Assembly (NCBI GenBank): GCA_020833005.1
Contig: JAJHRD010000002.1
Coordinates: 134,287 to 169,624 of the forward strand
Direction of reading: 5' to 3'
DNA from: Candidatus Methanomethylicota archaeon
Lineage (GTDB): Archaea > Thermoproteota > Methanomethylicia > Culexarchaeales > Culexarchaeaceae
DNA length: 35,338 nucleotides
Shown here: positions 1-35,338 of the stretch, piece after piece
Layout: every line of letters begins with the position of its first letter
Position numbering within the stretch: position 1 is the stretch's first letter
Position numbers and translations under genes: made by a program
Notes under the pieces: model-generated
The model's input: only the letters and a program-made list of their open reading frames with translations
Told to the model about the DNA's origin: nothing
Database searches by the model: none

Positions 1-1
1 T

Positions 2-439
2 GATGATAGAGAACTTGAAGAAATATTGAAACCAATAAACTTTTACCGTAAGAAAGCACAAAGGATAAAGTCAATAGCTAAAATAATATTGGAGAAGTAT
101 AATGGAGAGATCCCGAAGTCAATAGAAGAGTTAACAAAGATACCAGGCATTGGTAGGAAAACAGCAAATATGGTATTGGCAAATGCATTAAATGTGGTTG
201 AAGGAATAACTGTAGATACGCATGTAATGAGACTTGCCAATAGACTCAAATTAACCACGCAAAAGGATAGAAACAAAATAGAAAAAGAACTCATGGAGAT
301 AATACCGAAAGAGGAATGGTTCAATTTCTCAAACCTGTTAATAGCACATGGCAAGAGAGTGTGCAGTGCTAAAAAACCAAAATGTGAAATATGCGTTATA
401 AGAGAATTATGTCCATCAGCTCAAACAACAAGTGAATGA
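2..439 (+). CDS. nth: Endonuclease III (DNA glycosylase/AP lyase), 5' end cut by the window edge
   Basis: Base-excision repair glycosylase/AP lyase that removes oxidised pyrimidines. The frame is open from base 2; the TTG at 26 is internal, because the upstream codons already read as Nth protein, so the true start is outside the window. Visible features: the helix-hairpin-helix IPGIGRKTAN with the catalytic lysine, then TVDTHVMRLANR with the catalytic aspartate, then a C-terminal [4Fe-4S] loop with cysteines spaced C-X6-C-X2-C-X5-C. The C-terminal half is complete and ends in TGA at 439. The gene runs away from the tRNA-Leu that follows on the other strand, so the two are convergent. Family assignment is secure; only the N-terminal part is missing. 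Confidence 0.95.
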   Translation, partial: DDRELEEILKPINFYRKKAQRIKSIAKIILEKYNGEIPKSIEELTKIPGIGRKTANMVLANALNVVEGITVDTHVMRLANRLKLTTQKDRNKIEKELMEIIPKEEWFNFSNLLIAHGKRVCSAKKPKCEICVIRELCPSAQTTSE

Positions 440-634
440 AGCAAAGAGACACTAAAAGATTTAGAAATAAATTTTTGTTAGATTTGATGTTATGTTAGTT
501 CCTGTAAAGATGTGTAGTGTTTCCTCGAAGTTAGCTATGATTATCAGTTTAATAAGTAGTGGATTATTCTAAAAAGCGTTTATACATATTTGGTGAAAGT
601 AAGAGGGGCTACTATAGCTTTAATGGTGAATTGA

Positions 635-735
635 TGCGGGGGGTGGGATTTGAACCCACGAACCCCTTCGGGACAGCCGTTCTGAGAGAAATTCTCCTCA
701 GGGCTGCGCCTTTGACCTGGCTTGGCTACCCCCGC
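635..735 (-). tRNA. tRNA-Leu(GAG) with a 16-nt intron
   Basis: On the minus strand the 7-bp acceptor stem GCGGGGG/CCCCCGC closes a class II tRNA with a long variable arm (GTCCCGAAGGGGTT region) and the T-arm GTGGGTTCAAATCCCAC. The anticodon loop after splicing is CTGAGGC, anticodon GAG, leucine. An intron of 16 nt lies between positions 37 and 38 (window 680-695). The discriminator A is at 635 and CCA is not encoded. A TATA-like AT-rich stretch lies 20-40 nt upstream (about 750-775). Confidence 0.93.
680..695 (-). other. Canonical (37/38) BHB intron in tRNA-Leu(GAG)
   Basis: Exon bases CTGA (32-35) pair with intron TCAG to form the 4-bp central helix. Bulges are GG|A and AA|C, and the inner stem is GAG/CTC. 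At 16 nt it is near the minimum size for an archaeal tRNA intron. Confidence 0.85.
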
Positions 736-819
736 AATGCATACGATATAATTTAACACAGCATAGCCTAAAAATATTGTTTATTTGCTAATTGAAGCAA
801 AGTATATTTATTTGCAAGT

Positions 820-1077
820 TTATTGGACTACGCCTATCCTTGATATTATATCTCCCCTCGCTTTTTTGAATTTCACTGAAGTAATCTTTACTTTGACTAT
901 CTCTCCAATTTTTGCTCCTGGAATAAATATAGCTGTATCTTTAACTCTTGCTATACCCTCACCTTTATCTGAATAATCCTCAATTACAACTGTGTATACG
1001 TCTCCTTCATTAACCCTACTGAAGAGGTATACCTTTTTCTTTTTGCTAGATTTACGTTTAGAACTCTTCTTGCCCAT
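820..1077 (-). CDS. Small TRAM-domain RNA-binding protein
   Basis: 85 residues: a very basic N-terminal tail (Lys/Ser rich, residues 1-17) followed by one TRAM domain (about residues 22-83) with the typical GDVYTVVIEDYSDKGEGIAR start and the FIPGAKIGEIVKVKI strand. Stand-alone TRAM proteins in archaea bind RNA and have been described as RNA chaperones or cold-response proteins; no enzyme domain is attached here. It starts 21 nt downstream of rpl2 with a purine-rich GGGGAAAA before the ATG, so it is probably the last gene of the ribosomal operon. The basic tail suggests rRNA or nascent ribosome binding, which is an inference. Confidence 0.88.
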   Translation of the reverse strand: MGKKSSKRKSSKKKKVYLFSRVNEGDVYTVVIEDYSDKGEGIARVKDTAIFIPGAKIGEIVKVKITSVKFKKARGDIISRIGVVQ

Positions 1078-1098
1078 ATTTTTCCCCGTCTAATGAGG

Positions 1099-1839
1099 TT
1101 AACGTACTCTTCTCGGAGCCCCCTTCTTCCTTCCAGTTCTCCTGGGAGCGATTATACCGACCTTCTGTCCTGGAGGAGCTGTTCTAGGAACTGGCGTTCC
1201 ACCTTTTGGATGGGATCCCCCACCATGTGGATGACTTGCAGCTACCATCGCCTTACCTCTAACAATAGGCCATTTAACAGCTTTTCTCTTTATTAAATGA
1301 TATTTATTTCCAGCTTTTAGGAATGGTTTTTCAATTCTTCCTCCCGCAGCAACTATTCCTATAGTGGCTCTACACCTAGAGTCTATTGTTTTTAGCTTAC
1401 CTGAAGGTAACTTTATAACTGTTTCACCGGAAGAGTGTGCAACAACAATTGCGTATGCACCAGATCTACGTGCTATTTTACCACCATCTCCAGGTCTCAG
1501 TTCAACATTGCAAATATTTGTTCCCTCAGGAATATTACCCACCGGAAGTATGTTTCCAACATCTACTTCTGCAAGTACACCTTTAGCTACATTTTTACCC
1601 ACATATATACCTTCAGGGGCTACTATCAACTCCCTACTACCATCCTCGAATTTTATTAATGCCAATGGACAACCTCTACCTGGATCATGTAAAAGATCCT
1701 CTACAACTCCATTTATTTTTGATGTGTATTCAATTTTACTTGGAGTGTTATATCTTGCAGGACCAACTTTAATCCATTTTGGAGATCTGAAATTTGACCC
1801 GCCTCTACCTTTACGCTGTACAAGAATTCTTTTCCCCAT
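1099..1839 (-). CDS. rpl2: 50S ribosomal protein L2 (uL2)
   Basis: 246 residues, full length for the archaeal family. Structural protein of the large subunit near the peptidyl-transferase centre. Diagnostic segments are the N-terminal basic region with RKGRGGSNFRSP, the central PVGNIPEGTNICNVE, and the C-terminal VAASHPHGGGSHPKG loop that holds the conserved histidine near the active site. It lies 12 nt after rpl23 in the L3-L4-L23-L2 order. Unlike most archaea, no rps19 follows; a TRAM gene and then a tRNA follow instead. Confidence 0.98.
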   Translation of the reverse strand: MGKRILVQRKGRGGSNFRSPKWIKVGPARYNTPSKIEYTSKINGVVEDLLHDPGRGCPLALIKFEDGSRELIVAPEGIYVGKNVAKGVLAEVDVGNILPVGNIPEGTNICNVELRPGDGGKIARRSGAYAIVVAHSSGETVIKLPSGKLKTIDSRCRATIGIVAAGGRIEKPFLKAGNKYHLIKRKAVKWPIVRGKAMVAASHPHGGGSHPKGGTPVPRTAPPGQKVGIIAPRRTGRKKGAPRRVR

Positions 1840-1851
1840 TTCATTACACCT

Positions 1852-2121
1852 CTATAGTATACCCATCTTTGAAGCTACATCTGAAGCTGAATGTTCTGAG
1901 CTAAGTTTGACATAAGCCTTCTTCTCACCTTTCGGCGTTATAAGCGTGTTAACTTTATCTACTTTCACATTAAATAATTTTTCTACAGCCCACTTAATTA
2001 AGTGTTTATTTGCATTCCTATCAACAATGAAAGTTAGTTTATTTTCTGTTTCAATCTTCCTTAATGCGGATTCGGATATCACAGGCCTTATTATTATTTT
2101 CCAAGGATCCATATCCTCCAT
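1852..2121 (-). CDS. rpl23: 50S ribosomal protein L23 (uL23)
   Basis: 89 residues. Large-subunit protein at the nascent-chain exit, one of the docking sites for SRP, which is also encoded here (srp54 and SRP RNA). The sequence runs from [18 protein letters not shown] through the conserved [18 protein letters not shown] to KKAYVKL. The ATG at 2121 has a good ribosome-binding site (GGAGGTTA, 4-5 nt upstream) lying over the end of rpl4, so translation is coupled. A second ATG four codons in is possible but has poorer spacing. Confidence 0.97.
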
Positions 2122-2124
2122 GAC

Positions 2125-2970
2125 TTAACCTCCAACCGTTTGAGATTTAATCTCATAATTAAATATGTTTGTGTACAATAAATGTTTACCCTTATACAAT
2201 GAGAAGCGTTCATTTAATATGTCTATGGCACTTTGTGTGAAAATCGTTAGTCTACCAGGGTTTCCTCCAGGGGCCAAATGCACAACGCTCAAATCACGTG
2301 CATTAACCACATCCAATCCAGGAAAATTCTTCACAGAGTTTATGAGTGGATAAATGTTTGAGACTACTATTAGGGGGCCTTTACCAATCTTGTATCTTCT
2401 ACCCCTAAGTTTACCCTTACCAGCCCTAATCCTTATACCTTCTTTAACCCTCTCAATATCCGCCCAAAAGCCTAATTTAAGTGCAATATCTCTAAATGAC
2501 TTACTCTTTTCAACTTTTTCCAATTCATTAGAAACTATCAATGGTATTTGAGGAATTGATGATACTAAGTGACCTCTTCCCGATACGAATGTTACATTTG
2601 CCGTGGCAGATAATGCTGATAAAATGGCATAGATACGTTCTTTCTTATTTATTTTTTCATGAATACGCTTTTCAACGGTTGGTGCATGAGCACTCCTACC
2701 GCCAACGGTCATAGTTGCAAAGGCAGCCACCCCAGCTTCAGGATATCCAGAACCTTTAACTCTTGGAACTCTTGCCACCCCATGGCCTACACCCCAACTT
2801 TTAGCAGTCGTACGTTTTCCAGCAAGTGGATCTCTACCCTGAGGTTGAATTCTTGCGGTTAAAGATGATATATAGGCTCTTCTGATAATATCCTTCCTAA
2901 TTGGGATTTGGAAAAACCATGGAGTCTCCATTTCCCCAATCACAGATCCATTTAAGTCATATATTTTCAT
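2125..2970 (-). CDS. rpl4: 50S ribosomal protein L4 (uL4)
   Basis: About 281 residues. Large-subunit assembly protein lining the exit tunnel. Recognisable parts are the N-terminal YDLNGSVIGEMETPWFF, the tunnel loop rich in Gly/Arg with WGVGHGVARVPRVKGSG, and GGRSAHAPTVEKRIHEKINKKER, typical of archaeal/eukaryotic L4. A GTG at 2979 opens the frame, but the ATG at 2970 has GGTGAT four bases upstream and gives the usual family N terminus, so it is preferred. It overlaps or abuts the end of rpl3. Confidence 0.97.
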   Translation of the reverse strand: MKIYDLNGSVIGEMETPWFFQIPIRKDIIRRAYISSLTARIQPQGRDPLAGKRTTAKSWGVGHGVARVPRVKGSGYPEAGVAAFATMTVGGRSAHAPTVEKRIHEKINKKERIYAILSALSATANVTFVSGRGHLVSSIPQIPLIVSNELEKVEKSKSFRDIALKLGFWADIERVKEGIRIRAGKGKLRGRRYKIGKGPLIVVSNIYPLINSVKNFPGLDVVNARDLSVVHLAPGGNPGRLTIFTQSAIDILNERFSLYKGKHLLYTNIFNYEIKSQTVGG

Positions 2971-2975
2971 GTGAA

Positions 2976-3971
2976 TCACCTATTAATGTACACCAATTTC
3001 GGTTGCTTAATTTGATAATCTTCTGGCATTCTTATTGCAGGTCTAATTTTAACTAATCTCTTGGGAGGACCTGGGACTGAACCTTCGATCAAAATGTAAT
3101 TGCTTTTGACTAGACCGTAGTGGCAAAAACCACCTTTAACATTAATCTCCTCTCCACTCTTCCCAATTTTAAGTATCCTCTTATTGAACTCTGTCCTGAG
3201 GTGAAATCCCATCTGTCCAGGTCTGGGAACTGTCCACATAACTCCTGATGGCGTTCCAGGGCCTATGGATCCCACCTTTCTCGACCCTTTTCTATGCTTA
3301 TGCCATCTCCCTAAAACTTTTACGCCAAATCGTTTAACCACGCCTTGAAATCCCTTACCCTTAGTTACTGAGATCACATCAACATACTGCCCTTCCTTGA
3401 AGACATCAGCTACATTTATTTCCGAACCAAGTAGTTTGAAGGCAAAATCCAACTGCTCTTTCAATGTTCCACCATCCACCTTTATCTCGAATAGTTCAGG
3501 CTTCTTCTTTCCAATTCCAGCTTTATTTGGTTGCGTACATGTAATTAATCTAACTTCACTTATTTCATTCAATTTTGAGTATAATTCATCAATGGAGGGA
3601 GGTTCAATCTTTTCTGGTAACGTGAAAACTCTCTCTAAAGATTTGGGGATTTTATCAGACCATAACTCCGTTAATGATCTTAAGGTACCATACTTCTTCG
3701 AATAAACTCTTATACCAGCAACGAATAGGGGTGGTGTCTCTAAAATTGTTGCAGCTTTAACCACTTCCTTACCAAACATTGGAGTTCCAGGTCTATCTTC
3801 AACAACAACTACATGTGTCATTCCAACTTTATAGCCAGCAAATCCCATTATCCTAACAGCACCTTTGGCACTAGGCCAAGATCGAACTCTTGGGATTATA
3901 CTCTTAGCTCTAACTCTAGGTGCAAATGCTAAGGATCCTCTTCTTGGAGCACTATACTTTCTATGACCCAA
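2976..3971 (-). CDS. rpl3: 50S ribosomal protein L3 (uL3), TTG start
   Basis: About 331 residues. Early-assembly large-subunit protein whose central loop reaches the peptidyl-transferase centre. Visible are GHRKYSAPRRGSLAF at the start, the GYKVGMTHVVVVEDRPG block, and GKGFQGVVKRFGVK with RWHKHRKGSRKVGSIGP, the archaeal/eukaryotic tryptophan-finger region. The frame is open up to 4007, but the family always begins with M-G-H-R-K, which here corresponds to TTG at 3971 preceded by a strong GGTGGGGG ribosome-binding site. An AT-rich TATA-like stretch lies at about 4008-4018, so rpl3 may have its own promoter. Confidence 0.97.
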   Translation of the reverse strand: MGHRKYSAPRRGSLAFAPRVRAKSIIPRVRSWPSAKGAVRIMGFAGYKVGMTHVVVVEDRPGTPMFGKEVVKAATILETPPLFVAGIRVYSKKYGTLRSLTELWSDKIPKSLERVFTLPEKIEPPSIDELYSKLNEISEVRLITCTQPNKAGIGKKKPELFEIKVDGGTLKEQLDFAFKLLGSEINVADVFKEGQYVDVISVTKGKGFQGVVKRFGVKVLGRWHKHRKGSRKVGSIGPGTPSGVMWTVPRPGQMGFHLRTEFNKRILKIGKSGEEINVKGGFCHYGLVKSNYILIEGSVPGPPKRLVKIRPAIRMPEDYQIKQPKLVYINR

Positions 3972-4032
3972 AGCCCCCACCAGATAACCTTTAAGTGGAA
4001 AATACAATCATATATATTTATCTTTTGCGTGT

Positions 4033-4941
4033 TTAAATGTAATGCATAATATTGATAATACTCAAAGTGGCAAGCATAGCCTCCTCAGTTCTCACAGTTT
4101 CACATCCCTGAAAAGGAATTGTATTAACTATGAAATGCGCAATATCCGATAAATTCACTTTAAATCGTTTGCATATCTCAAAGAGACCTTCATGGGGTGA
4201 ACCAAATAAGATTAGTATTTTATTGCTTTTTCGAATGGCATCTTTCATGTCGTTGAAAACTTTGGTGATCGGATCCCCATACTTAGAAGTGGCAATTACA
4301 AGATCGGCATTAAAACTTTTTATGGAATCCACCAACCCCTTATGCTCATAATTAACTGTGTAACCCCAATATAGTTTGACTTCTTCACGTGACACCACGG
4401 ACAATTTTAAAGAATCTTTCGTTTTGTTTATTTTAACGGTAACACGTTCCCCCCTTTTCAATTTCTTTGGAACAAGAAATGGTTTATCTAAACCTATATC
4501 CACCAAGGACCCATCTTTGTAAGTCTTTATCACAACACCATCTCTAAAATCTCCATCTTTTATACCATCCAAACTTGAAGCTACAGTATGTGAAGGTATT
4601 TTCAGTGGAGGGAGAAGGCCAGCATATTTAAAGAGGGCGGAAATCGTATATATTCGTTTTCGAAGATACTGAGGCGTTTCACAATATCTCAATATATTAG
4701 CTAATAATTCTCCCTCATCTTCAGTGCCATGCTTATCCACATATATAATTATCTCATCAACTCGAAATATTGCCGCGGTTCTAGCGATCAACCCAGCTTT
4801 AACGGTTTTTTCCCTTAGATGGGGGAGATCAGCGGTAAGACTAGCAGGCAAAGCCACAGCTAAAGGCTTGCTTCGTTTCTCAGGATAAAGCAAAGGGGGA
4901 CACCACATTACTATTTCAACTTCATTGCTGTGAATAGCCAA
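4033..4941 (-). CDS. SPOUT-class RNA methyltransferase, MTH1/COG2106 family
   Basis: 302 residues. Member of the archaeal SPOUT family related to human SPOUT1 (C9orf114), thought to methylate rRNA or tRNA uridines. The trefoil-knot methyltransferase is split by an OB-like insert, seen here around residues 120-185 (DGVVIKTYKDGSLVDIGL and GERVTVKI). The C-terminal knot residues include LFGSPHEGLFEI and FIVNTIPFQGCETVRTEEA. The gene sits just upstream of rpl3, its usual archaeal place, suggesting a role in large-subunit assembly. The start is TTG at 4941, about 26 nt from a TATA-like stretch, consistent with a leaderless transcript; ATG at 4908 is the alternative. Exact substrate unknown. Confidence 0.88.
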   Translation of the reverse strand: MAIHSNEVEIVMWCPPLLYPEKRSKPLAVALPASLTADLPHLREKTVKAGLIARTAAIFRVDEIIIYVDKHGTEDEGELLANILRYCETPQYLRKRIYTISALFKYAGLLPPLKIPSHTVASSLDGIKDGDFRDGVVIKTYKDGSLVDIGLDKPFLVPKKLKRGERVTVKINKTKDSLKLSVVSREEVKLYWGYTVNYEHKGLVDSIKSFNADLVIATSKYGDPITKVFNDMKDAIRKSNKILILFGSPHEGLFEICKRFKVNLSDIAHFIVNTIPFQGCETVRTEEAMLATLSIINIMHYI

Positions 4942-4984
4942 AAACGTTTATCATGTAAAATTGTATAATATAATAAAGATCGAT

Positions 4985-6430
4985 TCACCCCTTTGCAACA
5001 GCTATTGGTATAAATCTGGCAACGAGGGTAGCTATTCCAACATTGTGGGATACATTGGCAACCCTATCGATATCTTTATATGCTTCAGGAGCCTCTTCTA
5101 TAATTCCATCCCTACTAGCTGCTTTTATTAAAATCCCCCTACTAGCTAATCTTCTAGTTATTTCATTGGCTGTAAATTGCTTTAAAGCTTGTGCACGGCT
5201 GAGTAAACGTCCAGCTCCATGCGCCGTTGACCCAAAACTAATCTCCATAGCCTTTTGCTGGCCCAGTAGTAGATAGGATGCCGTCCCCATGGATCCGGGT
5301 ATTATTACTGGTTGACCAATCTTTCTGTATTCTTCTGGTAGTTCTGGGTGACCTGCTGGAAATGCTCTAGTGGCGCCCTTTCTATGCACATAAACTTTAC
5401 GCGTCTCCCCATTTACCTTATGATCCTCAAGTTTAGCTATATTGTGTGCTACATCGTATATCATATGCATTCCTAAAGATTCCGCAGATTGCTTTAGAAC
5501 CTTTTCAAACGATTCTCTCACCCAATGCAATATTAATTGTCTATTAGCCCAAGCATAATTTGACGCACAAGCCATGGCTGCAAAATAATCTTCAGCCTCC
5601 CTACTTTTAGCTGGCGCATACACCAATTCTCTATCTGGAAATCTAAGATTATACTTTCTAGAGGCTCTTTCCATTATGACGAGGTAATCAGAGCAAACTT
5701 GATGTCCAAGTCCACGTGAACCTGTATGTATCATCACAGTAATTTGTCCTTCATGAAATATACCGAAGGCCTTAGCTACCTTCTCATCATATATCTTATC
5801 AACAACTTGTATTTCTAAGAAGTGATTTCCACTCCCAAGAGTACCAAGTTGTGGAGCTCCTCTAGCTTTAGCTTTACTTGAAACCTTACTTGGATCTGCA
5901 TTCTCTAAAGCTCCATATGCTTCACACCTCTTTACATCTTCCTCCCAGCCATAACCGTTTTCAACAGCCCATTTAGCACCCCCCATTAATACTTCATCAA
6001 GCTGATTTGTGGATAATCTGATCTTCCCTTCAGAACCAACACCTGATGGAACCATAATGAAAATGGTATCAAGAAGCTGTGCTACCTTATCTTTAATGTC
6101 GTTATAGCTTAGATCTGATCTTATTAACCTAACGCCGCAATTGATATCATAACCTACGCCACCAGGACTCACAATACCTTCTTCAGCATCAAAGGCGGCA
6201 ACCCCACCTATTGGAAAACCATAACCCTCATGTCCATCAGGCAGAACTATTGAAAATTTGTATATCCCGGGAAGTTTGGCAACGTTTATACATTGCTCAA
6301 GCGTTCTATCTTCCTTCATTTTCTGAAGCAATACATCATCAGCGTAAACTATGCCAGGAACCTTCATACCAATAGTTGGATCTTTAGGTATAATCCACGT
6401 GAACTCATTAACTCGCTCTATTTTAACCAT
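4985..6430 (-). CDS. rtcB: tRNA-splicing ligase RtcB, no intein
   Basis: 481 residues. GTP/Mn-dependent RNA ligase that joins tRNA halves (2',3'-cyclic phosphate plus 5'-OH) after intron removal. Metal and nucleotide ligands are visible: Asp95 and Cys98 in GYDINCGVR, His203 in GSGNHFLE, a His near 235 in HTGSRGLGHQ, His329 in YDVAHN, and the guanylylated His404 in STAHGAGR; the last two match the numbering known for Pyrococcus RtcB. Many archaeal rtcB genes carry an intein; this one does not. ATG at 6430 has GGTGGGGAT just upstream. The gene lies 92 nt downstream of archease, its activator, and close to several intron-containing tRNAs. Confidence 0.98.
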   Translation of the reverse strand: MVKIERVNEFTWIIPKDPTIGMKVPGIVYADDVLLQKMKEDRTLEQCINVAKLPGIYKFSIVLPDGHEGYGFPIGGVAAFDAEEGIVSPGGVGYDINCGVRLIRSDLSYNDIKDKVAQLLDTIFIMVPSGVGSEGKIRLSTNQLDEVLMGGAKWAVENGYGWEEDVKRCEAYGALENADPSKVSSKAKARGAPQLGTLGSGNHFLEIQVVDKIYDEKVAKAFGIFHEGQITVMIHTGSRGLGHQVCSDYLVIMERASRKYNLRFPDRELVYAPAKSREAEDYFAAMACASNYAWANRQLILHWVRESFEKVLKQSAESLGMHMIYDVAHNIAKLEDHKVNGETRKVYVHRKGATRAFPAGHPELPEEYRKIGQPVIIPGSMGTASYLLLGQQKAMEISFGSTAHGAGRLLSRAQALKQFTANEITRRLASRGILIKAASRDGIIEEAPEAYKDIDRVANVSHNVGIATLVARFIPIAVAKG

Positions 6431-6522
6431 ATTATCCCCACCTAAATACTATGATAGTAATGATCCAATAAAAACTTTTGTACATAAGGTGGCAACTTAA
6501 AATTAACGCACACCGAGTTACC

Positions 6523-6972
6523 CTAAATATCTAAAAGGAACTTTGCAACAAACTTGTTATCCTCATTGTATATCTCCATTTGAGAATACGTAATTGCCTT
6601 TACTACAGTTCTCCTTTCATGTTTCGCTGAATCAAATTTTTCTCCAAATACGATGGCATCTAACACATAATTTTCTTCATCAATTTTAGATATACGCTGA
6701 ACATTAAATGAGGAGAAAACTAATCCTTCAGCATCAAAAAGATACAACAATTCCTCAAGCCATGAGTATAGTAGTGAGTAAAGGTCAAAACCATTAACAT
6801 GAATTTCCCTTCTAATTGATGGTTCTATCTTTGAAGTATCTGTCATAACTTCAAACATAGCTTTTGCTGCATATTCAAAGCACTCATTTAAACTCTTTCC
6901 GAAAGCCATTACATAAACATCTGCTTTATGATCAAGAAAGACAAATCCATGATCACCATGAATTTCTGACAT
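6523..6972 (-). CDS. Archease, activator of RtcB
   Basis: About 149 residues. Archease speeds RtcB guanylylation and allows multiple turnover. The sequence has the family landmarks: DHGFVFLDHKADVYVMAFG near the start (metal-site aspartate), FEYAAKAMFEVMTD, LYSWLEELLYLFDAEGLVF in the middle, and KAITYSQMEI with a C-terminal Asp-Ile. The frame opens at a TTG (6996), but ATG at 6972 gives the normal family N terminus and is preferred. It is the first gene of an archease-rtcB pair on the minus strand and is divergent from tRNA-Ser, with 60 nt between. Confidence 0.95.
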   Translation of the reverse strand: MSEIHGDHGFVFLDHKADVYVMAFGKSLNECFEYAAKAMFEVMTDTSKIEPSIRREIHVNGFDLYSLLYSWLEELLYLFDAEGLVFSSFNVQRISKIDEENYVLDAIVFGEKFDSAKHERRTVVKAITYSQMEIYNEDNKFVAKFLLDI

Positions 6973-7032
6973 AATAAATACTAAGCAGAACAACAATTTT
7001 TATTTTATCTAATTGAAAATTATTTATGCAGA

Positions 7033-7140
7033 GCCGGGGTGGCCGAGCGGACTAAATAGAAGGATTTTCTAGGTCAAGGCGCAGGCCTTGAGAGCCTGTG
7101 TCCCTTCGGGGACTCGCGGGTTCAAATCCCGCCCCCGGCG
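7033..7140 (+). tRNA. tRNA-Ser(TGA) with a 22-nt intron in the D-arm
   Basis: Acceptor stem GCCGGGG (7033-7039) pairs with CCCCGGC (7133-7139), discriminator G at 7140, and CCA is encoded at 7141-7143. The anticodon arm AGGC-CTTGAGA-GCCT gives anticodon TGA. There is a long variable arm (GTCCCTTCGGGGAC) and the T-arm GCGGGTTCAAATCCCGC. The D-arm is too long: removing 7056-7077 restores GCC-GAGCGGACTAA-GGC, the normal serine D-arm. The anticodon loop itself is uninterrupted. The SRP RNA begins 41 nt after the CCA on the same strand. Confidence 0.93.
7056..7077 (+). other. Non-canonical BHB intron (about 22/23) in tRNA-Ser(TGA)
   Basis: Exon GACT (7050-7053) pairs with intron GGTC (7072-7075, one U-G pair) as the 4-bp central helix. 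The bulges are AA|A and AA|G. The inner intron stem is TAGAA/TTCTA (7057-7061 with 7067-7071) with a 5-nt loop. This fixes the cut sites at 7055/7056 and 7077/7078 and gives a normal mature D-arm. Confidence 0.88.
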
Positions 7141-7184
7141 CCAAACAAATAAAATTAATAAAAGCCGTTGAAGAAAAATATAAT

Positions 7185-7516
7185 GGGGTGGCGGCTAGGC
7201 GGGGTGCTCGGCCTACCCTTGCAGGGGTTCCCCCCTGCACCGCAAATGGTCGATATGGCGGGCCGAAGCCGATGCGAGGCATCCCAACAAGTGCTGAAAC
7301 CCACAACCCAGCGATGAAACCTCGTCCCATGGGGTGCACGGAGGCGATAGGCTCCTCGGAGGAGGAGCTGAATCGCCCTTACCAAGCGAACCGGGTTAGG
7401 CCAGGAATGGAGCGGCCCTAAGCTTGGACGTGCACGTTCATGGGGTTGCGGGGTTAAGTATGATGTGGGATTTCAGCACTTGAATGGGATGTCCAGCATC
7501 GGCGTGCCGCCACCCC
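7185..7516 (+). ncRNA. Signal recognition particle RNA (archaeal 7S RNA)
   Basis: About 332 nt, the expected archaeal size. The ends are complementary: GGGGTGGCGGC at 7185-7195 pairs with GCCGCCACCCC at 7506-7516 (archaeal helix 1). The 5' third holds the Alu domain with its GC-rich hairpins. Helix 6 (SRP19 site) is GGCGAT/ATCGCC at about 7342-7377 with a GGAG-containing tip. Helix 8, the SRP54 site, is at about 7390-7425 with the diagnostic GGCC-A-GGAA-TGGAGC-GGCC. It is far more GC-rich than the flanking genes. The AT-rich stretch at about 7149-7163 is a plausible TATA element. Its protein partner Srp54 is encoded at 16155-17492. Confidence 0.93.
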
Positions 7517-7521
7517 TCTAA

Positions 7522-8457
7522 TTATAGGATCTTTAAATCTTCGAGTAACTCGCAAGCTCTACATATTTCTCTTGTTGTTGGCTCACCACAATGCTTACAT
7601 CTATTTAGTTTTATTTTCATTAAATCCTCTTTACCCATAATTTTGTTTACAAAGTCTTCAAACGATGAGACGATTGAAAATTTTACGTCTGGATGTCTAG
7701 TTTCATAATCGTTCAAGAAGGATCTAATTTCACTTCTAAGGGAGAGTTTGGAGAATGGACATTCATTGGAATATAAGTCTATTCCACTATAATATGCATA
7801 GAGAGCTATTTCCTTTTCCGGGATATATTTCATAGGCTTTACACGAGGTATAAACCCTTCATATTTTTGTGATTCTATTCTGAACGACTCAATTAACCGT
7901 CCTATGTCTCCACGTAATATATTCATCAAGATGGTTTGTGCCTCATCATCTAAATTGTGGGCTGTAGCTATTTTTGTTGCACCAATTTCCCTACCTTTCA
8001 CGTTCAGAATCTTCCTCCTTAAAACACCACAATAAGTGCATGGATGATAAGGTGATCCTTTCTTCTCTGCTATATCAATTATTTCTTTAAGTGTGTACCC
8101 GTAAAAATCTTTAAATGAAAAAGTTAAATGCTCCACCCCAAACATGCTTGAAAATTTCTTCGCTATCCTTATTCCTTCCACACGATAACCATTAAATCCC
8201 TCATCAATTGTAATGGCAGTTAATTTCACATCAGGAAAGTTTCTCTCAATCTTAGAAACAATTTTCATCATAACAACACTATCCTTCCCACCGGAAACTG
8301 CAAGGACTATATTATCATTCCAATCAAATAGCTTCCCCTTATTTATAGTCCAGCGAACCCTATCTTCAACATGTTTTATAAAACAATTCTTGCAGTAAGC
8401 AACGCCAGATATCCTCTTAAAATATACCGCTTGCCTATCACAAAATGAACATTTCAA
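7522..8457 (-). CDS. ncsA: tRNA 2-thiolation enzyme, TtuA/NcsA (Ctu1) family
   Basis: 311 residues. Adenylates a tRNA uridine and replaces its O2 with sulfur. Order of parts: N-terminal zinc site (Cys3, Cys6, Cys22, Cys25), PP-loop ATPase with SGGKDS at 55-60, the PCTYCG motif (Cys140 and Cys143, [4Fe-4S] ligands), ATAHNLDDEAQT, and a C-terminal zinc ribbon (CKHCG...CRAC). Family members act either on U54 (TtuA) or on wobble U34 (NcsA/Ctu1). Because pus10 and trmY, which together make m1-pseudouridine at position 54, are also encoded here, the U34 role is more likely; this is an inference. It follows the S2P protease gene by 6 nt with a GAGGTGAT ribosome-binding site, and its 3' end meets the SRP RNA tail to tail. 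Confidence 0.9.
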   Translation of the reverse strand: MKCSFCDRQAVYFKRISGVAYCKNCFIKHVEDRVRWTINKGKLFDWNDNIVLAVSGGKDSVVMMKIVSKIERNFPDVKLTAITIDEGFNGYRVEGIRIAKKFSSMFGVEHLTFSFKDFYGYTLKEIIDIAEKKGSPYHPCTYCGVLRRKILNVKGREIGATKIATAHNLDDEAQTILMNILRGDIGRLIESFRIESQKYEGFIPRVKPMKYIPEKEIALYAYYSGIDLYSNECPFSKLSLRSEIRSFLNDYETRHPDVKFSIVSSFEDFVNKIMGKEDLMKIKLNRCKHCGEPTTREICRACELLEDLKIL

Positions 8458-8463
8458 TCAACA

Positions 8464-9648
8464 TCACCTCAAGAACATTGATTGCGAAACGTTAAGGAAT
8501 AGTAGAAGCAATGAAGCAAATTTCAAAATTTCCAAAAACAATTCCCCAATCCCAACAGATTTGCCCATAAAGAATGTTTTCTTTGAATTAAGCGCTTTGT
8601 GACTAAATAAAACTTCAAAAAATCGTCCTCCATCAAAGAATGGTATTGGAAGCATATTTATAAAGGCAGCACTTAAAGATATAACCTCAAACCAATTCAG
8701 GAAATTATAGTAATAGTAGGGTAGAAGTGGAGATGATAACAATGGAATGGATGAAGGATAATAATTGAAAACACGTACGCCAAGGAAAACTTTTGACGCA
8801 TTGCTTGGATGAGCACCTCCAATCATACAAATATCGCCTCGAAGTGTAGTTAATGTGACATTCGAATTAGCTGGTATAGAACTGAGTATATTCGAAAAAG
8901 ATAAAGAATTATTGATTTTAATTCCATTAATCCTCAATATAACATCCCCAACTTTAACTCCATAAAATTGCGCTGGTGACCCATCGACAACCTCAACCAC
9001 AACAACACCAGAGGGAGGGCCGTAAAATGGGGATATGAAAAAGGAGAAGTTTGCAATAATGGAAAGTGCAATTATTCCAGTTATCAAATTCGCCGCCGAA
9101 CCAGAAGCAAGTATTCTCAACTTAGACAGAACTTTAGCAGAATTCATTTCATTTTCATCCAGTTCAACAAAACCTCCTCCCAAGAACATTGCAAGCAATA
9201 TACCTACACTCTTAATATTCACATTCTCGGTGAAAGCTGCAATTCCATGTGCAAACTCGTGAAAGAAGAAGACCAAGACCACTGAAATGATAAAATAAGG
9301 TAAAGAATTAAATGAGATGGTTATTCCAGGAATTAGTGGAAGGATGGGTTGAACTTCACCCATTCGGGAATAGTAGGAGATTATGTTGCTTATGAAAAAG
9401 TTTAAGGTAAATAGTGCTTCACCAATACCCAGAAAAACACCTATTGTAAAGAGCACCTTCCAAAATCTTCTTGCATAATTAGCTACTTTAAAAATAAACA
9501 CGTTCAGCTTTTCAGTTTTCCATAATAGTACTAGATATGGTTTTATCTCAACATTATATCTTTCCAATTTAAACACTTTGTAAAGTATAAATAAAGTTGC
9601 CCAAAATATGGAAAGATAAACTAAGAATAGCAGTATGTCGCTAATCAT
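8464..9648 (-). CDS. Site-2-type membrane metalloprotease (M50) with a PDZ domain
   Basis: About 394 residues. Intramembrane zinc protease. N-terminal transmembrane segments lie at about 3-24 and 64-90. The catalytic HEFAH (130-134) sits in a hydrophobic segment, and a PDZ domain follows at about 205-275 (VVEVVDGSPAQFYGVKVGDVI). The third zinc ligand is in the C-terminal motif NMLPIPFFDGGR (331-342). The frame is open up to 9765, but the first 39 codons would overlap the divergent nucleotidyltransferase gene; ATG at 9648 with GGTGGC directly upstream fits the membrane-protein start. Substrate unknown; such proteases usually release membrane-held regulators. Probably co-transcribed with the thiolase gene downstream. 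Confidence 0.9.
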   Translation of the reverse strand: MISDILLFLVYLSIFWATLFILYKVFKLERYNVEIKPYLVLLWKTEKLNVFIFKVANYARRFWKVLFTIGVFLGIGEALFTLNFFISNIISYYSRMGEVQPILPLIPGITISFNSLPYFIISVVLVFFFHEFAHGIAAFTENVNIKSVGILLAMFLGGGFVELDENEMNSAKVLSKLRILASGSAANLITGIIALSIIANFSFFISPFYGPPSGVVVVEVVDGSPAQFYGVKVGDVILRINGIKINNSLSFSNILSSIPANSNVTLTTLRGDICMIGGAHPSNASKVFLGVRVFNYYPSSIPLLSSPLLPYYYYNFLNWFEVISLSAAFINMLPIPFFDGGRFFEVLFSHKALNSKKTFFMGKSVGIGELFLEILKFASLLLLFLNVSQSMFLR

Positions 9649-9705
9649 GCCACCACAACCAACCAAAAACTTAACAATTACTATAAGATAAATTCTTCTT
9701 AGAGT

Positions 9706-10410
9706 ATGAGGAGGAAGGTAATCACTAAAGGTGATGCAAAGAAGGTTGTATACGATCAAGATCATTGGAGCCTATTTTATAGTTTAAGAAGTAAAGCTAG
9801 AGAGATTATGGAGGCCTTGAAGAAGATGGGAATTGATTGCGTAGTGCATGGAAGTTTGGCGAGGGGTGATGTGCATAAGGATAGCGACATAGACATTTTC
9901 ATACCATATCCAATACCATCATATTTGGTGGAAATAGCATTGGATAAAATAGGTGCAAAGATATATGGTAAGGAACTTGTCCAAGCCACACCTAATCATG
10001 TAATGAAAGCACATATAGAGTTAAGTGATAACATAATCATAACATTCCCATTAATGAATATGCGAAGGCTGGAAAGAGAATTTTACAAATTCGGGGGAGA
10101 GGTGGATTTAGATGATATTATAAACAATAGGAGGAAACCAGGAGTTACGAAAAGCCTCCTACTAATAGAACCAACAGAAGATGGACATATAGAATCTCCA
10201 ATAATTGGGAGAGAAGAATATGTCGCGAAGATACTAGGTGTTTCCATAGATATAGTAAAGGAGAGAGAACGAATACTAATGAGGCGCGATGAAATTGGAA
10301 GAACAGGAGTCTATTTCAAATATATATTGTCACCAGCTGAAAACTTTGAAGAAGTATTTAAAAATATGTTAGATAGAAACCCAGCATTAAGAAGAAGGTA
10401 CAGCCTTTAA
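9706..10410 (+). CDS. Archaeal nucleotidyltransferase of the COG1665 type
   Basis: 234 residues. Minimal polymerase-beta-type nucleotidyltransferase: GSLARGDVHKDSDIDIFIP (about residues 48-66) holds the GS motif and the paired metal-binding aspartates (D-I-D). The rest matches the archaeal family of unknown substrate; it is not a full CCA-adding enzyme, which is about twice as long. ATG at 9706 lies about 25 nt from a TATA-like TATAAGATAAAT (about 9680-9691), so the transcript is probably leaderless. Divergent from the M50 protease with 57 nt between. Confidence 0.82.
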   Translation: MRRKVITKGDAKKVVYDQDHWSLFYSLRSKAREIMEALKKMGIDCVVHGSLARGDVHKDSDIDIFIPYPIPSYLVEIALDKIGAKIYGKELVQATPNHVMKAHIELSDNIIITFPLMNMRRLEREFYKFGGEVDLDDIINNRRKPGVTKSLLLIEPTEDGHIESPIIGREEYVAKILGVSIDIVKERERILMRRDEIGRTGVYFKYILSPAENFEEVFKNMLDRNPALRRRYSL

Positions 10411-10446
10411 ATAGTATCATATTTATGTGAAAAGAGGGATAAAATA

Positions 10447-10710
10447 ATGATTAACCTAATTATGGTAACACAAAGTCTAGAAGAAAAGTTTAGGGATATT
10501 GTAAGTAACTGGATAAAGAGTGTGGAAGAGAATATAATATGGATAACTTCGATGATAAAAGACGCAGCGTTAACCATTGGGAGGGCATCATACTCATCAA
10601 TGATAATAATTGGAGTTATAATGTGGTGTATGAACATACAAAAATATTACGCAAGAAGATTAATATATGGTGGAATAGTATTGGCGTTAATCACAGAACT
10701 GCTGGCTTGA
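10447..10710 (+). CDS. Small membrane protein, unknown function
   Basis: 87 residues. A short amphipathic, charged N-terminal half (about 1-45, LEEKFRDIVSNWIKSVEENI) is followed by two hydrophobic segments at about 50-63 and 73-87, the second ending at the C terminus. It resembles small uncharacterised archaeal membrane proteins, but no family is recognised. The ATG at 10447 has a GAGGGA ribosome-binding site 8 nt upstream, which supports it as a real gene; an internal ATG six codons in is possible. Lies 36 nt after the nucleotidyltransferase gene and is convergent with trmJ (9 nt gap). Confidence 0.55.
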   Translation: MINLIMVTQSLEEKFRDIVSNWIKSVEENIIWITSMIKDAALTIGRASYSSMIIIGVIMWCMNIQKYYARRLIYGGIVLALITELLA

Positions 10711-10719
10711 AATCCACAA

Positions 10720-11427
10720 TTACTTGCTAAGAGAAAGTAATATTCGTCTAAAAACACCCATCAAAGTAAATGCTTCTCTACCAGATATAAATGATCTTCC
10801 AATAATATGTTTGAACACTATAAAGGCTCTCTCCCTCTTATGTGAAGGATAATTAATGGCATCTAGAATATTCTTAAAATACTCTAAGAGCTTTTCCTTC
10901 TCTATTTGAGAAGACTCTCTATACTTAGCAGGTTTACTGGAACTCTTTGATAGAAAGAGCTCGTATAGTATTATGGCAACTGCATGACTAAGATTGAGGG
11001 ATGGATATAGGTGGCTTGTGGGTATTGTAACTATGACATCACAGAATTTTAATTCCTCATTCTTAAGTCCAATACTTTCCCTACCAAAAATTAAACCTAT
11101 TTTACCACGAACATCGCTAATAGCATCGGCAAGCATTCTAGGCGTAATGGCCATTCTTAATAAATTGTAATCATGACCACGTTTACTTGTTGTTCCAATA
11201 TTGAAATCTGTAAAATCTTTCAGTTTAGTTAAGTCATCAAGGACGATAGCGTCATCCAATATCGGTTTAGCATGAACAGCATAGATAGAAGCTTCATTAA
11301 CATCAATTTTCGGATTTATTAATATTAAATGTTTAAAACCAAAGTTCATCATAACCCTTGCAACGAAGCCCACATTACCTGAATATTCAGGTTCAACTAA
11401 AACGATGTATATGCTCTCTAATTCCAT
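10720..11427 (-). CDS. trmJ: tRNA 2'-O-methyltransferase TrmJ (position 32), SPOUT class
   Basis: 235 residues. Uses S-adenosylmethionine to 2'-O-methylate nucleotide 32 of the anticodon loop. The N-terminal SPOUT domain (about 1-155) shows IVLVEPEYSGNVGFVARVMMNFG, the knot motifs GLIFGRESIGLKNEEL and IPTSHLYPSLNLSHAVAIILYEL, all typical of TrmJ/TrmH-like enzymes. The C-terminal about 80 residues form the helical extension seen in TrmJ. The gene begins inside the last 10 nt of the HemK-like gene, so the two are translationally coupled. Confidence 0.9.
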   Translation of the reverse strand: MELESIYIVLVEPEYSGNVGFVARVMMNFGFKHLILINPKIDVNEASIYAVHAKPILDDAIVLDDLTKLKDFTDFNIGTTSKRGHDYNLLRMAITPRMLADAISDVRGKIGLIFGRESIGLKNEELKFCDVIVTIPTSHLYPSLNLSHAVAIILYELFLSKSSSKPAKYRESSQIEKEKLLEYFKNILDAINYPSHKRERAFIVFKHIIGRSFISGREAFTLMGVFRRILLSLSK

Positions 11428-12044
11428 CTTCTCACCGCTCTAATCAAATATAATTTCTCAAAAAAGAAGCTTTTTTCAAGAACGACCGAAACTTCGAAGC
11501 CCATTTCATATAATTTACTAAGAGTTTTCTGAGGATTGGATAAAGAAGATTGTAAAAGCAGAAGTTCACCATTTTTACGAAGCATGTAAGGAAAAGCATC
11601 TATAAAACGATCTATAATCAATCTACCATCCACACCTCCACACCATGCCATCCGCTCCTCCTCATCAATATATAAATCATATTTATCAGCGGGTAAGTAT
11701 GGGGGATTAAAAACAATCAAATCAAAGGTTGATGGCTTAAATGGATCTACAAGATTACCTCTCACTATTGATATTTTATTTTGTATGGAATTTAGCTTCA
11801 CATTATACCATGTGTTTCTCGTAGCATTACCACTTATGTCAATTGCAACCACATGTTTACAAACTCTAGTTAGAAGCATAGACAATATGCCACAACCACA
11901 TCCAACATCCAGTCCACATTCATACTCCTTGTTAAGCGATTTTATCAATTCACAAAACATAAAGCTGTCATCAGATGGGCAATAGACTTTTGGAAATACT
12001 GTGATTTCAAAACCGTAAAGATTAAAGCGATGTATATGCTTCAT
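11418..12044 (-). CDS. HemK-related glutamine methyltransferase (PrmC/Mtq2-like)
   Basis: 208 residues. SAM-dependent methylase of the archaeal HemK group, expected to N5-methylate the GGQ glutamine of release factor aRF1, as Mtq2 does for eRF1. The SAM-binding motif I is DVGCGCGILSMLL (about residues 43-55), and the substrate motif is FNPPYLP (about 112-118), the NPPY signature for amide methylation. It lies in the conserved archaeal order rpl21e-rpoF-DUF655-ksgA-hemK. Mtq2 needs Trm112 as partner; no trm112 is seen in the window. Confidence 0.88.
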   Translation of the reverse strand: MKHIHRFNLYGFEITVFPKVYCPSDDSFMFCELIKSLNKEYECGLDVGCGCGILSMLLTRVCKHVVAIDISGNATRNTWYNVKLNSIQNKISIVRGNLVDPFKPSTFDLIVFNPPYLPADKYDLYIDEEERMAWCGGVDGRLIIDRFIDAFPYMLRKNGELLLLQSSLSNPQKTLSKLYEMGFEVSVVLEKSFFFEKLYLIRAVRRWN

Positions 12045-12066
12045 AACGATCTATAGGCTTATTATT

Positions 12067-12906
12067 TCACTTCAACTTAAAATTAAGTTGATTATATAAA
12101 AGCGATGCTACCATATATAATTCATCGATGCCCAACTCTACAACTCTTTTCTCAATAAATGGTATTTTACACACCGTATCATTGTATATTTTTCCAGGAA
12201 GGTTTTTGAATTTAAAATAGATATCTAGAGCGTTTCTCAATTTTTTATTCTTACAAGTGAAAATAATTCTAACAAAATCTAGAAAAAACAGGTTTACATC
12301 ATCTTGAAGTGAAACATTTTTGGGTGTTAACCTTATTAAAGAAATATCAACCTCAGGCTGTGGGTAAAAACAGTTTTTAGATACATTTTCAAGAAGATCT
12401 ATTTGAAAAAAGAAGTTTGAAGTTACGCTTAACCTACCATAATCTTTAGAACCAGGCTTAGCTAACATTCTATCTACAAACTCTCTCTGTAAAGTTAAGA
12501 CAGCTAATTTGAATTTGATCTCTTGAGCCATCTTAAACAATAATGGTGAAGATATGTTAAAGGGTACATTAGAAATTATCTTGTCAACGTTACTAATATT
12601 TAATTTCAAAACATTGGCATGTATAATGTTTACATTTTCAAAATCTTTCAACATTGACCTTAGGATATTTACAAGTTTAGCATCTATCTCAACAGCTATG
12701 ACCTTTTTAGCCTTTTCAGCTATCTTTCTAGTTAAAAAGCCAAGACCCGCCCCAACTTCCAAGACAACATCATTACTTTCAATATTTGCCGAATCAATCA
12801 TTTTTGAAATTAAAGAAGGGCATATAACGAAATTTTGCCCCAATCTCCTTTTAGGCTTTATATTGTACTGTTTTAATATATGTTTAACTTCAGCTAAAAG
12901 GCTCAT
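12067..12906 (-). CDS. ksgA: 16S rRNA dimethyladenosine transferase (KsgA/Dim1)
   Basis: About 279 residues. Dimethylates two adjacent adenines in the 3' terminal helix of 16S rRNA, a late small-subunit assembly step. Motifs: RLGQNFVICPSLISKM at the N terminus, SAM motif I LEVGAGLGFLTR, acidic VIAVEID, and motif IV NVPFNISSPLLFK, where the usual NLPY is NVPF, as in Dim1-type proteins. A GTG at 12912 overlaps the DUF655 stop by one base, but ATG at 12906 has AAAGGT at good spacing. Nob1, another small-subunit maturation factor, is encoded at 20957. Confidence 0.95.
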   Translation of the reverse strand: MSLLAEVKHILKQYNIKPKRRLGQNFVICPSLISKMIDSANIESNDVVLEVGAGLGFLTRKIAEKAKKVIAVEIDAKLVNILRSMLKDFENVNIIHANVLKLNISNVDKIISNVPFNISSPLLFKMAQEIKFKLAVLTLQREFVDRMLAKPGSKDYGRLSVTSNFFFQIDLLENVSKNCFYPQPEVDISLIRLTPKNVSLQDDVNLFFLDFVRIIFTCKNKKLRNALDIYFKFKNLPGKIYNDTVCKIPFIEKRVVELGIDELYMVASLLYNQLNFKLK

Positions 12907-12911
12907 AGCCA

Positions 12912-13487
12912 CTAACCTTTCACAAATAACCTATACTTATCCTCCCCTATTAATTCTGAAATAATACGTTTAATAATCAGCTTCTTTGGATCGGAAATTT
13001 TAGCTCTTAAACGTATATCTTCAAAACTTTCAAATGGCTTGACCCTCCTTTCTTCTAGGATAATCCATAAATGTTTTTTCCCGATCCCTGGTAATAATTC
13101 AAGTGAATGCATTCTTGTAGTTAAAGCTCCAGCTGTATTGAAGAAGTTTACGAATTTCTTTTCTTGCTGCGTTACAATGATATCAAGCACATTTAATAGC
13201 TCATCCTTAGCAGTAGCGGTTAAGTCATTATATGTTATTTTACGTTTAATTCGTAATACTTTATCCCTAACACCCTTACCTATGTATAAAAGCTCTCTGG
13301 GGGCAACTGACACATTAGGTCTTATGACAACTTCTAGTAAAACAAAGTAATCTGCGCCTATAACCTGCGCTATTGGCTCACTTTTAAAGAGAGACTTCTC
13401 AGTAAGCGGATGACCATATGGTAGGAAATCAAGTACATAGGCATAATTTTCATAGAAACTATCGGTTTTACCTCTATAAGAAGACAT
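12912..13487 (-). CDS. DUF655 protein (archaeal RNA-linked helix-hairpin-helix protein)
   Basis: 191 residues. Conserved archaeal protein of unknown biochemistry, always near rpl21e-rpoF-ksgA. The N-terminal half is OB-like (AYVLDFLPYGHP, then YFVLLEVVIRPN and ELLYIGKGVRDKV). The C-terminal half has a helix-hairpin-helix (LELLPGIGKKHLWIILEERRVKPF, about residues 130-155) suited to nucleic-acid binding. The pairing of these folds and its neighbours suggest an RNA-binding role in ribosome assembly or transcription; that is an inference. Confidence 0.92.
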   Translation of the reverse strand: MSSYRGKTDSFYENYAYVLDFLPYGHPLTEKSLFKSEPIAQVIGADYFVLLEVVIRPNVSVAPRELLYIGKGVRDKVLRIKRKITYNDLTATAKDELLNVLDIIVTQQEKKFVNFFNTAGALTTRMHSLELLPGIGKKHLWIILEERRVKPFESFEDIRLRAKISDPKKLIIKRIISELIGEDKYRLFVKG

Positions 13488-13530
13488 GAAAGAACACCTA
13501 ATAAAAAGTTTGGATTAAACAAGGATATTG

Positions 13531-13872
13531 TTAGCAGAAGCTTCTTATAACTTCCAATATTTTTTGCAATTCAGAAGTTAATAGAACTCTTCCCTCGGTT
13601 ATGGTAAGAACTCTTAACTCCTCTATAGTTTTGGGTAGAATGTTAGCTATTTGAACTGCAGAAAATCGTGATAATTTAAATTCATCTACCAACTTTTTTA
13701 TTAAATCCTCAGCTTTTTGCGAATCAATCTTAGCTATTTTTGATGATACATCTAATGTGAGATTTTGTAGTGTGGAGAGATCCCCACTCTCCATTCTCTT
13801 TTTCAAAAGATCCTTCACTATTGCATAGGGTACTTCAATTTTTTCAGAAATGATTCTTGGAATAGAAATCAC
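13531..13872 (-). CDS. rpoF: DNA-directed RNA polymerase subunit F (Rpb4-like)
   Basis: 113 residues, normal for archaeal RpoF. It forms the polymerase stalk with subunit E (Rpb7). The N-terminal helix IISEKIEVPYAIVKDLLKKR aligns with the family tip domain, and the C-terminal HRDC-like part includes LVDEFKLSRFSAVQIANILPKTIEELR. Start is unclear: the only standard start codon is GTG at 13872, but it lies inside the GAGGTGAT ribosome-binding sequence; the best-spaced in-frame codon after that motif is ATT at 13863. It follows rpl21e by 8 nt. Confidence 0.93.
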   Translation of the reverse strand: MISIPRIISEKIEVPYAIVKDLLKKRMESGDLSTLQNLTLDVSSKIAKIDSQKAEDLIKKLVDEFKLSRFSAVQIANILPKTIEELRVLTITEGRVLLTSELQKILEVIRSFC

Positions 13873-13880
13873 CTCAAAAT

Positions 13881-14177
13881 TTAAGTGATTAGCGGCCTGA
13901 TATGTTGCGGTCTAACAATTAGTGTTTTCTCTTTCTCTCCAAGATTGACTTTAATTATGTAAGCTCTGCCTCTACGACCAATGATCGTCCCCACTTTCCC
14001 ATGATAGCGTCGGTGCGGCATCCCCTTGTGAACACTTGGGTCAATAACTATGGAAACCTTATCACCTTCCTTATATGGATAAATTATTCTACTTAAAGGT
14101 GCTAAACCTTTCTCCCTCACATTTTTACGTAATAATTTCCGAGTTCTACTTCTATACCCAACAGAGTGCTTCACCAA
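13881..14177 (-). CDS. rpl21e: 50S ribosomal protein L21e (eL21)
   Basis: 98 residues. Archaeal/eukaryotic large-subunit protein. HSVGYRSRTRKLLRKNVREKG and the PSVHKGMPHRRYHGKVGTIIGRRGRAY block are diagnostic. The frame opens with GTG at 14186, but TTG at 14177 has AGGTGA five bases upstream and yields the family N terminus M-V-K-x-S, so it is chosen. First gene of the rpl21e-rpoF-DUF655-ksgA-hemK-trmJ series; an AT-rich tract at about 14195-14225 may hold the promoter. Confidence 0.95.
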   Translation of the reverse strand: MVKHSVGYRSRTRKLLRKNVREKGLAPLSRIIYPYKEGDKVSIVIDPSVHKGMPHRRYHGKVGTIIGRRGRAYIIKVNLGEKEKTLIVRPQHIRPLIT

Positions 14178-14252
14178 TGCCTTCACCTAAACAACAATTT
14201 TACAATAGTTTATTTTATAGGGTAATTAATAAATATTCCACCAATTTACCTC

Positions 14253-15596
14253 CTATATTTCCTCAGATACAAAGATAATGGATAATTCAACGCATCTGGC
14301 TTTGAGTTGCAATATTTGAGAAAAGTTAGGTATTGTCCTATTGTTATCTCCGCTTATAAGCTCTTTCACATATAATCCGCCTTGACATTCTATGGTGGCT
14401 TTAAATCTTCGGGAATCAATAAGTTCAGTTTTAACAGAATAAACTTTTTTCACTCTAATTTTGTTAGCTCTTCTATGTAGGACACGTAATGGAGTATACT
14501 GCCTAATTTCTCTATTAAAGAAATATTCCTCTAACTTTTTAAGAGAATTTTCATCTAATTCTCCGTCAACTTCTATTAAAGCTTGATAAACTTTTCTGGA
14601 AAATGCCGATAAAGTTTTTAGTTTTCTTACCTCTTTCCTATTAGAAAAACGAATTAATTTTACTTCTATCATACCTTTAGCGTTATCATTAATTGCCTTC
14701 TCTAAGTAAGCTAAGTCTACATTCCTACGCTTAGGATCCTTTATTTCAACAATGAATGGTCTCCCATTCCCAAGAGTTAAAGTGTCAACGTCTTCTCTCC
14801 CCGCACCATGAAAAATGCCTTCAACACCATTAGTAGCATTAAGGATGGGACCTATGATTAATTCAGAGATGGAAGTACTATAGCGTTTACCAGTATAGTT
14901 ACATTGAGGACACCCCTTCCCCCAGCAATTACTACAAAACCATGTCGTCTGCGGAATACCCCTCACGAGCTTTTTATACCGACCATAAATGAAAACGGGT
15001 TTTGGATTTATTGAGATGTTAAAGTTTTCAATGTCCACTATAATAACGATGTCGGGATCATCAAATGACACTTTCTTTCCAATTATAACTTGTAATTTTT
15101 TGCCAATTAACCGGTTAAGTTCGGATTTTAGTGATTCACCAACATCAACGCCTATATGTGATCTTACAATGTCTTCTCTTTCTAAGAAATCTGCTGGTAT
15201 TTTAGTGCCTATAAGAAAGGTGTTGAAATCATATTCATTAAGTATGGGTAAAATCCTCTTCACATATTCATCCAAATTTTCAAATATGTTTTTACATATG
15301 AAGCATTCTTTTACACTTTGAAAATCACACCCAATATGCTTCAATAAATCCTGCGCTGGTTTAAAGAAGCCATTACTAGCCAATACTTTTAGGTTGTCTA
15401 TAGCTAAATCTTTAGATTCATCATCTTTTAACATTAAATGTGAAATCATTGTGAGTAGCAATTTAATCGAATATCCTCTATCAGCATTATTTACCCCCTT
15501 ACCCAATCGTGCAAAAAGTCTTCCAAAACAATGGTCGCAAAGCGGAAATTCCTTTAAAATGTTCATAGCGCTATCTAGAATTTTAGCACTAATCAT
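14253..15596 (-). CDS. pus10: tRNA pseudouridine synthase Pus10 (positions 54/55)
   Basis: 447 residues. Makes pseudouridine 55, and in many archaea also 54, in the T-loop. The N-terminal THUMP-containing part binds zinc (CDHC at 20-23, CFICKN further on). The catalytic part has CSNCWGKGCPQCNYTGKR, then HGAGREDVDTLTLGNGRPF with the catalytic aspartate, VEIKDPKRR, and the C-terminal GGLYVKELISGD. ATG at 15596 has GAGGTGA at good spacing. Its first 8 nt overlap the end of trmY, whose product methylates the pseudouridine at 54. Confidence 0.95.
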   Translation of the reverse strand: MISAKILDSAMNILKEFPLCDHCFGRLFARLGKGVNNADRGYSIKLLLTMISHLMLKDDESKDLAIDNLKVLASNGFFKPAQDLLKHIGCDFQSVKECFICKNIFENLDEYVKRILPILNEYDFNTFLIGTKIPADFLEREDIVRSHIGVDVGESLKSELNRLIGKKLQVIIGKKVSFDDPDIVIIVDIENFNISINPKPVFIYGRYKKLVRGIPQTTWFCSNCWGKGCPQCNYTGKRYSTSISELIIGPILNATNGVEGIFHGAGREDVDTLTLGNGRPFIVEIKDPKRRNVDLAYLEKAINDNAKGMIEVKLIRFSNRKEVRKLKTLSAFSRKVYQALIEVDGELDENSLKKLEEYFFNREIRQYTPLRVLHRRANKIRVKKVYSVKTELIDSRRFKATIECQGGLYVKELISGDNNRTIPNFSQILQLKARCVELSIIFVSEEI

Positions 15597-16137
15597 TACA
15601 CTTCACCTCTTGTTTATCTAAATAGTTACTTAATATCGTCAGCAAGGCACCAGGCAATTTATACTTTGAGGCAACTTTAATAGGTTTTGCATTTAATTTG
15701 ATCAATAATTGCAATATGTTTGGATCGATAGATGGATAGAAAATTATGAACTTAAAATTTTTAGGAAAATGAACTTTATCAATCCACATACCTTTATCAT
15801 CATTGAAAAATAAGTTACTCGAACCTTTAATCAAGCCTGAAAAATCTACTCTACTATACGAGACCCCAGGGGTTAAGAAGGCTTCCATCCCAAATCTCCC
15901 ATATTTGAGATTCATGGATAAAACTTTGCGGAAAAAGCCAATGGTGGATTGCATATCTGGACGTAAATTCCTTAATCTATCTGAGTTAAACGTTACACAT
16001 AACGGATCATTAAAATGTAACAGCAACTTTACATTGGATCTTATACCATGTGAAACTAATAATGCAGAGTACACACTTGAAGAAATTAAGTATGGAAATT
16101 TATTTATCAAGCTACTTAAGGTGTCATTAAATTTCAC
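15589..16137 (-). CDS. trmY: tRNA pseudouridine-54 N1-methyltransferase TrmY (DUF358, SPOUT)
   Basis: 182 residues from the GTG at 16137. Methylates N1 of pseudouridine 54. LLVSHGIRSNVKLLLHF and RNLRPDMQSTIGFFRKVLSM match the family core; the C-terminal knot region is divergent, with no clear G-D-H-T motif. The start is doubtful: the open frame continues upstream through R-F-F-I-V, which resembles the conserved first beta-strand of TrmY, and the codon after the AGGGGT ribosome-binding sequence is ATA (about 16152), not a standard start. Overlap with pus10, which supplies the substrate pseudouridine, supports the function. It begins right after srp54. Confidence 0.8.
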   Translation of the reverse strand: MKFNDTLSSLINKFPYLISSSVYSALLVSHGIRSNVKLLLHFNDPLCVTFNSDRLRNLRPDMQSTIGFFRKVLSMNLKYGRFGMEAFLTPGVSYSRVDFSGLIKGSSNLFFNDDKGMWIDKVHFPKNFKFIIFYPSIDPNILQLLIKLNAKPIKVASKYKLPGALLTILSNYLDKQEVKCND

Positions 16138-16154
16138 TATGAAAAACCTTATAG

Positions 16155-17492
16155 TTAAACCCCTGTAAATCCCTTTAATTTACCAAACAATTTAGTTTTT
16201 CTCTTAAACATCTTCATCATTCTTTTCATATTCTTATATTGCTCTAGAAGCTCTTGAACATCTCGAACAGATGTACCTGATCCCATCGCTATCCTACGCA
16301 TCCTTGAACGATCAATAATTTCAGGTTTTTCACGCTCCTCCTTCGTCATAGATTCTATTATGGCAGAGTACCGCTTTATCTTAACCTTTGACAATTCTTG
16401 AAACTCATCTGGAAGTGATAGTGAAAATCCAGGGATTAATTGAATTAATTTATTTAATGGACCCATTTTAGAAATAGATTTAAACTGAGTTAATAGATCG
16501 TCTAAAGTAAACTTTCCAGATAGAAATCTATTAGCATCTTCCTCTGTTGGCTTATACTCTGCTAATTCAAACTTCTCAATTAATGATTCTAAATCCCCAA
16601 GGCCAAGTATTCTACTAACAAACCTCTTTGGATTAAACGTTTCAATTTCATCTATTTTCTCACCAACGCCAACAAACTTTATTGGTACACCAGTAACTGC
16701 AACTGCAGATAATGCTCCACCACCCCTTGCAGAACCATCTAACTTTGTTAAAAATATGGACCCTATTTTTGTGTTTTCATGAAAAACTTTTGCTTGAATG
16801 TAAGCTTGTTGACCAATAGTGGCATCAATAATTAACATTATTTCATCAGGCTTAATCTTTTCAGCAATTTCACGCATTTCATTCATTAAGCCCCTTTCTT
16901 CCTTATGCCGACCTGCAGTATCAACAATTATGATGTCAAAACCTTCATCAACAAATTTCTTAACACCGTTAACAGCTATTTGAACACTACTAGTCGCATT
17001 TTTCTCTCCATAAACTGGAACACCTATTTTCTCACCAAGCTGCTTCAACTGGTCAAATGCACCAGGGCGGTAATTATCAGCACAGACTAATGCAACTTTA
17101 TAATTTAGCTTCTTATAATAGAATGCTAATTTAGCAGCAGAAGTTGTTTTACCAGAACCTTGAATACCTACAAGCATCATCACATATGGTTTTTTATCAG
17201 GCAACTTAACTTTATCAGAAATGTCACCACCAAGAATCTTCACCAATTCTTCGTAGACAATTTTTAATAGTAATTCTCTTTTGGAAAAACCTTGAGGAAC
17301 CTTCTCTTCTCTAAGTCTTTTTTCAATGTTTTGAGAAATTTGTAAAACTAAATTTACATTTACATCAGCTTGAAGAAGAGCCCTTTGAATATCTCGTATG
17401 AACTCCTTTATGGTTTTCTCATCTATTAAAGGAGCTCTCAATATTTTTCTTATAGTTTCACTTAAGGCCTTGCTTAAAGACTCCAGTACCAT
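16155..17492 (-). CDS. srp54: Signal recognition particle GTPase Srp54
   Basis: 445 residues. Binds signal peptides and SRP RNA helix 8 and directs ribosomes to the membrane. N domain about 1-95; G domain with P-loop GIQGSGKTTSAAKL (109-122), DTAGRHKEERG, TKLDGSARGGG; the methionine-bearing M domain from about 300 with the RNA-binding RMRRIAMGSGTSVRDV near 400. Length and motif order are normal. ATG at 17492 is preceded by GAGGTAA. A TATA-like GATATATTTATC (about 17527-17538) lies in the region shared with the divergent dph6. The cognate SRP RNA is at 7185-7516. Confidence 0.98.
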   Translation of the reverse strand: MVLESLSKALSETIRKILRAPLIDEKTIKEFIRDIQRALLQADVNVNLVLQISQNIEKRLREEKVPQGFSKRELLLKIVYEELVKILGGDISDKVKLPDKKPYVMMLVGIQGSGKTTSAAKLAFYYKKLNYKVALVCADNYRPGAFDQLKQLGEKIGVPVYGEKNATSSVQIAVNGVKKFVDEGFDIIIVDTAGRHKEERGLMNEMREIAEKIKPDEIMLIIDATIGQQAYIQAKVFHENTKIGSIFLTKLDGSARGGGALSAVAVTGVPIKFVGVGEKIDEIETFNPKRFVSRILGLGDLESLIEKFELAEYKPTEEDANRFLSGKFTLDDLLTQFKSISKMGPLNKLIQLIPGFSLSLPDEFQELSKVKIKRYSAIIESMTKEEREKPEIIDRSRMRRIAMGSGTSVRDVQELLEQYKNMKRMMKMFKRKTKLFGKLKGFTGV

Positions 17493-17558
17493 ATAGTTAC
17501 CTCACGAATAAAGTTTTAATTACTTAGATAAATATATCGTGAACACATATATACATTC

Positions 17559-17565
17559 TTTTATA
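17559..17565 (+). promoter_or_regulatory. TATA-like box for dph6
   Basis: TTTTATA centred near 17562. Initiation about 25 nt downstream would fall at 17587, at the TTG that immediately precedes the Dph6 reading frame, as expected for a leaderless archaeal message. Confidence 0.45.
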
Positions 17566-17587
17566 CTTGTATTGCTGATTTCAACTT

Positions 17588-18271
17588 TGGGGAAAGACAA
17601 CGTTAACAGCATTATTTAGTGGTGGAAAGGACTCTACCTTCGCAATATATTATGCTTTAAGTCAAGGGTATATTATAAAAAATTTAATAACCATAGAGCC
17701 TAAGAAAGACTCCATATACTGGCATTATCCAAATATCGAGTGGACAGAATTACAAGCAGAAGCCATGGGAATGCCATTAACAAAGATACATGAAGAAGGA
17801 TATGATAGTATGAGAAGTCTAGAGGAGGTTCTGAAAGAACTGAAAAAGGAAAACGAAATAGTTGGTATAGTATCGGGAGTTATTTATTCTGACTTTCAAA
17901 GGAAAGTTTTAATTAAAATATGTAAGAAAGTGGGTTTAAAACTAATTACACCATTATGGATGAAAAATCCGTTAATGATACTTGATAAAATTGTGAAATG
18001 CGGAATCCGTGCAATAATAGTTTCAGTTGCCGCCCAAGGGTTAGATGAAGAATGGCTTGGAATGGAAATAAATTATGATACTATTAGCAAATTGATTGAA
18101 AAGAATAAAAGGTATGGTATAAGTTTATGTGGAGAAGGAGGGGAATATGAAACGTTTGTTTATGATGCCCCCTTCTTCAAAAAAAGAGTAAAGATAAATA
18201 AGTATGAAAAGATATGGATGAAAGATAGTGGAATTTTAAAGATAAGGGATGCAGAATTAGTTGGAAAGTAA
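17588..18271 (+). CDS. dph6: Diphthine-ammonia ligase Dph6 (start codon unresolved)
   Basis: About 225 residues. Final step of diphthamide synthesis on elongation factor 2: ATP-dependent amidation. The PP-loop LFSGGKDSTFAIYYAL is encoded at 17612-17659, followed by HYPNIEWTELQAEAMGMPL, GVIYSDFQRK, and the family end GISLCGEGGEYETFVYDAPFF. The first ATG (17765) would remove the whole ATP-binding loop and cannot be the start. The frame is open from 17579, but no ATG, GTG or TTG lies in frame before the PP-loop. A TTG at 17587 is one base out of frame, just before a run of four G; dropping one G would join it. Its last 15 nt overlap the convergent deaminase gene. Confidence 0.85.
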   Translation, partial: WGKTTLTALFSGGKDSTFAIYYALSQGYIIKNLITIEPKKDSIYWHYPNIEWTELQAEAMGMPLTKIHEEGYDSMRSLEEVLKELKKENEIVGIVSGVIYSDFQRKVLIKICKKVGLKLITPLWMKNPLMILDKIVKCGIRAIIVSVAAQGLDEEWLGMEINYDTISKLIEKNKRYGISLCGEGGEYETFVYDAPFFKKRVKINKYEKIWMKDSGILKIRDAELVGK

Positions 18272-19564
18272 ATCGAAGTATGCCTTCTCAACTCTTTTAT
18301 AGATTTCACGTTCATTTACCCTTGTTAGAAAACCGTTAAAAAGAACTATTTCACCATCTATAATGACATGTAATACGTTATGAGGAGAACATGCATAAAC
18401 AATATGGGAAATTAAATTATTCTCAGATAGGGGATGCATATTTGGTGCAAAGGAGTTCAAAACAATTATATCTGCAGGAGCGTCTTCAACAATTTTTCCC
18501 AATGAGTTTATTTTATTCGTTGCAAGAGCACCATTCACAGTTCCAAATTCGAGAACAAGTTTAGCTGAAGTTAATGAGGGATCTAAAGTGCTATGTTTAT
18601 GTATCAATGCACAAAACTTCATAACTTCAAACATATTCAAAGAATTATTACTTGCGGCACCATCAGTTCCTAAGCTTACTATGACATTATTCGCTAAAAA
18701 TTCACGTAAAGGTAAAACTCCACCCACCGCCAATTTCATATTTGAAATCGGACAATGTGATACTTTCACATTGTTCTCTCCTAAAAGTTTAATTTCACGT
18801 TTACTAACCCATACACAGTGAGCAGCAATTACATTTGAGAATAAAAAGCCAATATCGTTTAAATATTCAATTTCACGCTTTCCATATTTTTCTTCAAACA
18901 TTGCTTGCTCCTCCATAGTTTCAGCTAAATGAATATGAATTAATCGCTTTTCCTTTTCAGCGATATCCTTACATTTCATTAACAATTCATTAGAACATGT
19001 ATAAGGGGCATGTGGTCCAATAGCACCAATTATTTTAGGTTCGTATGGTTTTACTTCATGTAGAAAAGTGTTAATCTCATTAATCATTTTGTTTCTCATG
19101 TAAGAGTCATCAAAATCAAAAACGCCTATAGAAACTATTGCTTTCAACCCTGTTTCAGCAGCGGCTTTTACTGTCATCATGGGATTAAAATACATATCAA
19201 GAAATAATGTTACACCATTTTTAATCATCTCAATGCATGAAAGTAAGGCGCCAATGTAACACTGTTCTGGCGTAAGCTTTCTTTCAAGAGGCCATATCTT
19301 ATCTTTAAGCCATATTTCTAATGGAAGATCATCGGCATAACCCCTAAATAGAGACATTGCAGCATGAGTATGCGTATTAATTAACCCTGGCATACAGATC
19401 TTATCTTCACAATTAATCACATACTCTGCCTCCACATCTATTTTCTTAGAAATTTCAGATATTTTACCATCCTCGATAAAGATGGAGTGATCTTTCAATA
19501 TTTTACCGTCATTCTGTGTAATGATAAATTTACAATTTTCTAGTTTTATGCTACGAGTCACCAA
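18257..19564 (-). CDS. dadD: Amidohydrolase: 5'-deoxyadenosine/MTA/SAH deaminase
   Basis: 435 residues. Metal-dependent deaminase of the TIM-barrel amidohydrolase family. Motifs: INTHTHAAMSLFRGYADDLPL (metal histidines, about 63-80), IGPHAPYTCS, IHIHLAETMEEQ, AAHCVWVS, SHCPISNMKL and SLGTDGAASNN (metal aspartate). This pattern matches MTA/SAH deaminases, and in archaea DadD, which also recycles 5'-deoxyadenosine from radical-SAM enzymes. It follows aIF5A by 24 nt; start TTG (19564) with GGGTGG upstream. MtnA, the next salvage step for methylthio-sugars, is encoded at 28348. Confidence 0.88.
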   Translation of the reverse strand: MVTRSIKLENCKFIITQNDGKILKDHSIFIEDGKISEISKKIDVEAEYVINCEDKICMPGLINTHTHAAMSLFRGYADDLPLEIWLKDKIWPLERKLTPEQCYIGALLSCIEMIKNGVTLFLDMYFNPMMTVKAAAETGLKAIVSIGVFDFDDSYMRNKMINEINTFLHEVKPYEPKIIGAIGPHAPYTCSNELLMKCKDIAEKEKRLIHIHLAETMEEQAMFEEKYGKREIEYLNDIGFLFSNVIAAHCVWVSKREIKLLGENNVKVSHCPISNMKLAVGGVLPLREFLANNVIVSLGTDGAASNNSLNMFEVMKFCALIHKHSTLDPSLTSAKLVLEFGTVNGALATNKINSLGKIVEDAPADIIVLNSFAPNMHPLSENNLISHIVYACSPHNVLHVIIDGEIVLFNGFLTRVNEREIYKRVEKAYFDLLSN

Positions 19565-19588
19565 TAAGCCACCCTATAATATAGCTTT

Positions 19589-19981
19589 TCACTTTACCCT
19601 CATAATCTTCCTTCTACCTAAAATTTCCCAGTATTCAACCTCAACTCCTGGAGCAAGCTTTTCCTTCAACTCAGGTTCTTCGGGGGGCGTTGCATCAAAT
19701 ATTTCATAAGTTGACATATCCATTACTTGTAGAGATGTGGGAGTTACAGAAATTACTTGCCCAACTTTCTTTTCAATAATTGGTACTTCAACTTGAGCAT
19801 CAACTGGTCCGACATATGTTCTCTTTTTACCATCGAAAACACCGATGGCAACTATTCTCACCTTTGCAGAACCATGCTTCCCAGCTTTAGATTTTTCTAT
19901 ATCGACAACTTTACAAGGTTCATCATCAATAACTATGAAGGACCCTACCTTTAGTGACCCCGCACTTTCTGGCCTCTTCAA
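19589..19981 (-). CDS. eif5a: Translation factor aIF5A (hypusine-containing)
   Basis: About 130 residues. Helps stalled ribosomes through difficult peptide bonds. The N-terminal SH3-like domain carries the modification loop [14 protein letters not shown]; the lysine in GKHG (about 35) is the one converted to (deoxy)hypusine. The C-terminal OB domain ends with [19 protein letters not shown] at 19990 lies within GAGGTGT; TTG at 19981, six bases after that motif, gives the normal family start and is chosen. Divergent from nadK across 87 nt. Confidence 0.97.
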
Positions 19982-20068
19982 AATGTACACCTCAAAAACT
20001 ATTCAATTCTTCATTCCTTAAAAACATTTACATTTATATTTAGCATTCAATTACTAATTTGAGAAAGA

Positions 20069-20953
20069 ATGAAGAAATGGAGTAAAGTTTTGTTAGCATC
20101 ACGGACGGATTCGGAAAAAGCAATAAATATGGCTAAAAAAGTGTATGAGATGTTAGTATCTGAAGGTGTCGAGACATTAATTGAAAGAGAACTTTCATGG
20201 AAACTGAATATGGATAAAGGGGTTTACATCAAATGTGCTGATGTAGAGGCAATAATAGTGATTGGAGGCGATGGAACAATATTAAGAGTTGCAAATGACG
20301 TAAAGGATAAGGGAATACCAATTCTTGCGATAAACGCAGGAACTATAGGATTTCTATCAGAATTGGATTCAAACGAAATGGAGAAAGTATTGGACATTCT
20401 AAGAGGGGAATACTTTTTGAAGGAATGCACGAGAATAAAGATTTCCATGAAGGAGTTACCAGTAAAGGATCAACTAATTGAAAAAGTCGAAGAAAGTATT
20501 TATCCAGTAAGTGATGCACTAAATGAAATAGCCATTATAACTAGCGTACCATCAAAAGTTGTAAACTTGGTTGTTAAGAAGGATGGAAATGAGATATTAA
20601 GTGGGAGGGGGGATGGCTTGATAATATCAACCACTACGGGGTCTACGGCATATTCCCTCTCTGCAGGGGGACCGATAGTGGATCCAGAATTGGATGTTTT
20701 TATAATAACACCACTTTCTCCTTTAAATCTTATACAGAGGTCGATAATTGTCCCAACAAATTCAAAAATAGAGGTAAAGGTGTGTGAAGATGGAGCGGAT
20801 GCACTTATAGCAATTGATGGAAGAAGTTATATACATGCACCTGCTGGGACAATATTATTGCTCGAAAAAAGCGAATTTACAACAAAGTTTATACGGTTAA
20901 AGGAAAGAAGGTTTTATGAAAAATTGAAGAAGAGAATGTCGAGGGAATTATGA
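20069..20953 (+). CDS. nadK: NAD kinase
   Basis: 294 residues. Phosphorylates NAD to NADP. Motifs: GGDGTILRVAND at 66-77 (phosphate-binding/catalytic), INAGTIGFLSEL, DGLIISTTTGSTAYSLSAGGPIV in the C-terminal domain, and IDGRSY near the end, all in the usual order and spacing. Slightly longer than bacterial NadK because of an insert at about 135-150. nob1 starts 3 nt after its stop, so the two are co-transcribed. A TATA-like TTTATATTTAG lies at about 20031-20041. Confidence 0.96.
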   Translation: MKKWSKVLLASRTDSEKAINMAKKVYEMLVSEGVETLIERELSWKLNMDKGVYIKCADVEAIIVIGGDGTILRVANDVKDKGIPILAINAGTIGFLSELDSNEMEKVLDILRGEYFLKECTRIKISMKELPVKDQLIEKVEESIYPVSDALNEIAIITSVPSKVVNLVVKKDGNEILSGRGDGLIISTTTGSTAYSLSAGGPIVDPELDVFIITPLSPLNLIQRSIIVPTNSKIEVKVCEDGADALIAIDGRSYIHAPAGTILLLEKSEFTTKFIRLKERRFYEKLKKRMSREL

Positions 20954-20956
20954 TAT

Positions 20957-21460
20957 ATGAAAAGAGTGCTTATTTTAGATTCTTCAGCCATAATGAATGG
21001 TTATAATCCACTGTTAGTAACTAACTGTAGGCAAATAATATCAGTTGATGCTCTGAATGAGATATTAAAAGATGATGAAAAAGCTTTGGTGGAATATGCC
21101 ATTGAAATTGATAGGCTTGAAAAAGCAACACCTAAACCAGAAACTATCATGAAGGTAGAAGAAGTTGCAAGAAAAACTAATGACAGAAAATATCTTTCAA
21201 ATAGCGATCTTTCAATACTAGCATTAGCATTGGATCTTATCGAAGAAGGATGGAACCCAGTTATATTAACTGATGATTTCTCAATACAAAATGTAGCAAA
21301 AGTTTTGGGAATAGAATATGCGCCAATAGCCACGCGAGGTATTAGAAAAGTGATTAACTGGAAGCTGTATTGTCCAGCATGTGGAAGAAGGTATGAAGAT
21401 GAAGACATAAGTGAGTGTAATGTTTGCGGAACGAAATTAAAAAGAAAACCTAGACCTTAA
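20957..21460 (+). CDS. nob1: Ribosome maturation endonuclease Nob1 (PIN domain plus zinc ribbon)
   Basis: 167 residues. Cleaves the 3' end of pre-16S rRNA. PIN domain at about 1-120 with acidic residues in LILDSSAIMNG (Asp8), SNSDLSILALAL and VILTDDFSIQN; then a zinc ribbon with CPACG and CNVCG (about 137-161) and a basic tail. Domain order and size are typical of archaeal Nob1. Its last 11 nt overlap the convergent methyltransferase gene. Confidence 0.95.
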   Translation: MKRVLILDSSAIMNGYNPLLVTNCRQIISVDALNEILKDDEKALVEYAIEIDRLEKATPKPETIMKVEEVARKTNDRKYLSNSDLSILALALDLIEEGWNPVILTDDFSIQNVAKVLGIEYAPIATRGIRKVINWKLYCPACGRRYEDEDISECNVCGTKLKRKPRP

Positions 21461-22634
21461 CAAATTTAGCTATGAAGTATCCAGGCGTATCATGTTCATC
21501 AGGATAGAAGCGTTGAAGTAAATTTGACCCTTTAATAATGTTTAATCCTTGTGTACCAATATAAAGAATCTGTTTATCCAATTCCAATGGGAAATTTTCT
21601 AAAGCATACTTCACAATAATCTCATTTTCATCTGGTGTTATAGTGCATGTTGAATATACAAGAATTCCACCTTTTTTCAAAATTTCCACAGCAGATTTAA
21701 AAAATTGCATCTGATATTGAGCACATGCAATAATATCCCTAACTGATTTATATTCAAATAATTTAGGTCTTACACCAAGTGCAGAGCATGGTGGATCCAG
21801 TAACACTTTGTCAGCCTTTAAAGATGGGTAATCTACATGGAGGTATCTAGAATCTGAAAAAATTACACTTACATTCCTTACTCCTAATCTGTTGATATTT
21901 TCTATTAACTTACTTATTTTTGACTTAGAATTATCAAAGGCGTATATTTTGGCTTTATTGGAAGTTAATTGCGCCAAATGTGTTGTCTTACCACCTGGAG
22001 CTGCACACATATCTACTATAACATCATGTGGCGTTGGTTCCAGAATAATACTAGTTAATATGGCAGGTATGTTTTGATCATAAATCTTACCAGAAACATA
22101 TTCGTCTAGACATCTAATGGATGCACTTTGATATCTTGATCGCAAAACTTTAACTGCTAACCCCTTCCTCTGGTTGAGAATATCTACTTCACTTTGCATA
22201 GCGATTCCATTAGCCACAGGAAAACCTTTTTCATCAACGATAGTAACAAAATCCGATCTTGCAACACCCTTTGCTGATATAACGCCAGGAGCATAAAGAT
22301 CAGCACCCACATAAACACTCTCTGCAGCTTTTTTATCTGCAACAACTATTTTCCCTTGAACTTCAATTTCAAAAGGCCCTTTAACTTTAATTAGTAAAAC
22401 ATCATCTAATATTGGATGAAAAACCGTTTCGATATTTTTCTCGCATAAAGACCTATATACTTCCTCAACACTAGCCTTAAGAGTATTTACGCGAATGGAA
22501 TAGAATGAAGGGGGGTGCACTAATGCGCCAATTATATTACTTGTTTTTGAAAAACCGAAAAACTTACTTAAATAGGAAAAAAGTTCTTCTGAAAAGCGAG
22601 TCCCTTCAGCAAGCTTACAAGTATTGTCAGCCAT
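21450..22634 (-). CDS. RNA m5C methyltransferase with PUA domain, NSUN6-like
   Basis: About 394 residues. NOP2/NSUN-family enzyme. A PUA domain is inserted near residues 95-170 (VADKKAAESVYVGADLYAPGV), the arrangement seen in NSUN6, which methylates C72 of the tRNA acceptor stem. The methylase domain shows VDMCAAPGGKTTHLAQL (SAM site), LLDPPCSALGVRPK and LVYSTCTITPDENE, giving the two family cysteines. The frame opens at TTG (22643), but ATG at 22634 gives a normal start. C72-specific activity is inferred from the domain layout. Confidence 0.9.
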   Translation of the reverse strand: MADNTCKLAEGTRFSEELFSYLSKFFGFSKTSNIIGALVHPPSFYSIRVNTLKASVEEVYRSLCEKNIETVFHPILDDVLLIKVKGPFEIEVQGKIVVADKKAAESVYVGADLYAPGVISAKGVARSDFVTIVDEKGFPVANGIAMQSEVDILNQRKGLAVKVLRSRYQSASIRCLDEYVSGKIYDQNIPAILTSIILEPTPHDVIVDMCAAPGGKTTHLAQLTSNKAKIYAFDNSKSKISKLIENINRLGVRNVSVIFSDSRYLHVDYPSLKADKVLLDPPCSALGVRPKLFEYKSVRDIIACAQYQMQFFKSAVEILKKGGILVYSTCTITPDENEIIVKYALENFPLELDKQILYIGTQGLNIIKGSNLLQRFYPDEHDTPGYFIAKFVKV

Positions 22635-22666
22635 AATATACAAATAGTATAAAGTAGTTGAGGTAT

Positions 22667-24079
22667 TTAAGGTGTATTTGGGGCGGCAGGGTAAAGTAAA
22701 ACTTTGTTCTCATTTTTGATGTAAATTTCAAGTGTGAAGGGGATGCTGGAAGTGTGAGTGGCGCATGAAAGGCATGGGTCATAGTTCCTTATCATTCTGG
22801 ATATAGTATCATATAACCTCTCTTCAGAAACACCATACTTATCAATAACTTGTTGTGATCTGGCAACAATTTCACTTTCAATTACTGGTGTATTTTGGAC
22901 GGTGGCCACTATCAAGTTTGCATACTTTATGTAGCCATAATCGTCAACCTTATAGTGATGTATAAGTAATCCCCTAGGAGCCTCTATAATACCAATACCA
23001 TCACTATTCATGGGTTTCAGATTCTTTTGCAGGTAAACGGATTCCATGATTCTTTTATCATCTAATATTTCAAGAATTTTATCCAATACGTATTTGATTT
23101 CCGCTATTCTAACAATGTTATAATACTCAGAGGCGCATATTGGTGAAGGAACGTTATATAAAAATTGTTGGGCAAAGATTTCAGAATTTTCAGAATAGAA
23201 TTTACCATTTATATTGAACCTAGCAAGAGGACCTACTCTATAATAACCGTTATCAATGATCTTCAAATATGGAGCTTTAGCATAACTCCAAGAAACTGCT
23301 TTTTCACATATCACCTTCAGATAATCGTTATGCTGAAAAGAGGTTAACAACTCGCCTTTTGGAGAAATGGCATGAATCTCATCTGAATGGTAGAGAGGAT
23401 AACCTGACTTAGAATGTAACGACACAAAATTGCTTGGCAAACTTATAGAGTTCTCCAATATTTTACTTAACTTATCTTCGATTGTTTCAACGATGATATT
23501 AAATAGTTTTATTGATTTTGATGCTTTATCTCTCAATTCAGTTTGTTGTGAAGGTTTGAGTGGGTTAAGAAAAGTTCCAGCCATAGTTGCAGAAGGATGA
23601 ATTGATGAACCACCTAAAATTTCTAGTATTTGTTGTGCAAATCCTCTAATTTCTAAAACATCTTTAACTAATGATGGATAACTTTTAATCATACCGACAA
23701 ATCCAGGATTCGGTTTAATATCAGAGAATAATATGTCAGGGAGATATAGCATGAAAAAGTGAAGTAAGTGGCTGTGTAAAAATCCTGCGTAATGTAATAA
23801 TTCACGTAACCTTATGATATTTTCTTTTGGGATTACTCCGAATATTTCATCCAACGCTTTAACCGATGCTAAATGGTGAGATGGAGAGCATAGACCGCAT
23901 ATTCTTGGTACGATTAATGGAACTTCTTCGATGGGCCTATTTATTAGTAGTTTTTCAAACCCCCTATATTCGGTTACTTGGAAATACGCATTTTCAATCT
24001 TATCATCATTTAAAACTAATGTAACTTTAGAATGTCCTTCTATTCTGGTTATTGGATGAAAAACCATTTTTTTACTCAT
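22667..24079 (-). CDS. mvhA: NiFe hydrogenase large subunit, Mvh (group 3) type
   Basis: About 470 residues. Holds the NiFe site. Ligand motif L1 is RICGLCSPSHH (Cys61, Cys64) and L2 is DPCLSCATH; a 28-residue tail follows the last histidine, expected to be cut by a maturation protease such as the one at 29393. RGFEKLLINRPIEEVPLIVPRICG closely follows methanogen MvhA. A GTG at 24091 overlaps the mvhG stop by 4 nt, but ATG at 24079 has GGTGAT with good spacing. Last gene of the kor-mvh unit. Alternative: another group 3 cytoplasmic hydrogenase; the adjacent mvhD argues for Mvh. Confidence 0.92.
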   Translation of the reverse strand: MSKKMVFHPITRIEGHSKVTLVLNDDKIENAYFQVTEYRGFEKLLINRPIEEVPLIVPRICGLCSPSHHLASVKALDEIFGVIPKENIIRLRELLHYAGFLHSHLLHFFMLYLPDILFSDIKPNPGFVGMIKSYPSLVKDVLEIRGFAQQILEILGGSSIHPSATMAGTFLNPLKPSQQTELRDKASKSIKLFNIIVETIEDKLSKILENSISLPSNFVSLHSKSGYPLYHSDEIHAISPKGELLTSFQHNDYLKVICEKAVSWSYAKAPYLKIIDNGYYRVGPLARFNINGKFYSENSEIFAQQFLYNVPSPICASEYYNIVRIAEIKYVLDKILEILDDKRIMESVYLQKNLKPMNSDGIGIIEAPRGLLIHHYKVDDYGYIKYANLIVATVQNTPVIESEIVARSQQVIDKYGVSEERLYDTISRMIRNYDPCLSCATHTSSIPFTLEIYIKNENKVLLYPAAPNTP

Positions 24080-24087
24080 GGCATTAA

Positions 24088-24957
24088 TCACCTTCGTTTA
24101 ATAAAGTTTAACTTAGAAGACGCTAATGTGTATCGGTATAGAAGACCTATGAGATCTTTTATTTTATTTATATCAATATCTTTTGACTTCTCATCAATCA
24201 TTGACGAAATGGACGACAAAAATTTTACCGCTGCTTCATCGACATTATGGATGGGTCCCATGCAACCTCTACATGGAGTATTAGCTTTTATACATCTAGC
24301 ATCACAACCAGCTCTAATTATGGGTCCAAGACAAAGCACACCTTGTTCTAAGAAGCATTCATTTGGTGTGAAAGGCTCAAGGGAGAATTGTCGAATACTT
24401 TTTATAACTTTATCTTCACCAGTGTTTAGTGGACATTCATTACATACACTTTTTTCAGGTAGTATGAAAGGTTCGCCTTTTAATAAATGTTCAAACAATT
24501 TAAGAATTAGATTTTTAGGCGGTGGACACCCTGGAATGGCAATATCAATATTAACAAAATCAACAATAGGTTTAGCATTATCAATTAATTTAGGCATATC
24601 ATAATCGTCAAAAGAGATATTAGGTGAATAAACATCGTTAATTACACTTTGAATATCATGCAAGTTCAGTAATCCAGGTATACCCCCATAACAAGCGCAA
24701 CTCCCAAAGGCTACAAGTAATTTACTTTTTTTACGCCAATTCAACAACTTATTTACATCTTCATGAAAACGCACATTTCCAGTTACTATTCCAATATCAA
24801 CATTATCCGGTTCTTTAAAGTCGGTTAGTATGGGTGAATATACTATTTCCAAATTGTTGAAAATAACATTATCAACATGCCATATATCAAGTAATGAGTT
24901 TTCACAGCCACTACATCCAATTAATGGAAAAATGGCTAAAGTTAGCTTGGAATTCAT
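24088..24957 (-). CDS. mvhG: NiFe hydrogenase small subunit, Mvh type
   Basis: 289 residues. Carries the Fe-S relay from the NiFe site. Proximal cluster cysteines lie in GCSGCENSLLD (near residue 15), GSCACYGGIPG and PGCPPP; further cysteines CNECPLN and CDARCIKANTPCRGCMG serve the medial and distal clusters. No twin-arginine signal, so it is cytoplasmic, as expected for group 3 enzymes. It starts 3 nt after mvhD and overlaps mvhA. Confidence 0.92.
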   Translation of the reverse strand: MNSKLTLAIFPLIGCSGCENSLLDIWHVDNVIFNNLEIVYSPILTDFKEPDNVDIGIVTGNVRFHEDVNKLLNWRKKSKLLVAFGSCACYGGIPGLLNLHDIQSVINDVYSPNISFDDYDMPKLIDNAKPIVDFVNIDIAIPGCPPPKNLILKLFEHLLKGEPFILPEKSVCNECPLNTGEDKVIKSIRQFSLEPFTPNECFLEQGVLCLGPIIRAGCDARCIKANTPCRGCMGPIHNVDEAAVKFLSSISSMIDEKSKDIDINKIKDLIGLLYRYTLASSKLNFIKRR

Positions 24958-24960
24958 AGT

Positions 24961-25389
24961 CTATAACCTCCCACATTTAATTTCACATGGACCAAGCTTA
25001 GTTATCTTGTAAGTGAAATCATCAACTATTTTGGAGAAGCGATCCCCCTCGCCAGCAGAAGCCCAGTCTATATGTAATCTATCTGGGTTTATACCCATTT
25101 CTTGTAAGAATTTTTTTAAAAATTCCACTTTCATCTTGGCTTTATAATTTCCATTTATATAATGGCAGTCTCCAGGATGGCAACCTATAATCAAAACACC
25201 ATCTGCACCATGCTGAAATGCGTACAATATATGTGTTGGGTCCACACGTCCACTACACATAACTCTTACTATTCTCAAATTGGAGGAATAGGTTTTCCTT
25301 AAATTTCCTGCTAAATCTGCAGCTGCATAACCACACCAATTACATAAAAACCCAATTATTTTAGGTTTGAATACCTCCGCTTGTTGCAA
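24961..25389 (-). CDS. mvhD: MvhD, iron-sulfur subunit linking hydrogenase to a partner complex
   Basis: 142 residues, full length. In methanogens MvhD carries a [2Fe-2S] cluster and passes electrons from MvhAG to HdrA. Cysteines are visible in FLCNWCGYAAADLAG, RVMCSGRVDP and IIGCHPGDCHY. The start is odd: only TTG at 25389, 29 nt inside korC; a strong GGAGGT lies at 25373-25378 with no standard start codon in frame at normal spacing after it. No hdrA lies nearby, so its partner here is unclear; it could be an Hdr encoded elsewhere or the Kor proteins encoded upstream. Confidence 0.92.
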   Translation of the reverse strand: MQQAEVFKPKIIGFLCNWCGYAAADLAGNLRKTYSSNLRIVRVMCSGRVDPTHILYAFQHGADGVLIIGCHPGDCHYINGNYKAKMKVEFLKKFLQEMGINPDRLHIDWASAGEGDRFSKIVDDFTYKITKLGPCEIKCGRL

Positions 25390-25927
25390 GAAGCTTCATC
25401 CCATAATTGTATCCTTCACGTAATGCTTTTAAATTTAATTCCTCAGAGCCTTTTGGAACGCTATCTAAAATAGCCTTCTCTAAAGCACTGTATGACACGA
25501 TACCAGTTATTGCACATAAAGCACCTAAAATAACTATATTTGCAACAATTCTCCTACCAAGTGCCGTTGCTATTCTTGTGGCAGGAACTTTATATATTCT
25601 AACATTTTTCCTAGGCGCCCCTTCTACTTTTACAAGATCTTCATCCACTATTATTACTCCATTTTCACATACATAGTCTTTATAGTAATTGTATGCATCT
25701 TGAGATAGAGCAATCAATATATTGTTTGATGTTATGTACGGATAATCAATGTCCTCATCAGATATTATTACATCAGTCTTAGATCTGCTACCTCTGGCTT
25801 CAGGACCATAGGACTCTGTTTGAACAACATTTTTATTATCAAATATTGCTGAAGCTTTTCCAAGAATATATCCAGCTAAGAGTATTCCTTGCCCCCCAAG
25901 TCCGGAGATACGTATCTCCCACTTCAT
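25361..25927 (-). CDS. korC: 2-oxoacid:ferredoxin oxidoreductase, gamma subunit
   Basis: 188 residues. The gamma subunit of the CoA-dependent 2-oxoacid dehydrogenases that reduce ferredoxin. ISGLGGQGILLAGYILGKA at the start and TESYGPEARGSRSKTDVIIS are typical of KorC/OorC. ATG at 25927 follows GGGAGGGT at 8 nt. The 3' end overlaps mvhD by 29 nt, which ties the oxidoreductase and hydrogenase genes into one transcript. Confidence 0.93.
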   Translation of the reverse strand: MKWEIRISGLGGQGILLAGYILGKASAIFDNKNVVQTESYGPEARGSRSKTDVIISDEDIDYPYITSNNILIALSQDAYNYYKDYVCENGVIIVDEDLVKVEGAPRKNVRIYKVPATRIATALGRRIVANIVILGALCAITGIVSYSALEKAILDSVPKGSEELNLKALREGYNYGMKLLATSGGIQT

Positions 25928-25933
25928 AAGTGG

Positions 25934-26806
25934 CTACCCTCCCGAAACTATTGACTTAAGTTCAAGACCACTTTGTTCTTTAATTATTCTATAGAGTTCT
26001 TTAACGAACTCTGGCCTATCTCTATCTATGAACTCTCCAACTATTATCTTTTTATTTTTATCTATGTCAACCTGCGCAGGATCCATTCCATTTTGAATTA
26101 CACTATTTTGAAGTAGATATTTTAAAACTTCTGAGGGGCCTCCAAGTTTATTATATCTTGCATACAAGGTAATGCATGGAGCAATAACTTCAATGAAAGA
26201 GAACCCCGATTTTTGGAGCGCCTTCTTTATGGTTTTTATCAAAGCAAAAGGTTGAGCAATAGTCCATCTAGCAACAAAAACAGCACCAGCAGCAGTAGCA
26301 AGATATGGCAAATTGAATGGATGCTCAATATTACCATATGGCGTAGTTGTCGTTATTGATTGAAAAGGTGTAGTAGGACCGAGTTGCCCTCCTGTCATCC
26401 CATAATTGAAGTTATTTACACATATTACAAGTAAATCCACATTTCTCCTTGCTGCATGTATAAAATGATTTCCACCAATGGCAAATAAATCGCCATCCCC
26501 ACTAATAACTACAACTTTTAAATGAGGTTTAGCAATTTTCACTCCCATAGCAACAGGTATAGCACGCCCATGCGTAGTGTGAAAAGAGTCAAGTGCAACA
26601 TAGTTGGCTATTCTACCAGTACAGCCTATACCTGAAACAACGACAACGTTATTTAAGTCAATGCCAGATTCCATTAATGCCCTCAAGTAACAATTTAGAA
26701 CGATTCCTATACCACAACCAGGACACCATATATGTGGCATTCGTTCTGATAGTATCAGATCATCTAATGGATGAGTTTCTTCACAATATTCATCCTTGAA
26801 ACTCAT
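25934..26806 (-). CDS. korB: 2-oxoacid:ferredoxin oxidoreductase, beta subunit (TPP-binding)
   Basis: 290 residues. Binds thiamine diphosphate and a [4Fe-4S] cluster. CPGCG at 28-32 and GIGCTGR supply cluster cysteines, and SGDGDLFAIGGNH with NNFNYGMTGGQ is the Mg-TPP motif. The sequence is closest in pattern to 2-oxoglutarate enzymes (KorB), but substrate cannot be fixed by eye. Overlaps korA by 4 nt (ATGA). Confidence 0.93.
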   Translation of the reverse strand: MSFKDEYCEETHPLDDLILSERMPHIWCPGCGIGIVLNCYLRALMESGIDLNNVVVVSGIGCTGRIANYVALDSFHTTHGRAIPVAMGVKIAKPHLKVVVISGDGDLFAIGGNHFIHAARRNVDLLVICVNNFNYGMTGGQLGPTTPFQSITTTTPYGNIEHPFNLPYLATAAGAVFVARWTIAQPFALIKTIKKALQKSGFSFIEVIAPCITLYARYNKLGGPSEVLKYLLQNSVIQNGMDPAQVDIDKNKKIIVGEFIDRDRPEFVKELYRIIKEQSGLELKSIVSGG

Positions 26807-27945
26807 TTACCACTCACCTCATAAATTAAATTCAATATTTCATTGGGCGTATGAGGATCCCCTCCCATCTTTGGAAGGAAGAAGACTGACTTTCCTTGAA
26901 CACATCTCTCAACTTCCCTAACAATCTGACCATAATTCATCTCAACCACTATGAAGGCTTTAGTATGCTTTGCATATTCAAGGAATTTACGTTGTGGAAA
27001 GGGCCATAATGTTATCAGCCTACATAAACCAACTTTTAATCCTCTTTCCCTAGCGATACGTACAGCTCTTAAAGATGATCTAGCAGGTGCACCATAAGCT
27101 ACGACAACAATTTCAGCGTCTTCCATAAATCTTTCATCAACTTTTATGATTTTCTCAGAGTTTAATCGTATCTTGTCACATAGTCTCTTAACCAATTTCC
27201 AATGCACTTCAGGATCAACTGAAGAGGGGAAGCCACTGAAATCATGAGTTAAACCGGTGACATGAACTTTGAACCCTTCACCAAAACACGCCATTGGGGG
27301 TACTAGATCTTCATCCGGTTTAAAAGGTAAAAATGACTCTTTTGATAGAGGTTTTTTACGATTGACTATTTCAACTTCTTCAGGTAATTTGATAATAACC
27401 TTCTCTCTCATATGACCTACAATTTCATCTGCTAAGAGTATTACGGGGGTTCTAAATTTTTCAGCTAAGTTGAATGCTTCAATGGTCAAATCAAACATTT
27501 CTTGAACAGAGAAGGGTGATAATGCTATTATTTCATAATCACCATGGCTCCCCCATTTAGCTTGCATTACATCCCCCTGGCTTGCACGTGTAGGTTGACC
27601 TGTACTTGGTCCACCGCGCATCACGTTAACTATAACTATTGGTGCTTCAGTCATAAAAGCTAAGCCTATATTTTCCATGAATAAACTCATACCAGGACCA
27701 CTTGTGGCAGTCATAACTTTTGCTCCAGCATATGATGCCCCTATTATTAATGCTATGGAAGAAAGCTCATCTTCCATTTGTATGAATACACCACCTACTT
27801 GTGGAAGTCTAGCGGCAAGTCTCTCAGCAATCTCGGTAGAGGGGGTTATCGGATAACCGGCAAAAACTCTACAACCAGCAACTATAGCTCCCTCAGCACA
27901 AGCCTCATCACCTTGCATGAAGAAAGGTCCATGTAAAAATCGCAT
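26803..27945 (-). CDS. korA: 2-oxoacid:ferredoxin oxidoreductase, alpha subunit
   Basis: 380 residues. QGDEACAEGAIVAGCRVFAGYPITPSTEIAE at the N terminus is the KorA hallmark; MRGGPSTGQPTRASQGD lines the active site; the C-terminal domain (from about 275) shows VVAYGAPARSSLRAV. Probable substrate pair is 2-oxoglutarate/succinyl-CoA. First gene of a six-gene unit running to mvhA. No ferredoxin-like delta subunit (korD) is present next to it. Upstream, 27946-28205 is noncoding and contains two inverted repeats. Confidence 0.93.
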   Translation of the reverse strand: MRFLHGPFFMQGDEACAEGAIVAGCRVFAGYPITPSTEIAERLAARLPQVGGVFIQMEDELSSIALIIGASYAGAKVMTATSGPGMSLFMENIGLAFMTEAPIVIVNVMRGGPSTGQPTRASQGDVMQAKWGSHGDYEIIALSPFSVQEMFDLTIEAFNLAEKFRTPVILLADEIVGHMREKVIIKLPEEVEIVNRKKPLSKESFLPFKPDEDLVPPMACFGEGFKVHVTGLTHDFSGFPSSVDPEVHWKLVKRLCDKIRLNSEKIIKVDERFMEDAEIVVVAYGAPARSSLRAVRIARERGLKVGLCRLITLWPFPQRKFLEYAKHTKAFIVVEMNYGQIVREVERCVQGKSVFFLPKMGGDPHTPNEILNLIYEVSGK

Positions 27946-28067
27946 TAAAATGACCCCATTTAAGTAATTTTAGGTAATTAGCTATTAAAGATTCCTATTT
28001 AACAAAGATAATTCCTTAAAAAATAATTCATAAAAAAGGGGATGAATACTTGAATAAAAACAAAAAC

Positions 28068-28091
28068 TTTGTTTATAACCATGTAAACAAA
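28068..28091. promoter_or_regulatory. Inverted repeat, possible operator upstream of korA
   Basis: TTTGTTTA and TAAACAAA are perfect 8-bp arms separated by 8 nt (TAACCATG). It is about 125-145 nt upstream of korA, in a noncoding stretch. The form suits a dimeric winged-helix regulator, but the region is very AT-rich. Confidence 0.35.
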
Positions 28092-28154
28092 AAATTATAC
28101 AATTAGAAAATACGTATTATAAGATTTTAAATTAACATTGAAGAAAGTATGTGT

Positions 28155-28171
28155 TGTAACTACAAGTTACA
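28155..28171. repeat. Inverted repeat between tRNA-Leu(CAA) and the korA upstream region
   Basis: TGTAAC-TACAA-GTTACA, 6-bp perfect arms. It lies 35 nt beyond the 3' end of the minus-strand tRNA-Leu and could be a weak operator or a transcript-end hairpin; no run of T clearly follows. Confidence 0.25.
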
Positions 28172-28205
28172 TAGAGATGTAATGGTGAACGCTCATTATC
28201 ATTAA

Positions 28206-28290
28206 TGCGGGGGGTGGGATTTGAACCCACGAAGGCCTACGCCAGCGGATCTTGAGTCCGCCGCCTTTAACCTGGCTCGGCAACCCCCGC
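28206..28290 (-). tRNA. tRNA-Leu(CAA), no intron
   Basis: Acceptor GCGGGGG/CCCCCGC, anticodon arm GCGGA-CTCAAGA-TCCGC (anticodon CAA), long variable arm TGGCGTAGGCCT, T-arm GTGGGTTCAAATCCCAC. Discriminator A at 28206, CCA not encoded. Unlike the other two leucine tRNAs in the window it is uninterrupted. A TATA-like A/T tract lies at about 28318-28330 on the upstream side. Confidence 0.95.
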
Positions 28291-28347
28291 GCCTCAAGTA
28301 TGACCGTAGCTTACACTTATTTTATTTTTTAGACTAATATATTTGTT

Positions 28348-29409
28348 TTAATTGGGAGAAAAGTTATTGTATCCTTTTATTGTTTTTGGTATGTTTTCAT
28401 TAAATGGGGGTAATATTATACCCTTCTCAGTTATTATGCCAGTCACGTAGCTAGGAGGTGTTATGTCAAATGCATAGTTTAATGCATTTATACCCTTTGG
28501 AGCTATACGGTATTTTGACAATACTTTGACAACTTCATCAGCACTTCTCTCCTCTATCTTTATATCATTTATCTTTGATTGTAAGTCGAATGTTGTGGAT
28601 GGAGCAGCCACGTAAAATGGTATATTGTGAACTTTAGAGAGTACGGCAATGGTGTATGTTCCTATTTTGTTGTATACAGTCCCATCGCTTAATATTCTAT
28701 CAGCACCTACAAAGACTTTATCTATTTTATTTTTCTGCATTAAGAAGCCTATCATGTTATCTGTTATTAGTGTAAATGGTATCCCCTCAGCTTTTAATTC
28801 GAAGGCCGTTATCCTTGCACCCTGAAGCTGAGGTCTTGTTTCAGCAACGAAGACATGTATTTTCTTATTGTTCCTCCATGCTGATCTTATAATTCCGAGG
28901 GCAGTACCATAATAAACCGTTGCAAAAGTTCCAGCATTACAATAGGTTAATATATTATCTCCATTGTTGATGAGTTTTTCACCAATTTCACCTATTTTCA
29001 TGTTTGTTAAAACATCCTCTTCAGCCATCCTTAAAGCTTCATTAACAATATCATTTGCAATTTGGGCAGAATCCTTCCTTACATCTATAACTCTCATAAT
29101 TCTTTCAACAGCCCAAAAAAGGTTTCTGGCAGTTGGTCTTGAATTTTTTATTTTATTCATGGTTTCATATACTCTGTTTATAAGGATTTGCTTGTCTTCT
29201 TTTTCGTTTTGTTTAGCTACCATAGCGAGCGCCATAGCCGCTGCAATCCCTATAGCTGGTGCCCCCCTTATCTTCATACTTTTAATAGCATCCAATATTT
29301 CGTCTGCCGTCCTACAATCTATTATCTTAAGTTTTTTTGGAAGTAATGTTTGATCAACTATTTTTACAATGCCATCTTCCCAAGTTATAGTTCTAGGCAA
29401 CGCCCTCAT
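28348..29409 (-). CDS. mtnA: Methylthioribose-1-phosphate isomerase (aIF2B-like fold)
   Basis: 353 residues. Converts 5-methylthioribose-1-phosphate (or related sugar phosphate) to the ribulose form in methionine salvage. Typical blocks: TITWEDGIVKIVDQTLLP at the start, MKIRGAPAIGIAAA, ILTYCNAGTFATVYYGTALG with the catalytic cysteine, AETRPQLQGARITAFEL, and FVGADRILSDGTVYNKIGTY with the catalytic aspartate. Close relatives act on ribose-1,5-bisphosphate; the N-terminal extension and the CNAG motif favour MtnA. It begins 17 nt inside the hydrogenase protease gene. Confidence 0.92.
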   Translation of the reverse strand: MRALPRTITWEDGIVKIVDQTLLPKKLKIIDCRTADEILDAIKSMKIRGAPAIGIAAAMALAMVAKQNEKEDKQILINRVYETMNKIKNSRPTARNLFWAVERIMRVIDVRKDSAQIANDIVNEALRMAEEDVLTNMKIGEIGEKLINNGDNILTYCNAGTFATVYYGTALGIIRSAWRNNKKIHVFVAETRPQLQGARITAFELKAEGIPFTLITDNMIGFLMQKNKIDKVFVGADRILSDGTVYNKIGTYTIAVLSKVHNIPFYVAAPSTTFDLQSKINDIKIEERSADEVVKVLSKYRIAPKGINALNYAFDITPPSYVTGIITEKGIILPPFNENIPKTIKGYNNFSPN

Positions 29410-29932
29410 ATACTATTATCCTCCATACAATGTCTGTAATAAGCTCAACAGATTTACATACCTCTTGCGACAAACCCTCATAAAAATCCAGAATTTTAGG
29501 TTGAATACCTATCAATAAAACTTTCGCCCCAACAATTTCCTCAAGATAGGTAAATATTATTTCAGGGGAAATAGTGTGTGTCGATACTGTTACTGAATGT
29601 AGAAGATCACCCCTTCTAAATAACCCAATAGTTCCAGGTGGCTTTTGCATTTCCACAGCATCAATTATAATTACGTGAGAAGGGGATAGTGTTTCAATCT
29701 TACCAAGAAAGTTTTCAGGGATTGCACCGCAATTTAACAATATAACTGAGTTAAGGTCATGTATATCATCGTACTCACTAATTCTCTTGTTCAATAGTTC
29801 GATTACCTTTAAACCAGCTGCATCATCTCCTCTCAACTCATTTCCAATGCCCATAATAACTACTTTTCTAAATCCTTCAAGAAATTTATTTATACCCGTA
29901 AAGATTTCTTCAGCTTTATTTATATTCCTCAT
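29393..29932 (-). CDS. Hydrogenase maturation protease, HycI/HyaD family
   Basis: 179 residues. Removes the C-terminal tail of the NiFe large subunit after nickel insertion. IMGIGNELRGDDAAGLKVI (residues about 30-48) contains the conserved metal-binding acidic residue; IIIDAVE and SVTVSTHTISPEII are the other family marks. Its likely client is MvhA (22667), which has a 28-residue tail after DPCLSCATH. It is separated from the hydrogenase genes by about 2 kb and coupled to mtnA instead. Divergent from endA-like across 34 nt. Confidence 0.92.
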   Translation of the reverse strand: MRNINKAEEIFTGINKFLEGFRKVVIMGIGNELRGDDAAGLKVIELLNKRISEYDDIHDLNSVILLNCGAIPENFLGKIETLSPSHVIIIDAVEMQKPPGTIGLFRRGDLLHSVTVSTHTISPEIIFTYLEEIVGAKVLLIGIQPKILDFYEGLSQEVCKSVELITDIVWRIIVYEGVA

Positions 29933-29937
29933 TTTTC

Positions 29938-29947
29938 ATTATATTTA
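29938..29947 (+). promoter_or_regulatory. TATA-like box for the endA-like gene
   Basis: ATTATATTTA centred about 25 nt before the ATG at 29967, the spacing expected for a leaderless archaeal message; no ribosome-binding sequence precedes the ATG. Confidence 0.4.
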
Positions 29948-29966
29948 TTCGGCCATTGTGATATTT

Positions 29967-30491
29967 ATGGATATTGAAACACCAGTTGCCATTCTGATCA
30001 ATGATAAAACCGTAATATATGGTAAGGATGCTGAAAATTTATGGAAAATGGGATTTTATGGAGAAATTCGTGAAGAAGTATTAACTTTACTTCCTGTTGA
30101 AACTTTATATCTTGTTGAAAATGGGAAAATAAGGGTTTGTTTAGGTAAAGATAAATTCTTGTCCTTTAACGAATTATTGCATTACTTCTTAAAGTACGAT
30201 CCAGAAGTATGGATAAAATACATAATATATTCGGACCTCCGTAAAAAGGGGTATATAGTGAAAAGTGGATTTGGAGGAATATCTTTTAGAGTGTATGAAA
30301 AGGGGGCTGAAGTTGGGAAGAGTCCTGCAAACATTATAGTATACGGGGTTATTGAAGGAAAACCTATAAGTTTAAATGAATTAAAAGAGATCGTATCGAC
30401 AGCAAAGAGTTTAAAAAAGGAAATGGTGTTAGCAATAGTTAATGGACAATGTGAAGTTGCATACTACAAAGTAAGCGAGGTGTTTACTTGA
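29967..30491 (+). CDS. tRNA-splicing endonuclease subunit, probably the non-catalytic (structural) one
   Basis: 174 residues. Has the two-domain endonuclease layout: an N-terminal domain (1-75) and a C-terminal nuclease-fold domain with YSDLRKKGYIVKSGFGG and FRVYEKG. Of the catalytic Tyr-His-Lys triad, Tyr110 and a Lys at 150/151 can be matched, but the histidine expected about 8 residues after the Tyr is Lys118; the only histidine is His72. Loss of the triad is typical of the structural subunit in (alpha-beta)2 enzymes, which also accept non-canonical introns. ATG at 29967 sits 20-30 nt after a TATA-like box. Its stop overlaps the next gene (TTGA). Confidence 0.82.
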   Translation: MDIETPVAILINDKTVIYGKDAENLWKMGFYGEIREEVLTLLPVETLYLVENGKIRVCLGKDKFLSFNELLHYFLKYDPEVWIKYIIYSDLRKKGYIVKSGFGGISFRVYEKGAEVGKSPANIIVYGVIEGKPISLNELKEIVSTAKSLKKEMVLAIVNGQCEVAYYKVSEVFT

Positions 30492-31333
30492 AAAAAATAT
30501 TGGCTTATATTAAGATAATTAGACCTGCAAATTCAATAATGATGGGACTTGGTGTAGCGTTTAGTGAGATTATAGCATTGAAATCCCTTCCTTCAATAAA
30601 GACATTATTGTATGGTTTTGGCTCAGGATTTTTCTTAACATCAGCATCCATGGTTATTAATGATATTTACGATCGAGAAATTGACCTTATAAATGCTCCA
30701 AATAGACCTATCCCAAGCGGGTTAATATCAGTTGAGGAGGCTTGGATTTATGGTGTACTATTAATTTTGGCTGGAATGATCTCAGCATACTTAATAAACA
30801 CGTATTGCTTTGTGATAGCATTAGTTTCTTCACTCGTATCATTAACGTATAATATGCGCTTTAAAAAGTATGGACTGATAGGGAATTTCATGGTTAGTTT
30901 TTGTGTAGCAATGCCCTTCCTTTTTGGGAATTATGCTGTTTTTGGAAAAAGCAGTTTACTGAATATCTTCTCGTTAGCCGCATTTCTTGTAAATACTGGA
31001 AGAGAAATAATAAAGGGAATAGCTGATGTTGAAGGTGATGCAAAAAGAGATGTACGATCAATTGCACGTACATATGGGATCAAAACCGCAGTGTCTGTTG
31101 CCATCATCTTTTTCATAATTGCAATACCAATAGTGTTTATACCATTCATATACTCATGGGTTTCCTTCAACTACCTATTGATAATTATTTTTCCAGTAAT
31201 TGGGTTGCTTTACGAGTCGTATAAACTGTTAAGGGAATGCGACGTAGATTCTGCCTTAAAAAGTAAAAAGAGAGTATTGATATACATGTTTTTAGCTTTG
31301 ATTGCAATACTTGTAGGTGGATACTATGAGTGA
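30488..31333 (+). CDS. Digeranylgeranylglyceryl phosphate synthase (UbiA family)
   Basis: 281 residues. Membrane prenyltransferase that adds the second geranylgeranyl chain to make the archaeal ether-lipid core. The first aspartate-rich motif NDIYDREIDLINAPNRPIPSG is diagnostic, and the second is in GIADVEGDAKRDVRSIARTYG; seven to nine hydrophobic segments alternate through the protein. TTG start at 30488 overlaps the endonuclease stop by 4 nt, and its own end overlaps hisS by 8 nt, so the three are one operon. Confidence 0.92.
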   Translation: MKKILAYIKIIRPANSIMMGLGVAFSEIIALKSLPSIKTLLYGFGSGFFLTSASMVINDIYDREIDLINAPNRPIPSGLISVEEAWIYGVLLILAGMISAYLINTYCFVIALVSSLVSLTYNMRFKKYGLIGNFMVSFCVAMPFLFGNYAVFGKSSLLNIFSLAAFLVNTGREIIKGIADVEGDAKRDVRSIARTYGIKTAVSVAIIFFIIAIPIVFIPFIYSWVSFNYLLIIIFPVIGLLYESYKLLRECDVDSALKSKKRVLIYMFLALIAILVGGYYE

Positions 31334-32636
31334 GGGGGGCTTTAAGGTTCTTAGGGGATTACGGGATTTACTTCCTGAAGACGTTGAAAAATTGAAATAT
31401 GTTAGTTCGGTTATAAGGGAGATATTTAAACTATACGGGTATCAAGAGATAATAACTCCTACAATAGAGGCCTTTTCCCTCTTTGAAAAAAAGGCGGGAG
31501 AAGAACTTAGACATAGAATGTATAAATTCACTGATTTAGGAGGTAGAGAAGTTGCATTAAGGCCAGAAATGACGCCTTCCGTTGCAAGATTTTACATAAA
31601 CCACATGCTTTCTCACCAGAAACCCATTAGGTTAGGGTATATAGCAAACTGTTTTAGATATGATGAACCTCAGCATGGTAGGTATAGAGAGTTTTGGCAA
31701 GGAGGCTTTGAACTAATAGGCTCCTCTAATCCAGAAGCAGATGTTGAAATATTAAACATTGCAAACACACTTATGAAACGCTTGAAATTTTCAGATTATT
31801 ATTTAAAACTAAATCATGTTGGGATTATAAAAGGGATTTTAACTTATGAGAAAGTACCGGAAAATATTCAAAATAGGGTATTGGGGCTATTTGATAAAAC
31901 AAGATATGATGAGGCAATGTACTTGTTAAAGTCGAGCAACGTGACTGATGAATGCTTAAACAACATTAAAGAAGTAATAAGCTTGAGGGGAAGTGATGTA
32001 AATCAAATAATTAATAGTGCTGAACAATACATACGTAAGTATCCTCTTGCAATGGAGGCGCTTTCAAACCTAAAGGAAATACTTATTTTGTTAGATAAAT
32101 CTGAACTAAAAATACCAATACTTTTAGATTTAGGATTTGCGAGAGGACTAGAGTATTACACTGGAATAATTTTTGAGTGCTTTTCATCTAAAAATAATAA
32201 GCTTGCTTTAGGGGGTGGCGGAAGATATGATAATTTAATAGAATTATTTGGCGGCCCCCCAACACCAGCCGTTGGTTATGCTCCAGGAATCGACAGAATA
32301 ATATTAGCGTTGACTGAGGAAAAAATAGAATTGAATATTGAAAAACATAAAAAGGTTATAGTTATTTCACTCTCACGAGAATTCATACATCATGCCATAA
32401 AAGTAGCATCGATATTAAGAGAATCAGGTATCCCAACAGAGGTAGAAATAATGGGTAGAGATTTAAAGAAAGCTTTATCATATGCAAATTCGAGAAACTT
32501 TGATTATGCTATAATAATTGGCAGTATTGAAGTGAAAGAAGGGAAGATAACATTAAAAGATCTCAATAAGGGAGAGCAGTACAAAGTGAGCATAGAAGAA
32601 ACTATTAATATGATAAAAACTTTAAATAATAAATGA
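31326..32636 (+). CDS. hisS: Histidyl-tRNA synthetase
   Basis: 436 residues. Class II synthetase. Motif 2 FRYDEPQHGRYREFWQ, histidine-specific LDLGFARGLEYYTG and LGGGGRYDNLIELFGG, motif 3 VGYAPGIDRIILAL, then the C-terminal anticodon-binding domain (about 330-430). ATG at 31326 has AGGTGG five bases upstream; a GTG at 31317 inside that sequence is less likely. Follows the DGGGP synthase gene with an 8-nt overlap. Confidence 0.97.
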   Translation: MSEGGFKVLRGLRDLLPEDVEKLKYVSSVIREIFKLYGYQEIITPTIEAFSLFEKKAGEELRHRMYKFTDLGGREVALRPEMTPSVARFYINHMLSHQKPIRLGYIANCFRYDEPQHGRYREFWQGGFELIGSSNPEADVEILNIANTLMKRLKFSDYYLKLNHVGIIKGILTYEKVPENIQNRVLGLFDKTRYDEAMYLLKSSNVTDECLNNIKEVISLRGSDVNQIINSAEQYIRKYPLAMEALSNLKEILILLDKSELKIPILLDLGFARGLEYYTGIIFECFSSKNNKLALGGGGRYDNLIELFGGPPTPAVGYAPGIDRIILALTEEKIELNIEKHKKVIVISLSREFIHHAIKVASILRESGIPTEVEIMGRDLKKALSYANSRNFDYAIIIGSIEVKEGKITLKDLNKGEQYKVSIEETINMIKTLNNK

Positions 32637-32637
32637 T

Positions 32638-32949
32638 ATGCCTGTCATTAAAAAAGATGATTTCCAGAAAATATACCTCACAGCAAAGAAGAATCATTTA
32701 AGCGTTAATTTCTTTTTTAAAAACTTAAAATACATATTGTGCATAAATAGCACTGTATGTGCAAAAAATAAGAATTTTGAAATAGTTTCATGGCAAAAAG
32801 CATTCGGCTCAAAAACACCACATGAAATACTGACGAATTTTGAATTAGAAAAAATAGAGGTAAAACCAAAAGGAAGTGAAAATGAGAATGAAAAAATATT
32901 TAATAGCATTAAAGAATTTATTAACTGGATTCAAACACTACACAATTAA
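32638..32949 (+). CDS. Hypothetical protein downstream of hisS
   Basis: 103 residues, basic in the first half (KKDDFQKIYLTAKKNHL) and acidic near residues 70-85. No domain, signal peptide or membrane segment is recognised. ATG is one base after the hisS stop, so it is probably translated by re-initiation; there is no separate ribosome-binding site. Its frame stays open for the full gap up to the tRNA-Arg, which modestly supports it. Function unknown. Confidence 0.55.
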   Translation: MPVIKKDDFQKIYLTAKKNHLSVNFFFKNLKYILCINSTVCAKNKNFEIVSWQKAFGSKTPHEILTNFELEKIEVKPKGSENENEKIFNSIKEFINWIQTLHN

Positions 32950-32988
32950 CGATAATTTTAATTTGCACCCTACTACAAATATTGAAGG

Positions 32989-33086
32989 GGGCCCGTAGCT
33001 CAGCATGGACAGAGCAACCTCACACAAATGAGGCTCGAACCGGCCTTCTAAGTCGGGGGTCGCGGGTTCAAATCCCGCCGGGCCCG
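32989..33086 (+). tRNA. tRNA-Arg(TCT) with a 23-nt intron at position 26/27
   Basis: Acceptor GGGCCCG (32989) pairs with CGGGCCC (33079-33085); discriminator G, and CCA is encoded at 33087-33089. Anticodon arm CCGGC-CTTCTAA-GTCGG gives anticodon TCT (one G-U pair). The segment between D-stem GAGC and the anticodon stem is 24 nt instead of one; removing 33017-33039 restores the expected single A26. T-arm GCGGGTTCAAATCCCGC is normal. First of three tandem intron-bearing tRNAs. Confidence 0.92.
33017..33039 (+). other. Non-canonical BHB intron (26/27) in tRNA-Arg(TCT)
   Basis: Best fold: central helix GAG (33012-33014) with CTC (33034-33036) flanked by an A-G mismatch, 5' bulge CA|A, inner stem CCTCA/TGAGG (33018-33022 with 33029-33033), 3' bulge AA|C. 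It is a relaxed motif. A shift of the intron by one base (33016-33038) gives the same mature tRNA. Confidence 0.8.
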
Positions 33087-33141
33087 CCAAAATATGAAGA
33101 AAAAATTTAAAGAAAGCTTTATTAATAAAATATATGATAGT

Positions 33142-33272
33142 CCCGCCGTAGCTCAGTGGTAGAGCATCCGGCTGTAGCGTAATGCGCACACACGATACCC
33201 AATGGGACAATAGATGAGTGTGTGTCAGCCGTAGAAACCGGAGGGGCGCCGGTTCAAATCCGGCCGGCGGGA
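33142..33272 (+). tRNA. tRNA-Tyr(GTA) with a 59-nt intron
   Basis: Acceptor CCCGCCG (33142) pairs with CGGCGGG (33265-33271); C1-G72 with discriminator A is the archaeal tyrosine identity pair. CCA is encoded at 33273-33275. The spliced anticodon arm is TCCGG-CTGTAGA-CCGGA, anticodon GTA. The intron is 33178-33236. D-arm and T-arm (GCCGGTTCAAATCCGGC) are normal. Confidence 0.94.
33178..33236 (+). other. Canonical (37/38) intron in tRNA-Tyr, 59 nt
   Basis: Exon CTGT (32-35) can pair with intron GTAG through two Watson-Crick and two G-U pairs; bulges AG|C and AA|A. Inside, ACACAC and GTGTGT can pair as a stem. A competing pairing of exon CGGCTG with intron CAGCCG exists and would disrupt the anticodon stem. 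Confidence 0.78.
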
Positions 33273-33289
33273 CCACTAAATTAATGTGT

Positions 33290-33407
33290 GCGGGGGTAGC
33301 CAAGCCAGGACAAAGGCGCGGGACTTAAGACCAACAAATTGAACAGGGCGTAGATGTAAGAGATCCCGTCCCGAAGGGGTTCGTGGGTTCAAATCCCACC
33401 CCCCGCA
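33290..33407 (+). tRNA. tRNA-Leu(TAA) with a 33-nt intron
   Basis: Same acceptor (GCGGGGG) and T-arm as the other leucine tRNAs, long variable arm with GTCCCGAAGGGGTT, spliced anticodon loop CTTAAGA (anticodon TAA). The intron is 33330-33362. Discriminator A at 33407, CCA not encoded. It begins 14 nt after the CCA of tRNA-Tyr, so these are one transcript. Confidence 0.94.
33330..33362 (+). other. Canonical (37/38) BHB intron in tRNA-Leu(TAA)
   Basis: Exon CTTA (32-35) pairs perfectly with intron TAAG; bulges are AG|A and AG|A. 33 nt. Confidence 0.87.
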
Positions 33408-33458
33408 TTAGTTTACAATCAAATTAACGTTCAAAGTTTCATTATGTTAAAGAGCCTA

Positions 33459-34013
33459 TTAACCCAATATTCTGATAAGTCTAATGTTTTCCAATGATAC
33501 ATTATGGTATCTAAATGTATTTATTAATGAATAATAAAAAATATTGAAGAGAGTTTCAATGGATATCCTTCTAAGTCCACGAATGTGAGAGATATTTACA
33601 CTTATCATTTCATTGGTAATGGGTCTTATTGAGAGAATGTAACTATCAGACCAGCAGTATTTTTTAACATTTTTTTCAAAATAATAATATTTTATTTTAA
33701 TTTCGGTAAATATATTACTACCATATTTTAGATTTTCTGAAAGTATTTTTTTATGTTTTTCATGGTTTTTCTGAAATTTTATTTCAAATGAATCACCATA
33801 TATATAAGTAATAATTATTTGCGCAACTCCAGAGACTTCATAATTTTTATCAGAAACAGAAAGAGAGATGTTTTTTGAAAGACCGTTTAGTGAAAGTAAA
33901 CTTTCTATTATAAAATTTTTTAATAAATCGTTTGTATTTTTTGCTTCTATATAGCATGAAAAGTGATAATGCTTAGGTATAATAGTCTTCCGCATATGTG
34001 ATGCACCAATCAC
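33459..34013 (-). CDS. Hypothetical protein, very AT-rich
   Basis: 184 residues, rich in Ile, Ser, Tyr, Asn and Lys. No domain recognised. The composition is soluble; pattern of alternating beta segments (SGVAQIIITYIYGDSFEIKF, EIKIKYYYFEKN) followed by a helical C terminus. It overlaps the end of the upstream zinc-ribbon gene by 4 nt, so the two are co-transcribed and probably linked in function. Its base composition is more AT-rich than the rest of the window. The start may be ATG at 33995 (M-R-K-T) instead. Function unknown. Confidence 0.6.
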   Translation of the reverse strand: MIGASHMRKTIIPKHYHFSCYIEAKNTNDLLKNFIIESLLSLNGLSKNISLSVSDKNYEVSGVAQIIITYIYGDSFEIKFQKNHEKHKKILSENLKYGSNIFTEIKIKYYYFEKNVKKYCWSDSYILSIRPITNEMISVNISHIRGLRRISIETLFNIFYYSLINTFRYHNVSLENIRLIRILG

Positions 34014-34396
34014 TGTAATTCTTTTAGTATACGAATAAGTCTTTCAATCATCGAGAGGAGATGATCAATTTTATCAGGGTCATTCGTGTTATCAATCTCT
34101 TCTAACATTACGTTAATTTTGCTGTATATTTTCTCTTTAATTTTTTCAATAGATGCCTTAAGTTCAAATTTACTTTCAATATTTTTCTTTGTATATTCAA
34201 TTTTAATATCTGTTTCATTTTGCAACAAAACTCTACGTTTACATGAAGGACATATTATTGTTCCATTTTTTAGCTTAAATAACGGGACTTTGCATTCAGG
34301 GCATATATATGATAGCATAGTTGCACCTTCCTTTAATAATTCCGCCATCTCCTTGACTTTTTTATCACTATTTTCACTGTCACCCAATAGATACAC
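34010..34396 (-). CDS. Zinc-ribbon protein of the Sjogren/scleroderma autoantigen 1 (ZNRD2) family
   Basis: About 128 residues. KVKEMAELLKEGATMLSYICPECKVPLFKLKNGTIICPSCKR is the family signature: a short helix followed by a four-cysteine zinc ribbon (CPEC and CPSC). A coiled-coil-like C-terminal helix (about residues 80-128, Ile/Leu/Glu/Lys rich) follows. Cellular role in archaea is unknown. The frame opens at 34483, but that part overlaps the divergent UPF0147 gene; GTG at 34396 (or TTG at 34399) lies about 30 nt from a TATA-like ATTTATAATT (34421-34430) and gives a family-like start. Confidence 0.78.
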   Translation of the reverse strand: MYLLGDSENSDKKVKEMAELLKEGATMLSYICPECKVPLFKLKNGTIICPSCKRRVLLQNETDIKIEYTKKNIESKFELKASIEKIKEKIYSKINVMLEEIDNTNDPDKIDHLLSMIERLIRILKELQ

Positions 34397-34469
34397 CAAA
34401 TAAATATTTATTGAAGATACAATTATAAATTTGTCAGTTATATTATGCATATACTGATGGTGACCACAT

Positions 34470-34724
34470 ATGCTCGAGAGCAAAGTTCAGCAGGCTATAG
34501 CATTGTTACAGTCAATAGTAAATGATACAGGAGTCCCGAGAAATATTAGAGGTGCTGCAAACAATGCCATAAAAATGTTACAAAATGAAAAACTAAGTTT
34601 AGGAGTTAGGGCTGCTAACGCTATTAATATATTGGAAGATATATCACAAGACCCGAATATGCCGCTTCATACAAGAGTCAGGTTATGGAGCATAATATCT
34701 GTGCTGGAAACAATAAAAGATTAA
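34470..34724 (+). CDS. UPF0147 family protein
   Basis: 84 residues, all-helical. [19 protein letters not shown] and [22 protein letters not shown] are the conserved archaeal UPF0147 blocks; the two halves look like repeats of one helical hairpin (each has an [16 protein letters not shown]-type turn). Function unknown. ATG at 34470 has GGTGA six bases upstream. Lies next to tRNA-Asn and tRNA-Met. Confidence 0.9.
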
Positions 34725-34760
34725 AATAATTGATTAAGAAAATTATTAAGATTGGAGCTT

Positions 34761-34834
34761 GCCGGGGTAGCTCAGCATGGAAGAGCGGCGGGCTGTTAAC
34801 CCGTTGGTCGCAGGTTCGAGTCCTGCCCCCGGCG
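34761..34834 (+). tRNA. tRNA-Asn(GTT)
   Basis: 74 nt, acceptor GCCGGGG/CCCCGGC, anticodon arm CGGG-CTGTTAA-CCCG (anticodon GTT), T-arm GCAGGTTCGAGTCCTGC, discriminator G. No intron and no encoded CCA. Confidence 0.96.
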
Positions 34835-34888
34835 CTATAAATAAACAAAATTATTTAAATAGAAAACTCAGAAATAGTAAATGCTATA

Positions 34889-34963
<75 letters not shown>

Positions 34964-35037
34964 GATTTATTAAATTCAATTGCTCTAAAAGTAAAAAATA
35001 AATAAGAGGAATTTATGGATATGGTTAGGTGAGAGTA

Positions 35038-35338
35038 ATGACTGCTTATGGTGGCCAACCAGTATTATTACTTAAGGAGGGAACCTCAAGAACTGTTGGC
35101 AGAGACGCTTTAAGAGCTAATATTATGGCTGCAAGAATATTAGCCGAAACTGTTAGAACCTCTCTTGGTCCTAAGGGTATGGATAAGATGCTTGTTGATA
35201 GTTTTGGCGATATTACTATAACTAATGATGGTGCTACTATTCTTAAGGAGATGGATGTTCAGCATCCAGCTGCAAAGATGATGGTGGAAATATCGAAAGC
35301 TCAAGATGATGAAGTTGGTGACGGAACCACAACAGCAG
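35038..35338 (+). CDS. thsA: Thermosome (group II chaperonin) subunit, 3' end beyond the window
   Basis: First 100 residues. ATP-driven protein-folding chamber subunit. [22 protein letters not shown] at the N terminus, then [25 protein letters not shown] (nucleotide-binding) and DEVGDGTTT with the catalytic/phosphate-binding loop. ATG at 35038 is preceded by GGTGA. The rest of the roughly 540-residue protein lies outside the window. Subunit type (alpha or beta) cannot be decided from this part. Confidence 0.97.

What the first reader, a model, noticed from the sequence alone, without database searches (positions are those of the whole stretch)
22667..27945. 2-oxoacid oxidoreductase and Mvh hydrogenase fused into one six-gene operon without Hdr
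korA, korB, korC, mvhD, mvhG and mvhA are all on the minus strand with gaps of 3-8 nt or overlaps of up to 29 nt (korC/mvhD). MvhADG is known to deliver electrons to HdrABC for flavin-based bifurcation; here HdrABC is absent and its place is taken by the CoA-dependent 2-oxoacid:ferredoxin oxidoreductase, which itself lacks a korD ferredoxin subunit. MvhD could dock on KorABC, making an H2-linked 2-oxoacid enzyme (H2 evolution during 2-oxoglutarate oxidation, or H2-driven reductive carboxylation). The operon is seen directly; the complex is inference.
Basis: partly seen in the sequence, partly recalled or inferred. Interest (0 to 1): 0.75.

Follow-up and report, generated by a model that had tools for sequence, protein, structure and literature searches.

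The report
Hydrogenase and 2-oxoacid enzyme in one operon
A hot-spring archaeon keeps the genes for a hydrogen enzyme and for an enzyme that breaks down 2-oxoacids in one tight operon, which suggests, but does not prove, that it couples the breakdown of amino-acid skeletons to hydrogen gas.

Summary
In detail: korA-korB-korC-mvhD-mvhG-mvhA is a compact minus-strand block, and no ferredoxin-type korD lies in the window. The genome is of Culexarchaeia kind. All 7 genomes held of its order keep the block, but the unrelated genes downstream are about as syntenic, so this adds little. Stronger is the phylum-wide pattern: in 9 of 20 fetched neighbourhoods of related kor genes, kor adjoins an hdrA that carries an MvhD domain or is followed by mvhD, with varying further modules (GltD-like, HdrBC, HdrCB+Etf). 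Two other lineages, G043 and G118, show kor-hdrA-mvhD-mvhG-mvhA (G043 cut by contig ends, G118 with broken frames). Trees reject a sister relation of their tested hydrogenase subunit to that of Culexarchaeia, which points to separate joinings. Culexarchaeia is the form without hdrA and korD in the operon. "Without Hdr" is true only locally: the genome has two HdrA-bearing sets, one with an HdrA lacking an MvhD domain, so MvhADG may still serve HdrABC in trans. Electron coupling of Kor and Mvh is favoured (about 0.5); direct MvhD-Kor contact about 0.3. MvhD shows no partner-switch signature. Not seen in the papers searched; a new variant of a known kind.

The parts
26803..27945 (-). korA, 2-oxoacid:acceptor oxidoreductase alpha, 380 aa, YPITP motif present (motif recalled)
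   Evidence: nearest solved chains 1yd7 (2-keto acid:ferredoxin oxidoreductase alpha), then 8ys5 (2-oxoglutarate synthase alpha)
25934..26806 (-). korB, beta subunit, 290 aa; invariant Cys 28, 31, 62, 129, 211, of which 28, 31, 62 and 211 are read as the proximal [4Fe-4S] site (assignment recalled)
25361..25927 (-). korC, gamma subunit, 188 aa; overlaps mvhD by 29 nt
24961..25389 (-). mvhD, free FlpD/MvhD adaptor, 142 aa; Cys 16, 19, 45, 70, 75 invariant in the order
   Evidence: (5odc chain D, E 1.6e-47)
24088..24957 (-). mvhG, small subunit of group 3c-like [NiFe] hydrogenase, 289 aa
22667..24091 (-). mvhA, large [NiFe] subunit, 474 aa, RICGLC and DPCLSC motifs intact, C-terminal extension
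21450..22643 (-). PUA + RsmB/F-type rRNA methyltransferase directly after mvhA; same place in all 7 genomes of the order; probably a passenger
29393..29932 (-). hycI-type hydrogenase maturation protease, near but not in the operon
   Evidence: TIGR00142 above cut-off
28206..28290 (-). tRNA-Leu (CAA) between korA and the next upstream gene; the upstream neighbour of korA differs in G005 (inverted block) and in G006

Best explanation
KorABC and MvhADG work as one hydrogen-linked 2-oxoacid oxidoreductase. KorABC oxidises a 2-oxoacid (2-oxoglutarate most likely) with CoA to acyl-CoA and CO2 at its thiamine site. The electrons leave through the KorB [4Fe-4S] cluster, pass to the [2Fe-2S] adaptor MvhD and go on through MvhG to the [NiFe] site of MvhA, where H2 is released (or, at high H2, the flow is reversed for reductive carboxylation). 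Shown: the gene set, its compactness, intact ligand and active-site motifs, absence of korD, and recurrent kor-hdrA-mvhD(-mvhGA) clusters in the phylum. Inferred: that the two enzymes exchange electrons at all (about 0.5, the figure given below); within that, that MvhD takes the place of KorD and touches Kor directly (about 0.3) rather than through an HdrA supplied in trans (about 0.2, listed as a rival).
For: Compact co-directional block with overlapping korC/mvhD, in 7 of 7 genomes of the order, three family codes, MvhA identity down to 46-48%. No korD frame, with working positive controls. KorB, MvhD and MvhA keep their ligand cysteines; MvhG has 12 invariant cysteines. Parallels in the phylum: G043 korB(part)-korC-hdrA-mvhD-mvhG-mvhA(part) and G118 korDABC-hdrA-mvhD-mvhG-mvhA. 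MvhG of Culexarchaeia and G043 as one clade rejected, p-AU 0.008; MvhA of Culexarchaeia and G118 rejected, p-AU 0.0007. In 9 of 20 fetched kor neighbourhoods kor adjoins hdrA with an MvhD domain or a following mvhD, further modules varying: GltD-like, HdrBC, HdrCB+EtfA. A related kor adjoins succinyl-CoA ligase genes in L277, which fits 2-oxoglutarate. MvhD is described as shared by MvhAG, FdhAB and MetFV modules (PMC6085437, passages).
Against: In both parallel lineages HdrA lies between korC and mvhD, so direct Kor-MvhD transfer has no precedent in gene order outside this order of archaea. 11 of the 20 fetched kor neighbourhoods show no hdrA beside kor (three of them cut by contig ends), and of 96 fetched mvhG neighbourhoods outside the order only one has kor (some cut by contig ends). 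The genome has an unfused HdrA that could use a free MvhD; in the class a whole HdrA of that form (648-663 aa) was found only in the genomes of this order that are at least 76% complete (one clade, so one co-occurrence). Culexarchaeia MvhA and MvhG lie near those of ordinary hdrA-mvhDGA operons such as L115/L116. Synteny downstream of the operon is about as conserved as within it. MvhD shows no excess of clade-specific changes (3 positions; six control clades 0 to 8). A second KorABC (contig C1) has no korD motif within 9 kb and no hydrogenase beside it, so lack of korD alone does not imply MvhD docking.
Confidence: 0.5

Rival explanations
1. Two separate enzymes under one promoter. KorABC reduces a soluble ferredoxin, as 2-oxoacid oxidoreductases without a D subunit are known to do (recalled). 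MvhADG pairs in trans with HdrABC (unfused HdrA near etf genes, plus HdrCB) for flavin-based bifurcation, as Kohtz et al. 2022 assumed.
For: An HdrABC whose HdrA lacks its own MvhD exists in 5 of 7 genomes of the order; the two without a match are 42 and 45% complete. In the class that whole HdrA form and this operon occur in the same clade only. Culexarchaeia HdrA, MvhG and MvhA lie near those of hdrA-mvhDGA operons, though a clade of just the Culexarchaeia HdrA with L115/L116 is itself weakly rejected (p-AU 0.03). A KorABC without korD motif or hydrogenase nearby exists in the same genome. Kohtz et al. give MvhADG to HdrABC and KOR to ferredoxin (PMC9723716, passages and section 27).
Against: That hdrA lies with etf genes, not with mvh. 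kor-hdrA-mvhD association recurs in several family codes of the phylum, which bare co-regulation does not predict.
Confidence: 0.35
2. Three-way complex with HdrA supplied in trans: KorABC-HdrA-MvhADG, as gene order suggests for G118 and G043, in which the HdrA flavin splits or merges electrons between Kor, H2 and a further partner (ferredoxin, Etf or a disulfide). Counted inside the 0.5 of the best explanation.
For: kor-hdrA-mvhD-mvhG-mvhA gene order in G118 and G043; kor-hdrA-mvhD-hdrC-hdrB in G171; an unfused HdrA is available in Culexarchaeia.
Against: The Culexarchaeia unfused HdrA does not group with the kor-linked HdrAs of G043 and G171 (p-AU 3.3e-5), and its gene lies on other contigs, near etf genes.
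Confidence: 0.2
3. Chance adjacency or assembly artefact without biological meaning.
For: Gene order next to the operon is slow to change in this order.
Against: Same block in 7 genomes, two of them matched to named public records, and related blocks in two other lineages.
Confidence: 0.03

Closest known systems
MvhADG-HdrABC (group 3c [NiFe] hydrogenase with heterodisulfide reductase; solved as 5odc)
   Same: MvhA and MvhD align over nearly their whole length to the solved chains; MvhG matches the VhuG model; motif cysteines kept
   Different: No hdrA, hdrB or hdrC in the operon; korABC stands in their place
KorABCD / OorDABC 2-oxoglutarate:ferredoxin oxidoreductase
   Same: KorA and KorC pass 2-oxoacid:acceptor oxidoreductase models; solved relatives 8ys5 and 1yd7
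   Different: No KorD ferredoxin subunit; a hydrogenase with MvhD follows instead
Kor-HdrA-MvhD clusters of other genomes of the phylum seen here (L262, L263, L265, L266, L268-L271, L275, L114)
   Same: kor in a cluster with MvhD or an MvhD domain
   Different: All ten have hdrA; eight show a korD-like gene before korA, while L269 and L114 begin too near the contig end to tell. The window's operon has neither
FdhAB-MvhD-HdrABC and MetFV-MvhD-HdrABC (review PMC6085437, passages)
   Same: MvhD used as adaptor for a catalytic module other than MvhAG
   Different: There MvhD still works with HdrA; here the neighbour is a 2-oxoacid enzyme and HdrA is not encoded alongside

Membership tests
Group 3c [NiFe] hydrogenase (MvhADG) | Large subunit with both CxxC nickel motifs | tested here: met
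   C65/C68 and C440/C443 invariant in 6 sequences
Group 3c [NiFe] hydrogenase (MvhADG) | Free MvhD with its cysteines | tested here: met
   Five Cys invariant in the order, present in 92-100% of 52 other free MvhD sequences
Group 3c [NiFe] hydrogenase (MvhADG) | Passing the curated NCBIfam cut-offs of VhuA, VhuG, VhuD | tested here: not met
   276 of 800, 207 of 450 and 139 of 215 bits: relatives, not members of those narrow models
MvhADG-HdrABC bifurcating complex | hdr genes encoded with mvhDGA | tested here: not met
   No hdr gene in the operon in 7 of 7 genomes
MvhADG-HdrABC bifurcating complex | An HdrA without its own MvhD available in the genome | tested here: met
   Unfused HdrA, apparently one gene split over contigs C4 and C6; whole orthologues in G002, G003, G005, G007
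MvhADG-HdrABC bifurcating complex | Physical binding of MvhD to HdrA | not testable with these tools
   Only single chains can be predicted
KorABCD 2-oxoglutarate:ferredoxin oxidoreductase | KorA, KorB, KorC catalytic core | tested here: met
KorABCD 2-oxoglutarate:ferredoxin oxidoreductase | KorD two-cluster ferredoxin subunit | tested here: not met
   No motif in window or six related loci; controls positive
KorABCD 2-oxoglutarate:ferredoxin oxidoreductase | 2-oxoglutarate as substrate | tested here: inconclusive
   Family models say 2-oxoacid; a related kor adjoins succinyl-CoA ligase genes in L277

The most novel reading that the evidence does not exclude
KorABC and MvhADG form a stable complex in which MvhD docks on KorB in place of KorD and of HdrA: a soluble, non-bifurcating, H2-evolving 2-oxoacid dehydrogenase, the stripped-down end of a wider set of Kor-HdrA-MvhD complexes in this archaeal phylum with swappable further modules.
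Probability: 0.3. Interest if true: 0.75.

Novelty: new variant of a known kind. Interest (0 to 1): 0.55.

Why it matters
2-oxoacid oxidoreductases are thought to hand electrons to free ferredoxin, and MvhADG to hand them to HdrA. A direct link would make H2 the immediate product of amino-acid skeleton oxidation, give a ferredoxin-free route for fermenters, and show MvhD as a general adaptor beyond Hdr. The wider kor-hdrA-mvhD pattern suggests electron bifurcation tied to 2-oxoacid metabolism in several archaeal lineages, which is testable by expressing a few genes.

Tried and rejected
Tried without result: clade-specific residues in MvhD as a sign of a new partner (3 positions in Culexarchaeia, 0 to 8 in six control clades); a KorC tree to place G043 (unresolved); a wider hunt in the class of G358 (81 genomes, 7 with MvhG at E 1e-50, all 7 already met); the class of G043 holds only G043. 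HdrB in G043: one protein with two CCG domains beside an unrelated gene.

Considered and rejected: conserved adjacency in the order as strong evidence, because the genes downstream, unrelated in kind as far as their families are known to me, are about as syntenic; 'Hdr absent'; a sister relation between the Culexarchaeia hydrogenase subunits and those of G043 and G118, with the caution that these groups were chosen after a first tree had been seen, and that losses in other lineages could mimic separate joinings.

Rows dropped: L031 and L032 (same contigs as G004 and G003) and L066 (near-copy) were left out of all trees. Near-copies were left out (over 90% alike for MvhG and KorC, 92% for MvhD, 75% for HdrA, 60% in the reduced MvhG and MvhA trees), so the window's own proteins are stood for by close kin. 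Length limits were set in each script (HdrA 600 to 870 aa). The reduced MvhG tree left out 12 named loci, long-branched or far; the MvhA trees these and 8 more. HdrA rows were cut before their MvhD domain; the G118 MvhA row was trimmed of its first 65 residues (rest of a broken mvhG frame).
Full report
What is there. The window holds six minus-strand ORFs, korA-korB-korC-mvhD-mvhG-mvhA, from 27945 down to 22667, with gaps of 3 and 6 nt and overlaps of 4, 4 and 29 nt. Pfam assigns all six above cut-off. NCBIfam gives 2-oxoacid:acceptor oxidoreductase for KorA and KorC, and matches below cut-off to KorB, VhuA, VhuG and VhuD models. The free MvhD aligns to solved MvhD chains (5odc, E 1.6e-47). 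MvhA keeps both CxxC motifs, MvhD five cysteines, and KorB five invariant cysteines of which I read four as cluster ligands from memory. No CxxCxxCxxx[CP] motif exists in any frame of the window or of six related loci, while the scan does find korD in control loci. A PUA/RsmB-F methyltransferase follows mvhA after 23 nt, and tRNA-Leu lies upstream of korA.

Where it comes from. The nearest public records found are Candidatus Methanomethylicota archaeon SJ3.Bin40 (98% in MvhD) and Candidatus Culexarchaeum nevadense (88%), so the window is of Culexarchaeia kind (taxonomy). In the 40 genomes held of the class, 15 have an MvhD-like match. The six-gene block is in 7 of 7 genomes of the window's order (G000, G002 to G007; three family codes), with MvhA identity down to 46-48%. 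In the fetched stretches of the other 8 genomes with MvhD-like matches I saw hdr genes and no close KorABC; in one (L076) a distant PorB/PorA-like pair lies about 3 kb from the hdrA genes (not every match of these genomes was fetched with long flanks). Against over-reading this: in G002, G006 and G007 the genes downstream of the operon are kept in order too, with one insertion in G007, while upstream of korA the order differs in G006 and in G005.

Hdr in the genome. The operon lacks Hdr, the genome does not. On contig C4 is HdrA2 fused to an MvhD domain in which three of the five cysteines are missing, with HdrC2 and HdrB2. A second HdrA, without MvhD domain, is apparently split between the ends of contigs C4 and C6. 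Its orthologues in G005, G003 and G002 are whole and stand next to etf genes, with hdrC and hdrB on the other side; in G007 the etf and hdrCB genes lie within about 5 kb (Etf confirmed by Pfam in L225 and L226 only). In the class this whole 648-663 aa form was found only in G000 (split), G002, G003, G005 and G007; the two other genomes of the order are 42 and 45% complete. That is one clade and so one co-occurrence, but the published assignment (MvhADG with HdrABC; Kohtz et al. 2022, PMC9723716: section 27 read, other passages by word search) cannot be dismissed.

The wider pattern. A search of 398 genomes of the phylum with the order's MvhG found matches at E 1e-20 in 155. I fetched 96 stretches around the strongest matches outside the order, some cut by contig ends; one of 96 has kor: G043 (L114), korB(part)-korC-hdrA-mvhD-mvhG-mvhA(part) on a 4.6-kb contig. 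The same 398 genomes searched with KorB gave 93 with matches at E 1e-70, the order's own 7 included. I fetched 20 neighbourhoods, from the strongest matches and for spread of families. In 9 of 20 kor adjoins hdrA. Five (L262, L263, L265, L266, L268) read [474-478 aa gene]-hdrA with MvhD domain-korDABC; that gene is Fer4_8 + Pyr_redox_2, GltD-like, in the three tested. L269 reads korABC-hdrA/MvhD-hdrC-hdrB; L271 korDABC-hdrA-mvhD-hdrC-hdrB; L275 korDABC-hdrA/MvhD-HdrCB-etfA and then an EtfB-like gene not tested by Pfam. L270 (G118) reads korDABC-hdrA-mvhD-mvhG-mvhA followed by hdr genes, with hdrA and mvhG broken across frames in this assembly; its mvhG scored too low to be among the 96. Two short loci, of the family of L275, also show hdrA after korC (L258, L260). 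The remaining 11 of 20 show no hdrA beside kor; three of them (L273, L279, L280) are cut by contig ends, and L280 is of the other kor type.

One origin or several. MvhG of Culexarchaeia and G043 do not form one clade (reduced tree of 37 rows, p-AU 0.008; full tree); MvhA of Culexarchaeia and G118 neither (35 rows, p-AU 0.0007). G043's MvhD groups with the kor-linked MvhDs of G118 and G171, in a set of 8 with five others (98/89). The KorC tree is unresolved there. The Culexarchaeia unfused HdrA does not group with the kor-linked HdrAs of G043 and G171 (p-AU 3.3e-5). In the tree it lies nearest to HdrAs of hdrA-mvhDGA operons (L119, L120, then L115, L116), though a clade of it with L115/L116 alone is weakly rejected too (p-AU 0.03). 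Culexarchaeia MvhG and MvhA lie near those of L115/L116 and similar operons. A simple history, not proved, is that an ancestral hdrABC-mvhDGA set was split, hdrA ending beside etf and mvhDGA beside kor, while other lineages joined kor to hdrA-mvhD on their own.

How it most likely works. Recurrent pairing of kor with MvhD-bearing modules argues for electron exchange between them. The simplest path from the parts encoded together is KorB cluster to MvhD to MvhG to MvhA. From memory, 2-oxoglutarate/succinyl-CoA lies near -0.5 V and H+/H2 at -0.41 V at standard conditions, so H2 evolution runs downhill, more so at low H2. I give electron coupling of Kor and Mvh about 0.5; within it direct contact without HdrA about 0.3 and a bridge by HdrA in trans about 0.2; separate enzymes about 0.35. 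Against direct contact: HdrA stands between in both parallels, MvhD shows no unusual change, and a KorABC without korD motif or hydrogenase nearby exists in the same genome.

Print status. Searches of open full texts listed no paper whose title or opening of abstract treats a kor-mvh or kor-hdrA operon; two searches listed only 20 of 44 and 20 of 58 papers. Passages of PMC11237513, PMC8359953 and PMC6085437 and of PMC9723716 (12 of 23 places shown, plus section 27) do not mention it. Supplements were not read, and subscription papers are outside the library. Verdict: real, conserved, a new variant of a known kind; mechanism open.

Noticed in passing
G000 contig C4 (L002:1462-3372, L021:14186-16576): HdrA2 carries a C-terminal MvhD-like domain in which three of the five cysteines of free MvhD are missing, so it probably holds no [2Fe-2S] cluster.
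   Followed up: partly
L262, L263, L265, L266, L268 (five genomes of the phylum): hdrA with MvhD domain and a gene of 474-478 aa (GltD/NfnB-like by Pfam in the three tested) before korDABC: a possible NAD(P)H-linked bifurcating 2-oxoacid complex.
   Followed up: partly
L225, L226, L227, L228: etf genes, hdrA and hdrC-hdrB together in genomes of the window's order, an Etf-Hdr set (Etf tested by Pfam in L225 and L226 only).
   Followed up: partly
L270:5092-7016 and 4189-4719: hdrA and mvhG of the G118 kor-hdrA-mvhDGA cluster lie in broken reading frames, perhaps assembly error.
   Followed up: no
L022:3025-14845 (G000 contig C8): A two-subunit 2-oxoacid oxidoreductase (fused gamma-alpha plus beta) lies about 5 kb from a second set of [NiFe] hydrogenase genes on the same strand (group 3b by recall and by Kohtz et al.).
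   Followed up: no
window 1102-6430: Ribosomal proteins L2, L4, L3, an RNA methyltransferase and RtcB on the minus strand; in G006 this block lies directly upstream of korA, a rearranged junction.
   Followed up: partly
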